Positions 1-64,000 of a DNA stretch of 64,000 bases are shown here, piece after piece. The notes beneath the pieces were generated by a model. It was not told where the DNA came from and searched no databases. It was given only the letters and a program-made list of their open reading frames with translations. Position numbers and translations under genes: made by a program. Source of the DNA: Streptomyces sp. NRRL F-5630 (GTDB lineage: Bacteria > Actinomycetota > Actinomycetes > Streptomycetales > Streptomycetaceae). Each line of letters opens with the position of its first letter. Position 1 is the stretch's first letter. The stretch covers positions 1-64,000 of the forward strand of contig NZ_JOGO01000050.1 of NCBI RefSeq assembly GCF_000719475.1, in the 5' to 3' direction.

Positions 1-1302
1 GGCCGGGGGCGGGGGGCCCGGGGCCGGGGGGAGGGTGCCGTCCACCGCGAAGGCGGGGGGTGGGGGCGGGGCGCTGTCCGTGGTGGCGACGGCGTAGAGG
101 GTCGTGGTGGCGAGGAGGCCCGAGAGGGTGAGCGCCGCGCCGGTGCGGGCGCGGCCCGAGAGGCGGATGCCGGTCAGGGCCGCTTCCAGGGCGGGGGGCT
201 TCGGCCGTCCCGGGACTTCGCCCTCCGCGAGGAAGGCGCGCAGGCGGGCTGTCAACTGCTGCGGTCGCGCGGCGAGTTCCGGCAACTGAGCGGTCAGTGT
301 GTCGCGGGCGTGGAGCAGGCGGTGTGCCGCCGCCGGGGTGCTCGCCTCCACCTCGGCCGCCGTCTCGGGCAGGTCGAGCCCCACCCCCTCGTACAGCAGC
401 ACCACCCTGCGGTGCGGCGGAGGCAGACGCAGCAGCGCTCCCGCGAGCGCCGCCTGCGCCGCGTCGGCGGGCGCCACCCTGCGCCCCCGGCCGCCGAACC
501 CGCGCCACGGCGACAGCGCCGACTCGTGCACCACCGCCCGCACCCACCCCTCCGGGTCCGGGTCGCGCGCCACCTCCGGCCACCGCTCCCACGCCTGCCG
601 GAAGCCGCTCAGCACGGCGGCGAGCGCGACGCGCGGACGGCTCGTCAGGAGGTACGCCTGACGGAGCAGAGGGAGCGCGGCCCGCGCGTAGAGCACGGCG
701 AAGGCGGCGTCCGGCGGCCCGGGGAGCGGGAGCGGCCCGGGGGCGGTGTGCGCGAGGTCGGGGGCCACGAAGGACGCCTCGGCGCGGCGGGGGGCTCCGG
801 CGGGACGCACCGCCTCGTCGTGGGGACGCGCCGCCTCCTGGGCGATACGCGCCGCCTTCGGGGCGGGGCGTGACGCTTCTTCGGCGGGGCGTGACGCTTC
901 TTCGGCGGGGCGTGACGCTTCGTCGGCGGGGCGTCCCGGAGCGCCGATACGGGGTTCCTCGCCTGTACGCGGTGCCTCCTCGGCAGTGCCCGTGTTCCCC
1001 GAACGCGGTGCCTCCTCGCCGGTACCTTCCGTCGCGCCCTCCGGCGTCGGCCCGGTCGTCAGTTCGGCCAGGAGGCTCGCGTACGCCTCCAGCCGCCTGC
1101 CGTGGGGGCGGGCGCGGCCCTGTTCCCAGGCGCGTAGTTTCTGCGTGCTCACGCCGAGCCGCGCCGCCGCCTGAGCGCGGGTCAGTCCCGCCCGCTCGCG
1201 CAGCAAGCGGCGGTCGGGGGCGGGCGGCAGGGCGCGGGTCGTGGGCCCCGACGCCGCGTCAGGAGCGCCTTCGCGGGGCTGGACGGACGTGCCGTGGCTC
1301 AT
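1..1302 (-). CDS. HTH protein with sigma-factor-like middle and C-terminal membrane segment (3' end cut by window)
   Basis: Opens at ATG 1302 and stays open for 434 codons to the window edge, so the C-terminus is missing. Residues about 30-60 form an XRE-type helix-turn-helix (RERAGLTRAQAAARLGVSTQ, then RAWEQGRARP). A low-complexity linker with heptad repeats follows. The middle resembles degenerate ECF sigma regions 2 and 4: a segment around EGWVRAVVHESALSP, then LRLPPPHRRVVLLYEGVGLD with a helix-turn-helix-like tail. Near residues 380-400 a hydrophobic stretch (GAALTLSGLLATTTLYAVAT) looks like one membrane span, followed by a Pro-rich tail. It is divergent from the DUF6350 gene. I infer a membrane-anchored DNA-binding regulator; target unknown. 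The sigma resemblance is my reading of the sequence and needs a profile search. Confidence 0.75.
   Translation of the reverse strand, partial: MSHGTSVQPREGAPDAASGPTTRALPPAPDRRLLRERAGLTRAQAAARLGVSTQKLRAWEQGRARPHGRRLEAYASLLAELTTGPTPEGATEGTGEEAPRSGNTGTAEEAPRTGEEPRIGAPGRPADEASRPAEEASRPAEEASRPAPKAARIAQEAARPHDEAVRPAGAPRRAEASFVAPDLAHTAPGPLPLPGPPDAAFAVLYARAALPLLRQAYLLTSRPRVALAAVLSGFRQAWERWPEVARDPDPEGWVRAVVHESALSPWRGFGGRGRRVAPADAAQAALAGALLRLPPPHRRVVLLYEGVGLDLPETAAEVEASTPAAAHRLLHARDTLTAQLPELAARPQQLTARLRAFLAEGEVPGRPKPPALEAALTGIRLSGRARTGAALTLSGLLATTTLYAVATTDSAPPPPPAFAVDGTLPPAPGPPPPA
871..933. repeat. Three tandem 21-bp units inside the HTH gene
   Basis: Three head-to-tail 21-base copies differing by one base encode, on the minus strand, the heptad (D/E)EASRPA. 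Degenerate heptads continue beyond them. This is the linker between HTH and sigma-like parts and is likely prone to copy-number change. Confidence 0.85.
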
Positions 1303-1360
1303 CGCGCACCCCCGTGGCGAGGGGTTCCCTGGCGGCGCGGCGCGTCGCTCCGTAGGTAAG

Positions 1361-1376
1361 ATCGCATAATCGCATA
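1361..1376. promoter_or_regulatory. Tandem 8-bp direct repeat in a divergent promoter region
   Basis: ATCGCATA occurs twice head-to-tail in an A/T-rich island between two divergent genes (starts at 1302 and 1443). In this G+C-rich DNA such an island suggests promoter or regulator-binding sequence. Which gene it serves cannot be told. Confidence 0.4.
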
Positions 1377-1442
1377 TTGGGCGACACCTCCGGTACGCGC
1401 TTCTTGCACGGGTATCGACTGGGTCATTGGGAGCATGGCCCG

Positions 1443-3395
1443 GTGACCGAGATGACCGATCCGCCCGGGGCCGCCACGTCCACGCCCCGGGGCACTCCCG
1501 CCGCCCCGCCCGTCGCCGCCCGCCTCGGCAGACGGCTGCCCGCCTTCATCGCCTCGCTCCTCGGCGGGGCCTTCGCCGCCGGGCTCGGACTCGGCGCGCT
1601 CGCGGTCCTCGTCATGGTGCTGTGGATCAGTTCGCCGTTCCCCGACAGCGGGCCCGGCGGCGCGCTGCGGCTCGCCGCCTCGCTGTGGTTCCTCGGCCAC
1701 GGCACGACGCTCGCCCGCTCCAGCCTCGTGACCGGGGAGACCGTCCCGCTCGGTATCGTCCCGCTCCTGCTGCCGTTGCTGCCGCTGTGGCTCCTGCACC
1801 GCGCGGCGCGCGAGGCCGCCGAACCGGAGGAGAGGGACGGCCTCCCGCCGGTACGGGCGAGGGGGCGGCTCGGCGGGCGCGGGGTCGCCGTGGCCGGGGT
1901 GTGCGTCGGCTACCTCCTCGTCGCGGGCGCCGCGCTCTTCTACGCGCGCGGCGGCGACCCGGCGCCCGAGCCGCTGAGCGCGCTGCTCCACGTACCGCCG
2001 CTCGTCGGGCTCGCTGTGGCGTCGGGTGTGTGGGCGGCGCACGGGCGTCCCGACCCGCTGCCCGCCCTCTCGGTACGGCTCGGGGCGCGGCGGGAGGTCC
2101 TGCCGACGGTCCTGCGGGCCGCGACCGCCGCCGTGCTCGGCCTCGTCGCGGGCGGCGCGCTGCTCCTCGTGACGAGCCTGAGCGGCGACTCCCACGCCGT
2201 GCGCGGCGCCTTCGACCGGGTCACCGACGACTGGTCGGGACTCGCCGCCGTCCTCCTCCTCGCCGTCGCCCTCGTCCCCAACGCGGTCCTGTGGGCGGCC
2301 TCGTACGCGCTCGGGCCCGGATTCCTCGTGGGGACGGGTCACTCCGTGGCGCTCTCCGGAGCGGCACCGCTCGGCGGGCTGCCGCCCTTCCCGCTCCTGC
2401 CCGGCCTCCCGGCCGACGGCGACCCGGCGCCCTCGACGTGGGCGGTGCTCGCGCTGCCGCCGGCCGCCGCGCTCCTCGGGGGCCTCCTGGTGGGCCGCGC
2501 GGCGGCGCCCGCCCGGCCCGAGGAGAGGGACGAGTCGGCGGTGTGGTCACGTGGCACGACGGTCCTGACGGCGGCCTGCGCCGCCCTTCTGGCGGGCCTC
2601 GTCGTCGGCGTACTCGCCACGGCGGCGGGGGGCCCGCTCGGCACGGGTCCCCTGCGGGACTTCGGCCCGGTGGGCTGGCTCACGGGGGCGGCCACCTTCG
2701 TCTGGGCCGCCCTCCTGGGGGTCCCGACGGCGCTGGGGCTGCGGGCCTGGCGGCTGCGGGGGACGGCGCCGGAGCCGGAACCGACGGCGGACGCGGTAGC
2801 CGTATCCGGGGCCGGGCTGCTGGGCCCCTCCTCGCCCTCCCGGGACCTCTCCGGCCTCGCGGTCCCGCCCGGCCGCTGGTGGCTGCCGCGTCGCGACCGC
2901 GAGGCGGGGGCGGCCGGGGGAGAGGCGGCGGGGCCGGTCGTGGAGGCGCGGGCGGCCGGGGAGACAGCGGCGGATTCGCGTACCGGGGAGGCGGTCGGCT
3001 TCCCGGAGGTCGCTGACGCCGCGGAGGCGGCTCAGGTGCCGGGGGCGGCGGATGTGCCGGAAACGGCCGACGTGCCGGAGGCGGTTGACGTGCGGGAGGT
3101 GGCCGACGTGCGGGAGGCGCGCGAAAACCCCGGCACGGGCGCGGACTCGGACTCCGGCGCGGGCGAGGCCCAGGCGGACGTCGCGAAGGACGCGGCTGGT
3201 CCGCCGGACACGAAGGACGTGAAGAGCGCCGAGGACACGAAGAGTGCGACGGACGCCGAGGGCGCGAAGGCCGGGGCCGACGAGGAGATCGAGGCCCTTC
3301 TGGACGAGCCGGGTCCGGGGACTCGGCCGGGTCCGGGGACGGCCCGTGGCGAGGGCGACGCGGGGGAGGGGCTCTCGGAGGGCGGCGCACGGTAA
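1443..3395 (+). CDS. DUF6350 (PerM-like) multi-pass membrane protein
   Basis: GTG 1443 is chosen because GGGAG at 1429-1433 lies 9 bases upstream; an ATG at 1452 and a TTG at 1377 are in frame too. The product (650 aa) has about nine or ten hydrophobic segments over the first 430 residues, matching the DUF6350 family that actinobacterial annotation often calls cell division protein PerM. The last ~190 residues are acidic and Ala/Glu/Asp-rich with repeats of the form (A/V)DVPEA and DVREV, and are probably disordered and cytoplasmic. It sits just before purN-purH, a common neighbourhood for this family in Streptomyces. The biochemical role is not established. Confidence 0.85.
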   Translation: MTEMTDPPGAATSTPRGTPAAPPVAARLGRRLPAFIASLLGGAFAAGLGLGALAVLVMVLWISSPFPDSGPGGALRLAASLWFLGHGTTLARSSLVTGETVPLGIVPLLLPLLPLWLLHRAAREAAEPEERDGLPPVRARGRLGGRGVAVAGVCVGYLLVAGAALFYARGGDPAPEPLSALLHVPPLVGLAVASGVWAAHGRPDPLPALSVRLGARREVLPTVLRAATAAVLGLVAGGALLLVTSLSGDSHAVRGAFDRVTDDWSGLAAVLLLAVALVPNAVLWAASYALGPGFLVGTGHSVALSGAAPLGGLPPFPLLPGLPADGDPAPSTWAVLALPPAAALLGGLLVGRAAAPARPEERDESAVWSRGTTVLTAACAALLAGLVVGVLATAAGGPLGTGPLRDFGPVGWLTGAATFVWAALLGVPTALGLRAWRLRGTAPEPEPTADAVAVSGAGLLGPSSPSRDLSGLAVPPGRWWLPRRDREAGAAGGEAAGPVVEARAAGETAADSRTGEAVGFPEVADAAEAAQVPGAADVPETADVPEAVDVREVADVREARENPGTGADSDSGAGEAQADVAKDAAGPPDTKDVKSAEDTKSATDAEGAKAGADEEIEALLDEPGPGTRPGPGTARGEGDAGEGLSEGGAR

Positions 3396-3472
3396 GGGCT
3401 GGGGCCGGGGGCGGGCACGGCGGCGCGCTGGACAGGGATACGCCCGGTCCGCCCGCCGCCGGAACCCCAGCG

Positions 3473-3513
3473 GCGGAGGCCGGTGGAGCCCCGGGGGCGG
3501 AGGCCGGTGGAGC
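3473..3513. repeat. 17-bp direct repeat between convergent genes
   Basis: GCGGAGGCCGGTGGAGC occurs at 3473-3489 and again at 3497-3513, period 24. It lies in the 183-base gap between two convergent genes. No clear terminator was recognised there. Confidence 0.6.
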
Positions 3514-3578
3514 TGTTCCGGCCGGTGGCCGGTGCCGCCCCCGGCCGCACGGCGGCCTGACGAGGGGGCCGGGCCGGG

Positions 3579-4814
3579 TTATTCGGCCAGGAGGGGGCGG
3601 AGTTCCTTCGGGAGGAGTTTCTCGCAGGCGTCGCGGGAGGCGTGGGTGGCCGCGTCGTCCACGCAGGAGAAGTAGTCGCTGTAGACGCCGTGGAAGATGA
3701 AGACGCTGGCCACCGCCGCGATGCTCAGAGCCGAGGTCACGATGCCGGTGACCGCCGAGGGCACCTGGGGGCGGGTACGGGTGACGGGGCGGCCGTAGGG
3801 CGTGGGGGACGCCGGGGCCGGGTGCCTCGCCACCTCCTCCCGCGCTCTCGTGGCCGCCTCCTCCGGGTCCTGCCCCTTCGCGACCGCGCGCAGCGCCGCC
3901 TCCGACTCCTGCGGGGTACGGGCCCGGCCGCGCAGCGCCGAGATGCCCCAGTAGAGGCCGAGGGCGCCGAGCAGCAGGGCGAGATAGGTCCAGCCGAGGA
4001 AGAGACCCAGGACGAGACCCCACGTCCCGGCCATCAAGGCGTAACGCGCGTGCCGTTGCACCGGGTCGGTCGGGTCCCAGCGGGGGATGCGGGGGAAGGG
4101 ACCCCCCGGACCACCGTTGCCTTTGCCGTTGCCCGGCCCCTGGCCGGGACCTTGGCCGGGCCCCTGCTGCGGGCCGCCCTGACCGGGCCCCTGCCACGGT
4201 CCCTGCGACCCCTGCCACGGTCCCTGCCCCTGCGGCCCCTGCCCCTGCGGTCCCTGCCCCTGCGGTCCCTGTCCTTGCGGATCCTGCCCCTGCCGCCCCT
4301 GCGGCGGGGTGTCCGGGTGGTCGCCCCAGCCGCCGCCGCGCCACGGCTCGGGCTGTCGGCCGCTCCACCGCGTACCGCCGCTCTCGGGAGCGCGCGGGCG
4401 CCACGGCTGGTCCGGGCGGTCGGCGGGCGGAGCGGCGAAGGGATTGTCCGGCTCACCCTGTGCCCCGGCCCCGCCCCGGCTGCCGGACTCCTCCCGGTCG
4501 CCGGAGCCGGACGCCGAGCCCGTACCACCGGAGTCGGTACCACCCGACCCGGTACCACCGGCCCCCGCACCGGAAGGCCCGTCGCCGCCGGACCCCGCCC
4601 CCGGGGACCCCGTACCGCCGGACCCCGTACCGCCGGACCCCTCCGCCCCTGAGGGATCGCCGCCCTCCCGCAGCGCGAACACCGGCCACCTCGCGCTCTC
4701 GTGGCTCTCGTCGCCGGGGCGGAGGGCTGTGGGGAGCACGCCGAGCGGGGCTCCGGCGGCGGCGCCCGCGGGGGCGACGGTGCGGAGGCTGGGGCGGGCG
4801 GATCGGTCCGGCAT
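3579..4814 (-). CDS. DUF4190-type membrane protein with long Gly/Gln/Pro-rich N-terminus
   Basis: Starts at ATG 4814 with a purine-rich GGGGAAG about 12 bases upstream; 411 aa. The first ~230 residues are low complexity: Gly/Ser/Thr-rich, then charged, then GQGPQ repeats. Two adjacent membrane segments follow (around YALMAGTWGLVLGLFLGW and LALLLGALGLYWGISALRG), the DUF4190-like part. A third hydrophobic segment (VTGIVTSALSIAAVASVFIF) precedes a short C-terminal tail with two Cys. Divergent from purN and convergent with the DUF6350 gene. Function unknown. The extreme composition at the N-terminus makes the exact start uncertain. Confidence 0.75.
   Translation of the reverse strand: MPDRSARPSLRTVAPAGAAAGAPLGVLPTALRPGDESHESARWPVFALREGGDPSGAEGSGGTGSGGTGSPGAGSGGDGPSGAGAGGTGSGGTDSGGTGSASGSGDREESGSRGGAGAQGEPDNPFAAPPADRPDQPWRPRAPESGGTRWSGRQPEPWRGGGWGDHPDTPPQGRQGQDPQGQGPQGQGPQGQGPQGQGPWQGSQGPWQGPGQGGPQQGPGQGPGQGPGNGKGNGGPGGPFPRIPRWDPTDPVQRHARYALMAGTWGLVLGLFLGWTYLALLLGALGLYWGISALRGRARTPQESEAALRAVAKGQDPEEAATRAREEVARHPAPASPTPYGRPVTRTRPQVPSAVTGIVTSALSIAAVASVFIFHGVYSDYFSCVDDAATHASRDACEKLLPKELRPLLAE
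4219..4293. repeat. Five 15-bp tandem repeats encoding GQGPQ
   Basis: Five consecutive 15-base units (consensus GGTCCCTGCCCCTGC on the plus strand) encode the pentapeptide GQGPQ on the minus strand. They form part of the disordered N-terminal arm of the DUF4190-type protein. Confidence 0.85.
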
Positions 4815-5230
4815 CAGGAGGCGTCTTCCCCTTGCTGTGCGGCCGCCGCGGGCGGGTGCGGACGGCCTGGACTGACGAAAGGCGGCGGTGGTGCGGGCGG
4901 CGGGCGCCCGCGCGGACACCCTTGACGCTACCTGCCGCTCGCCGCCCCTTCGGGGCTGGCCCTGCCCCCGGGAGCCCTCGGGGCCGTCCGAGCGCCCGTA
5001 CGGGGGCCGGTATCGTTGCTGACGGTCGGCGGCTTCGTAGAGTTCCCCGTATCGCGTGACGCCCCACCTTCGTGCGAAGCCACAAAGGAGCGGACGCGTA
5101 CGGCCCGCCGGGGTGAGTCGCGTCACACCGTGGTGACGTTCCCGGTTCCCGCAGCCCGCCGCCCGCTCCGCGAAACACCGCGGTCCCGCGCCCCGGCGCC
5201 GTACCGTCCCCTTCCAGAAAGGGCCGCCTC
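4815..5230. other. 416-bp divergent intergenic region upstream of purN
   Basis: No credible gene. It must hold the promoters for purN-purH and for the minus-strand membrane protein. A TAGCGT hexamer, a common Streptomyces -10 variant, sits on the minus strand at 4925-4930. No riboswitch or strong inverted repeat was recognised. Confidence 0.5.
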
Positions 5231-5883
5231 GTGGCCTCCGCACCACCTCCCGACCACGCGTCCGGCGTCAAGCGCCTCGTCGTCCTCGTCTCCGGCACCG
5301 GCAGCAACCTCCAGGCGCTCCTCGACACCATCGAGGAGCAGGGCCCGGAGCGCTACGGGGCACGCGTCGTCGCCGTGGGTGCCGACCGCGAGGGCATCAC
5401 GGGCCTGGAACGGGCCCGCGCCGCCGGTATCCCCACCTTCGTGTGCCGCGTCAAGGACCACCCGGACCGCGCCGCCTGGGACCTCGCGCTCGCCGAGGCC
5501 ACCGCCGCGCACGCCCCGGACCTCGTGGTCTCGGCCGGTTTCATGAAGATCGTCGGCAAGGAGTTCCTGGACCGCTTCGGCGGGCGCTTCGTCAACACCC
5601 ACCCCGCACTGCTGCCCAGCTTCCCCGGCGCCCACGGCGTCCGGGACGCCCTCGCCTACGGGGCGAAGGTCACGGGCTGCACCGTCCACTTCGTCGACGA
5701 CGGCGTCGACACCGGACCGATCATCGCCCAGGGCGTGGTCGAGATCCGCGAGGACGACTCGCCGGAGGGCGAGGCCGCCCTCCACGCACGTATCAAGGAC
5801 GTCGAGCGCGCACTGCTCGTCGAGGTCGTGGGGCGCCTGGCCCGCCACGGCTACCGCATCGAGGGACGAAAGGTACTGGTTCC

Positions 5884-5887
<4 letters not shown>
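5231..5887 (+). CDS. purN: Phosphoribosylglycinamide formyltransferase
   Basis: Transfers the formyl group of 10-formyl-tetrahydrofolate to GAR, giving FGAR in purine synthesis. GTG 5231 follows AAAGGG at good spacing; 218 aa is normal. Seen in order: the P-loop-like SGTGSN (21-26), the catalytic block with N122 and H124 ([13 protein letters not shown]) and the conserved D160 ([10 protein letters not shown]). Its stop overlaps the purH start by four bases (GTGA), so the two are translationally coupled. It uses folate one-carbon units that FolD, encoded 2.6 kb downstream, helps supply. Confidence 0.97.
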
Positions 5888-7476
<1,589 letters not shown>

Positions 7477-7493
7477 GCCGGACCCGTCCCGTG

Positions 7494-7535
7494 CGAGGGC
7501 CCCCGCCGACGCGAGCACGTCGGTGGGGGCCCTCG
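7494..7535 (+). terminator. Hairpin terminator after purH
   Basis: An 18-bp stem with one G-T pair (CGAGGGCCCCCGCCGACG arm) around a 6-base loop. There is no U-run, as is usual in Streptomyces. It may serve both purH and the convergent gene that ends at 7604. Confidence 0.8.
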
Positions 7536-7603
7536 CCGTTGCCGCGACGCGGCGCGCGCGGACTCCAGGGGGTCCCGCCTCCGGGGCGTGGACCGCCGTC
7601 CGT

Positions 7604-8188
7604 TCAGCCGCGCGGCCTGTTGAACCAGGCGGAGCCGTCGGACTTGCCGACGAAGACGGCCACCAGCACACCCATGACCAGGTGCGGGATGCCGACGATC
7701 ACGAACGGGAAGAGACCGAGCACCGCCGTCACGATGCCGAAGACGAGCGTGGTGACCCGGACCCCGTTGCCGCCGCTTCGCACCTGGAGGGCCAGGACGG
7801 CTGCGCCGATCGCCCACAGGAGGGAGAAGACGGCGATGCCCCAGGCGATGCCGGCGTTCTGCGAGTCGCTGAGCGAGGACTCGAAGTTGCTGAAGTCGTC
7901 GCCGTTGGAGGCGACGGCGCCGAGGCTGTATATGACGGTGCCTATGAGGCACAGCCCGACGATGACCCACAGGAGCACCCGCGCGGTCTTCACGCCGCCC
8001 GGCATCTCCACCGGGTAGCCCGGCCCACCGCCGTAGCCGTAGCCGTAGGGCGCGTTGGGGTCGACGGGCGGTGCCTGCGGGTAGCCGTAGCCGGGCTGCT
8101 GCGGGTAGCCGGGCAGGTTCTCCTGCGGCTTGCCGGGCTGCTGGCCGCCGGGCGGGCCGTAGGGGTTGTTCGGTTCGCCGTAGCTCAT
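7604..8188 (-). CDS. Small Pro/Gly/Tyr-rich N-terminal membrane protein
   Basis: ATG 8188 has a clear GGAGGA 7-8 bases upstream; 194 aa. The first ~65 residues are a Pro/Gly/Tyr/Gln-rich cytoplasmic arm ([15 protein letters not shown], then YGYPQ and YGYGYGGG patterns). Four hydrophobic segments follow, around [59 protein letters not shown] and [12 protein letters not shown]. It ends FNRPRG. Function unknown. Such proline-rich small membrane proteins are abundant in Streptomyces and several others occur in this window. Divergent from folD. Confidence 0.85.
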
Positions 8189-8486
8189 CGGGTTCCTCCG
8201 TGGGACCGTTCGGGGACGGAGCGCACCGTGGGCGGAGGAACGAGCGCGTCGTGGTCCCCCGGCACAGTCCGCGCGTAGGGTGACCATCCTTCGCGTGGGG
8301 ACACGTGGTGTCCAGGTGCGGACGGAGGGCGTTGCCCAAGTGAGACGCGCCGCCCCCGTCTCCGTGGCCGCTACCCCCGCTCCGCGTCCCTCACTCCCCC
8401 GCCGGTCGGGGGCCCGGCGCGCGGTCCCGGGCCGTACCGGCACCCGGATTCGTCCCCCGCCCCCCGCATCGGCGAAGATGTGGGGT

Positions 8487-9341
8487 ATGAGCGCGCAGAT
8501 TCTCGACGGCAAGGCCACCGCGGCACAGATCAAGTCCGAGCTGAAGGACCGGGTCGCGGTCCTGCGCGAGCGCGGCCTCGTGCCCGGGCTCGGGACCCTT
8601 CTCGTCGGGGAGGACCCGGGGAGCCAGAAGTACGTGGCGGGCAAGCACCGCGACTGCGCCCAGGTCGGCATCGCGTCGATCCAGCGCGAACTGCCCGCGA
8701 GCGCCACGCAGGAGGAGATCGAGGACGTCGTCCGCGAGCTCAACGCCGACCCGGCGTGCACCGGTTACATCGTGCAGCTCCCGCTCCCCAAGGGCATCGA
8801 CGAGAACCGCGTCCTCGAACTCATGGACCCGGACAAGGACGCCGACGGCCTCCACCCGATGAACCTCGGCCGCCTCGTCCTCAACGAGCCGGCCCCCCTG
8901 CCGTGCACCCCGTACGGCATCGTGCGCCTCCTGCGGCAGCACGGCGTGGAGCTGGGCGGTGCCGAGGTCGTCGTCGTGGGCCGCGGTGTCACGATCGGCC
9001 GCCCGATGCCGCTGCTCCTCACCCGCCGCTCCGAGAACGCGACCGTCACGCAGTGCCACACCGGCACCCGCGACCTCTCGGCCCACCTGCGCCGCGCCGA
9101 CATCATCGTGGCCGCCGCCGGGGTCCCGCACCTCATCAAGCCCGAGGACGTCAAGCCGGGCGCCGCGGTGCTCGACGTCGGCGTCTCGCGCGACGAGAAC
9201 GGCAAGATCGTCGGCGACGTGCACCCCGGTGTCGCCGAGGTCGCGGGCTGGCTCTCGCCCAACCCGGGCGGCGTCGGCCCGATGACCCGCGCCCAGCTCC
9301 TCGTCAACGTCGTCGAGGCGGCCGAACGCGCCGCCGCCTGA
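8487..9341 (+). CDS. folD: Methylenetetrahydrofolate dehydrogenase / methenyltetrahydrofolate cyclohydrolase
   Basis: Interconverts 5,10-methylene-, methenyl- and 10-formyl-tetrahydrofolate with NADP. 284 aa from ATG 8487; ATG 8478 is in frame and cannot be excluded because neither has a strong ribosome site. Signature segments: the active-site Tyr/Lys in [13 protein letters not shown], the QLPLPKGID block, [11 protein letters not shown], and the nucleotide-binding [14 protein letters not shown]. The product supplies formyl groups used by PurN and PurH. Followed by a DUF3017 gene, an arrangement typical of Streptomyces. Confidence 0.97.
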
Positions 9342-9667
9342 GCGGAGTCCTCCGGGGCGCGACCGCCTTGTCCCGCTCGTCGCGGGGTACACCCGCTTCG
9401 TGCGCGGCGGTTCGCGCCTGGCGGGGGCGGGCGCGCGTCGCCGGTCGTATGGGGCGGGAGCACGTCGCCGGGGTACGGGGTGGGCGTGCGGAGGGTGCGC
9501 ACCGTACTGGTGGACGACGGGCCGGAGCGCTGCCGCCTCCCCGGCACCGCTCGTGCCGCGTACCACCTGTGCTCGTCCCGCTCCTCCGTTCCGTACCGCC
9601 CCTTGATCGCCCGTGATCGCCATCCCGTCTCATCCTGATCGCCGCCCGCCGACGAAAGGCACCACCC
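9342..9667. other. 326-bp gap between folD and the DUF3017 gene
   Basis: No credible gene, strong hairpin or repeat was seen. The only recognisable site is the AAAGG ribosome-binding sequence just before the next start. Confidence 0.4.
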
Positions 9668-10282
9668 GTGGCCGGAGAGCCGAACGAGAGCCGCACCCCC
9701 GCGTCCGCCACGGACCACCCGGACCGCACGGAGCGCGGTGAGTCCGCGCGTCCCGGCGCCGAGCGGCGGCCGAGGCGCGAGGCGCACGGGTCCACCGCCG
9801 TGACCGCGCCCGGGGTGCCGGAGGCGGGGGGCGACGAGGAGGCCCCCGTGGTGACCGAGGTGGTCAGCGCGCCGGGGCCCGACGGGCAGCCGATGCGGGC
9901 GACGCGCGTGGTCAGCGGGATCACGCGGGACACCGCGCGCCCCGAGGGCGGCGGGCGGGCGGCCCCGGCCGACGCCCCCGCGCCCGCGCGGCAGTGGCCG
10001 ATCCTCAGCGTCCTCGCGACCACGGGTATGGGGCTCCTCCTCACCGGGCTCGGCCTCTTCCGCGTCGGCACGCTGCTCGTGGGACTCGCGCTGCTGCTCG
10101 GCGCGGTGCTGCGCTGGACCGTGAACGCGGTGGGGATGCTCGCGGTGCGCTCGCGCTACACGGACACGCTCACGTACGGGGTTCTCGGCCTGGCCGTCTT
10201 CTTCCTCGCGCTCATGGTCCAGCCGGACCCGTGGCTCGTGATCCCCTTCCTCGACGAGATCCTGCACTTCACCGTCGACTGA
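9668..10282 (+). CDS. DUF3017 family membrane protein
   Basis: GTG 9668 with AAAGG 8 bases upstream; 204 aa. A charged, disordered N-terminal half (to about 110) precedes three hydrophobic segments: PILSVLATTGMGLLLTGLGL, TLLVGLALLLGAVLRW and YGVLGLAVFFLALMV. This matches the DUF3017 family usually encoded just after folD in Streptomyces. No enzymatic motif is visible; role unknown. Confidence 0.85.
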   Translation: MAGEPNESRTPASATDHPDRTERGESARPGAERRPRREAHGSTAVTAPGVPEAGGDEEAPVVTEVVSAPGPDGQPMRATRVVSGITRDTARPEGGGRAAPADAPAPARQWPILSVLATTGMGLLLTGLGLFRVGTLLVGLALLLGAVLRWTVNAVGMLAVRSRYTDTLTYGVLGLAVFFLALMVQPDPWLVIPFLDEILHFTVD

Positions 10283-10302
10283 CGGCGACGGCCGCCCTGC
10301 GG

Positions 10303-10327
10303 GCCCGCCGGGCGGCACCCGGCGGGC
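10303..10327 (+). terminator. Hairpin after the DUF3017 gene
   Basis: Perfect 10-bp stem GCCCGCCGGG/CCCGGCGGGC with a 5-base loop, 20 bases past the stop. Confidence 0.6.
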
Positions 10328-10447
10328 TCCTCGCGCGCCCCTTCCGCCCCCTGTGGTGAACCTGCGGGCCCCGGGGATCACTTGTGCGCGAAGAATGCCC
10401 GGAAGGGATCGTTCGCTGACGTGTCCTGCCCATTTCACCCTCTTCAC

Positions 10448-10488
10448 CCGGCACGTACCGTTCCTTCCTGATTGACTGGACGTGCCGG
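10448..10488. promoter_or_regulatory. 9-bp inverted repeat upstream of the XRE gene
   Basis: CCGGCACGT (10448-10456) and ACGTGCCGG (10480-10488) are separated by 23 bases, about 175 bases before the XRE start at 10662. The 379-base gap holding it is otherwise without a gene. A regulator site is possible, perhaps autoregulatory. Confidence 0.3.
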
Positions 10489-10661
10489 TGTCCGGCGTGC
10501 GACGGCGCGTCCCCCGGTTCCGAATGCTCCCGTGCGCCCCCCTTGGGTGGAACTGTCGCCCTTGGCGGGGGCGTTCTGAGGGGTGGGCCGGGGCGGGACC
10601 GGTCTGTGGCCCGGTCCCGTGGGCCGGGGGAGAGCAGGCACAGGGGAAAGAGGGGGAGACG

Positions 10662-11774
10662 ATGCCGCGTTGGAAGGCGCTGCCCGAAGGGCTCGATCCG
10701 CAGATCCGCGAGTTCACCGGGCAGTTGCGCCGGCTTGTGGACCGCGCCGGGCTGAGTGTCGCGGCGCTGGCGGACCGTACGGGCTACAGCAGGACATCCT
10801 GGGAGCGGTATCTCGGCGGGAGGCTGCTCGCGCCGAAGGGCGCGGTGATCGCGCTCGCCGAGGTGACGGGCGCCCCGCCGCACCACCTGACGACGATGTG
10901 GGAGCTGGCCGAACGGGCCTGGAGCCGGGCCGAGTCGCGCCACGACCTGACGATGGAGGCGGTGCGCGTCTCGCAGGCGCGCGCGGCGCTCGATGAGCGG
11001 CCCGCCCCGGCGCGCGCGGCGACGGCCACGTACCCGAAGCCGGTCCGCGAGGAGCCGGTCCGGGACGCCCCGGTACCAGCGCGGGAGGTGCCGGGGCCCG
11101 TCCGGGGTGCGCCGGTACCGGGCGAGGGCGCACCTGTACCGCGCCGGGGCGCGCGGTCCGGCGCCCGGCCGCCGCGGCGGCCCCCGAAGGGCCCGCCCTC
11201 GCGCGGGCGGCGGCGCGCGACGCTGCTCCTCGCCGGGGTGACGGGCGCGCTCGTCGTGCTCGGCGCGATCCTCTTCGTGCCCCGGCTCCTCGACGACCAC
11301 GACACGAACGGGCGGGCCGCGCCGAGGAGTTCGGCGTCGGTACGAGCCGCCGAGCCGCCGAAGGGGGTGCGGTGCGCGGGGGCGGGCTGCGCGGGCAGGG
11401 ACCCGGAGGCGATGGGGTGCGGTGGTGAGCTGGCCCGGACGACGGACCGCGCCGCCGTCGGCACGCGGCTCGTCGAGGTGCGGTACAGCGAGGTGTGCGG
11501 CGCCGCCTGGGCGCGGATCACGCGGGCGGGGCCGGGGGACACGGTGACGGCCCGCGCGGGCCGTCGCGCCCAGCGGGCCACGGTCGAGGACACGGGCGAC
11601 GCCTACACGCGGATGCTCCCCGTCTCCGGGCCGGGCAGGACCCGGGCCTGCGCCGAGGTCGGCACGGGGGAGAAGGGATGCGTGGGGAACACGGGCGCCG
11701 ACGCGGCGAAGTCCCGGACGGCCGGCCCCGTGGCCTCCGGGGCCGGGACGGCGAAGGGCACGGGAACGGGCTGA
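10662..11774 (+). CDS. XRE-family DNA-binding protein with membrane span and DUF2690-like outer domain
   Basis: ATG 10662 has a strong AGGGGGAG site; 370 aa. An XRE helix-turn-helix lies at about residues 15-70 (SVAALADRTGYSRTSWERYL, then RLLAPKGAVIALAEVTG). A proline/arginine-rich linker runs to ~185, then one membrane span (ATLLLAGVTGALVVLGAILF). The C-terminal ~130 residues have four Cys and the layout of DUF2690 (CAGRDPEAMGCG, then VEVRYSEVCGAAWARI). The topology suggests cytoplasmic DNA-binding with an extracytoplasmic sensor. Target genes unknown. Confidence 0.85.
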   Translation: MPRWKALPEGLDPQIREFTGQLRRLVDRAGLSVAALADRTGYSRTSWERYLGGRLLAPKGAVIALAEVTGAPPHHLTTMWELAERAWSRAESRHDLTMEAVRVSQARAALDERPAPARAATATYPKPVREEPVRDAPVPAREVPGPVRGAPVPGEGAPVPRRGARSGARPPRRPPKGPPSRGRRRATLLLAGVTGALVVLGAILFVPRLLDDHDTNGRAAPRSSASVRAAEPPKGVRCAGAGCAGRDPEAMGCGGELARTTDRAAVGTRLVEVRYSEVCGAAWARITRAGPGDTVTARAGRRAQRATVEDTGDAYTRMLPVSGPGRTRACAEVGTGEKGCVGNTGADAAKSRTAGPVASGAGTAKGTGTG

Positions 11775-11865
11775 CTCCGTACGGGAATTCCTCCGGCCGA
11801 GTGCGCATACCCCGCGTGATCCCGGGAAGACGCGGTCTTACCCCCCCACGGGAGAGTCCCCCTCC

Positions 11866-11910
11866 CGGCGAAGGCCGCCGCAGCACCTTGCCGCTCGGCG
11901 GCCTTCGCCG
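11866..11910 (+). terminator. Long-stem hairpin terminator after the XRE gene
   Basis: Perfect 15-bp stem CGGCGAAGGCCGCCG/CGGCGGCCTTCGCCG with a 15-base loop. Confidence 0.75.
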
Positions 11911-11980
11911 TGCGCGGGCCCGCGCCCCTGTGGGCCCCGCCACACCCGCCCTGCGGTCGCGCCCCCCACCGGCGCGATAG

Positions 11981-13081
<1,101 letters not shown>

Positions 13082-13130
13082 GCCGTCCCCCTCCGGGAGC
13101 CTGCGGACGCTTACGCCCGACCGCTCCCCG

Positions 13131-13180
13131 AACGGGCCCGAACCCCCCTGCCGGCCAGGTGAGTTCGGGCCCGTTTTTTC
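13131..13180 (+). terminator. Rho-independent terminator after mdh
   Basis: Perfect 13-bp stem (AACGGGCCCGAAC arm) with a 19-base loop, followed directly by TTTTTT. A true U-run is rare in this DNA, so this is the most convincing terminator in the window. Confidence 0.92.
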
Positions 13181-13287
13181 CCGCGCGGGAGGGAGGCGGG
13201 TGCCGTACAGTGTTGCCTCCGTCGCGCACGGTGGCGGGGGTGAACCCCTGTGCCCGCGCACGCCGTGTCCGTCCCGGAAGGCCCGAG

Positions 13288-15102
13288 GTGACCGAGCAGC
13301 CATCCCCGCGAAAGGGCCAGCGGCCCGAGCCGATCCCGACGCAGGCGACGGACTCGCCCTCCACCGACGCCTCCCCGCCTCCGGACACCGGGTCGCCCGC
13401 GGCCCCGCCGCCCCCTCCGCACACGCCGCCGCCCGTGCCCGCGTCCCCGCCGTTCCTCGCCGCCCGTGCCCCCGTTCCGCCCGCCGCCAGCGAGGCGACG
13501 CGCCTCCTGTGCGTCGGCGTGCACCACGACCGTGCCTTCCGCGAGGCGGTGCTCGACGAGCTGTACGTGCACGAGGAGCGGTTCCCCGCCCCCTTGACCG
13601 GTGTCGACGCGGGCCGGGTCCTCTCGCACGCCGTTCGCGCCCGGAACCAGGACGTCGCCTGGGCGGCCGGAATCCTCGGCCTGTGGCTGCTCGGGGTCGT
13701 CGTCACCGGCGGGCTCCTCGTCGTGGGACTCTTCGGCAGCATCGGCCTCGTCGCCGCCCGGTGGATCAGGGGCACCGGCCCGCTCGACTCCGGCATCGCC
13801 CTCGCCCGCCGGGTCGTGGCCTTCTGGGTGCGCTGGATCTCGCGCCTCTACCTCGTCTACCTCCTGGTCGTCGTCCTGTTGTTCACCGTCGTCCTGGGCG
13901 GGAGTGCCTTCTTCGGCGACACCCTCTTCTCCGGAACCCTGGTGCTGGCGCGCCTCTCCGCCTTCCTCACCCTGTGCGTGTTCGGCGGCATCGTCGCCTG
14001 TGTGGCCCTGCGGCGCGGGCAGTTCGCCCGCGTGGTGAGCGAGGAACTCTCCCCGGCCCGCTTCCCCCACGCCTCCGGCGACCCCGCCGAGACCGCCGCG
14101 GGCGAACGCCTCGTCCGTCTGCGGGCCAGGCTCCGCGCCGAACAGCACCAGCCGCTCGTGATGTACGAGGAGGACTGGCCCTTCCTCGGCTTCGGCACCC
14201 CGTTCCGCACCTGGTCGCTCGCCATCGAGCTGCGCCCGCGCGGCGACCGCACGCCCGTACCGCTCGACAACGGTGAGATCCTGCGCCGCATCGTCCCGCT
14301 CGTCGAGGCGCTGCGCGTCCCCTCGACGCGCCGGGACCCGGCGGTCGCCGGGGCCGTCATCGACCGGCTGCGTGAACTCCGCGTGGACGAGTGCGTGTTC
14401 CTGCCGGCCGACGGCATCCAGTTCCGCGACGCGGCACCGTACACACCGGAGGCGTTCGAGGCGCACCGGTCGGCGGCGCTCGAAGAGGGCGGCGAGGCGC
14501 GCCGGCACTTCCTGCGCATCCGCGTCGGCGGCTGGGACGAGGGCCTCGTCGTCACCGTCTTCGTCCGGGTGCACACGCAGGGCGGGATGCTCATGGCGGA
14601 GTTCGCGCCGCATGTCCTCCCGCCGGTGCGGCGCGCCTACCGGCTCGCCGAGCGCGACGCGCGCCGCCACCGGGCGCTCACCACGGTGGGTCACGTGGCC
14701 TGGGCGATCGTGCACACCCCGGCCTCCTTCGGGCACGCCGCGCGCACACTCGGCGGCTGGCTCCGCGGCGAACTGCTGCGCCTCTTCGCCGGTTACGCGG
14801 GCGCCCCGGCCGAGGGGCCCTCGGCCGCGGTGCGGGAACTCGGCACCGACGAGGACCTCTCGCTCTTCCAGGAGATGGACCTCGACCGCTACCTCAAGAC
14901 GATCCAGGACCGCGTGGCGAGCGGAGTACGCACGGCGCTGCGTGAAGCCGGCTGGGCCACCGACGAGTTCGACCAGAGGATCGTCCACGTCGCGAACGGC
15001 GGCGTCTACATCGACTCCGCCCGGGACAGCGCCATCGGTATCGGCAATGACAACACGATCAGCCACACGGCGAACGGCCAGGGGGCGAGGAAGAATGACT
15101 GA
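13288..15102 (+). CDS. Unknown three-span membrane protein with C-terminal RHIM-like motif
   Basis: GTG 13288 has GGAAGG 7 bases upstream; 604 aa. A proline-rich N-terminus (to ~65) precedes a conserved-looking patch (RLLCVGVHHDRAFREAVLDE). Three hydrophobic segments lie around residues 130-230: AAGILGLWLLGVVVTGGLLV, LVYLLVVVLLFTVVLGGSAF and LTLCVFGGIVACVAL. A large soluble region follows. The last 32 residues contain SAIGIGNDNTIS (from 581), resembling the I-x-I-G-x-x-N-x-I core of RHIM/BASS-type amyloid signalling motifs. The same pattern, ungapped, occurs at the N-terminus of the next protein, whose start overlaps this stop. No family recognised. Confidence 0.8.
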   Translation: MTEQPSPRKGQRPEPIPTQATDSPSTDASPPPDTGSPAAPPPPPHTPPPVPASPPFLAARAPVPPAASEATRLLCVGVHHDRAFREAVLDELYVHEERFPAPLTGVDAGRVLSHAVRARNQDVAWAAGILGLWLLGVVVTGGLLVVGLFGSIGLVAARWIRGTGPLDSGIALARRVVAFWVRWISRLYLVYLLVVVLLFTVVLGGSAFFGDTLFSGTLVLARLSAFLTLCVFGGIVACVALRRGQFARVVSEELSPARFPHASGDPAETAAGERLVRLRARLRAEQHQPLVMYEEDWPFLGFGTPFRTWSLAIELRPRGDRTPVPLDNGEILRRIVPLVEALRVPSTRRDPAVAGAVIDRLRELRVDECVFLPADGIQFRDAAPYTPEAFEAHRSAALEEGGEARRHFLRIRVGGWDEGLVVTVFVRVHTQGGMLMAEFAPHVLPPVRRAYRLAERDARRHRALTTVGHVAWAIVHTPASFGHAARTLGGWLRGELLRLFAGYAGAPAEGPSAAVRELGTDEDLSLFQEMDLDRYLKTIQDRVASGVRTALREAGWATDEFDQRIVHVANGGVYIDSARDSAIGIGNDNTISHTANGQGARKND

Positions 15103-15478
15103 GGAAGCGGACCGGGCCCGGAGCACACCGGCCGTCCACATCGGCTCCGTCGAGGGCAGCGCCTTCGCGATCGGCGACGGGAACCACGTCTCGTACGGGC
15201 GGGGCGGGACGGCGGCCGCCGACGAGGCGCAGGCCGCGCTCCTCGCCGCCGTCGCCGCGCTGCGTGCGGACCTCGCGCGCTTCACCGAGACCCCGCACAC
15301 CGTGGCTCTCGACGCCGAACTCGCGGCCGTCGAGAGTGAGATCACCGAAGGGGGTGCCGCTTCGGGGGGTCGCCTCGCGCGGCTGCGCGAGGCCGTCGAT
15401 GTCGCAGGCCCGCTCGTCGCCGCCCTCGCCTCGGGGACAGCGGTCCTCCAGTCGCTCGCCCCACTCCTGGGGGCTTGA
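15095..15478 (+). CDS. Small helical protein with N-terminal RHIM-like motif
   Basis: ATG 15095 overlaps the preceding stop by 8 bases, implying translational coupling; 127 aa. Residues 14-38 carry the motif SAFAIGDGNHVSYG, matching the tail of the upstream protein at 10 of 25 ungapped positions. A helical region follows (QAALLAAVAALRADLARFTE and similar), then a hydrophobic C-terminal stretch (GPLVAALASGTAVLQSLAPLLGA). The helical part loosely recalls small DUF5955-like Streptomyces proteins. I infer that it interacts with the upstream membrane protein through the shared motif; the function is unknown. Confidence 0.75.
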   Translation: MTEEADRARSTPAVHIGSVEGSAFAIGDGNHVSYGRGGTAAADEAQAALLAAVAALRADLARFTETPHTVALDAELAAVESEITEGGAASGGRLARLREAVDVAGPLVAALASGTAVLQSLAPLLGA

Positions 15479-15480
15479 GC

Positions 15481-16407
15481 GTGGCGCCCGGGAGGCCGCG
15501 CTGGAACGCGTCCGCGCAGCGTTGGGAGCACGGCCGCTCCGCGGCCGCCTCCGCGCCGGTCCGCGAGGCGGCCCCGTACGTGGTCGCGCCCGCGCGGAAG
15601 GCCCGGCCATTCCCCGACGAGACCGTGCTCCCGTCCGTCACCTGGGACCCGGGGCCGCCGTCCTCACCGTCCGGGGGCCCGCCCCGGTGGCGCGACAGAC
15701 GCGCGCTCACGCTGGCGACGGCCGTCGTGGTCGCCGCCGGGGCGGTCGTGCTCACCTGGTCCCTGCTCGCCAAGGGGGACGACCCGGCGGCGCACCGCCC
15801 GGCGGGGACCACTGTCGCGCCATCGGCCGCCGAGGAGGGCGACCCGTACGGCGAGTACCCCTACGAGGAGGCCCCGTCCGACGACGAACAGCCGGAGAGC
15901 GAACGGTCGGACGAAGCGGGTGACGAGCCGTCCGCAGACGCCTCCGCCCTTCCCGATGGCTTCGTCACCGCCGACGACCCCGCCGGATACGCGCTCGCCG
16001 TGCCCGGGGACTGGGAGCGCAGCGAGAAGGACGCCAGTGTCTACTACACCTCGCCCGACGGGCTGAGCCTGCTCCAGGTCTTCGAGATCACCGGCGAGGG
16101 GCTCACCCCCGAGGACGCCCTCACCGCATCCTCGGACGATCTGCGCGCCCGCACGGAGCGGTACGAGCAGATCACGCTCGGCCCGACGCGGCCCGGCCGC
16201 GAGAATCCGGCGGGCGATGAGGCCGAACTCGTCTATTCGTACTACAACAGGAAGACGGGCGGCACCCGCCTCGGCATCGAACGCGCCTTCACCGCGAGCG
16301 ACGGGAAGCGCTACGCGGTCCTCGCGGCGGCCCCCGACGAGACGGAGAAGACACAACGCAAGGTGCTGGAGACGGCGTTGGCCCATTTCGAGCCGCCGAG
16401 CGATTGA
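15481..16407 (+). CDS. Single-span protein with extracytoplasmic PsbP/lipoprotein-like domain
   Basis: Start taken as GTG 15481, two bases after the previous stop; a TTG at 15475 overlapping that stop is possible. About 308 aa. The cytoplasmic N-terminus (about 75 residues, Pro/Arg/Trp-rich) leads to one membrane span (ALTLATAVVVAAGAVVLTW), an acidic linker rich in Glu/Asp/Tyr, and a C-terminal ~140-residue domain starting DDPAGYALAVPGDWERSE, a pattern common in the outer parts of Streptomyces membrane proteins. It is co-transcribed with the two RHIM-like-motif genes but lacks the motif. Function unknown. Confidence 0.8.
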   Translation: MAPGRPRWNASAQRWEHGRSAAASAPVREAAPYVVAPARKARPFPDETVLPSVTWDPGPPSSPSGGPPRWRDRRALTLATAVVVAAGAVVLTWSLLAKGDDPAAHRPAGTTVAPSAAEEGDPYGEYPYEEAPSDDEQPESERSDEAGDEPSADASALPDGFVTADDPAGYALAVPGDWERSEKDASVYYTSPDGLSLLQVFEITGEGLTPEDALTASSDDLRARTERYEQITLGPTRPGRENPAGDEAELVYSYYNRKTGGTRLGIERAFTASDGKRYAVLAAAPDETEKTQRKVLETALAHFEPPSD

Positions 16408-16438
16408 TCCGGGCCGAGCGCCGTCCGCACACTCCGCG

Positions 16439-16942
16439 TCAGCCCGCGTGGTCGCCCGGGGTGTAGTGGCCCGGCACGTTGCGGCACGTCACGCTCAGCC
16501 GGTTCCACGCGTTGATGACCGTGATCGCGCCGACGAGCTGGGCCAGTTCGCGTGGCTCGAAGACCGCCGCCGCCTTCGCCCAGACCTCGTCGGGGACGAA
16601 GCCGTCGGTGAGGACCGTGATGGCCTCGGTCAGTTCGATCGCGGCGATCTCGCGCGCCGTGTAGTAGTGCTTCGACTCCTCCCAGGCGCTGAGCTGCACG
16701 ATCCGCTCGACCGACTCGCCCGCGGCGAGCGCGTCCTTCGTGTGCATGTCCAGGCAGTACGCACAGTGGTTGAGCTGCGAGGCGCGGATGCGGACCAGCT
16801 CGGCGAGCGAGGGCTCGATGCCGCCGTGCGAGGCGGTCTCCAGGCGCATCATCGCGCGGTAGAACTCGGGCGCGAGTTTCGCGAAGTTCAGGCGGGGCGT
16901 GTGCTCGGGGAGGGTGGCGGTGGTGTTCTCGTGCGTCGTCAT
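16439..16942 (-). CDS. Carboxymuconolactone decarboxylase/AhpD-like protein
   Basis: 167 aa from ATG 16942. Contains the CMD/AhpD signature with a Cys-x-x-Cys and nearby His (LNHCAYCLDMHTKDAL) and the EESKHYYTAREIAAIELTEA stretch typical of alkylhydroperoxidase-type CMD proteins. It probably acts as a small thiol peroxidase or reductase in the cytoplasm; the substrate is not shown. Divergent from the MocR regulator, with only 46 bases between starts, so that regulator is the obvious candidate controller. Confidence 0.92.
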   Translation of the reverse strand: MTTHENTTATLPEHTPRLNFAKLAPEFYRAMMRLETASHGGIEPSLAELVRIRASQLNHCAYCLDMHTKDALAAGESVERIVQLSAWEESKHYYTAREIAAIELTEAITVLTDGFVPDEVWAKAAAVFEPRELAQLVGAITVINAWNRLSVTCRNVPGHYTPGDHAG

Positions 16943-16988
16943 GCGTCCACCGTAGGAGCGCGGCGGCCCAGGAGTATGGTCCATTCCC

Positions 16989-18395
16989 GTGGCGAACGAG
17001 TGGGCCAATCAGGGCCTCGACCTGCATCTCGACACCGGCCCGGACGTGCCGCGCGGCACCGTGCGGGCCCGGCTCATGGCCGCGCTGCGCGAGGCGGTGC
17101 GGAGCGGACGGCTCGCGCCCGGCACCCGGCTGCCCTCCTCGCGGCAGCTCGCCGCCGATCTCGGCCTCGCGCGCAACACCGTCGCCGACGCCTACGCCGA
17201 GCTGGTCGCCGAGGGCTGGCTCACCGCCCGGCAGGGCTCCGGCACCCGCGTCGCTGCCCGCACCGCGCCCGTACGGCGGCAGGCGTCCCGCCCGCGACGC
17301 CCCGCCCCGCTCCCGCTGCACGACCTGCGCCCCGGCAGCCCCGACCTCACGGCGTTCCCGCGCGCCGCGTGGCTCAGGGCCGCCCGCCAGGCCCTCGACC
17401 AGGCCCCGGCGAGCGCGTTCGGCTGGCCGGGCACGGGCCGCGAGGAGCTGCGCACGGCGCTCGCCGAGTACCTGGCACGCGTCCGGGGCGTGCGCGCGGA
17501 CCCCGGGCGGATTCTCGTCACGGCCGGGTTCACCCAGGGCCTGCGGCAGCTCCTGCCGCGACTGCGGGAGCGCGGGGTCCGTACCGTCGCGGTCGAGTCG
17601 TACGGGCTGTGGGTGCACTGGGAGGTCCTGCGGGAGGCCGGGATGCGGGTCGTCGTGCTCCCCTTCGACGCCGGCGGCACCGTCCCCGTCCCGCCGCCCG
17701 GCACGCAGGCGGTGCTCCTCACGCCGAGCCACCAGTTCCCCACCGGTGGCGCGCTGCTGCCGGAGCGCAGGGCCGCGCTCGTGGACTGGGCGCGGGCGCA
17801 CGACGGGCTGGTCCTGGAGGACGACTACGACGGGGAGTTCCGCTACGACCGGCAGCCCGTGGGCGCCTTGCAGGGGCTCGACCCGGAGCGGGTCGTGCAC
17901 CTGGGCACGACGAGCAAGTCCCTCGCGACCGGGCTGCGGCTCGGGTGGGCGGTCCTGCCCGCCGCGCTCGCGACCGGGTCCCTCGCGCCGCAGACGGGCT
18001 GGGGCGGTACGACGTGGGAGCCCGGGGTCATGGACCAGCTGACCTTCGCGGCCTTCCTGCGCTCCGGCGCCTACGACCGGCACGTACGGGCCATGAGGCT
18101 GCGCTACCGGCGGCGCAGGGACGCCCTCGTCGCCGCCGTCGCCGCGCGCGCCCCCGGGGTCGGCGTGAGCGGGATCGCGGCCGGGCTGCACGCGGTGCTG
18201 CGCCTCCCGCCGGGCAGCGAGCCCGCCGTCCTGCGCGCCGCCGCCTGGGAACGCCTCGCCCTCACCGACCTCGGCGGGTTCCGCCACCCGGACGCCGGAC
18301 TCCCGCCGGAGGATGCCCTGGTCGTCGGCTACGCGACCCCGCCGGAACACGCCTGGCCCTCGGCTCTGGAGGCGCTGTGCCGGGTGCTGCCGTGA
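16989..18395 (+). CDS. MocR/PdxR-type GntR regulator with aminotransferase-like domain
   Basis: 468 aa. N-terminal winged helix (about 20-90: RLAPGTRLPSSRQLAADLGL, then ARNTVADAYAEL) and a C-terminal fold-type I aminotransferase domain. The PLP-binding Lys is K310 in LGTTSKSLATG; VLEDDYDGEFRYDRQPVGAL is also typical of MocR proteins. Such proteins use PLP as a sensor or cofactor to control neighbouring genes. Adjacent targets could be the CMD/AhpD-like gene across the 46-base divergent gap and itself. PdxST genes, targets of PdxR, are not in this window. Confidence 0.93.
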   Translation: MANEWANQGLDLHLDTGPDVPRGTVRARLMAALREAVRSGRLAPGTRLPSSRQLAADLGLARNTVADAYAELVAEGWLTARQGSGTRVAARTAPVRRQASRPRRPAPLPLHDLRPGSPDLTAFPRAAWLRAARQALDQAPASAFGWPGTGREELRTALAEYLARVRGVRADPGRILVTAGFTQGLRQLLPRLRERGVRTVAVESYGLWVHWEVLREAGMRVVVLPFDAGGTVPVPPPGTQAVLLTPSHQFPTGGALLPERRAALVDWARAHDGLVLEDDYDGEFRYDRQPVGALQGLDPERVVHLGTTSKSLATGLRLGWAVLPAALATGSLAPQTGWGGTTWEPGVMDQLTFAAFLRSGAYDRHVRAMRLRYRRRRDALVAAVAARAPGVGVSGIAAGLHAVLRLPPGSEPAVLRAAAWERLALTDLGGFRHPDAGLPPEDALVVGYATPPEHAWPSALEALCRVLP

Positions 18396-18526
18396 GGCGG
18401 GAATCCCTCGCGCGCTGACGGTGGCGCGAACCCGCCCCCGCTTCTAGGCTGTGCGGTGATTTCGGGGTACACGCGGACGGGTGCCGCAGAGGTGCGCGTA
18501 CGCGACGGAACACACGGGGGAACAGC

Positions 18527-18922
18527 ATGACCACGACCGACCCGGCAGCCGCGCCCGCCGAGGCCCTCCGCCCGCGCCGGCTGCGCTCCAGCACCGTCGT
18601 ACTCGGCGGCATGGGGCTGCTCGCCGTCGCCCTCTCCGCCTGCGGCTCCGATCCCGACCGCCGCTGCGTCGACCGCGACAGCTACACCGTCGACGGCTAC
18701 AAGGTCCTGGCCGACAAGAACTGCCGTACGACGAGCGGCGGTCACGGGGCGAGGAGCAAGGCGGGCGCGAAGGGCGCCGCGGCCGTCCGGCCCGCCTGGT
18801 ACTACGGCTCCGAGGCGAAGAGCGGGCGCGCGGACTACGGCACCTTCTCGCAGGACAGCGCGATCCAGCGCGGCGGCCTCGGCTGCGACGACGACGACAA
18901 CGGCGGCGGGTACGGGGGCTGA
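18527..18922 (+). CDS. Small putative lipoprotein
   Basis: 131 aa. A positively charged N-terminus and hydrophobic stretch (STVVLGGMGLLAVALSACGS) with a lipobox-like LSAC place the lipidated Cys at residue 39. The mature part is short, rich in Gly, Lys, Asp and Ser, with two further Cys, and ends in an Asp run and GGGYGG. No catalytic motif. It lies 24 bases before the glutathionylspermidine-synthase-like gene, a pairing frequent in Streptomyces, so the two probably work together. Confidence 0.85.
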   Translation: MTTTDPAAAPAEALRPRRLRSSTVVLGGMGLLAVALSACGSDPDRRCVDRDSYTVDGYKVLADKNCRTTSGGHGARSKAGAKGAAAVRPAWYYGSEAKSGRADYGTFSQDSAIQRGGLGCDDDDNGGGYGG

Positions 18923-18946
18923 AGCGGGACCGGACGAGCACCGATC

Positions 18947-20137
18947 ATGGAACGCCGCACCATCGAGCCGCGCCCGGGGTGGCAGGAGACGGTCGAGGAA
19001 CAGGGCCTCATCTACCCGCTGACCCGCTACCCCGACGGCGGGTTCCGCCCCTACTGGGATGAGAGCGCGTACTACGTCTTCACGCTGCCCGAGGTCGAGG
19101 CGCTGGAGGAGACGGTCGAGGAGCTGCACGGGCTGTGCCTCGCGGCGGCGGAGCACATCGTCGCCCACGACCGCTTCGCCGACCTCGGCCTCACCGACGC
19201 GCGCCAGACGGAGCTGGTCGCCGAGTCCTGGCGTCGCCGCGCCGAACTCCCGTCCCTCTACGGTCGCTTCGACCTGCGGTACGACGGCCGGGGGCCCGCG
19301 AAGCTCCTGGAGTACAACGCGGACACGCCGACCTCGCTCGTCGAGGCGGCGAGCCCGCAGTGGTTCTGGATGGAGGAGCGCTTCCCGGGCGCCGACCAGT
19401 GGAACTCGCTCCACGAACGCCTCGTCGCGGCCTGGCGCCGCCAGGCGAAGCTCCTCCCGCCGGGGCCCGTGCACTTCGCCCACTCGGTCTCGGACATCCT
19501 CGGCGAGGACCTCATGACCGTCGCCTACCTGCGCGAGACCGCCGCGCAGGCCGGGCTCGACACCGAGGCGATCGCCGTCGAGGACATCGGCTGGGACCCG
19601 CTCTCGCACCGCTTCGTCGACCTCAGACTCCGTTTCGTGCGGAGCTGCTTCAAGCTCTATCCCTGGGAGTGGCTCGCGCGCGACCGCTTCGCGCCGCACG
19701 TGCGGGAGACGCTGGACAACGGGGGAGGCACGGGCTCGACGATGTGGATCGAGCCCGCCTGGAAGATGCTCCTGTCCAACAAGGCGCTCCTCGCGATCCT
19801 CTGGGAGCTCTTCCCCGGCCACCCCAACCTGCTGCCCGCCTACCTCGACGGGCCGCGCGAACTCGCCACGAGGGGCGGCTACGCGGCGAAGCCGCTCTTC
19901 GGCCGCGAGGGCGCGGGCGTCACGCTCCACGAACCGGGCACCCCGCCCCGCCGGCGCGCCGAGGGCGAGGACCTGCTGTGCTACCAGGCCCTCGCCCCGC
20001 TCCCCGACTTCGACGGGAACAAGGTCGTGCTCGGGGCGTGGGTCGTCGAGGACGAGGCCGCCGGACTCGGCATCCGCGAGTCCTCGGGCCTCGTCACCGA
20101 CGAGTACGCGCGCTTCCTGCCGCACGTGATCCTGTAG
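18947..20137 (+). CDS. Glutathionylspermidine synthase family (ATP-grasp) protein
   Basis: 396 aa, matching the C-terminal amidase-free synthetase fold of YgiC/YjfC-type proteins. Family features: WQETVEEQGLIYPLT at the N-terminus, DLRYDGRGPAKLLEYNADTPTSL (ATP-grasp core with Asn-Ala-Asp), and KPLFGREGAGVTL near the C-terminus. The family ligates peptides or polyamines with ATP. Because actinomycetes lack trypanothione-type metabolism, the natural substrate here is unknown. Follows a small lipoprotein gene. Confidence 0.9.
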   Translation: MERRTIEPRPGWQETVEEQGLIYPLTRYPDGGFRPYWDESAYYVFTLPEVEALEETVEELHGLCLAAAEHIVAHDRFADLGLTDARQTELVAESWRRRAELPSLYGRFDLRYDGRGPAKLLEYNADTPTSLVEAASPQWFWMEERFPGADQWNSLHERLVAAWRRQAKLLPPGPVHFAHSVSDILGEDLMTVAYLRETAAQAGLDTEAIAVEDIGWDPLSHRFVDLRLRFVRSCFKLYPWEWLARDRFAPHVRETLDNGGGTGSTMWIEPAWKMLLSNKALLAILWELFPGHPNLLPAYLDGPRELATRGGYAAKPLFGREGAGVTLHEPGTPPRRRAEGEDLLCYQALAPLPDFDGNKVVLGAWVVEDEAAGLGIRESSGLVTDEYARFLPHVIL

Positions 20138-20170
20138 CGCGGTCGGGGGAAGCGCCCGTGACAGCGTGGG

Positions 20171-20932
20171 TCAGTGGAAGTGCCCGTGGCGCCCCAGGGT
20201 CGTCACCGGCCCGGCCCCGGGCCTCGTCCACTGCGGCGTGGGGCGGCTGGTCTCGCCCCACCCGGCCGTCCCCTCGGCGTCCGTGCGCCAGTACCAGCAC
20301 GGCTCGTTACCCTCGGGCCACCCCTCCGGGGTCTCCTCCCAGACCTCGCCGCGCCCGTACGGCGTCCGGTCCAGGAGCGCGAACGTCCCGCTGAACGCCT
20401 CGTTGCCGCGCCCTGTCGTCGTGTACGTGAGGAAGACGCGGTCCCCGTCGCGCAGGAACGCCGACAGGTTCCCCATGCCGCCGCCGACAGGCACGCCCGT
20501 GTCGCGCAGCGAGTACCACGGCTGGCGGTACCCCATGAACTCCGCGTACGGGCCCAGTTCCTCCCAGGCGCCGGAGGCCAGGAAGGCGAAGGAGACGCCG
20601 CGCGTCTCCAGGTAGGGCGTCGTGACCTGGAGGTGCCAGGCCGCGTTCGTGCACCCCTCGCACTGGCCCTGCGGCGGCGCGCCCTCGTACCACATGTGCT
20701 GGTAGGTGAGCAGTTCGTTCCGTCCGTCGAAGAGGTCGAGGAAGGGCACGGGCCCCTGGGCGCCGACCACTTCGGCCCTCCCGTCGACCTCGGTCATCGG
20801 CAGCCGGCGCCGCGCCGCCGCGAGCGCGTCGCCCTCGTGCGTGTACGCCTTCTCACGCACGAGCAGCGCGTCCCTGGCCTGCTGCCAGGTCTCCCTGTCC
20901 ACCACGGGCGGCTGGGCGGGGGGTGTCGTCAT
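20171..20932 (-). CDS. DUF899 thioredoxin-like family protein
   Basis: 253 aa. Matches DUF899 proteins: an N-terminal helix region (WQQARDALLVREKAYTHEGD), then MTEVDGRAEVVGAQGPVPFL, LLTYQHMWYEGAP, a Cys-x-x-Cys (GQCEGCTNAAW) where thioredoxin-fold proteins carry their redox pair, and GFRQPWY-like and TYTTTGRGNEAF blocks. Probably a cytoplasmic redox-fold protein; activity not established. Convergent with the preceding ATP-grasp gene. Confidence 0.88.
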   Translation of the reverse strand: MTTPPAQPPVVDRETWQQARDALLVREKAYTHEGDALAAARRRLPMTEVDGRAEVVGAQGPVPFLDLFDGRNELLTYQHMWYEGAPPQGQCEGCTNAAWHLQVTTPYLETRGVSFAFLASGAWEELGPYAEFMGYRQPWYSLRDTGVPVGGGMGNLSAFLRDGDRVFLTYTTTGRGNEAFSGTFALLDRTPYGRGEVWEETPEGWPEGNEPCWYWRTDAEGTAGWGETSRPTPQWTRPGAGPVTTLGRHGHFH

Positions 20933-21064
20933 GGGTGTCCTCCGTCGTGTCGGGTCTGCAGGAGGGACCGGTGCGGCGGGCGGAACTCATCGGTCCGCGG
21001 AACGGCCCCTCCGGGGGGTGAGGGCGGGGCGGGCCCCGGGAGACGCCCGTCGGGGCGGCGGGGC

Positions 21065-22273
21065 TCAGCCGACCACTGCCGCGAGCTGGTCGAGCCCCCA
21101 GTCCAGGTCCTCCTCGCTGATCACGAGCGGCGGCGCGAGCCGGATCGTCGACCCGTGCGTGTCCTTCACGAGGACCCTGCGGTCCAGGAGCTTCTCGGAC
21201 AGCTCGCGGCCCGTGCCGAACGCGGGGTCCACGTCCACGCCCGCCCACAGCCCCCGCCCGCGCACCTGCTCGACCGCCCCGCCCCCCGCGACGAGTTCCG
21301 CGAGCCGCGCGTGCAGCCGCTCCCCGAGCCGCGCCGCGCGCGCCTGGAACTCACCGCTCTCCAGAAGCGCGATCACCTCGATCGCCACCGCGCAGGCGAG
21401 CGGGTTCCCGCCGAACGTCGAGCCGTGCTCCCCAGGCCGGAAGACGCCGAGCACGTCCCAGTCGGCGACGACGGCCGAGACCGGGACGACCCCGCCGCCG
21501 AGCGCCTTGCCGAGGAGGTACACGTCGGGGACGACGCCCTCGTGCTCGCAGGCGAAGGTACGGCCCGTGCGGCCCAGGCCCGACTGGATCTCGTCCGCCA
21601 TGAGCAGCACTCCGCGCTCCCGCGTCAGCTCCCGCACCGCCGGGAGGTAGCCCTCCGGGGGGACCAGGACGCCCGCCTCGCCCTGGATGGGCTCGATGAG
21701 CACGGCGACGGTGTTGTCCGTCATCGCCTCGCGCAAAGCGGTGAGGTCCCCGTACGGGACGAGGTCGAAACCCGGCGTGTACGGGCCGAAGTGGTGGCGG
21801 GCCTCGTGGTCGCTGGAGAAGCTGACGACCGTCGTCGTGCGGCCGTGGAAGTTGTTCCGCGCCACGACGATCTTCGCCGTGCCCTCGGGGACGCCCTTGA
21901 CCTCGTAGCCCCACTTCCGCGCCGTCTTCACCGCCGTCTCGACCGCCTCGGCGCCCGTGTTCATCGGCAGTACGGCCTCCTTGCCGCACAGCGCGGCGAG
22001 CCGCGTGCAGAACTCGCCGAAGCGGTCGTGGTGGAAGGCGCGGGACGTGAGCGTGACCCGGTCGAGCTGGGCCTTCGCGGCGGCGATGAGGCGGGTGTTG
22101 CCGTGGCCGAAGTTGAGCGCCGAGTAGCCGGCGAGCATGTCGAGGTAGCGGACGCCCTCGATGTCGGTCATCCAGGCGCCCTCGGCGGAGGAGATGACGA
22201 CGGGGAGCGGGTGGTAGTTGTGGGCGCCGTGTTCCTCGGCGCTGGCGATCTGCTGCTCGGTCTGGGTGGCCAT
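21065..22273 (-). CDS. rocD: Ornithine aminotransferase
   Basis: Class III PLP aminotransferase converting ornithine and 2-oxoglutarate to glutamate semialdehyde and glutamate. 402 aa from ATG 22273. Family blocks: YLDMLAGYSALNFGHGNTRL, MNTGAEAVETAVKTARKWGY, the PLP-phosphate Asp in MADEIQSGLGRTG (D227) and the Schiff-base Lys K256 (LLGKALGGGVVPVSAV); GSTFGGNPLA is also present. The whole set points to rocD rather than to GABA or acetylornithine enzymes. It probably acts in arginine/ornithine catabolism. Confidence 0.93.
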   Translation of the reverse strand: MATQTEQQIASAEEHGAHNYHPLPVVISSAEGAWMTDIEGVRYLDMLAGYSALNFGHGNTRLIAAAKAQLDRVTLTSRAFHHDRFGEFCTRLAALCGKEAVLPMNTGAEAVETAVKTARKWGYEVKGVPEGTAKIVVARNNFHGRTTTVVSFSSDHEARHHFGPYTPGFDLVPYGDLTALREAMTDNTVAVLIEPIQGEAGVLVPPEGYLPAVRELTRERGVLLMADEIQSGLGRTGRTFACEHEGVVPDVYLLGKALGGGVVPVSAVVADWDVLGVFRPGEHGSTFGGNPLACAVAIEVIALLESGEFQARAARLGERLHARLAELVAGGGAVEQVRGRGLWAGVDVDPAFGTGRELSEKLLDRRVLVKDTHGSTIRLAPPLVISEEDLDWGLDQLAAVVG

Positions 22274-22359
22274 GGGTGCGGGCTCCGTCCGTCGGGCGCT
22301 ACGGGGTACGCCTCTCTGTACCGCCGCGGACGGGCGGAGCGCCGCAACTTCGCCGGAAT

Positions 22360-23863
<1,504 letters not shown>

Positions 23864-23908
23864 ACTGCGCCTTTTCAGCGCCTTTCGGGTGCCTGACGCC
23901 CTTTCGTC

Positions 23909-23939
23909 CCCCGGTCCCCCGCCTTGCCCGGGACCGGGG
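23909..23939 (+). terminator. Hairpin after trpS
   Basis: Perfect 10-bp stem CCCCGGTCCC/GGGACCGGGG with an 11-base loop, 45 bases past the stop. The rest of the 319-base gap to 24182 shows no gene. Confidence 0.7.
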
Positions 23940-24182
23940 CGGGCGTGCGCGGGGGAGGCGCGCCGGTCGGCGTGGGGGCGCGGCGCGAGGGCTCGCGCGC
24001 GGAGCGCGTGCGGCGCACGGGCGGCGCGTGACACCAGGCACACACCGGGGGCCTTGGCCGTGCCGGGTACGGGCGCGACACTTGCCGTACCGGACCGGGC
24101 CCGTACAGACCGCGCACAGCGGACACACCGCGCACGCGGCGGGACCGCCCGGGGAGACTGACACGAGGAGATGGGAGTGGAC

Positions 24183-24761
24183 GTGGGCTCGGTCACGCTC
24201 GGCGTTTCGATCGCGGTCCCGGAGCCTCATGGCAGCCGCCTCCAGCGACTGCGCGCGGACTTCGGGGACCCGGCCGCGCACGGTATCCCCACCCACATCA
24301 CGCTGCTTCCGCCCACTGAGGCGCCGGCGGACGCGCTGCCCGCCGTCGAGCGGCACCTCGCCGAGGTCGCCGCGAACGGCAGGGCCTTCCCGCTGCGCCT
24401 CGAAGGCACCGGGACCTTCCGCCCCGTCTCGCCCGTCGTGTACGTGCGGGTCGTCGAGGGCACGGACGCGTGCACCTGGCTCCAGAAGCAGGTGCGGGAC
24501 GCCTCCGGGCCCGTCGCGCGCGAGCTCCAGTTCCCCTACCACCCGCACGTGACGGTCGCGCACGGCATCGCCGAGGAGGCGATGGACCGCGCGCAGACCG
24601 AGCTGGCCGATTACGCGGCCTCCTGGGACTGCACGGGCTTCAGCCTCTACGAGCAGGGCCGCGACGGCGTGTGGCGCCGCCTGCGCACCTTCTCCTTCGG
24701 CGCGGGCGCGGTCCCGAGCCAGCCCCTGAGCCCGGACGAGGCCCCGCACCCGATCGGCTGA
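24183..24761 (+). CDS. 2'-5' RNA ligase family phosphoesterase
   Basis: GTG 24183 is preferred: GGGAG ends five bases upstream, and homologues as I know them start near VTLGVSIAVPEP. ATG 24171 and GTG 24177 are in frame. About 192 aa. Two His-x-Thr motifs define the 2H phosphoesterase family: HITLL (THITLLPPT) and HVTVAHG (YHPHVTVAHG). It probably acts on cyclic or 2'-5'-linked phosphodiesters in RNA or nucleotides; the substrate is unknown. Follows trpS at 319 bases and may have its own promoter. Confidence 0.88.
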   Translation: MGSVTLGVSIAVPEPHGSRLQRLRADFGDPAAHGIPTHITLLPPTEAPADALPAVERHLAEVAANGRAFPLRLEGTGTFRPVSPVVYVRVVEGTDACTWLQKQVRDASGPVARELQFPYHPHVTVAHGIAEEAMDRAQTELADYAASWDCTGFSLYEQGRDGVWRRLRTFSFGAGAVPSQPLSPDEAPHPIG

Positions 24762-24821
24762 GCGGCCACGCCGGGGCCCGTCTCCGCCTCCGTACCGGGC
24801 TCGGAGCGTCCGTACCGGGGC

Positions 24822-25610
24822 TCAGACCGGCAGCCGCCGGAAGAGCGGGCGCGGGACGTGCCGCAGCCCCGCCATGACCGGGCGCAGCGTCGCCGGGACC
24901 CACACCGTCTCGCTCCCGCGCCGCAGCCCGCGCTCCACCGCCTCGGCGACCGCCTCCGGTGTCGTCGCGAAGGGGCCGTCGAGGCCGAGCACCCCGTTCG
25001 CGTACTCCTCGGGGACGGCCTGGCCCTGGCGGCGGCTGCGCACCACGCCGGGGCGCACGACGAGTACGCGCACGCCCGTCCCGTACAGCGCGTCGCCGAG
25101 CCCCTGCGCGAAGGCGTCGAGCCCCGCCTTCGACGAGCCGAAGATGAAGTCCCCGCGCCGCACGCGCTCGCCCGCGACCGAGGAGAGCACGACGAGCGCC
25201 CCGTGCCCCTGCGCCTGGAGCCCCATCCCGCAGACGAGCCCCGCCGAGACGGCGCCCGTGTAGTTCGTCGCGGCGACGCGGGCGGCGGCGGCCGGGTCGG
25301 CCTCGTCGTTGAGCTGGTCGCCCGTGAGGCCGAAGGCCAGCAGGACGAGGTCGACGGGGCCCTCGGCGAAGACCTTGCCGAGCGCCTCGGCGTGCGAGGC
25401 GGGGTCGAGCGCGTCGAAGTCGACGGTGTGCGTCGTGGCGCCGAGGGCGCTCAGCTCGGCCGCCGCCGCGTCGAGCGCGGGGCCGGGACGGCCCGCGAGC
25501 CACACGGTGCGGGTGCGGCGGCCGATCATGCGGCGCGCGGTGGCGAGACCCAGCTCCGACGTGCCGCCGAGCAGCAGCAGTGAACGGGGCGGGCCGATCG
25601 GGTCCTGCAT
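24822..25610 (-). CDS. Short-chain dehydrogenase/reductase, DprE2-like
   Basis: 262 aa from ATG 25610, which has GAGGAG 7 bases upstream. Rossmann start LLLGGTSELGLATARR; N-x-G-type segment ATNYTGAV; Ser at LSSVAG. The catalytic position of the Y-x-x-x-K motif is F157-G-S-S-K161, so the Tyr is replaced by Phe. Overall layout resembles decaprenylphosphoryl-2-keto-erythropentose reductases (DprE2) of arabinan biosynthesis, but no DprE1-like partner lies beside it. It may be catalytically altered or act on another substrate. Confidence 0.85.
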   Translation of the reverse strand: MQDPIGPPRSLLLLGGTSELGLATARRMIGRRTRTVWLAGRPGPALDAAAAELSALGATTHTVDFDALDPASHAEALGKVFAEGPVDLVLLAFGLTGDQLNDEADPAAAARVAATNYTGAVSAGLVCGMGLQAQGHGALVVLSSVAGERVRRGDFIFGSSKAGLDAFAQGLGDALYGTGVRVLVVRPGVVRSRRQGQAVPEEYANGVLGLDGPFATTPEAVAEAVERGLRRGSETVWVPATLRPVMAGLRHVPRPLFRRLPV

Positions 25611-25871
25611 GGCGTACTCCTCGGGGTGGGGTGCTCGCCCGGGGGGTGCGGCGGGCGCGCGGTGACCGTATCGCCCACCGCTTCCCGAATACGCCCAAAC
25701 CGACCGAAAACTCACCGTATCGGGCTACCGTGAAGGCCCCTTCCCGCCCCGCCGGACTGCGGGGGCCCCTCCCGGGGCAGATGGTGGCCACACCCGCGTG
25801 CGGGACCCGGCGACCGGGCCCGCTGCGGGGCAGGTGATCGGCACGGCGCTCGGGAGGGGCGGAGAACACCC

Positions 25872-26867
25872 ATGGACTGGCTCACGAAACTCCCGGTGGT
25901 CGGGCCGTGGTGCGCGCGGCTCATGCGCACGCGCGCCTGGCGCTGCTACGAGCGGCTCGACGAGGTGCGCTGGGCGCGGCTCGCCGCGGCGATGACCTTC
26001 ACGAGCTTCCTCGCCCTCTTCCCGCTCCTCACCGTCGCCGTCGCCGTCGTCGCGGGCGCCTTCGGGCAGGACCGCGTCCACGACCTCGAATCGCGCGTCA
26101 AGGAGCAGATCCCCGGCATCGCGAACCAGCTCGACCTGCAAGGACTCGTCGACAACGCGGGCACGGTCGGGATCGTCGCGGGCGCGGCGCTGCTCTTCAC
26201 CGGGGTCAACTGGGTCGGCTCGATGCGGGAGTCGCTGCGCGCCGTGTGGCGGCTGCCCGAGGACCCGGGGAACGCCGTCATGGCGAAGGTGCGGGACACC
26301 GGCGTCCTGATCGGCCTCGGCGCGGCGGGCCTGATCACCGTCGTCGCCTCGGCCGCGTCGACGACGGCGATCGGCTGGACGGCCCACCACCTCGGCATCG
26401 CCGAGAACGGCGCGGGCGGCATCCTGCTGCGCGTCCTCTCCTTCGCCGTCGCGGTCGGCACCGACTTCCTGCTCCTGCTCTACGTCCTGAGCCTGCTGCC
26501 CCGCGTCCACCCCCGGCGCCGCCGCCTCGTCTTCGCCGCGCTGATCGGTGCGATCGGCTTCGAGCTGCTGAAGCTGCTGATCGGGGGCTACATCTCGGGC
26601 GTCGCCTCGAAGAGCATGTACGGCGTCTTCGGCGTCCCGATCGCCCTGCTCCTGTGGATCAACTTCACCGCGAAGCTGCTCCTGTACTGCGCGGCGTGGA
26701 CGGCGGTGGAGGGCCGCGCGGAGACGGCGGAGAGCGAGCGGGCCGAGGAGGCCGAGGCGGCACGCCTCACGACGGTGACGGAAACCCCGGCGGCGGCCCG
26801 GAGCGGCAGGTTCCGCAAGCGGGGACACGTGGGAGCGACGCGGGACCCGGGAGGGGCCGAGGGGTAG
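25872..26867 (+). CDS. YihY/BrkB family inner-membrane protein
   Basis: 331 aa. Matches the YihY/virulence factor BrkB family: RLAAAMTFTSFLALFPLLTVA near the start, the GVNWVGSMRESLRAVWRL block, and VFGVPIALLLWINFTAKLLL near the end, with six hydrophobic segments. The last ~60 residues are a charged cytoplasmic tail. The family was once thought to include RNase BN, which is now assigned elsewhere; its real role is unsettled. Preceded by a 261-base divergent gap shared with the SDR gene. Confidence 0.92.
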   Translation: MDWLTKLPVVGPWCARLMRTRAWRCYERLDEVRWARLAAAMTFTSFLALFPLLTVAVAVVAGAFGQDRVHDLESRVKEQIPGIANQLDLQGLVDNAGTVGIVAGAALLFTGVNWVGSMRESLRAVWRLPEDPGNAVMAKVRDTGVLIGLGAAGLITVVASAASTTAIGWTAHHLGIAENGAGGILLRVLSFAVAVGTDFLLLLYVLSLLPRVHPRRRRLVFAALIGAIGFELLKLLIGGYISGVASKSMYGVFGVPIALLLWINFTAKLLLYCAAWTAVEGRAETAESERAEEAEAARLTTVTETPAAARSGRFRKRGHVGATRDPGGAEG

Positions 26868-26924
26868 GGCGGCTCCCGGAGCGTCCGGCGCGGCCGCTTC
26901 CCGGGAGCCGGGGCGGTCCCCGGC

Positions 26925-26973
26925 CGGTGCCGGGTGGACGGGGCCGCTTCCCGGCGGTGCCGGGTGGACGGGG
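26925..26973. repeat. 19-bp direct repeat downstream of the BrkB gene
   Basis: CGGTGCCGGGTGGACGGGG occurs at 26925-26943 and 26955-26973 (period 30), just before the terminator hairpin. Probably a local duplication. Confidence 0.6.
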
Positions 26974-26974
26974 T

Positions 26975-27005
26975 GGGGCCCGGGACGCCTGTGGTCCCGG
27001 GCCCC
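26975..27005. terminator. Bidirectional hairpin between convergent genes
   Basis: Perfect 12-bp stem GGGGCCCGGGAC/GTCCCGGGCCCC with a 7-base loop, between the ends of the BrkB gene (26867) and the carboxypeptidase gene (27034). Confidence 0.8.
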
Positions 27006-27033
27006 GCCCCGTCGTCGCGCGGACGGCCGCCGG

Positions 27034-28461
27034 TCAGTCGCGGGGGGCCGGGCCCGCGCCCGTCCCGGTGGCGTCGGGGTCCGGAGCGGTTGTCTCGGCA
27101 CCCGGGCCCGTACCGCCGGGCCCGGCCGTACCGCCCGTGCCGATGCCGCCGTTCGTGCCCGGGCCCGCCGGGAGGGGGCGTCGGCGGCGGACGACGAAGA
27201 CGACGCCCGCGAGGGCGACGAGGACGCTGCCGGTGACGGCGAGGGCGGTGCCGAGACCGCCGGAGCCGGAGTCCGCGCCCGTGGCGCTCGCCGCGCCGCC
27301 GCTGCCCCCGCCCCCGGCCGCGTGCTTCGGCGCCGCCTCCTTGCTCGCCCTGGCCCGCTCGGCGACGACGCCGCGCGGCGGGACCAGTTCGCCGACCGGG
27401 GCGACCTTGCCGTCGGCGGCGAAGCCCCAGTCGAGCAGCCGGGCGGCCTCGCGGTAGACGGCCTGGGTCTCGTCGTAGTCGGGGTGCATCACGGTCACGA
27501 GCAGCTTGCGGTCGCCGCGCTGCGCGTACGCCGTGTAGGTCGCGCCCGCGTTGGTCGTGTTGCCGTTCTTGACGCCCGCGATGCCCTGGTAGGGCTTGAG
27601 GTCGACGGTGCCGGTGAGCAGGCGGTTCGTGTTCTGGATGCCGAAGTGCTCGCGCGGCTTCTGCTCGGGCCCGGCCTGCCCCTTCGTCGCCTTCTCCTCG
27701 CCCTTTTCCTTGTCCTTCTTCTTGGCGAACTCGCCGGGGAACTGCGCCTCCGCCGTCGAGCAGTACTCGCGGAAGTCGGCGTTCTTGAGGCCGTCGCGGG
27801 CGAAGAGCGTCAGGTCGTACGCGCTCGACACCTGGCCCTTCGCGTCGTAGCCGTCCGGCGTGACGACGTGCGTGTCGTCGGCCTGGAGCTCGTGCGCCCG
27901 CGCCCGCATGTCCTGGACGGTCCGCGCGACGCCTCCGTTCATGGAGGACAGGACGTGGACCGCGTCGTTGCCCGACCGCAGGAAGACGCCGAGCCACAGG
28001 TCGTGCACGGAGTAGGGCAGGTCCTCCTTGATGCCGACGAGGCTGGAGCCCTCGCCGATCCCGTCGAGGTCCTTGAGCGTGACCTGGTGCACCTTGTCCT
28101 TCGAGAACTTCGGCAGCAGCGTGTCCGCGAAGAGCATCTTCAGGGTGCTCGCGGGCGCGAGTTTCCAGTGCGGGTTGTGCGCGGCGAGGATCTCGCCCGA
28201 CTCGGCGTCGGCGACGACCCAGGAGCGCGCGGTGAGCTTCTTCGGCAGCTTGGGCGCCCCGGCCCGCGGCTCGACCTGCGTGCCGGGCAACGCCAGCCGT
28301 GCCCCGCCGATCGCGGAGGCACGGGCCGGGGGACGGGGACTCGCGGAATCCTCGCCCGAATCGGCCAGGGCGGGGCTCGCGACCACGGAGAGGGACAGGG
28401 CGGCGGCGGCAGCGCAGGCGGTCAGGGAGAGCACCGGTACGCGCTTTTTCGTAGCGGACAC
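27034..28461 (-). CDS. D-alanyl-D-alanine carboxypeptidase (class S11 penicillin-binding protein)
   Basis: Trims the terminal D-Ala of peptidoglycan stem peptides outside the membrane. GTG 28461 gives 475 aa with a signal peptide (SLTACAAAAALSLSVVASPALA). Catalytic motifs: S-x-x-K at 105-108 (ASTLK), SGN at 163-165, and the third motif, usually KTG, reading KNG at 298-300 (GVKNGNTTNAG). A Lys/Glu-rich insert lies around 245-270. A Gly/Ser-rich stalk leads to one C-terminal membrane span (ALAVTGSVLVALAGVVFVV) and a low-complexity tail. Divergent from the SCO4848-family gene. The motif change may affect specificity or beta-lactam response. Confidence 0.93.
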   Translation of the reverse strand: MSATKKRVPVLSLTACAAAAALSLSVVASPALADSGEDSASPRPPARASAIGGARLALPGTQVEPRAGAPKLPKKLTARSWVVADAESGEILAAHNPHWKLAPASTLKMLFADTLLPKFSKDKVHQVTLKDLDGIGEGSSLVGIKEDLPYSVHDLWLGVFLRSGNDAVHVLSSMNGGVARTVQDMRARAHELQADDTHVVTPDGYDAKGQVSSAYDLTLFARDGLKNADFREYCSTAEAQFPGEFAKKKDKEKGEEKATKGQAGPEQKPREHFGIQNTNRLLTGTVDLKPYQGIAGVKNGNTTNAGATYTAYAQRGDRKLLVTVMHPDYDETQAVYREAARLLDWGFAADGKVAPVGELVPPRGVVAERARASKEAAPKHAAGGGGSGGAASATGADSGSGGLGTALAVTGSVLVALAGVVFVVRRRRPLPAGPGTNGGIGTGGTAGPGGTGPGAETTAPDPDATGTGAGPAPRD

Positions 28462-28693
28462 GTTCAGGAACGTACCTGTGCTGTCAGAAGGGGCAAGCGG
28501 GGAGGGGACGGAGGGGGCGGCCGATCGGGGGAGAGAGGGAGCGGCGAGGCGTCGGCCGTTCGGGCGGTACGGAGCGGGGGCGGCGGCGCGGGGGCTTGCG
28601 CCCCCCGGCTCCCGGCGCTCGTTTCGTCCGGTCCCGGGTGTCTTGTCCGCACCCCGGCGCAGGGCGCGCGGAACCCGGCGCGATACTGGGCCC

Positions 28694-28945
28694 ATGAAGC
28701 TCAGCCGCCCGGTCTCCTGGTTCCTGCTCGCGTTCGGGGTGTGGAGCTGGATCATCTGGATCACTTTCGCCAAGAATCTGTGGAAGGACGGCAGCGGTCT
28801 CGCCTTCGACGACGCCGGCGACCCCACCACCTACTTCTGGGTCCACCTGCTGCTGGCGATCGCCTCCTTCCTTCTGGGGACGGTTGTAGGCGGCATCGGG
28901 TTCCGGGGGCTGCGTGCGCTGCGGAAACGTGATCTTCCGGTGTGA
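28694..28945 (+). CDS. SCO4848-family small membrane protein
   Basis: 83 aa from ATG 28694. Two hydrophobic helices (WFLLAFGVWSWIIWITFAKN and WVHLLLAIASFLLGTVVGGI) joined by a short Asp/Thr-rich loop, with a basic C-terminus. This matches the small protein conserved between the carboxypeptidase and metallophosphoesterase genes in Streptomyces. The neighbour order suggests an envelope role. Function unknown. Confidence 0.88.
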   Translation: MKLSRPVSWFLLAFGVWSWIIWITFAKNLWKDGSGLAFDDAGDPTTYFWVHLLLAIASFLLGTVVGGIGFRGLRALRKRDLPV

Positions 28946-28996
28946 GTCCGCGAGCGATACGGGAACCAGCCGTGGGTGACGGGCCGTTGACGCGGC

Positions 28997-30385
28997 ATGG
29001 TGATCCTTATCGGCGCGGTGCTGCTGCTCGTGCTCGCGGTGCTCGGACTGGCCCACTGGTACCTGTGGCGCCGCCTCGTCCGTGACACGACGCGCGGCCC
29101 CGGTCCCGCCCGCACGCTGGGCACGGTCTTCTTCGTCGCGGCCCCCCTGCTCATGCTCGCCGCCTTCGCGGGCTCGCGGACCCTCCCCTTCGGCGTGCTG
29201 CGTGTCATGGCATGGCCGGGGTACCTGTGGGCGGCCGTCCTGCTGTACCTGCTCCTCGCGGTGGCGGTCGGCGAACTGCTCCGTCCCTTGCTCTTTCGGG
29301 TGATGCGCGGGCGGTACGGCCGGGAGGGTGAGGGCGCCGCGCCGGTGGCGGCCACCGAGGGGGCACCCGCCGGGGCGCGGGGCGCGGCGAAGGACGCGGT
29401 CACGGCGGGCGACCCCGCGCCACCCGCCCCCGCCCCCGCACCCGTCTCCGGTCCCGCGCCCGACCCCGGTCCGGCACCCGTCTCCGGTCCCGACACGGCC
29501 GAAGGTCCCGCTCCCGCGCCCGCGTCGGAGCCCGCGCGGGAGGGGGCGCCGCGTCCCGGGCCCTCCCGCCGGCTCTTCGTCTCGCGGATCGTCGGCGGCG
29601 CGGCGGGCGCGGTGGCGCTCGGCACGGTCGGCCACGGCGCGTACGGCGTGCTGCGCGGCCCGCGCCTCAAGCACGTGACGATCCCGCTCGCGAAGCTGCC
29701 GCGCTCGGCGCACGGCTTCCGGATCGCGGTGGTGAGCGACATCCACCTCGGCCCGATCCTGGGCCACGCGCACACGCGGCGGATCGTGGACACGATCAAC
29801 GGGGCGCAGCCGGACGCCGTGGCGGTCGTGGGCGACCTCGTGGACGGCTCGGTGGCGGAGCTGGGGCACGCGGCGCAGCCGCTGAGCGGTCTGCGGGCCC
29901 GGCACGGGGCGTACTTCGTCACGGGGAACCACGAGTACTACTCGGGCGCGGACGAGTGGATCGACGAGGTGCGCGAGCTGGGTCTGCGCCCGCTGGAGAA
30001 CGCGCGCGTGGAGCTGCCCGGCTTCGACCTCGCGGGCGTCAACGACATCTCCGGCGAGGACCACCACGCCGCCCCGGACTACGAGAAGGCCCTCGGCGAC
30101 CGCGACCAGGCCCGCGCCGCCGTGCTCATGGCGCACCAGCCGGTGATGATCCACGAGGCGGTGAAGCACCACGTGGACCTCCAGCTCTCCGGCCACACCC
30201 ACGGCGGCCAGCTCTTCCCCGGCAACCTGCTCGCCCGCGCGGCCAACCCCACGGTCGCGGGGCTCGACCACTACGGCGACACGACGCTGTACGTGACGCG
30301 CGGGGCCGGGGCCTGGGGGCCGCCGGTACGGGTGGGCGCGCCCTCGGACATCACGGTGGTGACGCTGGCGGCGAAAAGCGCCTGA
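28997..30385 (+). CDS. Membrane-anchored metallophosphoesterase
   Basis: 462 aa. Three or four N-terminal membrane segments (to ~105), a long Ala/Pro linker (to ~190), another hydrophobic segment (IVGGAAGAVALGTVGHGAYG), then a calcineurin-like domain. Metal-binding motifs in order: D248-x-H250 (SDIHLG), GDLVDG, GNHE at 310-313 and GHTHGGQ near residue 400. YkuE/YaeI-type relatives hydrolyse phosphoesters such as UDP-sugar lipids or cyclic nucleotides; the substrate here is unknown. Separated by 51 bases from the SCO4848-family gene and probably co-transcribed. Confidence 0.92.
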   Translation: MVILIGAVLLLVLAVLGLAHWYLWRRLVRDTTRGPGPARTLGTVFFVAAPLLMLAAFAGSRTLPFGVLRVMAWPGYLWAAVLLYLLLAVAVGELLRPLLFRVMRGRYGREGEGAAPVAATEGAPAGARGAAKDAVTAGDPAPPAPAPAPVSGPAPDPGPAPVSGPDTAEGPAPAPASEPAREGAPRPGPSRRLFVSRIVGGAAGAVALGTVGHGAYGVLRGPRLKHVTIPLAKLPRSAHGFRIAVVSDIHLGPILGHAHTRRIVDTINGAQPDAVAVVGDLVDGSVAELGHAAQPLSGLRARHGAYFVTGNHEYYSGADEWIDEVRELGLRPLENARVELPGFDLAGVNDISGEDHHAAPDYEKALGDRDQARAAVLMAHQPVMIHEAVKHHVDLQLSGHTHGGQLFPGNLLARAANPTVAGLDHYGDTTLYVTRGAGAWGPPVRVGAPSDITVVTLAAKSA

Positions 30386-30456
30386 GCGCCGGTGCGACGG
30401 GGGAGTGGTACCGGAGCGGCGCGGGTGCGGTGAGCCCTCGGCCCGGGGGTGGCGAG

Positions 30457-30494
30457 GGCGAGGGCCCCGGGGGTGTCTCCCCGGGGCCCTCGCC
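30457..30494. terminator. 16-bp-stem bidirectional terminator
   Basis: Perfect 16-bp stem GGCGAGGGCCCCGGGG with a 6-base loop, between the convergent metallophosphoesterase and protease genes. Confidence 0.85.
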
Positions 30495-30516
30495 TGTCAC
30501 CGCGTCGCGCGAGGCG

Positions 30517-31737
30517 TCACGGCACGATGTTCAGGAGGCGGTTCGGGCTGCCGGAACCGGGGCTCGTGACGACGCCCGTCGCGGCGCCCGCGACGAGGGC
30601 CGAGGAGACCTGCGCCGGGGTCGCCGAGGTGTGGCCCGCGAGGTAGACGGCCGCCGCGCCCGTGACGTGCGGGGTGGCCATCGACGTGCCGTTGATGGTG
30701 TTGGTCGCGGTGTCGCCCGTGCCCCACGCCGAGGTGATCGAGGAACCGGGTGCGAACAGGTCCACGACCGAACCGTAGTTGGAGTAGCTGGCCTTCGCGT
30801 CCGTGCTCGTCGTGGCGCCGACGGTGATCGCCTCGCTGACGCGCGCCGGGGACTTGGTCGAGGCGTTCGTGGACTCGTTGCCCGCCGCGACCGCGTACGT
30901 GACGCCGGAGGCGATGGAGCGGCGCACGGCCGCGTCGATCGTCGAGTCGGCGCCGCCGCCGAGGCTCATGTTGGCGACGGCCGGCTTCACGGCGTTCGCC
31001 GTGACCCAGTCGATTCCGGCCACGACCTGCGCCGTCGTCCCGGAGCCCGCGTTGTTGAGCACGCGGACCCCGACGACCCTCGCCTTCTTCGCGACGCCGT
31101 AGGACGTCCCGGCGATCGTCGCGGCCACGTGCGTGCCGTGCCCGTTGCCGTCCTGCGCCGTGTTGTCCCTGTCGACGGCGTCGTAGCCGTACGAGGCCCG
31201 GCCGCCGAAGTCCTGGTGCGTGATCCGCACGCCGGTGTCGATGACGTACGCGGTCACCCCCTGCCCCGCCGAGTCCGGGTAGGTGTAAGCGCCGTTCAGC
31301 GGAAGGCTTTTCTGGTCGATGCGGTCCAGCCCCCAGGAGGGCGGGTTGGACTGCGTCGCCTCGGCCGTGAACACGCGGTCCTGCGCGACCTTCGCCACCG
31401 CCGGGTCGGCCGCGAGTCTCTTGGCGGCGCCCTCGTCGAGGCGCAGCGCGTAGCCGTTGAGCGCGGCCGAGTAGGTGCGGTCGATGGTGGCGCCGTACTT
31501 CTTCGCGAGCGCCTTGCCCTCCGCCGAAGCCGCTTTCGGGGCACCGGACTTGAGGGTCACGACGTAGCTGCCGGAGACGGTGCCGGCCACTCCGGCGTTC
31601 TCGATCACGCCTTCGGGCGCCGCCGAGGCGGGCAGCGCGACGACGGTGCTGAGCGCGAGCGCGGCGACCGCCGCCGCGCTCAGCCCGGCCAGGGTGCGGC
31701 GGGTGGTGCGGGGGCGGTGGTCTGTCTGAGGTGCCAT
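30517..31737 (-). CDS. Secreted subtilisin-like serine protease (S8)
   Basis: 406 aa from ATG 31737 with GAGGAG upstream. Signal peptide with paired arginines ([20 protein letters not shown], cleavage near ASA-A40). An inhibitor-I9-type propeptide runs to about 128 ([21 protein letters not shown]). The mature protease shows the triad D167 (VIDTGV), H200 (GNGHGTHVA) and S352 ([10 protein letters not shown]), with AAGNES as the oxyanion region. No C-terminal extension, so it is a compact extracellular protease like those of Streptomyces culture fluids. Transcribed alone. Confidence 0.95.
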
Positions 31738-31829
31738 CTGAAGGGTTCTCCTCGTGGATGGTGGTGTGGGGGTACGGGCGCGAACGCGAGTCAGTCCCTG
31801 TTGTGCGCATGACAAACCAGCGTCCGGAT

Positions 31830-31854
31830 GGCCCGGCAGGTGTCGTGCCGGGCC
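31830..31854. promoter_or_regulatory. 9-bp inverted repeat in the protease upstream region
   Basis: GGCCCGGCA and TGCCGGGCC flank a 7-base spacer about 95 bases before the protease start. It could be an operator or a 5'-leader hairpin. The remaining part of the 333-base gap (31738-32070) shows no gene. Confidence 0.35.
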
Positions 31855-32070
31855 CCGCCGAACGGAATACTCCCCACCGTCACCACTTCCGCACAAGACC
31901 GTCCCGCCCCGCTTGGCCGGATGTCATGCGACAGCCATCGTGCGGCAACACAGCTTCACGGGCGGCCGGTTGAGAAATGCGGCCAGGTTCTCCGCGACTC
32001 GCCGATGAGTGGGGCGCCCGGCCGCGGTCATCCCTTCCGTACGGCACGCCGTCGCGAAAGGACGCACGTC

Positions 32071-32295
32071 ATGAGCACCGCATCCCTCCCGCCCGCCAAG
32101 GGGCCCGCCTCCTACTTCCCCTCGATCGAGCGCGCCTACGGCCGCCCCGTCGCCGAGTGGCTCGACCTCGTCCGCGCCTCGCCCCTCACCCGTCACGGCG
32201 AGCTCGTGACCTGGCTCAAGACCGCTCACGGGATGGGGCACGGCCACGCGAACGCGGTGGTGGCGTACGTGCGCCGGGAGAACGGGGCGGCGTGA
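32071..32295 (+). CDS. DUF4287 domain protein
   Basis: 74 aa from ATG 32071 with AAAGGA 8 bases upstream. Contains ASYFPSIERAYGRPVAEWLD and GELVTWLKTAHGMGHGHANA, the helical core of DUF4287, which recurs alone or beside DUF5655. Soluble and cytoplasmic; function unknown. The HGMGHGHANA segment resembles a nucleic-acid-binding helix-hairpin pattern in this family, but that is inference. Confidence 0.85.
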   Translation: MSTASLPPAKGPASYFPSIERAYGRPVAEWLDLVRASPLTRHGELVTWLKTAHGMGHGHANAVVAYVRRENGAA

Positions 32296-32407
32296 GGGCG
32301 GCCCGGTCGGCGGGGCCGTGTGCGGCGGGCGGGAGCGGCGTGCCGCGCCGCCGAGAGTGCCGAGGCGGCCACGAAGCGCTCACACGCCCGTGGCCGCTCC
32401 TTCACCG

Positions 32408-32420
32408 TTACCGCCGGTAA
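32408..32420. promoter_or_regulatory. Palindrome overlapping the ribosome-binding region
   Basis: TTACCG-C-CGGTAA, a perfect 6-1-6 inverted repeat, lies 5 bases before ATG 32426, where the ribosome-binding site would be. It could be an operator; the next gene has no ordinary Shine-Dalgarno. Confidence 0.35.
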
Positions 32421-32425
32421 ATTCC

Positions 32426-32809
32426 ATGTCACCCCTCTACTCTTACCGCGCTGACCTGCGTGAACGCGGGCCGCACGGCAGAGAGTGGGAGAGCGTGGAG
32501 CCGGGATACCTGACTGTGGACCACGGGGTGCGGACCAAGGCCGCCCCCGACGAGGCGGGCGCCGGACCCAACCGGCTCGCCGTCGCGGGGCTCGTCTTCG
32601 GCCTGCTCGGCCTGCTGCCCCTGCCCCTGCTCGGTTCCGTGCTCGCGCTGTCCTTCGGCGTCGCGGGCGGGCGCAAGGCGGACCGGGGCGAGGCCGGCGG
32701 GCGCGGGATGGCCACCGCGGCGATCGTGCTCGGCATCGTCGGCTGCGTGTGCGGGGTGCTCGGGATCGTCGTGGTTTTCGTCCAGTTCACCGGCCGCCGG
32801 GGCTTCTAG
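32426..32809 (+). CDS. DUF4190 family small membrane protein
   Basis: 127 aa from ATG 32426, which has no clear ribosome site. A polar N-terminus (about 48 residues) precedes paired membrane segments typical of DUF4190: NRLAVAGLVFGLLGLLPLPLL, then GSVLALSFGVAGGRKADRGE, and MATAAIVLGIVGCVCGVLGI. The conserved loop between spans (FGVAGGRKA) fits the family. Function unknown. Ends convergent with the next gene. Confidence 0.8.
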   Translation: MSPLYSYRADLRERGPHGREWESVEPGYLTVDHGVRTKAAPDEAGAGPNRLAVAGLVFGLLGLLPLPLLGSVLALSFGVAGGRKADRGEAGGRGMATAAIVLGIVGCVCGVLGIVVVFVQFTGRRGF

Positions 32810-32972
32810 ACCCTCACTTCCCGGGCCGTGACGGGCTGGCCACGCTCTTCGCGCACGGCCGGACAGACCGCCGGGCGGCCCGCCCCCGCCGCGCGCCGGG
32901 TCGGGGCCCGGCCGTCAGCCACGGTCCGGGACTGCCCGCCCCGAGACGGCCCCGTCCGGCGGAACAGGCCCC

Positions 32973-33015
32973 GGCCCCTCGGCTGCCGGGCCCGGCCCGG
33001 CGGCCGAGGGGGGCC
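32973..33015. terminator. Hairpin between convergent membrane-protein genes
   Basis: CCCCTCGGC (32975-32983) pairs with GCCGAGGGG (33003-33011) around a G/C-rich 19-base loop; the flanking GG/CC can extend the stem with a 2-base bulge. Confidence 0.5.
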
Positions 33016-33025
33016 TCGTCCCTCG

Positions 33026-33634
33026 CTACGCGCTCAGCGACCGCGCGTAGTGCACCTGTTGCATGACCTGGTGGAAGCTCCACGGCCCGAGCGCCGGGAC
33101 CATCGTGGAGTGGTGGCGGCCCGCGCTCGTCACCGTCACCTGGATGAAGCCGCTCGTCTTCCGCTCCTTCATGAGCAGGAAGAGGAGGCCGAGGCCGCAC
33201 AGCAGGATGCCGAGGATGATGGCGAGGACGATGCCGGTCTGGCTGATCTTCTCCTCGGTGTGGGACAGGTCGCTCGCGTTCCACACCGAGCCCTTGAGCG
33301 GCATCGTCCCCGCGGGTGTGGTGATCTCCGTCTGCGTCACGATGATGTCGCCGATCGCGAGCAGCGGCGCGGGCCCGCCGTGGTGCGGGGCACCCGGACC
33401 GGGCGGCGCGAAGCCGTATCCGGCGGGCCGCTGCTGCGGGAAGCCGTATCCGCCCGGGGGCTGCTGCGGGTAGCCGTACCCGGGAGGCTGTCCCGGAGCG
33501 CCGTACGCGGGCGGCGGGCCCGCCTGCGGACCGTCCGGCCCCGGCGCCCGGCCCTGCGGCGGCACTCCCTGCGGGGCCGCCGGCCCCTTCGCGAACGGAT
33601 CGCTCCTGTCGGGACCGGGCGGCGGTGTGGTCAT
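33026..33634 (-). CDS. Pro/Gly/Tyr-rich single-span membrane protein
   Basis: 202 aa. The first ~90 residues are Pro/Gly/Gln/Tyr-rich with YGYPQQPPG-type repeats; then a folded segment (LLAIGDIIVTQTEITTPAGT, then GSVWNASDLSHTEEKIS), one strong membrane span (TGIVLAIILGILLCGLGLLFLL) and a short outer or inner tail (FIQVTVTSAGRHHSTMVPAL). The middle segment looks like a small globular domain conserved in Streptomyces. Function unknown. It lies downstream of sdhB but beyond a strong terminator, so it is probably a separate unit. Confidence 0.8.
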   Translation of the reverse strand: MTTPPPGPDRSDPFAKGPAAPQGVPPQGRAPGPDGPQAGPPPAYGAPGQPPGYGYPQQPPGGYGFPQQRPAGYGFAPPGPGAPHHGGPAPLLAIGDIIVTQTEITTPAGTMPLKGSVWNASDLSHTEEKISQTGIVLAIILGILLCGLGLLFLLMKERKTSGFIQVTVTSAGRHHSTMVPALGPWSFHQVMQQVHYARSLSA

Positions 33635-33691
33635 CGGTGGTGTCCCCCATGGGCGTGTGCGGCTGAGTCGGAGACGAGCATCGTGACATAC

Positions 33692-33730
33692 GAGGAGGCC
33701 GCCACCCCCGTGAGGGGTGGCGGCCTCCTC
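33692..33730 (-). terminator. Terminator of the sdhCDAB operon
   Basis: Perfect 17-bp stem (GAGGAGGCCGCCACCCC arm) with a 5-base loop, 45 bases past the sdhB stop on the minus strand. Confidence 0.88.
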
Positions 33731-33774
33731 GTGCGCGGGAGCCCCGTGACGCGTCCCGGGGGCCCGTCAGGACT

Positions 33775-34536
33775 TCAGTAGCGGCGCGTGATCAGCGCCC
33801 GCTTGACCTCCTGGATCGCCTTCGTCACCTCGATGCCGCGCGGGCAGGCGTCGGTGCAGTTGAAGGTGGTGCGGCAACGCCACACGCCGTCACGGTCGTT
33901 GAGGATCTCGAGCCGCTGGCTGCCCGCCTCGTCGCGCGAGTCGAAGATGAAGCGGTGCGCGTTGACGATCGCGGCCGGGCCGAAGTACTGGCCGTCGTTC
34001 CAGAACACCGGGCACGAGGACGTGCACGCGGCGCACAGGATGCACTTGGTGGTGTCGTCGAAGCGCTCGCGGTCCTCGGCGCTCTGGAGCCGCTCGCGGG
34101 TCGGCTCGTTGCCCGTCGTGACGAGGAACGGCATGACGTCGCGGTACGCCTGGAAGAACGGCTCCATGTCCACCACGAGGTCCTTGAGGACCGTGAGGCC
34201 CTTGATGGGCTCGACCGTGATGGGCTTGGCGGGGTTCAGGTCCTTGATGAGCGTCTTGCACGCGAGGCGGTTCTTGCCGTTGATCCGCATCGCGTCCGAG
34301 CCGCAGATCCCGTGCGCGCAGGAACGGCGGAACGTCAGGGTGCCGTCCTGCTCCCACTTGATCTTGTGGAGGGCGTCGAGGACGCGCTCCTTGGGGTCCA
34401 TCAGGAGCTGGAAGTCCTGCCAGGCGACGTCGGCGGAGACCTCCGGGTTGAACCGGCGGACGCGCACGGTGACCGTGATGAGGTGGTCCGAGGCGGACCC
34501 GGCCTCCTCCACCTTGTCCATGATCGCGGTAGTCAT
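33775..34536 (-). CDS. sdhB: Succinate dehydrogenase iron-sulfur subunit
   Basis: 253 aa. Passes electrons from SdhA to the membrane quinone site. Cysteines for the 2Fe-2S cluster lie in FRRSCAHGICGSDAM and the later RLACKTL. The other clusters use CILCAACTSSCPVFW and the CRTTFNCTDACPRG block. The start shares one base with the sdhA stop (TGATG), showing translational coupling. Last gene of sdhCDAB, followed by a 17-bp-stem terminator. Confidence 0.97.
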   Translation of the reverse strand: MTTAIMDKVEEAGSASDHLITVTVRVRRFNPEVSADVAWQDFQLLMDPKERVLDALHKIKWEQDGTLTFRRSCAHGICGSDAMRINGKNRLACKTLIKDLNPAKPITVEPIKGLTVLKDLVVDMEPFFQAYRDVMPFLVTTGNEPTRERLQSAEDRERFDDTTKCILCAACTSSCPVFWNDGQYFGPAAIVNAHRFIFDSRDEAGSQRLEILNDRDGVWRCRTTFNCTDACPRGIEVTKAIQEVKRALITRRY

Positions 34537-36296
34537 CAGTACTTACGCTCCATCGGCTGGTAGCGGGTCTGCACGACCGGCTTGTAGTCGAGGCGGATCG
34601 CCTCGGTGCCGTCCGCCGAGACCTCGCGGTACGCCATCGTGTGACGCATGAAGTTGACGTCGTCGCGGGTCGGGAAGTCCTCGCGGTAGTGACCGCCGCG
34701 CGACTCCTTGCGGGCGAGCGCGGAGGTCGCCATGACCTCGGCGAGGTCGAGCAGGTTGCCCAGCTCGATCGCTTCGAGGAGGTCGGTGTTGAAGCGGCGG
34801 CCCTTGTCCTGGATCGCCACGTTCTTGTACCGGGCGCGCAGTTCGGCGATCTTCTCGACCGCCGTCTTGATCGTCTGCTCGGTGCGGAACACCATCACGT
34901 TGGCGTCCATGCACTCCTGGAGCTCGGTGCGCAGCACCGCGACCTTCTCGGTGCCCGTCGAGTTCCGCAGCCGCTCGACCTGCGCGACGACCTGCGCCTC
35001 CGGGTCCTCCGGAAGCGGCACGAAGTCGTTGGCGTGCGCGTACTCGGCCGCGGCGATGCCCGCGCGACGCCCGAAGACGTTGATGTCGAGCAGCGAGTTG
35101 GTGCCGAGCCGGTTGGCGCCGTGCACGGAGACGCAGGCGACCTCGCCGGCCGCGTACAGGCCGGGCACGACCGTCGTGTTGTCGGCGAGTACCTCGCCCT
35201 CCACGTTGGTCGGGATACCGCCCATCGCGTAGTGCGCGGTCGGCTGGATCGGGATGGGGTCCGTGTACGGCTCGATGCCGAGGTACGTACGGGCGAACTC
35301 GGTGATGTCCGGGAGCTTCGCGTCGAGCTGCTCGGGCGGCAGGTGCGTCAGGTCCAGGTACACGTGGTCGCCCTCGGGACCGCAGCCCCGGCCCTCGCGG
35401 ATCTCGGTGTAGATCGAGCGCGAGACGACGTCGCGCGAGGCGAGGTCCTTCATGACGGGCGCGTACTTCTCCATGAAGCGCTCGCCGTCCTTGTTGCGCA
35501 GGATGCCGCCCTCGCCGCGCGCGCCCTCGGTGAGCAGGATGCCCATGCGCCAGATGCCCGTCGGGTGGAACTGGAAGAACTCCATGTCCTCCAGCGGCAG
35601 CCCGCGCCGCCACACGGCGGCCTGCCCGTCACCGGTCAGGGTGTGCGCGTTGGACGTCACCTTGAAGAACTTGCCGGTCCCGCCCGAGGCGTAGATGACC
35701 GACTTCGCCTGGAAGACGTGGATCTCGCCGGTCGCCAGCTCGTACGCCACGACACCGGCCGAGCGCTTGACGCCGTCGACCTCGGTGAGGAGCTGGTCGA
35801 GCACGTAGAACTCGTTGAAGAACTCCACGCCCTCCTTGACGCAGTTCTGGTACAGCGTCTGGAGGATCATGTGACCGGTGCGGTCCGCCGCATAGCACGA
35901 GCGGCGCACGGGCGCCTCGCCGTGGTTGCGGGTGTGCCCGCCGAAGCGGCGCTGGTCGATCGTGCCGTCCGGGGTGCGGTTGAACGGCAGGCCCATCTTC
36001 TCCAGGTCGAGGACCGAGTCGATGGCCTCCTTCGCGAGGATCTCGGCGGCGTCCTGGTCGACCAGGTAGTCACCGCCCTTGATCGTGTCGAAGGTGTGCC
36101 ACTCCCAGTTGTCCTCCTCGACGTTGGCGAGGGCCGCGGCCATGCCGCCCTGCGCCGCGCCGGTGTGGGAGCGGGTGGGGTAGAGCTTGGTCAGCACGGC
36201 GGTACGGCTGCGCTTGGTCGCCTCGATGGCGGCGCGCATGCCCGCGCCACCGGCGCCGACGATGACGGTGTCGTACTTGTGGATCTTCAGCTTCAT
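34536..36296 (-). CDS. sdhA: Succinate dehydrogenase flavoprotein subunit
   Basis: 586 aa. Oxidises succinate to fumarate on the cytoplasmic face. Dinucleotide-binding [10 protein letters not shown] at 14-23; the His covalently attached to FAD is expected at H44 ([15 protein letters not shown]). Substrate-site segments include [13 protein letters not shown] and [19 protein letters not shown]. Ends with the expected MERKY-type tail. Nineteen bases separate it from sdhD and one base overlaps sdhB. Confidence 0.98.
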
Positions 36297-36315
36297 GATT
36301 CTCGTGGCCCCGGCT

Positions 36316-36792
36316 CTAACGGATGTTCGGGTCGAAGGTGAAGATCACCAGCGTGCCCAGCAGGACGGTGAAGAGGGTCGCCGCCCACAGCAGGCCCTTG
36401 AGCCACATGCGGGTCGCGGGGCGCTCGGCGTAGTCGTTGATGACCGTGCGCAGGCCGTTGGCGCCGTGCAGCATCGCGAGCCACAGCATCAGCAGGTCCC
36501 AGCCCTGCCAGAACGGGGAGGCCCAGCGGCCCGCGACGAACGCGAAGCCGATCTTCTGCACCCCGCCGTCCAGGAAGAGCTGGATGAGCAGGTGCCCGAG
36601 GACGAGGACGACCAGGACGACGCCCGACAGGCGCATGAACAGCCAGGCGGCGAGTTCGAAGTTGCGCTGCGGGTTCTTCTTCGTCTTCTTGGTGCGCTGC
36701 CGGGGCGGCTCGATGACCGGCGCCGGATTGTCGACGTCGTAGAGCGAGGCGCCCTCGACGGGGCCGATCGCGGAGGAGGTCTCGGTGGACAT
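36316..36792 (-). CDS. sdhD: Succinate dehydrogenase membrane anchor subunit
   Basis: 158 aa. A Pro/Lys-rich N-terminal extension (to ~40), then three membrane helices: [40 protein letters not shown] and [20 protein letters not shown]. The His in [11 protein letters not shown] is the likely axial haem ligand. Four bases separate it from sdhC. With SdhC it anchors the complex and forms the quinone site. Confidence 0.94.
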
Positions 36793-36796
36793 CGCG

Positions 36797-37177
36797 TCAG
36801 CTCCCGAACAGTTGACGTGCGGCGTGGCCGAGGACGGAGTAGAGCGAGCCGAGCATCAGCACGACCCACACCACGAGGACCGTCCACAGCATCTTCTTCT
36901 GGTGGCGGGGGCCCTGCGACCAGAAGTCGACGGCGATGATGCGCAGGCCGTTGAGCGCGTGGAAGAGGATCGCGGCGACGAGGCCGTACTCCAGCAGCGC
37001 GACGACCGGATTCTTGTAAGTGGCAACGACGTCGTCGTACGCCTCGGGGGAGACACGCACGAGCGCGGTGTCCAGGACGTGTACGAACAGGAAGAAGAAA
37101 ATGAGGACGCCGGTGACTCGATGAGCCACCCAGGACCACATTCCTTCCCGGCCGCGGTACAGCGTTCCAGCCGGCAC
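36797..37177 (-). CDS. sdhC: Succinate dehydrogenase cytochrome b556 subunit
   Basis: 126 aa from GTG 37177 with GGAGGG 8 bases upstream. It begins with PAGTLYRGREGMWSWVAHRV as in other Streptomyces. Three membrane helices: VLIFFFLFVHVLDTALV, LLEYGLVAAILFHALNGLRI and LWTVLVVWVVLMLGSLYSVL. The haem-ligand His candidate is in ILFHALNGLR. First gene of sdhCDAB; its promoter must lie in the 522-base gap to the right. Confidence 0.95.
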   Translation of the reverse strand: MPAGTLYRGREGMWSWVAHRVTGVLIFFFLFVHVLDTALVRVSPEAYDDVVATYKNPVVALLEYGLVAAILFHALNGLRIIAVDFWSQGPRHQKKMLWTVLVVWVVLMLGSLYSVLGHAARQLFGS

Positions 37178-37699
37178 GGAAGAACCCTCCGGGGAAAGGA
37201 TTGGGAGCCTGCCGCGATCCATTCCTGTCGACGGTCGGCCCGGCCGGGTACGGTCCACCGGCCCCGGCCATCGTAGTCACGGGCCGGGGCACGCCCCGCA
37301 CGGGGGCATCCGGTGTGATCAAACTGGCACGTACGGGTGAAGGAGTCGGCCGAATGGGTGGGTTCGGCCCCCCCATCAGGCGTCCGGTCAGGGCGGATGC
37401 CTGCCGTTATGCCCGCCGGCCGCCGCTCCGTGACGGCGCTTCGGCTCGCCCCAGGCGGCTGTGCGCGCGCTGTGCCTCGCGTGTCGGACACGGCCGTACG
37501 GGGCAGACGCCGCCCGGAGCGGCGGGCCCGGGGGCCGCGCGCGGCCCCCCGCCGCCACCGGGAAGTCATCCGAACGAGGGGCCGGGCGCCCGGAGTGACA
37601 CCACGTCCGCCGTCGCGGGAAGGAGTCCCGTACGGCGGCGCGAGCACCCTGCGGCCCGCACCGCGCAGCCCCCGCACCCGAGCGACGAGGACGTGACCT
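37178..37699. other. 522-bp divergent promoter region of sdhCDAB and the hexosaminidase gene
   Basis: No credible gene. It must hold both promoters. A possible -10 (TACGAT on the minus strand, 37270-37275) lies 93 bases from sdhC. No Rex-type TTGTGAA...TTCACAA operator was recognised. Confidence 0.45.
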
Positions 37700-39346
37700 G
37701 TGCCCGAGCACCGCCGTCAAGGCTTCCCCGACACGGGCGGACGGCGTCGCCGCGCCGCGTGGGCCTCGATCGCGGCCCTCGTCGTCGCCGCGGCCGTCGC
37801 GCTCGGCCTCACGGTGTGGCCCGGAGGCGACCACGGCAAGGACAAGGGCGGCTCGGGCGCGGTGAGCGGCGGCGACGCGCTCACCGTCTCCCCGACCCCC
37901 GCCGCCTCGTACCCCGTCTCGAAGCCCCCGCGCACGATCCCCTCCGTGCGCGCCTTCGACGCCGCGCGCGGCCCCGGCTGGAAGCCCGCGAAGTCCGGGC
38001 GGGTCCTCGCCGGTGACGACGCGCTGGCGGACGAGGCGAAGCTCCTCGCGGGCGAACTCGGCATGACGTACGGCGGCGCCGCGGACCCGAAGCGCGGGGA
38101 CGTGTGGCTCGGGCTCGACGAGAACGCGAAGGACGACGGCGACGAGGCGTACACCCTGCGCGTCGCCGCCGGTCAGGCGCGCATCACCTCGGCGGGGCAG
38201 GACGGGGTGTGGTGGGGCACCCGTACGCTCAAGCAGGCCGTGCGCGCGGACGGCAAGGCGCCCGAGGGCACCGTGCGCGACCGGCCCGCGAAGCCGCAGC
38301 GCGGGCTCATGCTCGACATCGCCCGCAAGTGGTACGACGAGGCGTGGATCAAGGCGCGGATCGCGGAGATCGCCGACCTCAAGTACAACCAGTTCGGCCT
38401 GCACTTCTCCGACGACCAGGCGTTCCGCGTCGAGTCCTCCTCGCACCCCGAGATCGTCTCGGCGCGGCACCTGACGAAGGCGCAGGTCCGCTCGATCGTC
38501 GCGTACGCGGCGGCCCGGCACGTCACCGTCGTCCCCGAGATCGACTCGCCCGGACACCTCGGCACCCTCATCAAGGCGCACCCGAAGCTCCAGTTGCGGG
38601 ACGCGGCGGGCAAGCCCGTCGAGGGCGCCGTCGACATCGGCAACCCCGGCTCGGCCCGCCTCGTCGACGACCTCCTCAAGGAGTACGCGAGCCTCTTCCC
38701 CGGCCGGTGGTGGCACCTCGGCGCCGACGAGTACCAGGCCCTCGTCCGCTCCGACCCGGAAGCGTCCTTCCCGGAGCTGGCCGCGCTCGCCCGCAAGAGG
38801 TACGGGGCGGACGGCCGGGTCCAGGACCTCGCGCAGGCGTGGCTCAACGACCGGGCGAAGACGGTGCGGGACGCGCGCGAGGGACGCGTCCCGCAGGCGT
38901 GGAACGACGGCTTCTTCGCGCAGGGCCAGGTCGTGGCCGACCGCAGGATCGAGGTCGTCTACTGGACGGGCAAGGAACTCGGCGCCCGCCCGCCCTCCGC
39001 GTACCTCGCCGAGGGCCGCCAGGTCCTCAACTACAACGACGAGTTCCTCTACTACGTCCTCGGCCAGCCCAACACCTTCACCTACCCGACAGGGCAGCGC
39101 ATCTACGAGTCCTGGACCCCGCGCGTGCTGCGCGGCACGAGCGCCGTGCCCGCGCGCTACGACCACCTCATCGAGGGCGGCGGCTTCGCGGTCTGGGGCG
39201 ACTTCCCGAACGCCCAGACGCCGGAGCAGGTCGTGGCGGGCATCCGGATGCCGCTCCGCGCCCTGGCCGAGAAGCTGTGGCCGCAGGCGGCGGAACCGGC
39301 ACGGAGCTGGGCCGATTTCCAGGCGGTGTCACGGGCGATCGGCTAG
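37700..39346 (+). CDS. GH20 beta-N-acetylhexosaminidase, membrane-anchored or secreted
   Basis: 548 aa from GTG 37700. The N-terminus has an Arg cluster and one hydrophobic segment (AAWASIAALVVAAAVALGLT), a signal anchor or uncleaved signal. A GH20b-like small domain (about 85-190) precedes the catalytic barrel, which starts RGLMLDIARKWYDEAWIKAR. The catalytic Asp-Glu pair is D343-E344 in HLGADEYQ; substrate-site segments HFSDDQAFRVE and WNDGFF are present. It should release terminal GlcNAc or GalNAc from chitin, wall or other glycans outside the cell. Confidence 0.92.
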   Translation: MPEHRRQGFPDTGGRRRRAAWASIAALVVAAAVALGLTVWPGGDHGKDKGGSGAVSGGDALTVSPTPAASYPVSKPPRTIPSVRAFDAARGPGWKPAKSGRVLAGDDALADEAKLLAGELGMTYGGAADPKRGDVWLGLDENAKDDGDEAYTLRVAAGQARITSAGQDGVWWGTRTLKQAVRADGKAPEGTVRDRPAKPQRGLMLDIARKWYDEAWIKARIAEIADLKYNQFGLHFSDDQAFRVESSSHPEIVSARHLTKAQVRSIVAYAAARHVTVVPEIDSPGHLGTLIKAHPKLQLRDAAGKPVEGAVDIGNPGSARLVDDLLKEYASLFPGRWWHLGADEYQALVRSDPEASFPELAALARKRYGADGRVQDLAQAWLNDRAKTVRDAREGRVPQAWNDGFFAQGQVVADRRIEVVYWTGKELGARPPSAYLAEGRQVLNYNDEFLYYVLGQPNTFTYPTGQRIYESWTPRVLRGTSAVPARYDHLIEGGGFAVWGDFPNAQTPEQVVAGIRMPLRALAEKLWPQAAEPARSWADFQAVSRAIG

Positions 39347-39457
39347 CCGGAACGCCGATGAGCGGTCTCCGGTGGCCGCTCCCCGGCCCGCGCGGCGGGT
39401 CGCGCACGCCGTGAACGCCCGTGTCCTGCCCGCTCGCGGCGGACGCGGGAAGGCGAA

Positions 39458-39495
39458 CGGCCGGGTCGCCACCCCCCACAGGAGAGACCCGGCCG
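39458..39495 (+). terminator. Hairpin after the hexosaminidase gene
   Basis: Perfect 10-bp stem CGGCCGGGTC/GACCCGGCCG with an 18-base loop. The rest of the 379-base gap to 39725 has no gene; TAGCGT at 39657-39662 is a possible -10 for the sigma gene. Confidence 0.6.
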
Positions 39496-39725
39496 TCGCA
39501 CGGCACGGACCGCTTGAGGGCCCGTACTTCCTACAGCGCCATGGTCTCCCGAGACGTCACACCCGGACGGTCACGTGTCGGTAACGCTTCGTGGTGCGCG
39601 GGGCGGGGGCGAAGGTCCGGCTCGGCCTGAAAGGGTGGAGTACTGGCCAACTGACCGGTAGCGTGCTGATTCGCGCCGGACCGGACACGGGCCCGGTGGG
39701 GACGCGACTGGGGGCAGGCTGAGGG

Positions 39726-40745
39726 GTGCTGGGGGACGACGCGGAGCTGACCGCCGCGGTACTCGCGGCTCAGCGGGGGGACGAGGCCGCTTTCCGTACG
39801 GTGTACCGCGAGGTGCAGCCGCGCCTTCTCGGCTACATCAGGACCCTCGTCGGCGAGGCCGACGCCGAGGACGTCGCCTCCGAGTCCTGGTTGCAGATAG
39901 CCCGTGACCTGGGCCGCTTCGACGGCGACGCGGACCGGTTCCGGGGCTGGGCGGCGCGGATAGCGCGCAACCGCTCCCTCGACCACATCCGGATGCGGGG
40001 CCGCCGCCCCGCCGTCGGCGGTGACGAGTCCGAACTCACCGTGCGTCCGGGGGACTCCGACACGGCGGGCGAGGCCATCGAGGCCCTGGCGACCGGCGAG
40101 ACCCTCGCCCTCATCGCCCGCCTCCCGCAGGACCAGGCCGAGGCCGTCGTCCTCCGCGTCGTCGTGGGCCTCGACGCGAAGAGCGCCGCGGCGACCCTCG
40201 GCAAACGGCCGGGCGCGGTACGCACGGCGGCCCACCGGGGACTCAAGAGGCTGGCCGAACTCCTGGGCGGGCGCGAGGCGGACGGCAGGGGCGGGACCAC
40301 CGGTGGCGGCACGGGCATCGCCGACGCGGGGGAGGGCCCCGACCCCGCCGGGGCCGTGGGAGCCCCCGGACCCGGTGGCCCCGCCGCTCCCGGGGGCCGC
40401 GGAGGAGCGGCCGGCGCGGACGGCCCCGGCGGGGCCGGGGTGCCCGCCGGGGCGCGCGGCGCGGGCGGGCGGCTGCCCGGCGCCCCGCGCGGCACGAGGG
40501 GCACGACGGGCGCGGTGCGCGACGGCGTCCCCGGCGGTACGGGACTCCCGCCCGGCGAGAGCGAGCGCGAGCGCGGCGGGGCGCGTACGTACGGTGAGGC
40601 GGCGACCTCCGGCCGTCCCGCCCCCGCGCAGTCCGCCCGGCGTGCCGCCGTGCCCGCGCAGCGGCGGGGCGAGGGGCAGAGCGTGCGGCAGTCGGTGCCC
40701 GCCGCGGCGACGTCCTGCCCGGCCGTGGTACAGAAGGAGGCGTGA
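39726..40745 (+). CDS. ECF-type RNA polymerase sigma factor with long disordered C-terminus
   Basis: 339 aa from GTG 39726. Sigma region 2 at about 10-90 (AAQRGDEAAFRTVYREVQPR, EDVASESWLQIARDL, FRGWAARIARNRSLDHIR) and region 4 at about 125-180 (LIARLPQDQAEAVVLRVVVG, then a helix-turn-helix ending RTAAHRGLKRLAELLGG). After ~185 come about 150 Gly/Pro/Ala/Arg-rich residues with no fold, more than twice the usual tail. Its stop overlaps the next gene's ATG by one base, so that gene may encode an anti-sigma-like partner. Confidence 0.92.
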   Translation: MLGDDAELTAAVLAAQRGDEAAFRTVYREVQPRLLGYIRTLVGEADAEDVASESWLQIARDLGRFDGDADRFRGWAARIARNRSLDHIRMRGRRPAVGGDESELTVRPGDSDTAGEAIEALATGETLALIARLPQDQAEAVVLRVVVGLDAKSAAATLGKRPGAVRTAAHRGLKRLAELLGGREADGRGGTTGGGTGIADAGEGPDPAGAVGAPGPGGPAAPGGRGGAAGADGPGGAGVPAGARGAGGRLPGAPRGTRGTTGAVRDGVPGGTGLPPGESERERGGARTYGEAATSGRPAPAQSARRAAVPAQRRGEGQSVRQSVPAAATSCPAVVQKEA

Positions 40746-41752
40746 TGGCCGAGGAGTTCGAGGGACACCGGGCGAGTGGCGCGCCCGGCGGCCGTCCCGC
40801 GCGCGTCCCGCGCGCCGTCGCCCGCACGGCGCGGGCCGCGCTGCTCGCGGAGCGCCCGTACGAGACGCTCGACCCCCGTGCGCGGACCGAGGCCCGCCGC
40901 GTCGAAGCGGCGCTCGGCACCCTGACGCGTTCGACCGGGCCGTCCGGTCCCCTGGAGCCGCCCGCCGAACTGCTTGCGGTGTTCCGCGCGAACGCCGGCC
41001 GCGACGCGCGGAGCGCGGAGGCCGCCGCCAAGGCAGGTTTCGCCGCGCGGCGGGCGCGGCTGCTCGCCACCGGGGTGCTGAGCCTCGGCATGGTCGGCGG
41101 CGTCGCCGTCGCGGGCGGGACCGGGGTGCTCACCTCCTTCCCGGATGCCCCGGACGCCCCGCGCACGGTGCGGCCCCGTGATCCCGCCCCCGAGGCCCCC
41201 AGCGTCCCCGGGGGCGTGGTGCCGGGCGCCACCGCGCTCCCCGGCCCGGCGGAGGAACTGCTCGCCCCCTCCGGCGGGCCGTCCGGCTCGTCCGCCGGTC
41301 CCTCGCCGAGCGGCACGCGGCGCGCCCCCGGCGCCTCCGGCACCGCGAACGCCTGCCGCGCGCACCTGCGCGGACACGTCGAACGGGCGGCGGAGCGACG
41401 GCTCGCGGCGCTCGCGGGCGGTACGGGACGGATCGAGGCGTACTGCGCGTCGCTCCTGCGCGCCAGGACCCGCGTCCCGGGCCCCGCCCGGTCCGCCCCC
41501 GCCCCGGTGGCGCCCTCGCTGACGCTTCCGGACTTCCCGACCACGTACCCGACCTTCGGCTTCGAGGAGCCCTCCGGCGGTCCGAGCCGGAGCGCGTCCC
41601 CCACGGAGGAGCCGGGCGGCGGCGCCTCGCCGACGCGGAGCCCGCACGAGACGAGGCCGGACCCGCCGGACGAAGCGTCAACACCGCCCGGGCCCCCGGA
41701 GTCCCCGGCGCCCTCCCAGCCGTCAGCGGAGGATGCCCCGGACCTCCCCTGA
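40745..41752 (+). CDS. Putative anti-sigma-like single-span protein coupled to the sigma gene
   Basis: ATG 40745 lies 4 bases after an ideal AAGGAGG and overlaps the sigma stop. 335 aa. Residues 1-115 are helical and charged (AVARTARAALLAERPYETLD, then PPAELLAVFRANAGRDARSA), one membrane span follows (LLATGVLSLGMVGGVAVAGG), then a Pro/Ser-rich outer part with two Cys (NACRAHLRGHVERA and RIEAYCASLL). No zinc-binding anti-sigma HxxxCxxC motif is seen. Coupling and topology suggest a role as sigma partner; that is inference. Confidence 0.75.
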   Translation: MAEEFEGHRASGAPGGRPARVPRAVARTARAALLAERPYETLDPRARTEARRVEAALGTLTRSTGPSGPLEPPAELLAVFRANAGRDARSAEAAAKAGFAARRARLLATGVLSLGMVGGVAVAGGTGVLTSFPDAPDAPRTVRPRDPAPEAPSVPGGVVPGATALPGPAEELLAPSGGPSGSSAGPSPSGTRRAPGASGTANACRAHLRGHVERAAERRLAALAGGTGRIEAYCASLLRARTRVPGPARSAPAPVAPSLTLPDFPTTYPTFGFEEPSGGPSRSASPTEEPGGGASPTRSPHETRPDPPDEASTPPGPPESPAPSQPSAEDAPDLP

Positions 41753-41844
41753 GACCGCCGCGCCGGGACGCGCGCGAACGGGGTGTGACACTTTTCGCGC
41801 CCTTGACGCAGAGAGAAGTGAGCCGACTGGTCATCGGCTGTCGC

Positions 41845-41878
41845 ACGAGCCGGGGTTCCCCCCGTACCACCGGCTCGT
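41845..41878. terminator. Hairpin between convergent genes
   Basis: Perfect 9-bp stem ACGAGCCGG/CCGGCTCGT with a 16-base loop, between the ends of the sigma-partner gene and the L,D-transpeptidase gene. Confidence 0.55.
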
Positions 41879-41946
41879 TGCCACCGGCGCGGGCGGGACA
41901 CGTTCCCCCGGTCCCGTCCGCGCCTCGGCACACACAGAGCCCGCGT

Positions 41947-42852
41947 TCAGTAGACGACCACCTTGTCCCCCGTGCGCACGGTGTCGAAGAGAGCGGCGAC
42001 CTTCGCCTTGTCCCGTACGTTGACGCAGCCGTGCGAGGCGCCCGCGTAGCCGCGCGCGGCGAAGTCGGGGGAGTAGTGCACGGCCTGGCCGCCGCTGAAG
42101 AACAGCGCGTACGGCATGGCGGTGTGGTAGAGCGTCGAGACGTGGTCGCGGGACTTCCAGTAGACCTTGAAGGTGCCGTCACGGGTCGGCGTGTACGCGG
42201 AGCCGAAGCGCACGTCCATGACGGAGACGACACGCCCGTCCACCATCCAGGAGAGCGTCCGGCTCTTCTTGCTGACGCACAGCGCGCGCCCGGTGAGGCA
42301 GCGGGGATCGGGCTTCGCGGGCGGCAGTGTCGTCTCCGGGTACAGCTCGGCCTTCGTCGGCGCGGGCCCCGCCGCCCTGAGCCGCGCCCACGTCGCGCTG
42401 TCGAGCACGCCGCTCGCCCCGAGCCCCCGGTCCCGCTGGAACGCGGCGAGCGCCCGCGCGGTGACGTCCCCGAAGTACCCGGTCGGCTGCTGCCGGAAGA
42501 ACCCGAGCGACCAGAGCCGGGCCTGGAGGGCGCGTACGTCGGCGGTGCGCTGTCCCTTGCGGGGGAGGGCGGGGGCGGTGGTGCGGGGCGGAGCGCTCGG
42601 ACGCCGCGCGTCGGCGCGGGGCACGGCGCCGGTACGGGCGGGCACGGGGCTCGTACGGACCGGGGCCGGGCTCGTACGGAGCGGGGCGGGGCTCCCGGGC
42701 GCGGGGCTCGACCGGCCCTGGGCGGGCGTCGCCACGGAACCGGGCGCCTTCGCGTCACTCGGGACCCCCGCCCCGGCCACCCCGTCCACCCGGCACGCCG
42801 CGAGCACGAGCACGCCCAATACTCCCGCCACACCCACCGCTCCGCGTCGCAT
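41947..42852 (-). CDS. Lipoprotein L,D-transpeptidase with peptidoglycan-binding domain
   Basis: 301 aa from ATG 42852, with GAGGGGGA upstream. The signal ends in a lipobox LAAC (lipidated C20). A Pro/Ser-rich linker runs to about 105. Then a PG_binding_1 domain (RTADVRALQARLWSLGFF, FQRDRGLGASGVLD) and a YkuD catalytic domain with the H-G-C motif at H274-G-C276 (ASHGCVNVRD). It should form 3-3 peptidoglycan cross-links or attach proteins at the outer membrane face. Alone on its strand, divergent from the Uma2 gene. Confidence 0.94.
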   Translation of the reverse strand: MRRGAVGVAGVLGVLVLAACRVDGVAGAGVPSDAKAPGSVATPAQGRSSPAPGSPAPLRTSPAPVRTSPVPARTGAVPRADARRPSAPPRTTAPALPRKGQRTADVRALQARLWSLGFFRQQPTGYFGDVTARALAAFQRDRGLGASGVLDSATWARLRAAGPAPTKAELYPETTLPPAKPDPRCLTGRALCVSKKSRTLSWMVDGRVVSVMDVRFGSAYTPTRDGTFKVYWKSRDHVSTLYHTAMPYALFFSGGQAVHYSPDFAARGYAGASHGCVNVRDKAKVAALFDTVRTGDKVVVY

Positions 42853-43036
42853 CCGCGTCCCCCTCGTCGTCCGGACGCCTTCTGGATTCCCCGGACAGGC
42901 GGGGACGAACCCCCTCACCGTCGGCCCGGCCGCTCAGGCGGTTTATCCCACGAATCGCTGAATGGAGTGAACGAAGGCGGAACGTCTGCGCGCCCGGTTA
43001 CTCTCCCTGAAGAGTTTTCCCGCAAAGGAGGACACC

Positions 43037-43615
43037 GTGGCTGTACTGCAACACGAGCTGACGTTGAGCGAAGCTGCCGACCTGCTTGAGCAAGGGCTGC
43101 CCGGTCACCGTGTGGAGATTCTCCAGGGGAGGCTCACTGTGACACCGCCGCCGGACGGTTCGCACGCGCTGTCGTTGAGTTGGCTGGTCGAGGCGTTCGC
43201 CGGGGCGGGCGCGAGGAAGGCCGGGCTGAGGTACGTCCAGGGTCTCGGCCTCTGGCTCCCCACCCGCCCGGACGACTTCGCGATCCCGGACTTCTCGATC
43301 GTCGAGGCCCACTTCCGCGACGCCCTCGTGCGCCGCAGCTGCTACGCCCCCGAGGTCTTCCGGCTGGTCCTCGAAGTGACGTCGAGCAACTGGTCCGACG
43401 ACTTGGGCCCGAAGGTCGAGAGCTACGCCGCCGCCGGGGTGCCGGTGTACGTCGTGGTGGACCGCAAGCACGACGAGGTGCTGCTGCACCGCGACCCGGA
43501 GGACGGGGTGTACACGCGGGTGGAGCACTTCAAGCGGGGCAGCTTCGTGCCGGTCCCGGAATCGGTCGGCGTGGCGCTCGACCTGCCGGTGGACACGCTG
43601 CTCGACGGCGACTGA
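43037..43615 (+). CDS. Uma2 family (DUF820) PD-(D/E)XK-type protein
   Basis: 192 aa from GTG 43037 with AAAGGAGG 9 bases upstream. The nuclease-fold motif is visible as AIPDFSIVEA followed by LVLEVTSSNWSDD and K in LGPKVESYAAAG, the usual Asp...Glu-x-x...Lys spacing. Many copies of this family exist in Streptomyces and cyanobacteria, usually annotated as putative endonucleases; none of their roles is firm. Monocistronic. Confidence 0.9.
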   Translation: MAVLQHELTLSEAADLLEQGLPGHRVEILQGRLTVTPPPDGSHALSLSWLVEAFAGAGARKAGLRYVQGLGLWLPTRPDDFAIPDFSIVEAHFRDALVRRSCYAPEVFRLVLEVTSSNWSDDLGPKVESYAAAGVPVYVVVDRKHDEVLLHRDPEDGVYTRVEHFKRGSFVPVPESVGVALDLPVDTLLDGD

Positions 43616-43693
43616 GAGGGCGGCTGAGGCGGCGGCTGTCCGGCTGCCGGAAAGGGAGTGTTCGCGGGGGTACGCGCGTGCGACACTGCCGCC

Positions 43694-44341
43694 ATGTTCG
43701 GCGTCATAGACCTGCCCACGTACCTCGCGGGCGTGGCACTCATCGTTCTGCTGCCCGGGCCCAACTCGCTCTACGTGCTCTCGGTGGGCGCGCGGCGCGG
43801 GGTGCGGACCGGGTACAAGGCCGCTGCCGGGGTGTTCCTCGGGGACACGGTGCTCATGACGCTGTCGGCCGCGGGCGTCGCCTCGCTGCTCCAGGCGAAC
43901 GAGATGCTGTTCTCACTCGTCAAGTACGCGGGCGCCGGGTACCTGACCTGGCTCGCCTACGGCATGATCCGCTCCGCGCTCGCGCTGTGGCGCACGCGCC
44001 AGGAGCGGGCCGCCGAGGCGGCGGGCGAGGAAGCTCCGGCGGAGCGCGAGCGCCCCTTCCGCCGGGCCTTCGTGATCAGCCTCTTCAACCCGAAGGCGAT
44101 CCTCTTCTTCATCGCCTTCTTCGTGCAGTTCGTTCCAGCGTCAAACCCACTCCCGGGCTTCATCTTCCTGGGCTTCCTTGCCCAGGTCGCGAGCGCTCTG
44201 TACCTGTCGGTCTTGATCTTCAGCGGCGCTCGCCTCGCAGCGGCCTTCCGCAAGCGCAAGGCGCTCAGTGCGGGAGCTACCTCCGCAGCCGGGGTCGTCT
44301 TCCTCGGGTTCGCCTTGAAGCTGTCGTTGGCAAGCGCGTAG
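43694..44341 (+). CDS. LysE/LeuE family amino-acid exporter, chimeric 3' end
   Basis: 215 aa from ATG 43694. LysE-family start VIDLPTYLAGVALIVLLPGP with the conserved NSLYVLSVGARRGVRTGYKA; five or six membrane helices. It probably exports amino acids. From about residue 146 (base 44128 on) the base composition drops, with codons such as GTT, CTT and GCA, and the sequence differs from the displaced native tail at 47185-47404, which matches the same part of the protein (QLASALYLSVLIFTGTRLAA there, QVASALYLSVLIFSGARLAA here). So the last third was supplied by inserted DNA and the frame is preserved. Likely functional. Confidence 0.88.
   Translation: MFGVIDLPTYLAGVALIVLLPGPNSLYVLSVGARRGVRTGYKAAAGVFLGDTVLMTLSAAGVASLLQANEMLFSLVKYAGAGYLTWLAYGMIRSALALWRTRQERAAEAAGEEAPAERERPFRRAFVISLFNPKAILFFIAFFVQFVPASNPLPGFIFLGFLAQVASALYLSVLIFSGARLAAAFRKRKALSAGATSAAGVVFLGFALKLSLASA
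44128..44134. repeat. Left attachment-like core of the insertion
   Basis: GTTCGTT within CTTCGTGCAGTTCGTTCC. It marks the switch from native high-G+C exporter codons to foreign ones. Confidence 0.5.
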
Positions 44342-44422
44342 GGGGCGTCGTGTCCGATCTCGTCCGTGTTGCATCCCTGTTCGCCCACATGACCCGCGCG
44401 GATGCCGTGATCAGGGGAGTGG

Positions 44423-44461
44423 AAGAGCCCCGCCCTGACACGCAATCAGGACGAGGCTCTT
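44423..44461 (+). terminator. Hairpin after the chimeric exporter gene
   Basis: AAGAGCC pairs with GGCTCTT, with an inner CCTGA/TCAGG stem. It lies within the inserted DNA. The surrounding non-coding stretch (44342-44625) shows no gene. Confidence 0.55.
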
Positions 44462-44625
44462 GGCGTGAGAAGTGGCCTGGTGCGGGCGCCCTTCGGGACG
44501 CTGGTGGGGTCTACGCGTCAGTGCGCAGCTCTCCCGGCATGGGGCCGGCTCCGAGGACCATGGCGTGCGGGGGACAGGCGAAGAGAGTGAAGCCGGGGCC
44601 AGGCTGCTCCCCTACTGCCGTTGTC

Positions 44626-45592
44626 TCAGCGACTCTGATTGAGCGCGACGCTCAACAGGAGTTCGACCAGCCTGTGCGCAGCGTCGGGCTTGCCCATTGA
44701 GCGCGCCGCTCCCGCCATCGTCTCCCGGCGCTGTGGGTCGGACAGAAGAGGTTCCAGGGCGCCCCGCAGCGCGGACGCGGTGGCCCTGTCTCCGGTCAGC
44801 GCTACAGCGGCCTTCGACCCAGTTCGGCCCGCACTGGTGGATGACGTTGGCGACGGACAGCAGCCACGGGAGGTTTTCACGGATCACGCCGTTGATCTGC
44901 TCGCTGCCCTGGGCTCCGCCGGTGATGTAGACGGTGGGCAAGTCGGGGTCGTATCCGGTCATGCCGAGGGCGGGAACGGCCTTGGCGGGGTCGCCGGTGA
45001 GCACGGTGGGCCGGACAGGGTTGCCGGTGACGACAGCGGCAGCGGCGACGGAGTCGGGGAGAAGGCTCAGCGAGTTCTCCGACGACAGCGCGACGGCGGT
45101 CGCGGAGCGGGCGAGGACCCGGTTGGCCAGGCCGAGTCGGACGGTCTGCTCATGGATGACCAGCGGAGTCTTCGTCGCGCGGGCAGCAAACCCCACGGGG
45201 ACAGCGACATACCCCCCGGTGGAGAGGATCACGTCGGCCTGGAAGCGGCGAGCGATGGTCCGGGCCTCCAGGACGCCCTTGGGAACGCGACCCACGTCCC
45301 GCATGTTCTCAGCATTGATCATCTTCAGCGGGTTGCTGGAGCGGCGTAGCTTGCCGGTCGGCACGGTTTCGAAGGGGATGCCCTCGGCAGGGGCGACGCG
45401 GGATTCGAGCCCGGTGGCGGTGCCGACCCATAGGACGTCCACGCTCGCGCCGTGGTGGTGCATGACGGTCTGCATCTCGCGGACCGCTGTCAGGGCGGGA
45501 TAGGTGTGCCCACCCGTTCCGCCTCCCGTCACCATCAGCTTGAAGGGACGGCGAAAGGAGGCGAAACGGGTGGCGAGGGCGTCGACGGTCAC
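44626..45592 (-). pseudogene. murG-like glycosyltransferase pseudogene (internal deletion and frameshift)
   Basis: Starts at GTG 45592 and shows the MurG N-terminal domain: KLMVTGGGTGGHTYPALTAV, TGLESRVAPAEGIPFETVPT, STGGYVAVPVGFAA, HEQTVRLGLANRVLAR, and TGNPVRPTVL. After VANVIHQCGPNW the frame changes, and the C-terminal end (ALRGALEPLLSDPQRRETMA, then SMGKPDAAHRLVELLL) is found in another frame, ending at 44626. Around 60-70 residues of the second domain, including the UDP-GlcNAc-binding region, are absent. So an out-of-frame deletion has destroyed the gene. It is a paralogue carried on inserted DNA, not the essential murG of the division cluster. Confidence 0.75.
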
Positions 45593-45652
45593 AGCGTGAC
45601 GGCATCCGATCGTGAGGGCTCCGCATCCGACGAGCCGGAGCCGACGGCGGTC

Positions 45653-46454
45653 ATGCGAACCTCCCGGACGATATCAGGCAATCTGACCTTGGTGAGGAGC
45701 CAGCCGACCCCGGCGGCTGACGCGGCTGGAGGCTGGTGAGAACTCGGTTGTCGACATCGCGGACGTGATCGCGCTCTGCGAGAACTACGCGGCGCCGCGA
45801 GAGAAGCGTGCTCTGCTGCTCGAATACGCCGCGGTGACGAAGAGCAAGCGAGACTGGTGGCAGACTCCCGAGTTCCGACTGGCCATCCCGCCATCGTTCA
45901 AGGCTTACCTGGGTCTTGAGGCGACTGCCGAGAGTCTGAACAACTACAAAGCCGAGTTCGTGCCCGGCCTCCTTCAGACGGAGGGGTACGTATGGACGAT
46001 CCACGAGCGCTCGCACGAAAGGCTCCCAAGCGACGAGATCGACCGCATCGTTGCCGTCCGCATGACTCGACAGGAGGCTCTTCACCGTGTGGAGGCCCCC
46101 TTGCAATTCGCTGCGATCATCAACGAGGCCGTCTTGTACCGTCAGGTCGGTGGTCCGGACGTCATGCGGGCTCAGGTACAGCATCTGTGCGAAATGGCCA
46201 TGCAGCCGGGCGTTCGGATTCAGGTCGTGCCGTTCAAGGCCGGCGCTCATGCCGGTGTGAACGGTTCGTTCATGCTCCTGCGGTTCGAAGATGCTCAGCC
46301 GATCGTCTACCTGGAGAACCTAGGCGGTGCGTCAGTCATGCGTAAGCCTAAGAGCGTTGACCAGTACGAACGAGCGTTCACCGACCTCCAGATTCTTGCC
46401 TTGGGAGAACGAGATTCCCTCGGCATGATGAAAGAAGCAATCAAGGAGCATTGA
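45653..46454 (+). pseudogene. XRE/DUF5753 regulator with deleted helix-turn-helix
   Basis: An ATG at 45653 opens with MRTSRTISGNLTLVR, typical of the family start, but the frame ends early at 45739. The expected end of the HTH (RRLTRLEAGENSVVDIADVI) is in a second frame that continues to 46454 through a full DUF5753 domain (YLGLEATAESLNNYKAEFVP, LLQTEGYVWTIHERSHERL, VRIQVVPFKAGAHAGVNGSF). So roughly 30-40 HTH residues are missing with a frameshift. The DUF5753 part can still be translated alone from GTG 45765 (229 aa), so a truncated product is possible. Followed 5 bases later by its usual DUF397 partner. Confidence 0.7.
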
Positions 46455-46459
46455 TTCAG

Positions 46460-46672
46460 ATGACCAACCACGCCGCACTGACCGGGGCTCGCTGGTTCCG
46501 TTCAAGTTACAGTAATGACCAGGCCGGGAATTGCGTCGAGGGCGCAAGGCTCGAAGGTGCGGCCATGGCAGTGCGGGACTCGAAGGACCCGAACGCCGGG
46601 GCGTTCGTTTTTCGAGCAGATGCCTGGGGTGCTTTCCTCAACACAGTTAAGGGACGCACCGCAGAAATGTAG
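46460..46672 (+). CDS. DUF397 domain protein
   Basis: 70 aa from ATG 46460, five bases after the DUF5753 reading frame. Matches DUF397: ARWFRSSYSNDQAGNCVEGA, then AVRDSKDPNAGAFVFRADAW and FLNTVKGR. These small proteins are nearly always encoded just after an XRE/DUF5753 regulator and form regulator-partner pairs in Streptomyces. Here the partner's HTH is damaged, so the pair is probably not functional as a DNA-binding system. Confidence 0.9.
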   Translation: MTNHAALTGARWFRSSYSNDQAGNCVEGARLEGAAMAVRDSKDPNAGAFVFRADAWGAFLNTVKGRTAEM

Positions 46673-46690
46673 CCCCGATGTGGGAAGACG

Positions 46691-46717
46691 GAGCCCCGAG
46701 CGCAACGCTCGGGGCTC
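46691..46717 (+). terminator. Terminator after the DUF397 gene
   Basis: Perfect 12-bp stem GAGCCCCGAGCG/CGCTCGGGGCTC with a 3-base loop, followed by a pyrimidine run including TTT. Confidence 0.88.
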
Positions 46718-46753
46718 CTGTCGTTTCCCCCCCCACATGGGATGTGTGTGTCA

Positions 46754-46828
46754 ATTCATTCATGAGCGGTCGTGACGGGTCTCGATTGTGCTGAGAACCA
46801 CGGAAGCGGCCATTGATTCATTCATGAG
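46754..46828. repeat. 13-bp direct repeat around an unknown gene's 3' end
   Basis: ATTCATTCATGAG occurs at 46754-46766 and 46816-46828, 62 bases apart. It overlaps the last codons of the minus-strand gene. Probably a product of replication slippage or a small deletion in the inserted DNA. Confidence 0.6.
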
Positions 46829-47137
46829 TGCCATCCGTGTAGCCCAGAATGCCGAGAAGGGCTCTTGGGGGGAGGTGGAATAGGGTGCCTTCTTGGTGGC
46901 TGAGACCCCCAAGTCCCGGGCGACTCCCACCAGGCGGATACCTTCGCGGAGCGAGTGGCGGCGTAGATCCAGCTCCTGTCGTGCCAGGCTGGTGGTCTCC
47001 TCCGTGAGCACGGACAGGCGCACGGACAGCAGTCCTCGGAGTGCGTCCTCCGGTAGGGCGTCGTTCGCTGCCTCCAGCTCGGCAAGCTCCAGGAGTTCGT
47101 CTGCGGTCCAGTCGGGGGCGGTCGTCTTCGGTGCCAT
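46760..47137 (-). CDS. Unknown small helical protein carried on the inserted DNA
   Basis: 125 aa from ATG 47137. Charged helical sequence: TAPDWTADELLELAELEAAN, then LRGLLSVRLSVLTEETTSLA, QELDLRRHSLREGIRLVGVA and RDLGVSATKKAP. The GIRLVGVARDLGVS stretch resembles a minimal helix-turn-helix of the Hin/RpiR type. No family recognised. It lies at the right end of the insertion, where an integrase or directionality factor would be expected, but neither fold is evident. The C-terminal ~35 residues look atypical and lie over the 13-bp repeats, so the end may be rearranged. Confidence 0.55.
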   Translation of the reverse strand: MAPKTTAPDWTADELLELAELEAANDALPEDALRGLLSVRLSVLTEETTSLARQELDLRRHSLREGIRLVGVARDLGVSATKKAPYSTSPQEPFSAFWATRMALMNESMAASVVLSTIETRHDRS

Positions 47138-47184
47138 CCGGCGCAGCCGTACGCGCAGTTGGATGCTGGAACTATCTTCATTCG

Positions 47185-47404
47185 GTTCGTTGACCCCGCC
47201 TATGCCCACCCCGCGCTCTCCTTCGTCGTGCTCGGCTTCTTCGCCCAGCTCGCCAGCGCCCTCTACCTGAGCGTCCTCATCTTCACCGGCACCCGCCTCG
47301 CCGCCGCCTTCGCCCGCCGCCGTCGCCTCCGCGCCACCGTCACCTCCGCGGCGGGCGCCCTCTTCCTCGGCTTCGCGGTGAAGCTCTCGCTGAGCGGCGT
47401 CTGA
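47185..47404 (+). pseudogene. Displaced native 3' end of the LysE/LeuE exporter gene
   Basis: The reading frame through 47404 gives FVDPAYAHPALSFVVLGFFA, then QLASALYLSVLIFTGTRLAA and SAAGALFLGFAVKLSLSGV, collinear with the C-terminal third of the exporter encoded at 43694-44341. Its base composition matches the host flank. It has lost its own start and upstream two thirds, consistent with separation by an insertion at GTTCGTT (47185-47191). Confidence 0.8.
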
Positions 47405-47498
47405 GCCGCCCGCTCCTCCGGCAGCCCCGGCTCCCGGCGCCCTTGGATCCGCCGTCGGCGCCGGGGGCGGCCGTCGTTGGTTCCTCGCCCGGAGGGGC

Positions 47499-48977
47499 TC
47501 AGGCCGCCGCCGGGGAGGCGTGGGCCGCCGCTCCCAGGTGCCGGTCCAGCCACCTCGCCGCGCCCCCCGGGTCCGTGCCCGTCCAGGCCACGTAGCCGTC
47601 GGGGCGGATGAGGAAGAGGCCCCGGCCGTAGGGGGCGCAGGAAGGGAGGGCGCGGGTCCGGACGTGGGCGGGGAGACCGGGCACGACGGGGGCGGCTCCC
47701 GCCTCCGGGGTGCGCTCCGTGCTGATCGCCAGGAGCGTCCAGTGCGGGCCCCGGTACAGGTCGAAGAGGCGGTCCCCGCCCGCGCGCCCGTCCGGCGCCC
47801 GGTCGCCCGCGTGAAGCGGTGCCCCGGCGGCCAGGGTGTGGTCGCTCAGGGTCGACGCGCGGTAGTGCAGGCCCAGTTGGCGCGTCTCCTCGCCCCTGCG
47901 GGTCTCGCCCCTGTGGACGCGTGTGGAGAGGTCGAGCATCCCGGCGGCGACCGCGCGGCGTTCCTCCTCGTACGTGGCGAGCAGCGCCCGCGGCGCGCCC
48001 GCGAGCACCGCGCCGAGCTTCCAGCCGAGGTTGTACGCGTCCTGGATGCTCGTGTTGAGGCCCTGGCCCCCGGCCGGTGAGTGGACGTGCGCCGCGTCCC
48101 CGGCGAGGAGGACGCGGCCGTCCTGGAAGCGGTCGGCGAGCGCCGCGCGGGCGGTGAAGGCCGAGGACCAGGTCACGGCGGTGACCCGCTCGGGCGCGAG
48201 GTGGGTGCGCGCGGCGAGTGCCGCCCGTACCGCCTCCGGGTCCGTGGCGACGGTGGTGCCCTCGGGGAAGGCCGCGACGAACTGGAAGTCCTCGGTCCCG
48301 GCGAGCGGGCACAGCGCCGCGAAGCCGCCGTCCGCGCCCGGGAAGACGTGCCAGTGGGTGCGGGGCAGCGTGCCCCGGGCGAGCCGCACGTCTGCGACGA
48401 GCACCGGCCTCGGGTCCACCGTCCCGCCCGTCATGCCGATCCCCAGGAGGCGCCGCACGGCGCCCCGCGCCCCGTCCGCGCCCACGACGTACCGGGCCCG
48501 TACGGTCCCCGTGCGCTCCGCGAAGCGCAGGGTCACGCCCTCGGCGTCCTGCTCCAGTCCGGTCAGCTCGTGCCCGTACGAGACCTCGCCGCCCAGCTCC
48601 ACGAGCCGTTCGCGCAGGAGCCGGGCCGTGCGCCACTGCGGCAGCATGAGCGTGCCGCCGTACGGCTCGCTCTCCGTCGCCTCCCTCTCCTCGACCATGC
48701 GGAACTCCTCGCCCGGCGTGCCCGCCGTCCACCGCCTGTTGGGCGGGTAGGGGCCGCCCGCCGCGAGGAAGCGGCTCGCGAGGCCGAGGTCGTCGAGCAC
48801 TTCGAGGGTGCGGGACTGGATGCCCTTGCCGCGCGAGCCCGCGAAGAGGTCCGTGCCGCGCTCGGCGAGCAGGACCCGTACGCCGCGCCGCACGAGGTCG
48901 ATGGCGAGGGTCAGCCCGGTGGGGCCAGCGCCGATGACGGCGACGTCGAAGACGGGGGAGGTGGCGTGGTTCCGCAT
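47499..48977 (-). CDS. FAD-dependent aromatic monooxygenase (PgaE/RdmE-like)
   Basis: 492 aa from ATG 48977. FAD-binding VIGAGPTGLTLA at 14-25, the GADGARGAVRRLLGI DG motif, and GDAAHVHSPAGGQGLNTSIQ, the second FAD/ribityl motif. A thioredoxin-like C-terminal domain (to 492) is as in the phenol or polyketide hydroxylases. It probably hydroxylates an aromatic or tetracycline-like substrate with NADPH; TetX-type inactivation of a drug cannot be excluded. Divergent from a TetR regulator; its ribosome site AAGGAG sits against operator O1. Confidence 0.92.
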   Translation of the reverse strand: MRNHATSPVFDVAVIGAGPTGLTLAIDLVRRGVRVLLAERGTDLFAGSRGKGIQSRTLEVLDDLGLASRFLAAGGPYPPNRRWTAGTPGEEFRMVEEREATESEPYGGTLMLPQWRTARLLRERLVELGGEVSYGHELTGLEQDAEGVTLRFAERTGTVRARYVVGADGARGAVRRLLGIGMTGGTVDPRPVLVADVRLARGTLPRTHWHVFPGADGGFAALCPLAGTEDFQFVAAFPEGTTVATDPEAVRAALAARTHLAPERVTAVTWSSAFTARAALADRFQDGRVLLAGDAAHVHSPAGGQGLNTSIQDAYNLGWKLGAVLAGAPRALLATYEEERRAVAAGMLDLSTRVHRGETRRGEETRQLGLHYRASTLSDHTLAAGAPLHAGDRAPDGRAGGDRLFDLYRGPHWTLLAISTERTPEAGAAPVVPGLPAHVRTRALPSCAPYGRGLFLIRPDGYVAWTGTDPGGAARWLDRHLGAAAHASPAAA

Positions 48978-48984
48978 GGCACTC

Positions 48985-48999
48985 CTTAACGGTGTTAAG
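48985..48999. promoter_or_regulatory. TetR-type operator O1
   Basis: CTTAAC-GGT-GTTAAG is a perfect 6-bp inverted repeat, 7 bases from the monooxygenase ATG, touching its AAGGAG ribosome-binding site. Binding here should block both transcription and translation start. Confidence 0.8.
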
Positions 49000-49021
49000 T
49001 GCTGGTGTTCGCAAGGATGCG

Positions 49022-49036
49022 CTTAACGGCGTTAAG
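49022..49036. promoter_or_regulatory. TetR-type operator O2
   Basis: CTTAAC-GGC-GTTAAG, the same palindrome with one spacer change. Its centre is 37 bases from that of O1, and it lies 40 bases before the TetR start. Confidence 0.8.
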
Positions 49037-49076
49037 GAGTCAAGCGACGCCCGTCGGCGCCGTCTACATTGGGGGC

Positions 49077-49739
49077 GTGGCCAGCAAGCATCAGACGCCC
49101 CGGCTCGACCGGGCCCAGGTCGTGGACACGGCGCTGCGACTGCTCAACGAGGTCGGGCTCGACCGGCTCAGCCTCCGGCTCATCGCGGGGGAACTGGAGG
49201 TGAAGGCGCCCGCGCTCTACTGGCACTTCCGCGACAAGCGCGAACTGCTCGACGAGATGGCCACGGAGATGTACCGGCGGATGACCGCGCGGGGCGACGA
49301 ACCGGCCGGGATCGCCGCCGGCGACTGGCGCGGGCGGCTCACCGCGACCGCGCACGCGCTGCGCGCGGGCCTGCTCTCCTGGCGCGACGGGGCCCGGGTC
49401 TTCTCGGGGAGCCGCTTCACGGGCGACGAGCACGGCCCCGGCATGGAGGCCCAGCTCGCGGCCCTCACGGGGGCGGGCTTCACGCTCGCGCAGGCCGCGA
49501 CGACCACCACCACGCTCTTCACGTACGTCCTCGGCTTCGTCACCGAGGAGCAGGGCATGATCACGTACGCCGACGATCCGCGCCCCGCGCTCGACATCGC
49601 CGAACGCGAGCGCCGCCTCGCCGCGACCCCCCTCGCGGCCGAGGTGGGCCCCCTCGTCTTCGGCGACTACGACGCGCGCTTCACGGAGGGCGTCGCCCTG
49701 CTCGTGACGGGAGTGGGGGCGCGGTACGGGGCGGGGTGA
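49077..49739 (+). CDS. TetR family repressor (TetR_C type)
   Basis: 220 aa from GTG 49077. N-terminal helix-turn-helix at about 10-57 (RAQVVDTALRLLNEVGLDRL, VKAPALYWHFRDKRELLDEM), with the C-terminal ligand pocket typical of the tetracycline-repressor class (LAQAATTTTTLFTYVLGF). Divergent from a flavin monooxygenase, with two matching palindromes between. It most likely represses both genes until a small aromatic ligand binds. Confidence 0.95.
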   Translation: MASKHQTPRLDRAQVVDTALRLLNEVGLDRLSLRLIAGELEVKAPALYWHFRDKRELLDEMATEMYRRMTARGDEPAGIAAGDWRGRLTATAHALRAGLLSWRDGARVFSGSRFTGDEHGPGMEAQLAALTGAGFTLAQAATTTTTLFTYVLGFVTEEQGMITYADDPRPALDIAERERRLAATPLAAEVGPLVFGDYDARFTEGVALLVTGVGARYGAG

Positions 49740-49751
49740 AGGGCGCGGGGC

Positions 49752-50966
49752 TCAGCGCCCCGTACGCGTACCGGCGACCCCCCGCGCCACCGCCCGCCGC
49801 AGCTTCGGCGTCAACGGCCGTTCCACGCACCGGTGCAGGAGCCAGGCGAGGAGCAGCATCGCGCCGATCGTCGCGGGGAAGGTGACGGCGGCGGGGACGC
49901 CGAGCGAGACGTGCAGAGCGTGCACGACGACCCAGCCCAGGTGCTCGTGGACCAGGTAGAACGGGTACGTGAGCGCCCCCGCCACCGTCAGCCAGCGCCA
50001 GTCGACGCGGTCGAGCCAGCCCACCGCGATCGCGGCGACGGCCGCGAAGCCGAGCGTCACGAGCGCGATGATCACGACGGTCGAGCGGTACGAGAAGGCG
50101 CCGGGCCCGTCCGGGTGCCACAGGTCGCCGACCGCGTAGTGCTGGCCGAGGAGCAGCCCGAGCAGCGCGAAGCCCCAGCCGAGGACGTCACGGCGGTCGC
50201 GGTGCACGAGGTAGAGGCCGATCCCGCCGACGAAGAACGGCGCGTAGCGCGGCATGAGGACCTGGTCGAGCAATGCCGAGTCCGCCGCGTCGCCGAGCGC
50301 CGCCGCGAGCGTCCACAGCGCGCAGAAGAGGACCACCCTGCGCCGCGTGACCCCGGGCAGCACGACGCACACCGCGAAGAGCGCGTAGAACCGGACCTCG
50401 GCCCACAGCGTCCAGCACACCCCGAGCACGCGGGGGGCGCCGAGCGGCATCTGGAGCAGCGTCAGGTTGAGGAGCGTGTCACTCGGCGAGAGCGCGTGCC
50501 ACAGCACCCACGGCAGTGCGAACACGCCGCTGACCAGCAGGATCGCCGCCCAGTACGCGGGCATGAGGCGCGCCACGCGCGAGGCGAAGAAGTCCGTGAG
50601 GCCGCGCCCCCAGCCGCTCATGCAGATCACGAAGCCGCTGATGACGAAGAAGATCTGCACCCCGAGCGGACCGTAGGCGAACCACTCGTGCAGGCGCGGG
50701 AACTGGGCGGCGGGCGAGGCGCCCCAGGCCCGCGTGATGTCGCCGCCCCGGCCGCCGTAGTGGTAGCACGCGACCATGAGCGCGGCGAGGAGGCGCAGGC
50801 CGTCCAGGGCGCGCAGACGGGGACGCCGGGGCGGCACGGGGCCGGTCGCCGCCGGGCCGGGAAGCGCGGCCTCGGTGGGGAGCGCCGCCTTGGTGGGAGG
50901 ACCGGCCTCGGTGGGGAGCGCGCGGGGGAGCGGGGCCGCGGGGGCGGGCTCGGCGGGTGCGGACAT
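49752..50966 (-). CDS. Acyltransferase family 3 membrane protein
   Basis: 404 aa from ATG 50966 with AAGAAGG upstream. Pro/Ala-rich start, then the Acyl_transf_3 motif LRALDGLRLLAALMVACYHY, with the catalytic-type His, and GPLGVQIFFVISGFVICMSG. About ten membrane helices follow. Such proteins O-acylate exported sugars or polymers. Its position beside the nonulosonic-acid cluster makes modification of that polymer plausible, but not shown. Ends 12 bases from the convergent tetR stop. Confidence 0.9.
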   Translation of the reverse strand: MSAPAEPAPAAPLPRALPTEAGPPTKAALPTEAALPGPAATGPVPPRRPRLRALDGLRLLAALMVACYHYGGRGGDITRAWGASPAAQFPRLHEWFAYGPLGVQIFFVISGFVICMSGWGRGLTDFFASRVARLMPAYWAAILLVSGVFALPWVLWHALSPSDTLLNLTLLQMPLGAPRVLGVCWTLWAEVRFYALFAVCVVLPGVTRRRVVLFCALWTLAAALGDAADSALLDQVLMPRYAPFFVGGIGLYLVHRDRRDVLGWGFALLGLLLGQHYAVGDLWHPDGPGAFSYRSTVVIIALVTLGFAAVAAIAVGWLDRVDWRWLTVAGALTYPFYLVHEHLGWVVVHALHVSLGVPAAVTFPATIGAMLLLAWLLHRCVERPLTPKLRRAVARGVAGTRTGR

Positions 50967-51306
50967 GCGCGCCTTCTTAGGGACGGGCGGACGACGAGGC
51001 CGCCGGTCCCGGTCGGGGGAGGCACGGCGGCCCTGGCAGCGTAGGGAGCGCGACCGCCTCCCGTACGGCCCCCGCGGCTCCGTTCGCCAGGTCTTCGGCG
51101 AGAGTTCACCGGCGGCTCCCGCGCCCGGCGACCGCCACGGGAACGGGATTCGCCACCCCTTCGCCCCCCGTTCACCTTGACGTGGCGGCGCTTTCCCCCG
51201 CGCGCCGAAGACTGCCGCACGCCGCCGTCCGCGTCCACGCGCCCCCCGGGGGCTTCGCACCCGTTGGCGCACCGCACACCCGCACCACCGAACCGCCAGG
51301 AGAGCC
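50967..51306. other. 340-bp gap between acyltransferase and GT29 gene
   Basis: No credible gene or strong hairpin. Must hold the divergent promoters for the acyltransferase and the first glycopolymer gene. Confidence 0.4.
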
Positions 51307-52866
51307 ATGCCGAGAAGCCGAGCCCTCAGTCCGCAGGAGGAGCGGGGCGCCGTCAAGGAGCCGCCGCCCACCCTGGAGGAGTGCCTGCGGGCCTGCGCCA
51401 CGCACAGCGGGAAGCTCGTCGCGGGCCTCGACCGGCGGCGCGGCGAACTCGCGGAAGCCCTGCGGGCCCTGCTCGCCCTGCACGCCTCGCGCGCCCTGCC
51501 CGCCGGAGCGCCGCGCGCCGAACGCGGCCCGGTCTCCGCGCTGTTGCGCCGCGCCCAGGCCACCGCCTCGGGCACCCCCACCGCCGCCCCCGGACCGCTC
51601 ACCCTCGACAACCCGCTCCTCGACGCGCTCCTCACCGTCGGCGGCAAGGCGCTGGACTGCGGGTACGAGGACGAGCGCGCCCTCGCCGATGTCGTCTCGC
51701 GCTGCCTGGTCGCCCTGCGCAAGGGCTCGCGGGCCGCGTGGCGGCTGCGCGGGCGCGTACTGGAGGCGCAGGGCGCGTACGCGGAGGCGGCCGACGCCTA
51801 CGACGCGTACCTGAGCCGGACCGAGGAGGACGGCTTCGGGGTGCGGGCCCGCGTCGCGGGGCTGCGGCTCGCCGCGGAACGCGAGCGCGACCTCGCCGGG
51901 CTGCTCGCCCTCGCCCGCCCGGCGGCGGAGGCGTTCCGCGCGGAGCCCCTCACGGAGACGTGGTTCGACGGCCTGGAGCACCTCGACCGCGGTGAACCCG
52001 ACGCCGCCCACGACCGGTTCGCCGGGGCGCTGCTCGGTCTCGCCGACCGGGGCGAATGGCGCGAGTTCCAGGAAGCCCTGGGCCGTACGCTCGACGCGAG
52101 CCTCCACGACCTCGACAGCCGCGTCACCGCGCCGGGACCGGACTCGCCCGTCCCCGGCGGCGCGGACGGCGAGCCCCGCGCCGCGCTCAACGCCCTCCTC
52201 GCCCACTACGCCGACCTCACCCGCTCCCGTCAGCGCGGCCCCGTCGACGAGCCCACCTTCGGCGGCACCACGTGGCTCTCGCTCGGCGAGTTCCGCAACA
52301 GGATCGCCGGGCGCTCGGTCTGCCTCGTGGCCAACTCCGGCCGCGTGGGCTCGGGGACGCTCGGCGCGGAGATCGACGCCTACGACCTCGTGGTGCGCTT
52401 CAACTCGTACCGCATCGACGCGCCGGCGACCGGCGCGCGCACCGACATCCACGTCACGATCCACAAGCATGCCTTCAACTGGGACCAGCACGTCGACACC
52501 CGCCTCGTGTTCGGCGGGGACGTGGGCGCCTGGCGGTCCTCGCTGCGCAACCGGCTCGTCCCGGGGGCCCAGAAGCACCTCGGCGACGACTCGCTGCGGT
52601 GGCCGCTGCGCGAGATCGGCAAGGTGGGCCCCGAGGAGTGGCCCGGCATCCCGACCACGGGCTTCAACACGCTCTTCCTCCTCGACTTCCTCGACGTGAA
52701 CCCCGTCATCGACCTCATCGGCTTCGACTTCTACGAGAGCGGCGCCTACCGCACGAGCGAGGCGATGCGGATGCCGGTGACCTCGGTCCACGAGTACGCC
52801 GACGAGAAGACGTGGGTGCTCGACCGCGCGACGAAGGTGACCGAGCACCGGATCAGCCTGCGCTGA
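51307..52866 (+). CDS. GT29 sialyltransferase-like protein with N-terminal helical region
   Basis: 519 aa from ATG 51307 with AGGAG upstream. The first ~320 residues are helical, with TPR-like segments (AWRLRGRVLEAQGAYAEAAD, AYDAYLSR). The C-terminal ~200 residues show the eukaryotic-style sialyltransferase motifs: L motif from ~339 (VCLVANSGRVGSGTLGAEID, then YDLVVRFNSYRI), S motif from ~449 (PTTGFNTLFLLDFL...LIGFDFYE) and the final His motif at H495 (HEYADEKTW). It likely transfers a CMP-activated nonulosonic acid, made by the enzymes encoded 7 kb downstream, onto a wall polymer. No signal peptide, so cytoplasmic. Confidence 0.85.
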   Translation: MPRSRALSPQEERGAVKEPPPTLEECLRACATHSGKLVAGLDRRRGELAEALRALLALHASRALPAGAPRAERGPVSALLRRAQATASGTPTAAPGPLTLDNPLLDALLTVGGKALDCGYEDERALADVVSRCLVALRKGSRAAWRLRGRVLEAQGAYAEAADAYDAYLSRTEEDGFGVRARVAGLRLAAERERDLAGLLALARPAAEAFRAEPLTETWFDGLEHLDRGEPDAAHDRFAGALLGLADRGEWREFQEALGRTLDASLHDLDSRVTAPGPDSPVPGGADGEPRAALNALLAHYADLTRSRQRGPVDEPTFGGTTWLSLGEFRNRIAGRSVCLVANSGRVGSGTLGAEIDAYDLVVRFNSYRIDAPATGARTDIHVTIHKHAFNWDQHVDTRLVFGGDVGAWRSSLRNRLVPGAQKHLGDDSLRWPLREIGKVGPEEWPGIPTTGFNTLFLLDFLDVNPVIDLIGFDFYESGAYRTSEAMRMPVTSVHEYADEKTWVLDRATKVTEHRISLR

Positions 52867-52927
52867 GCCCCCGCCCGGCACCCGTGACCCCTGTACTCCC
52901 TCGCAGACCTGAGGACTTCACCCCGCC

Positions 52928-55303
52928 ATGTCCCGTACCACCGCCTCCGCCGCCCCGCCCGCCGTCCACACCCCCCAAGCGCCCGTGCGCGAGGCCGCGG
53001 CGGACGACGTGCGCGACCTCACGGGCAAGCGCCGCGTCGCCTTCGCGAGCTTCGTCGACGAGAACTACCTCCCCGGCTTCCTCGCCCTGCTGCGCTCCCT
53101 CGCCCTGAGCAACCCGGAGGTGTGCGAGGACTTCCTCGTCCTCCACGACGGCCTGCGCCCCGCGTCCCTCGCGCGCATCCGCGCCCTGCACCCGCGCGTC
53201 AAGCCGCGCCGCGTGGACGCCGCCCGCTACGACGCCTACGCCAAGGGCGACCAGAGCAACTACCTCGTCCGCAAGGCGTACTTCCTCCTCGACGTCTTCC
53301 GCGTCCGCGACTACGACACGATCATCACGCTCGACACGGACATGGTCGTCCTCGGCGACCTCTCCGAACTCCTGCGCCTGCGCGAAGGACTCGCCGCCGT
53401 ACCGCAGTTCTTCTACGGCACCCACAAGCTCAACAGCGGACTCCTCGTCATCCAGCGGGAGTTCCTCTCCGACGCCTTCTGCGAGCGCATCGACGAGACC
53501 GGCCTCGCGGGCAGCTACGAACTCGACAAGCACGACCAGGGCATCCTCAACGCCGTGCTCGACGGGGACTTCGTGCGCCTGCCCGCCCGCTACAACTTCG
53601 TCAAGCGCCGCCTGTCGGGCGACAAGCCCGTCCCGGACGACACCGCCGTGCTGCACTTCACCGGACGCCACAAGCCGTGGCAGGGCGGCGAGAACGGGTA
53701 CGCGGAGGCCGAGGCCCGCTGGCGCGAATTCCACCTCACCGAGCGGGAGTTCCAGGACGCGTACCTCGCCCTGCCCGGCGCGAAGCACCCCGACCTCCTC
53801 GTGCACCTCGGCACCCCGTACGTCCACCGCACGGGCGACGTCGAGGCGGCCCGCAGGATCGCCTCGGCGCACATCGGCGCGGGGCACTTCGAGGAAGCCG
53901 TCGAGATCCTGCGCGCGGTCCGCATACCCGTGCACGACGCGTGGCCGCACGAGGTGCTCGGCCACGCCCTGCTCAGCGTCTCGCGCTACGCGGAGGCCAC
54001 GAGCCACCTGCTCCTCGCGGCCACCTCGCCGAACCGCGCCCCGACCGCGTACAGCCGCCTCGCGCAGATCGCCTGGATACACCACCGCGACGAGGAGGCC
54101 CACGCGTACGCCGAGAAGGGCCTCTCGGTCGACCCGACGCACCGCGCCTCGCGCATCTGGCACCAGCGCACCCGCCACGCCGCCCCCGGGGGCCAGCCGC
54201 CCCACCGGACCGAGGGCCCCGCGCACGAGCAACTGGCCCATGTCGCCTTCTACATGGAGGGCCAGGGCAACGCGGGCGACAAGGTCCTCCCCGAGTCGGT
54301 GCGCCTCGCCCTGGACGCCGACCCCTCCGCGCGCCGCTGGCACTCCCTGCACGCGCACCGCCTCTTCGACCGCGACGCGCTCGCCGAGGTCAACAGGCGG
54401 CGCGGGCTCGTCATCGGCGGCGGCGGCCTCTTCATCCCCGACACCGCGCCGAACGGCAACAGCGGCTGGCAGTGGAACGTACCGCCCGAGCACCTGCGCG
54501 CGATCGAGGTGCCCGTCATCGTGCACGCAGTCGGCTTCAACGCCTTCGACGGCCAGTCCTACCGCCACCGCCGCTTCCACGAGAGCCTGCGGCTCCTCGC
54601 CGAGCAGTCCTCCTTCTTCGGCCTGCGCAACCACGGCTCGGTGGAGAAGGTACGGGCCCTGCTCCCGCCCCACCTGCGCGAGCGCGTGCGCTGGCAGCCC
54701 TGCCCGACGACGGTGACGCGCCACCTCGTGCCCGGCTGGACCGATCCCGTCGCGCGCGAGGACACGATCCTCCTCAACGCCGCCTACGACCGCGCGGGCC
54801 TGCGCTTCGGCCACGACTACCCGTACTTCCTCGACCAGATGGCCCGCGCCGTCCGGGGCCTCGGGGCGCTCGCCCAGGTGAAGATCGCCGCGCACGCGCT
54901 CGACGACGAACGCCTCGCCCACGATCTGCGCCGCACGCACGGCATCTCCCTGCCGGTGCTGCCGATGTACGACTGGGACAACGACGAGATCCGCGCGGCC
55001 TACGCGAAGACGCGCCTGGTCATCGGGATGCGCGGCCACGCGGGCATGATCCCCTTCGGCTGCGGCACCCCGATCCTGAGCCTCGTCTCGCACCCGAAGA
55101 TGGCGTACTTCCTCGCCGACATCGACCGCCCCGAGTGGGGCATCAGCGTCCACGACCGCCACCTGGCCGACCACCTCACCGAGGCCGCCCGCACCCTGCT
55201 GGCCGACCACGGGGCGAGCGTGGCGGACGTGCACGAGCGGCAGCGGATGCTGTGGGAGGTGACGCGCGGGAACGGGGCGGACATCAGGGCGGTGCTGGCC
55301 TGA
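52928..55303 (+). CDS. GT8 glycosyltransferase fused to polysaccharide pyruvyl transferase
   Basis: 791 aa. Residues ~30-290 are a GT8 domain (VAFASFVDENYLPGFLALLR; D-T-D metal motif at 136-138; LNSGLLVIQREFLSD; HFTGRHKPWQ). A TPR-like linker follows (~300-420: EVLGHALLSVSRYAEATSHL). Residues ~440-790 are a CsaB/WcaK-type pyruvyl transferase (GQGNAGDKVL, VIGGGGLFIPDTAP, MRGHAGMIPFGCGTPILSL). One protein may thus add a hexose and decorate it with a ketal-pyruvate. Sixty-one bases after the GT29 gene and probably co-transcribed. Confidence 0.87.
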   Translation: MSRTTASAAPPAVHTPQAPVREAAADDVRDLTGKRRVAFASFVDENYLPGFLALLRSLALSNPEVCEDFLVLHDGLRPASLARIRALHPRVKPRRVDAARYDAYAKGDQSNYLVRKAYFLLDVFRVRDYDTIITLDTDMVVLGDLSELLRLREGLAAVPQFFYGTHKLNSGLLVIQREFLSDAFCERIDETGLAGSYELDKHDQGILNAVLDGDFVRLPARYNFVKRRLSGDKPVPDDTAVLHFTGRHKPWQGGENGYAEAEARWREFHLTEREFQDAYLALPGAKHPDLLVHLGTPYVHRTGDVEAARRIASAHIGAGHFEEAVEILRAVRIPVHDAWPHEVLGHALLSVSRYAEATSHLLLAATSPNRAPTAYSRLAQIAWIHHRDEEAHAYAEKGLSVDPTHRASRIWHQRTRHAAPGGQPPHRTEGPAHEQLAHVAFYMEGQGNAGDKVLPESVRLALDADPSARRWHSLHAHRLFDRDALAEVNRRRGLVIGGGGLFIPDTAPNGNSGWQWNVPPEHLRAIEVPVIVHAVGFNAFDGQSYRHRRFHESLRLLAEQSSFFGLRNHGSVEKVRALLPPHLRERVRWQPCPTTVTRHLVPGWTDPVAREDTILLNAAYDRAGLRFGHDYPYFLDQMARAVRGLGALAQVKIAAHALDDERLAHDLRRTHGISLPVLPMYDWDNDEIRAAYAKTRLVIGMRGHAGMIPFGCGTPILSLVSHPKMAYFLADIDRPEWGISVHDRHLADHLTEAARTLLADHGASVADVHERQRMLWEVTRGNGADIRAVLA

Positions 55304-55383
55304 GGGACGGCGGCGGGAGGACGCCGGGGACCCGGGAGGCGAGGGGCGGGCCGGGGACCTGAGAGGCGGGGCGGGAAGGAGCC

Positions 55384-55418
55384 GGGGGGCGGGCCATGCC
55401 GGGGGTGGCCCGCCCCCC
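55384..55418. terminator. Bidirectional hairpin in the glycopolymer cluster
   Basis: Perfect 13-bp stem GGGGGGCGGGCCA/TGGCCCGCCCCCC with a 9-base loop, between convergent genes ending at 55303 and 55429. Confidence 0.82.
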
Positions 55419-55428
55419 TCCCGTGCCC

Positions 55429-56775
55429 CTACTTCCTCCGTACCACCCGTGACCGCAGCGCCCGCGTCCTGCGGGCCACCTTGCGGACCGTCGCGTTGCG
55501 CGGCAGGAAGCCGAGCTGCTGGGGCATTCCGCCGGGGAGGCCCAGCGTCGTCAGGCGCTTGCGCTTGATGTAGCGCCTGGCCGCCTCCTCGCCGCAGGCC
55601 GTGAGGTGGGCCTCGGCGCGGGGGCGCAGCCCGGGGTGGATCTTGGGCTGCATCGCGAAGCCGACCGCGACGAGGAGTTCCTGCGTCGCCGGGCTCGCCG
55701 CGAGGTCCTGGGACGCGACCGCCTCCGGGTCCGACAGGTCGGGGAGGAGGGCGTCGACGAGCGTCACGGGAACGCGGTTGCTGTTCTCGAACGGCGTCAG
55801 GCGCTCCAGGAGCCGGCCCGTCCCGGTCCGCGCGACCGGCAGGCCGTAGAACGTCCCCGCCGTGAGCAGCGCCGTCGAGAAGCAGCCCACGACGAGCGCC
55901 GGCTTCAGCACCGGATAGAGCGTCTCGGCGAGCAAGGGGACGTCGAGCACCAGGAGTTCGGCGCCGAGCCGTTCCGCCTCCGCCTCCATGAGCCGGGCCC
56001 AGCGGGCCGGCGCGGTGGGGTGGGGTTTGAAGACGAGGTGCCGGTGGCCGAGTGCGACAGCACCCCGCACCATCTCCGCGTGCAGCGTCTCCTCCTCCTC
56101 GGCGCTGAGGATACCGAGTGCGGACAGATACTGGCCGAGGAGCAAGGCGGGCCGCTGCGAGGGGAGTTCGGGCAGCGTGGGCGAGTCCTCGGCGATCTCC
56201 GCGAGCACCCGTACGAACGCCTCCGCGTCCACGACCTCCCGCCGGACCCCGAACTCGCTGAGCAGCAGCGGCTCCAGGCCCGGTACGAGGTCGAGGTGGA
56301 GCAGCCGTTCGATACGGGTGCCGAGGAGCGGGTCGAGCTTGTTCCGGGTCGGCCCGTAGCTCATGAGCCCGTCCGCGTACACGTCCACGCGCGCGCCCGT
56401 AAAGATCGTGGTGACGGCGAGCGCGGGCACGACCTGGATCGACTCGACGACGAACTCGACCTCCTCGTCGGGCCCGAGGCCCCACAGGAGCCGCAAGTAG
56501 CGTTCCCACAGTGGCACATCGTCCGGCGCGGGGTCCCACGCGCCCGGGTGGAAGGGCGCGATGGCCTCGTTCCAGTGCCGTACCTCGTCGAAGCGCGTAC
56601 GAAGGCGCGAGAAGCCCGCGAGCGCGTCGGGGCCCGGGGTGGTCTCGGGGTTCGCCGCGTTGTTGCTGAGCAGCAGGATCGTACGGTCCACGGGCGTGAA
56701 CAGCCCGGCGTCGACGGCGGCGGCGAGCGTCGCCGTCCCGTAGAGCGTCGAGGCGAGGAAGACACGGGTGCTCAC
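55429..56775 (-). CDS. Alpha-2,8-polysialyltransferase family protein
   Basis: 448 aa from GTG 56775, overlapping the upstream GT2 stop by four bases (GTGA). Features of the POLYST family: YADGLMSYGPTRN (around 133-145), KPHPTAPARW with the conserved His-Pro at 252-253, and GCFSTALLTAGTFYGLPVAR with S300. It ends in a basic amphipathic tail (KRKRLTTLGLPGG, RRTRALRSRVVRRK) likely to contact the membrane. It probably polymerises or extends a nonulosonic-acid chain using a CMP-sugar. Confidence 0.82.
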   Translation of the reverse strand: MSTRVFLASTLYGTATLAAAVDAGLFTPVDRTILLLSNNAANPETTPGPDALAGFSRLRTRFDEVRHWNEAIAPFHPGAWDPAPDDVPLWERYLRLLWGLGPDEEVEFVVESIQVVPALAVTTIFTGARVDVYADGLMSYGPTRNKLDPLLGTRIERLLHLDLVPGLEPLLLSEFGVRREVVDAEAFVRVLAEIAEDSPTLPELPSQRPALLLGQYLSALGILSAEEEETLHAEMVRGAVALGHRHLVFKPHPTAPARWARLMEAEAERLGAELLVLDVPLLAETLYPVLKPALVVGCFSTALLTAGTFYGLPVARTGTGRLLERLTPFENSNRVPVTLVDALLPDLSDPEAVASQDLAASPATQELLVAVGFAMQPKIHPGLRPRAEAHLTACGEEAARRYIKRKRLTTLGLPGGMPQQLGFLPRNATVRKVARRTRALRSRVVRRK

Positions 56776-57749
56776 GCGGCCACCCCCGCGGCGGGGCGGC
56801 GGCGCAGGCGGCGCAGGAGGGCCGCGCGCTCGACGTCCATCGACGAGAGCGCGGCGGCGAGCACGTCCTCCGGCAGCCGCCGCAGCGCGGCGGCGCTCCG
56901 CGTCCGCAACTCCCTGGCCACCGAGGGCTGGAAGTGCTCGACGCGCCCGAGATGGTGGGCGATGATCGCGCAGTACGTCCGTACGGCCTTGGGCAGCAGC
57001 ACGGCGGCCTCGGGGTCGGCCGCCGTCTCGGCGACGACCTGGTCGAAGGCGGGCAGGAAGTCGAGCTGGCGCACGTCGCCGATCTGCGTCAGCGAACTCC
57101 CCACGCCACGGCGGTAGAAGTAGCCGAGCGTGTTCACGGCCGCGCAGCTCTCCGCCTCCCGGTGCAGCCGCCAGATCCACGGCCGGTCCTCGGCGGTGTG
57201 CAGCCCCTCGGGGAAGTCGAGCAAGCCCCGTTCCAGCAAGCGCCGGTGGTACAGGCCCGCCCAGGAGTACGGGTAGTCGACGGAGGTGGAGCGCTCGGCG
57301 GGCAGGATGAGCGCGCGCGGATCGAGCACGACCCCGCGCCGCCCGATGGGCGCCCGGTACACAGACCGCGCCCGCGCTGTGCACCGCACGTGGTCGACGC
57401 GCAGGAAGTCCACGCCGAGGCGTTCGGCCTCCGCGACGAGCCGCGGAAGGTAGCCGGGGGCGAGCCAGTCGTCCCCGTCGAGGAACGTCAGCCACTCCCC
57501 GCGCGCGGCGGCGAGCCCGCTGTTCCTGGCGGTCCCGATACTGCTGTTCACCTCGTGCCGCACCACTCTCGCGGGCGCCCCGAGCCCCCCGAGGGCCGCC
57601 GCCACCACCTCCCCGCTCCCGTCGTCGGAACAGTCGTCCACGAAGACGAACTCGTAGTCCGCACGGGCATTGGCGCGCAGTGAACGCAGCGCCTCGGACA
57701 CATAGGGCCGCACATTGTGGAACGGCACGATGACGGAGAGCTTGGGCAC
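56772..57749 (-). CDS. GT2 family glycosyltransferase
   Basis: 325 aa. GTG 57749 (MPKLSVIVPFHN) is chosen because the family begins within two or three residues of the first strand. GT-A fold motifs: VPFHNVRPYVSEALRSLRAN, VDDCSDDGSGEVV, NSSIGTARNSGLAAARGEWL and the metal site DGDD at 91-94. TAEDRPWIWRLHREAES is a typical acceptor-side motif. TAGCGT lies exactly 7 bases before the start, suggesting a leaderless mRNA. It overlaps the polysialyltransferase-family gene, so the two are coupled. Confidence 0.88.
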   Translation of the reverse strand: MPKLSVIVPFHNVRPYVSEALRSLRANARADYEFVFVDDCSDDGSGEVVAAALGGLGAPARVVRHEVNSSIGTARNSGLAAARGEWLTFLDGDDWLAPGYLPRLVAEAERLGVDFLRVDHVRCTARARSVYRAPIGRRGVVLDPRALILPAERSTSVDYPYSWAGLYHRRLLERGLLDFPEGLHTAEDRPWIWRLHREAESCAAVNTLGYFYRRGVGSSLTQIGDVRQLDFLPAFDQVVAETAADPEAAVLLPKAVRTYCAIIAHHLGRVEHFQPSVARELRTRSAAALRRLPEDVLAAALSSMDVERAALLRRLRRRPAAGVAA

Positions 57750-57756
57750 GAGCGCG

Positions 57757-57762
57757 ACGCTA
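57757..57762 (-). promoter_or_regulatory. -10 like TAGCGT 7 bases before the GT2 start
   Basis: CCTAGCGTC on the minus strand puts TAGCGT exactly 7 bases from GTG 57749. The same arrangement is found before the divergent gene, so leaderless transcription is likely. Confidence 0.5.
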
Positions 57763-57961
57763 GGGCCTCTCCGGCCCGCCGGGCTGACCGGCAGGCGACC
57801 GGGGGGTGAACGCGGGGCGGCGAGTGGGCCACCTCCGGGACGGCGGGGTCCGGAGCGGCACGCGGGGCCGCCCGGGGCGCCGCGCCGCCCGTGGGGGCGC
57901 GTGTTCCCTCCGCGCGGCACCGCTCGCCGCTCCCCGGCAGCTCTCTCCCCCTGCCCGCGCC

Positions 57962-58027
57962 CGAGCGGCCTCCCGCCCGCGCCCGAGCGGCCTCCCGCCC
58001 GCGCCCGCGCGGCCTCCCGCCCCCGCC
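57962..58027. repeat. Three 22-bp tandem repeats in the divergent gap
   Basis: Three head-to-tail copies (first CGAGCGGCCTCCCGCCCGCG then CC) at 57962, 57984 and 58006, the last with two changes. Without spacers, so not a CRISPR. They lie in the 401-base gap (57750-58150), which has no credible gene. Confidence 0.8.
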
Positions 58028-58137
58028 TGCACGGAGGCCCCCTCGCCGCCGCCCCGCGCCGCCCTCCGCCCCCCGCTCGCTCCGCGCTGTTCACCCGCCG
58101 TTGCGGTCGTGTTGGGTGTCCCCTCGGAAACGGTTCC

Positions 58138-58143
58138 TAGCGT
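58138..58143 (+). promoter_or_regulatory. -10 like TAGCGT 7 bases before the DUF6716 start
   Basis: CCTAGCGTC places TAGCGT exactly 7 bases before GTG 58151, mirroring the divergent GT2 gene. Probable leaderless start. Confidence 0.5.
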
Positions 58144-58150
58144 CCGGGGT

Positions 58151-59449
58151 GTGCCAGAAAGCAAGCCGAAGTCCCCGCGCGTCGCGGTGCTCGCCGACTC
58201 GGACACGCGCTGGAAGTGGGGAGCCCTCACCGCCGCCCGTGTCACCGGGTGCGAGGAGCCGGACGGGTTCCTGCTGCGCGGGCGGGCCACTCCCACCGCC
58301 CGGCAGCTCCGCGAGGTCGGGGTGCGCGCCGCCTCGCTGCGGGAAGTGACCGCCAACGGGTTCGTGCGGGCCATGGGCGAGACCGCGTACGACGTCGTCG
58401 TGCTCGCGCTCGTCGGCGGCGGCGTGCAGGCCCTCGTGCACGGGCTGCGGTACGCCTGGCAGGGAGCCGTCAAACGGCCCGTGCTCGTCACGGGGTACGT
58501 CGGGGTCGTCTACGAGAAGCTCGCGGACGGGCTGCTCCTGCGGCACGGCGCCGACCTCGTGCTCGCCAACTCGCGCGACGACGCCGAGCGCTTCCGCGCC
58601 GTGTACGAGGGTGTCGGCGCCGACAGCGCGAGCGTCGTCGAGTGCGCGCTCCCCTTCCTCCAGGGTGAGCCCGCCGCCGCGAGCGCCGAAGGCCCCGTCG
58701 TCTTCGCCGTGCAGCCCTCCGTGCCCGAGCGCCGCGCCGACCGGCTCTACCTCCTGCGCCGCGCGGCCCAGCACGCCCGGCTCCACCCGGAGCGCGAGGT
58801 CCTCGTCAAGCTCCGCTCGCGCCCCGGCGAGCACACGACGCACATCGAGGAACAGCCGTACCAGAAGCTCGCCCGCTCGCTCGACCTGCCGCCCAACTGC
58901 CGCCTCGAATACGGGCACATGGGCACCATCCTCGACACCGCGAGCCTCCTGGTCACGGTCAGCTCGACGGCGGCCCTGGAGGCTCTGCACCGCGGCGTGC
59001 CGACGGCCGTCCTCACCGATCTCGGCGTCCGCGAAGCCCTCGGCAACCACGCCTTCCTCGGCTCGGGGTGCCTGACCTCCTGGGACGCGCTCGACGCGGG
59101 GCACCTCCCGAAGGCCGATCCCGCGTGGGCGGCGCGGCAGGGCGTCGCGAGCGACCGCCCGTACGAGAGCGCCTTCGACGCGGCGCGCGCCCGCCTCGCG
59201 GCGCTGCTCGCGCGGCCCCAACTGCCGCCCCTCTCCCCGTACTACACCCTCGCCACCGCCCCCGGCTACCTGCCCGGCATCCTCGCCAGGCACCACCTCG
59301 CCCCCGACGGCTCGCCCCTGCCCGGCGCGCCGAGCGACACGCGTCCGCCCGGGCCGCTCAAGCAGGTCGTGCGGCAGGCCGCGCGCGGCGCCTACCGGCA
59401 CGGCGTCCAGCGCGTCGCGCCCGTCATCCGCCGCATGGGGGACCTGTGA
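58151..59449 (+). CDS. DUF6716 putative glycosyltransferase
   Basis: 432 aa from GTG 58151. Fits DUF6716 proteins of actinomycete surface clusters: RVAVLADSDTRWKWGALTAA near the start, VLVTGYVGVVYEKLADGLLL, a later VKLRSRPGEHTTHIEE, and TVSSTAALEALHRGVPTAVL, the kind of nucleotide-sugar-site Ser/Thr motif found in polysialyl and CDP-glycerol transferases. GT-B-like in layout. No membrane span. Its stop overlaps the next start by four bases (GTGA). Exact donor unknown. Confidence 0.8.
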   Translation: MPESKPKSPRVAVLADSDTRWKWGALTAARVTGCEEPDGFLLRGRATPTARQLREVGVRAASLREVTANGFVRAMGETAYDVVVLALVGGGVQALVHGLRYAWQGAVKRPVLVTGYVGVVYEKLADGLLLRHGADLVLANSRDDAERFRAVYEGVGADSASVVECALPFLQGEPAAASAEGPVVFAVQPSVPERRADRLYLLRRAAQHARLHPEREVLVKLRSRPGEHTTHIEEQPYQKLARSLDLPPNCRLEYGHMGTILDTASLLVTVSSTAALEALHRGVPTAVLTDLGVREALGNHAFLGSGCLTSWDALDAGHLPKADPAWAARQGVASDRPYESAFDAARARLAALLARPQLPPLSPYYTLATAPGYLPGILARHHLAPDGSPLPGAPSDTRPPGPLKQVVRQAARGAYRHGVQRVAPVIRRMGDL

Positions 59450-60702
59450 CCACCGGACCCGCGACCACCACCACCGAAGGCCCCGCCATGACCCCTCGTG
59501 TCCTCGCCGTCATCCCCGCCCGGGGAGGCTCCAAGGGCGTGCCCGCGAAGAACCTCGCGCCCGTCGGCGGCGTCCCGCTCGTCGTCCGCGCCGTGCGCGA
59601 GTGCCTGGCCGCCCGGTACGTCACCGACGTGCACGTCTCGACCGACGACCCGGCGATCTCCCGCGCGGCCCGCGAGGCCGGGGCCGGCATCGTGCGCAGG
59701 CCCGCCGAGCTGGCGGGCGACCTGGCGAGCAGCGAGGCCGCGGTCCTGCACGCGCTCGACACGTACGAGGAGCGGCACGGCACCGCGCCCGACACCGTCC
59801 TCCTCGTCCAGTGCACGAGCCCCTTCCTCCTCGCCTCCGACATCGACGGGGTCGCGCGGGCCGTCGTGGACGGCGGCGCGGACTCCGCGCTCACCGCCGC
59901 GCCCTTCCACGGCTTCGTGTGGCGCCGGGACGACGAGGACGGCGCGCGCGGCGTCAACCACGACCGCCGCACGCGCCCGCGCCGCCAGGACCGCCCCGAG
60001 GACCTCGTCGAGACCGGCGCGGCCTACGCCATGGACGTCGCCGGGTTCCGCGCCCACCGGCACCGCTTCTTCGGCCGTACGGAGCTCGTGCGGACCGATC
60101 CCGCGCGGGTGCTGGAGATCGACGACCCGCACGAGCTGGAGCGCGCCCGCCTCCTCGCCCCGCACTTCGACGCGCACCGTCCCGGCGCGCTGCCGAGCCG
60201 CGCGGACGTGGACGCGGTCGTGCTCGACTTCGACGGCACGCAGACCGACGACCGCGTCCACATCGACGCCGAGGGCCGCGAACTCGTCTCCGTGCACCGC
60301 GGCGACGGCCTGGGCGTCGCCGCGCTGCGCCGCTCCGGGCTCGCCCTGCTCATCCTCTCCACCGAGGAGAACCCGGTCGTCGCCGCGCGCGCCCGCAAAC
60401 TCCGCGTCCCCGTCCTGCACGGCGTCGACCGCAAGGACCTGGCGCTCAAGCAGTGGTGCGAGGAGCAGGGCGTCACGCCCGAACGCGTCCTCTACGCGGG
60501 CAACGACGCCAACGACCTGGCCTGCTTCGGCCTCGTCGGCTGGCCCGTCGCCGTCGCGAACGCCCACGACGCCGTGAAGGGCGCCGCGCGCGCCGTCACC
60601 ACCGTGCCCGGCGGCTCCGGCGCGATCCGCGAGATCGCCGGCTGGCTCCTCGGCGGCGACCTCGGCACGCGGGGCACCCCCGGCGGCCAGGGACGCCCGT
60701 AA
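59446..60702 (+). CDS. neuA: CMP-nonulosonate synthetase fused to HAD phosphatase
   Basis: 418 aa from GTG 59446 (GGGGGA upstream), overlapping the DUF6716 stop. The N-terminal cytidylyltransferase domain starts with the nucleotide loop IPARGGSKGVPAKNLAPVGG (23-42) and carries VQCTSPFLLASDIDGVARAV and TGAAYAMDV. From ~255 a HAD domain begins with D261-x-D263 (LDFDGTQTDD) and ends with GNDANDLACFG, which resembles KdsC-type and Kdn-9-P phosphatases. So one protein could remove the 9-phosphate and activate the sugar as its CMP derivative. The symbol describes the first domain only. Confidence 0.88.
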   Translation: MTTGPATTTTEGPAMTPRVLAVIPARGGSKGVPAKNLAPVGGVPLVVRAVRECLAARYVTDVHVSTDDPAISRAAREAGAGIVRRPAELAGDLASSEAAVLHALDTYEERHGTAPDTVLLVQCTSPFLLASDIDGVARAVVDGGADSALTAAPFHGFVWRRDDEDGARGVNHDRRTRPRRQDRPEDLVETGAAYAMDVAGFRAHRHRFFGRTELVRTDPARVLEIDDPHELERARLLAPHFDAHRPGALPSRADVDAVVLDFDGTQTDDRVHIDAEGRELVSVHRGDGLGVAALRRSGLALLILSTEENPVVAARARKLRVPVLHGVDRKDLALKQWCEEQGVTPERVLYAGNDANDLACFGLVGWPVAVANAHDAVKGAARAVTTVPGGSGAIREIAGWLLGGDLGTRGTPGGQGRP

Positions 60703-60812
60703 GGGACCCACCCGCGAGGGACCCGGGAGACGCCCGCGAGGGCCCCGGAGAGACAACCGACCGAGTCCACCCGAACCCCCCACACCCACCAGCACAGACC
60801 CAAGGACCCGCA

Positions 60813-61772
60813 ATGAGCAACGTCACCACCAACCCCCGCCTCCGCGCCTTCGGCTCCCGCGAGGTCGGCCCCGGACGGCCCGTCTACATCACCGGCGAGA
60901 TCGGGATCAACCACAACGGCGAGCTGGACAACGCCCTCGCGCTCATCGATGTCGCCGCCGACGCCGGTTGCGACGCCGTCAAGTTCCAGAAGCGCACGCC
61001 CGAGATCTGCACCCCGCGCGACCAGTGGGACATCGAGCGCGACACCCCGTGGGGCCGCATGACGTACATCGACTACCGGCACCGCGTCGAGTTCGGCGAG
61101 GACGAGTACCGCGCGATCGACGCGCACTGCCGCGAGCGCGGCATCGACTGGTTCGCGTCGCCGTGGGACACCGAGGCCGTCGCCTTCCTGGAGAAGTTCG
61201 ACCTGCCCGCGCACAAGGTCGCCTCGGCCTCGCTCACGGACGACGAGCTCCTGCGCGCGCTGCGCGCCACGGGCCGCTCCGTCATCCTCTCGACCGGCAT
61301 GTCCACGCCGCGCCAGATCCGGCACGCGGTGGAGGTGCTGGGCAGCGACAACATCGTGCTGTGCCACGCCACCTCGACCTACCCGGCGAAGGCGGAGGAG
61401 CTGAACCTGCGGGTCATCCACACCCTCCAGGCGGAGTTCCCGAACGTCCCGATCGGCTACTCCGGCCACGAGACCGGGCTCCAGACGACGCTCGCCGCCG
61501 TCGCGCTCGGCGCGACCTTCGTCGAGCGGCACATCACCCTCGACCGCGCCATGTGGGGCTCCGACCAGGCCGCCTCCGTCGAGCCGCAGGGCCTCGCGCG
61601 CCTCGTCCGCGACATCCGCACGATCGAGCACTCGCTCGGCGACGGCGTCAAGAAGGTGTACGAGTCGGAGCTGGGCCCGATGAAGAAGCTGCGCCGCGTC
61701 CCGGGCGTCGTCGCGGAGGCGGAGACGGCGGTGCCGGCGGCGACCGGGGCCGCGGCCTCCGCCCGCGTCTGA
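60813..61772 (+). CDS. neuB: N-acetylneuraminate/Kdn-9-phosphate synthase (NeuB family)
   Basis: 319 aa from ATG 60813. The TIM-barrel condenses phosphoenolpyruvate with a mannose derivative. Motifs: ITGEIGINHNGELDNALALI, GCDAVKFQKRTPEI, ASPWDTEAVAFLEKFDL, the STGMSTPRQIRHAVEVL loop, and GYSGHETGLQTTLAAVALGA with the final ERHITLDRAMWGSDQAASVE. The usual C-terminal SAF/antifreeze-like domain is lacking; only a ~30-residue Ala-rich tail follows. No UDP-GlcNAc 2-epimerase (NeuC) is in the window, favouring a mannose-6-phosphate substrate and Kdn as product, which is inference. Confidence 0.92.
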   Translation: MSNVTTNPRLRAFGSREVGPGRPVYITGEIGINHNGELDNALALIDVAADAGCDAVKFQKRTPEICTPRDQWDIERDTPWGRMTYIDYRHRVEFGEDEYRAIDAHCRERGIDWFASPWDTEAVAFLEKFDLPAHKVASASLTDDELLRALRATGRSVILSTGMSTPRQIRHAVEVLGSDNIVLCHATSTYPAKAEELNLRVIHTLQAEFPNVPIGYSGHETGLQTTLAAVALGATFVERHITLDRAMWGSDQAASVEPQGLARLVRDIRTIEHSLGDGVKKVYESELGPMKKLRRVPGVVAEAETAVPAATGAAASARV

Positions 61773-61785
61773 GCGCGGTCAGCGC

Positions 61786-62922
61786 ATGACGATCCCGGGG
61801 GAGGCGGGCCCGGACGCGGCCGGGCCCGCCCCCGTCGCCACCCCGGCGGGCGGCACGGGGACCGGCCCCACCGCGCCCGCCCCCGCCACGCTCGCCTTCG
61901 TGGAGAGCCCCGTCCAGCTCCTCAACGTCCTCGAATGGGCCCACGCCACCCCCGGCGTCGACCCCGCCGACGTGCTGCTCGTCGTGCTCTCGCCCACCGA
62001 CCCGATGTCGCGCGGCCAGTTGCGGCGCATGGCCGAGTTCGCGCGCGAGGCCGGGATGCGGCTGCGGTGGGAGGAGGCGCGAGGCGGGAGCGCGGCCCCC
62101 GTGCACACCGTGCGGGGGCTCGCGCCCCTGCTGCGGGGCGCGCGGCGGATCGTCATCGGCGACCCGTTCTCGCGGTACGTGCAGCTGCTGCTCACGCTCG
62201 CCCGCGCGCGGGAGCTGGTCGTGGTGGACGACGGGACCGCGACGATGGAGTTCATCGCGCTGCTCGCGCGCGGCGAACCCCTCGTGCGCTGGCACCGGGG
62301 CGGGCGCGGCGGACCCCGTGAACTCGCCTTCGCGCCCTTCGCCCGCACGGCGCGGCGCAAGCTCACACCGGGCCAGGGACGCCAGGTCGCCCTGTTCACG
62401 TGCATGCCGGTCGAAGGCGTCCCCGAGGGCGTCACTGTCACGACGCACGACTTCGCCTGGACCCGTACCGCCTTCGGCCCGCCCTCCGTGCGCGCGGGCG
62501 CCGACCTCGTCGGCACCTCGCTCGTCGAGACCGGCGTCGTCGCCGAGGACCACTACGTGGCGGCGGTCGACGCGCTCGTGCGGCACCACGGCGCGGTGCG
62601 CTACTTCGCCCACCGCAGGGAGAACACCACCAAGCTCCACCGCCTCGCCGTCGAGACGGGCCTCCAGATCGTCCGCCCCGACCTCCCCCTCGAACTCATC
62701 GCCCGCCGCGGCCCGATCGGCGCGACGGTCCTCAGCTTCCCCTCGACCGTGGTGCACACCCTGCCGCTCGCCCTGACGGGGACGGGCGTGCGGGTCGCGG
62801 TGTGCGACATCGACCCGGCCTGGCTCACCCCGCACGCCTCCCCCCGCGCCTCGGGCTTCCTGGCGGGCGTGACCGGCACGGCACGGGGAGTGCGGCGCAT
62901 AGGAGTGGGGGGCGGCGTCTGA
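61786..62922 (+). CDS. GT52/polysialyltransferase-like protein
   Basis: 378 aa, 13 bases after neuB. A disordered N-terminus (to ~33) precedes LAFVESPVQLLNVLEWAHAT, a common opening of GT52 sialyltransferase-like proteins, GDPFSRYVQLLLTLARAREL with VVVDDGTATMEFIALL (the D-D-G motif), and VLSFPSTVVHTLPLALTGTG with a Ser-Thr-type donor motif near the C-terminus. It probably transfers or polymerises a nonulosonic acid. Fourth gene of the unit starting with DUF6716. Confidence 0.78.
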   Translation: MTIPGEAGPDAAGPAPVATPAGGTGTGPTAPAPATLAFVESPVQLLNVLEWAHATPGVDPADVLLVVLSPTDPMSRGQLRRMAEFAREAGMRLRWEEARGGSAAPVHTVRGLAPLLRGARRIVIGDPFSRYVQLLLTLARARELVVVDDGTATMEFIALLARGEPLVRWHRGGRGGPRELAFAPFARTARRKLTPGQGRQVALFTCMPVEGVPEGVTVTTHDFAWTRTAFGPPSVRAGADLVGTSLVETGVVAEDHYVAAVDALVRHHGAVRYFAHRRENTTKLHRLAVETGLQIVRPDLPLELIARRGPIGATVLSFPSTVVHTLPLALTGTGVRVAVCDIDPAWLTPHASPRASGFLAGVTGTARGVRRIGVGGGV

Positions 62923-63119
62923 GACGGGGGCGGCGCGTGAGGCGGGAGGCGGCGCCTGAGGCGGACGTCGAACGGACGAGCGCCCGCACGTGTAAAAGCG
63001 AGGCATACCCATGCGAGGCGTCCACCATGCGGGATCGGACGCGTTTTCTTACGCCTTTCCCGGTGAACTTTGACGTTTGACTGGATAGTTGCCCCCCGCA
63101 CCGCCTTACCCTTCGGAGG

Positions 63120-64000
63120 GTGAGCCACCTCGAAGCGCCCGAGACCGATGCCCCTGCCCCCCCTCCCGTCACCCCGGATCTCACCCCGGCAGGCCCCGCC
63201 GCCGCTCCCGGGGCGGCCCTGCCCGGCGCGGCCGCCGACTTCCCGGCCGGGCTGTGCGAGGAGCTGATCGCCTTCCGGCGCGATCTGCACGCGCACCCCG
63301 AGCTGGGCAACCAGGAGGTCCGCACGACCGGTGCGATCAAGGCCAGACTGGAGAAGGCGGGGCTGCGCCCCCGCGTGCTCAAGGGCGGCACGGGTCTCGT
63401 GTGCGACGTCGGCACGTGGGACGGGGGCCGCCCGATGCTCGCGCTGCGTGCCGACATCGACGCGCTGCCCATCCCCGACACCAAGGTCACGACGCCCTAC
63501 CGCTCCACGGTGCCCGGACGCGCGCACGCCTGCGGCCACGACGTGCACACGACCGTCGTGCTCGGCACGGCGCTCGTCCTCGCCGACCTCCTCGAACGCG
63601 GCCTGCTGCCGCGCCCGGTCCGGTTCGTCTTCCAGCCGGCCGAGGAGGTCCTGCCCGGCGGCGCGGCCGACGCGGTGCGCGACGGGGTGCTGGAGAACGT
63701 GGGCCGCATCCTCGCCGTGCACTGCGACCCGAAGGTGGACGCGGGCCGCATCGGGCTGCGCCACGGCCCGATCACCTCGGCGTGCGACAGCCTCAAGATC
63801 TCCCTCGACGGCCCCGGCGGCCACACCGCGCGCCCGCACCTGACGACCGACCTCGTCACGGCCGTCGCGAAGGTCGCCACCGAGGTCCCCGCGCTCGTCG
63901 CGCGCCGCGTCGACACCCGCGCCGGGCTCGCGATCACGTGGGGCCGCATCGAGTCAGGGCACGCCACGAACGTCATCCCGCAGCACGCCGAACTCGCCGG
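63120..64000 (+). CDS. M20-family amidohydrolase (3' end beyond the window)
   Basis: Opens at GTG 63120, the first start after an in-frame stop at 63078, and runs off the window. Ribosome site GGAGG directly abuts it, so the start is uncertain. A Pro/Ala-rich arm (about 40 residues) precedes the peptidase: FRRDLHAHPELGNQEVRTTG, LALRADIDALPI and HACGHDVHTTVVLGTA (metal ligand His/Asp), then FQPAEEVLPGGA with the catalytic Glu. This is the hippurate/N-acyl-amino-acid amidohydrolase layout. The gap 62923-63119 has no gene; its A/T-richer part (63060-63090) probably holds the promoter. Confidence 0.9.
   Translation, partial: MSHLEAPETDAPAPPPVTPDLTPAGPAAAPGAALPGAAADFPAGLCEELIAFRRDLHAHPELGNQEVRTTGAIKARLEKAGLRPRVLKGGTGLVCDVGTWDGGRPMLALRADIDALPIPDTKVTTPYRSTVPGRAHACGHDVHTTVVLGTALVLADLLERGLLPRPVRFVFQPAEEVLPGGAADAVRDGVLENVGRILAVHCDPKVDAGRIGLRHGPITSACDSLKISLDGPGGHTARPHLTTDLVTAVAKVATEVPALVARRVDTRAGLAITWGRIESGHATNVIPQHAELA

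Follow-up and report, generated by a model that had tools for sequence, protein, structure and literature searches.

The 64,000-nucleotide stretch of DNA analysed here (the window) contains, on the plus strand, a LysE/LeuE gene for an amino-acid exporter whose two parts appear to have different origins. The host part, or head, recognised from PF01810 and from homologous loci, runs through the left core (43694–44133). It is followed by a C-terminal replacement, apparently borne by a mobile element, which includes the stop codon (44134–44341) and is 98% identical in a related genome, G010. Head and replacement together form an open LysE gene of 215 codons (PF01810, E 3.3e-44). Further downstream on the same strand lies a second C-terminal end (47191–47404), an open frame severed from the gene head that also matches LysE (PF01810, E 2.8e-9) and falls in the group of native tails. 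The first-pass annotation had proposed both that a foreign end completes the exporter gene and that the native end persists past the right core, and these matches bear it out. The two tails, which are 66% alike in DNA, were recovered independently in a repeat search as direct repeats with a spacing of 3,063 nt and 80% identity over 51 nt. The motif GTTCGTT, which had been taken as the core of the insertion, was found by direct reading of the window exactly where it had been placed, at 44128–44134 and 47185–47191, a spacing of 3,057 bp. Alone it proves nothing because there are five copies on the plus strand of the window (and none on the opposite strand), and the core proved to be longer, a 17-nt sequence common to the family, TTCTTCGTGCAGTTCGT. 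Comparison of attachment sites places its left copy, the attL core, at 44117–44133 and its right copy, the attR core, at 47174–47190, the latter with four mismatches. Given these mismatches, the attR core is not recognisable from the window by itself. DNA between the cores has a G+C content of 0.59–0.70 in 500-base windows, against 0.70–0.80 in the right flank, in agreement with the earlier description of a lower-G+C insert, and the left flank is low in places as well (0.68–0.70). At third codon positions the G+C content of the inserted tail is 0.82, compared with 0.97 for the head and 0.95 for the native tail.

Between the cores, much of the gene content is damaged, which is best seen by comparison with G010, where the same element is shared at 95–98% identity with its small ORF, glycosyltransferase gene and radical SAM gene kept. 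Directly behind the exporter lie the first 15 codons of the small ORF, a candidate excision factor (44350–44395, plus strand), identical to G010 at 46/46 nt and then broken, the ORF being intact there. Next come the remnant of a MurG-like glycosyltransferase gene (44602–45592, minus strand; PF03033 and PF04101), which has lost 239 nt at 44812/44813 relative to the intact 401-aa copy of G010, and the final ~44 codons of a gene for a B12-binding radical SAM protein (45589–45723, minus strand), named from the Pfam families of the G010 gene; homology to G010 stops at 45723 and most of the gene is gone. These are followed on the plus strand by a DUF5753 regulator (45765–46454; PF19054, E 3e-57, the sole family matched, with no HTH match in its frame) and a DUF397 gene (46460–46672; PF04149, E 7.2e-21). 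Finally, although the first-pass annotation saw no recombinase, residues 1–86 of a serine integrase (including VRLSVLT) are encoded at 46880–47137 on the minus strand, the remainder being deleted. This remnant is 76.7% identical by tblastn to the integrase of a related locus, L075, and scores 136 bits over positions 1–87 of an integrase profile; its match to PF00239 is below the cut-off (E 0.022).

We consider it very probable that the window holds a decayed member of a family of small, phage-like, site-specific Streptomyces elements, which entered a LysE-type exporter gene by means of a large serine integrase. The attP of such an element would have the 17-nt core in common with the exporter gene and, from the start of the core, would carry 74 codons of a diverged but compatible LysE C-terminal end, with a 71-aa ORF next. 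Recombination would link the host head to the tail of the element, giving attL, and would move the native tail behind attR, beside the start of the integrase. The exporter would stay whole because recombination joins the head of the host gene to the tail supplied by the element.

Comparison with other genomes provides both uninterrupted and occupied sites. A search of 100 genomes with the exporter head gave matches in 80, and 30 loci were fetched, one being the window itself. In 28 of the other 29 loci the exporter gene is uninterrupted and the native tail follows, as the first-pass annotation had expected of an empty site; the remaining one, G010, has the element tail. The head is 93% identical in G010 and 74–81% identical in the other 28. 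A search of 392 genomes of the genus with the inserted tail found it in at least 11, including that of the window, with matches that start at the core and pass the LysE stop; this count is a lower bound because a twelfth genome with the element, G116, surfaced only via the small ORF. An integrase search of genome contigs gave nine loci, from S. flavidovirens, S. altiplanensis, S. lucensis, S. zinciresistens and five further Streptomyces (four of the nine are those of G158, G203, G295 and G028). The native LysE tail adjoins the start of the integrase in all nine, and the head, the foreign tail and the small ORF stand at the far end in eight (in one, L091, with the small ORF split over two frames); in the ninth, L086, the contig end is reached before the far end of the element. 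Integrase-bearing elements with the same exporter end, for which a search had been suggested, are thus present elsewhere, and attL and attR recur in many genomes. Elements measured in the family range from 2.8 to 10.0 kb.

A form that corresponds to the excised element comes from an IMG/VR contig, L092, the only one found when viral contigs were scanned for the attL/attP junction pattern. It has a 127-nt terminal repeat and therefore reads as a circle, of 8,819 bp without the repeat; such an end repeat can also be assembler-made. Its order is integrase start, core, foreign LysE tail and small ORF, with the exporter head absent, and its left arm resembles the attR arm of the family while its right arm resembles the attL arm. 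Judged by this order and these arms, the junction is attP, the excised form of the element, and since it holds the foreign LysE tail, the replacement tail would travel inside the attP of the element itself. All four forms, attB, attP, attL and attR, are found in natural sequences and are related by one crossover in the shared core, in line with the earlier proposal that the exporter gene serves as an attachment site. The L092 attP contains a dyad centred on GT at core positions 7–8, in which 15 of 25 positions pair; only 0.8% of 2,000 shuffles reach this score at their best centre. GT, at 44123–44124 in the attL of the window, may thus be the crossover dinucleotide. This is not certain because, by the same att-site and dyad comparison, the predicted central position of attR reads AT both in the window and in G203, whose integrase is full length. 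The attR core of G295 has a 1-nt deletion.

When phage records were searched with the DNA of the whole insert, serine integrases were matched near its right end, and in related loci the counterpart of this stretch is the start of a full-length serine integrase (~525 aa). Of these loci, L072, L073, L074 and L075 have a full-length integrase, L077 and L079 a broken one, and L080 one that lacks its start. In four fetched loci integrases of 524–526 aa adjoin attR, three of them 90–93% identical to the fourth, and those of L073, L092 and a further viral record, L093, carry resolvase and recombinase domains (PF00239 and PF07508). Among the 392 genomes, 71 match the integrase with an E value of 1e-30 or lower, and eight reach at least 700 bits, all eight with the element tail, the next score being 588. 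Within the set of at least 11 tail-bearing genomes, five encode a full-length integrase (G028, G158, G203, G273 and G412, the last with integrase and attL on separate contigs) and four a broken one (G000, G057, G190 and G295); G010 and G139 gave no match of this clade in the 392-genome integrase search. It is presumably an integrase of this clade that performs the recombination.

G010 has itself lost the right end of the element, through a deletion into a host gene that matches the window from 52025 onward. Both elements are therefore damaged, with the exporter end intact in both. The copy in the window looks immobile, its genes broken and its attR mutated, which upholds the earlier suggestion of a decayed element. 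Mobilisation in trans, offered at the same time, seems improbable given the mutated right site and given that, apart from the remnant, the integrase profile has no match in the host genome at E 0.001. At 44812/44813 the break falls on an overlap with another contig, C133, of the kind seen in assembly graphs, and the inner structure near this point may therefore be imperfect.

All 17 element tails form one clade, split from 40 native tails by a branch with 100/99 support, in a tree whose bootstrap is not fully settled; within it, the tails of the window and G010 group with that of Streptomyces sp. A0958 (support 100/94), and the native tail of the window has the longest end branch shown (0.29). 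Were the two tails of the window tandem paralogues or the product of a partial duplication, both copied from one host gene, their same orientation and their likeness in DNA would fit. However, the well-supported split in the tree, the 28 of 29 relatives' loci that run straight into the native tail and the integrase remnant located between the two tails make this extremely improbable. The foreign tail is also absent from all 28 uninterrupted loci, so that of the two findings named by the first-pass annotation as speaking against an insertion, a foreign tail at an empty site and tandem paralogy, the relatives do not show the former and the tree argues against the latter. It is also very unlikely that a foreign gene end was captured by homologous recombination or gene conversion, with the nearby mobile DNA unrelated to it: the copy in the window is too decayed to prove site-specific recombination alone, but many species have the same combination of tail type, core and integrase start at this position, and an attP is present on one contig.

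A further alternative, which is compatible with the insertion history rather than exclusive of it, is that the element disrupts the exporter and that the likeness of the tails is extended attP/attB homology for recombination, not protein function. The activity of the hybrid exporter is a prediction, which leaves some room for this reading, but we regard it as improbable on several grounds. All 17 element tails are open over 74 codons, and the main group, with 12 members, has a median dN/dS of 0.23; the tail is therefore kept as a protein. Moreover, element tails share just 66–71% DNA identity with their own displaced native tails, as measured in eight pairs read in frame (the G295 native tail, its frame shifted by the deletion in the attR core, was left out), and some of the native tails behind attR are damaged: one of the eight readable in frame, that of L091, is frameshifted, and the native match spans only 21 residues in G057 and 32 in G116. 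In all 66 pairs of the main group, which are not independent of one another, the tails resemble each other more closely than do the corresponding host heads (mean 0.939 versus 0.779). Against the tail of the window, dN/dS is 0.13–0.24; the tails of the window and G010 (pS 0.05, pN 0.012) are too alike for a good selection test on the window copy. Insertion of an element that restores the gene it enters is the reading we favour, and the hybrid exporter that results presumably works.

The small ORF behind the exporter may have a role in excision. It encodes 71 aa and starts 8–9 nt past the exporter stop in all 17 attL/attP sequences, directly preceded by a purine-rich run that overlaps the LysE stop. 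It occurs in 11 of the 392 genomes, each of which has the exporter insertion (the genome of the window scores none because its copy is cut short), and the 11 aligned sequences are 59–93% identical to the first of them. Its predicted structure (mean pLDDT 71, pTM 0.34) shows two helices at the N terminus and is of low quality elsewhere. Position, conservation and the two modelled helices suggest a candidate excision factor, a role experimentally shown for gp52 of phiJoe, which, in the part of that report considered here, has an equivalent position relative to attP and integrase (PMC5311408). The HHalign match between the two is weak (probability 12.7%, E 0.0023, 21 columns), and sequence homology to gp52 is not convincing. 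In the integrated state, the candidate would be co-translated with the exporter from the host promoter, and the excised circle would lose that promoter, which would switch the factor off and favour re-integration. A tentative possibility, which we hold to be rather doubtful, is that the element in this way wires its own excision to the host exporter, reading exporter activity and limiting its own excision.

The class of mechanism is known. In the icd gene of E. coli, integration of e14 or phage 21 swaps the 3' end of the gene for a phage-borne version; these use tyrosine integrases, whereas the elements described here use a large serine integrase. Another small element, phiRv1, uses another target. 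In the literature searched we found no description of this target, of the replacement end or of the small ORF coupled to it: among the papers listed, titles and the beginnings of abstracts contained no account of LysE as an integrase target and no clear precedent for serine integrases that replace a gene end. Of the systems described so far, the SCO2603-type elements and phiJoe come nearest; they integrate into a B12-binding radical SAM gene, 74 bp ahead of its end (PMC5311408). As far as the consulted part of that report goes, they likewise have integrase and small ORF on opposite sides of attP, in divergent orientation, and a content and size that vary by host, but their target is the SCO2606-like radical SAM gene instead of LysE, and that part mentions no replacement gene end comparable to the 74 codons found here (PMC5311408). 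With an integrase only 48% identical and a different target, phiJoe is not a direct relative.

The family also resembles phiRv1 and the PICI-like elements of Mycobacterium, described in the excerpt used here as small and with an integrase and a capsid gene (PMC10654092). A capsid gene is present in three members (L092, G273 and L085); L092 and G273, the two scanned for both, also carry a terminase small subunit and an HNH protein, and five ORFs scanned between the cores of the window gave no capsid match. Under the loose definition of a candidate PICI in that excerpt, integration machinery plus a major capsid gene, L092, G273 and L085 qualify and the copy in the window does not (PMC10654092). 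Capsid-forming PICIs, as the consulted text defines them, have capsid, protease, portal, connectors, both terminase subunits and HNH, of which L092 has capsid, TerS and HNH and so falls outside the definition (PMC10690885). In its filtered ORF list, L092 has no ORF over 199 aa besides integrase and capsid; PF03354, a single TerL family whose absence says little, is in none of five records.

These findings identify an exporter gene as the site used by a distinct clade of serine-integrase elements with a replacement gene end, some members of which have phage capsid genes, and provide natural attB, attP, attL and attR sequences for a possible new Streptomyces integration system. They also suggest that mobile elements can alter a host protein durably, as the elements of the window and G010 are damaged and the borrowed exporter end stays. 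A larger prophage seems to use the same exporter site, since L093, a 54-kb viral record with a DNA polymerase gene, has an integrase with 73% identity next to a LysE tail of the native type; the record shows the attR-side tail only, and a scan with its integrase found its own record only. Among phage records, LysE tails gave a single match, in Pseudomonas phage Y6 (E 3e-6).

The copy of the element in G010, the relative that carries the same insertion, includes a B12-binding radical SAM gene as cargo (positions 3745-5859 of the fetched locus, L040). A deletion in G010, at L040 3876 to 5864, has fused this cargo gene to an internal part of a host gene (corresponding to about position 52025 of the window), and the same deletion has taken out attR and the native LysE tail, the displaced end of the exporter gene. 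Broadly, the cargo gene belongs to the type that phiJoe-type elements use as their insertion target, a B12-binding radical SAM gene (PMC5311408).

Within the host genome itself, a second contig overlaps the MurG-like gene remnant of the element. Window positions 44719-44812 are identical over all 94 nt to positions 6854-6947 at the end of contig C133, and inward of this overlap C133 continues with 129 nt matching a MurG portion that is absent from the window, beyond which lies unrelated DNA with regulator-like genes. This arrangement could reflect a junction in the assembly graph, the presence of another copy, or a population that was mixed.

The integrases of other family members are variously preserved. 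In G203 the integrase is full length, and the attR core (L072 7205-7221) has AT in place of the predicted GT crossover dinucleotide, as does attR in the window. In G057 the integrase (L079 3286-6282) is interrupted after about residue 59-69 by ~1.3 kb; this interrupting DNA contains a 386-aa ORF that looks transposase-like by eye. A related integrase adjoins the same exporter tail in a 54-kb prophage record (L093 / G431), within which the opposite end of the prophage was sought and not found.

Two repeats lie between the DUF397 gene and the integrase remnant in the window. Directly after the DUF397 gene there is a perfect inverted repeat with 13-nt arms and a 3-nt loop (46690-46718), possibly a terminator, and further on an exact 13-nt direct repeat, ATTCATTCATGAG, occurs at 46754-46766 and 46816-46828.
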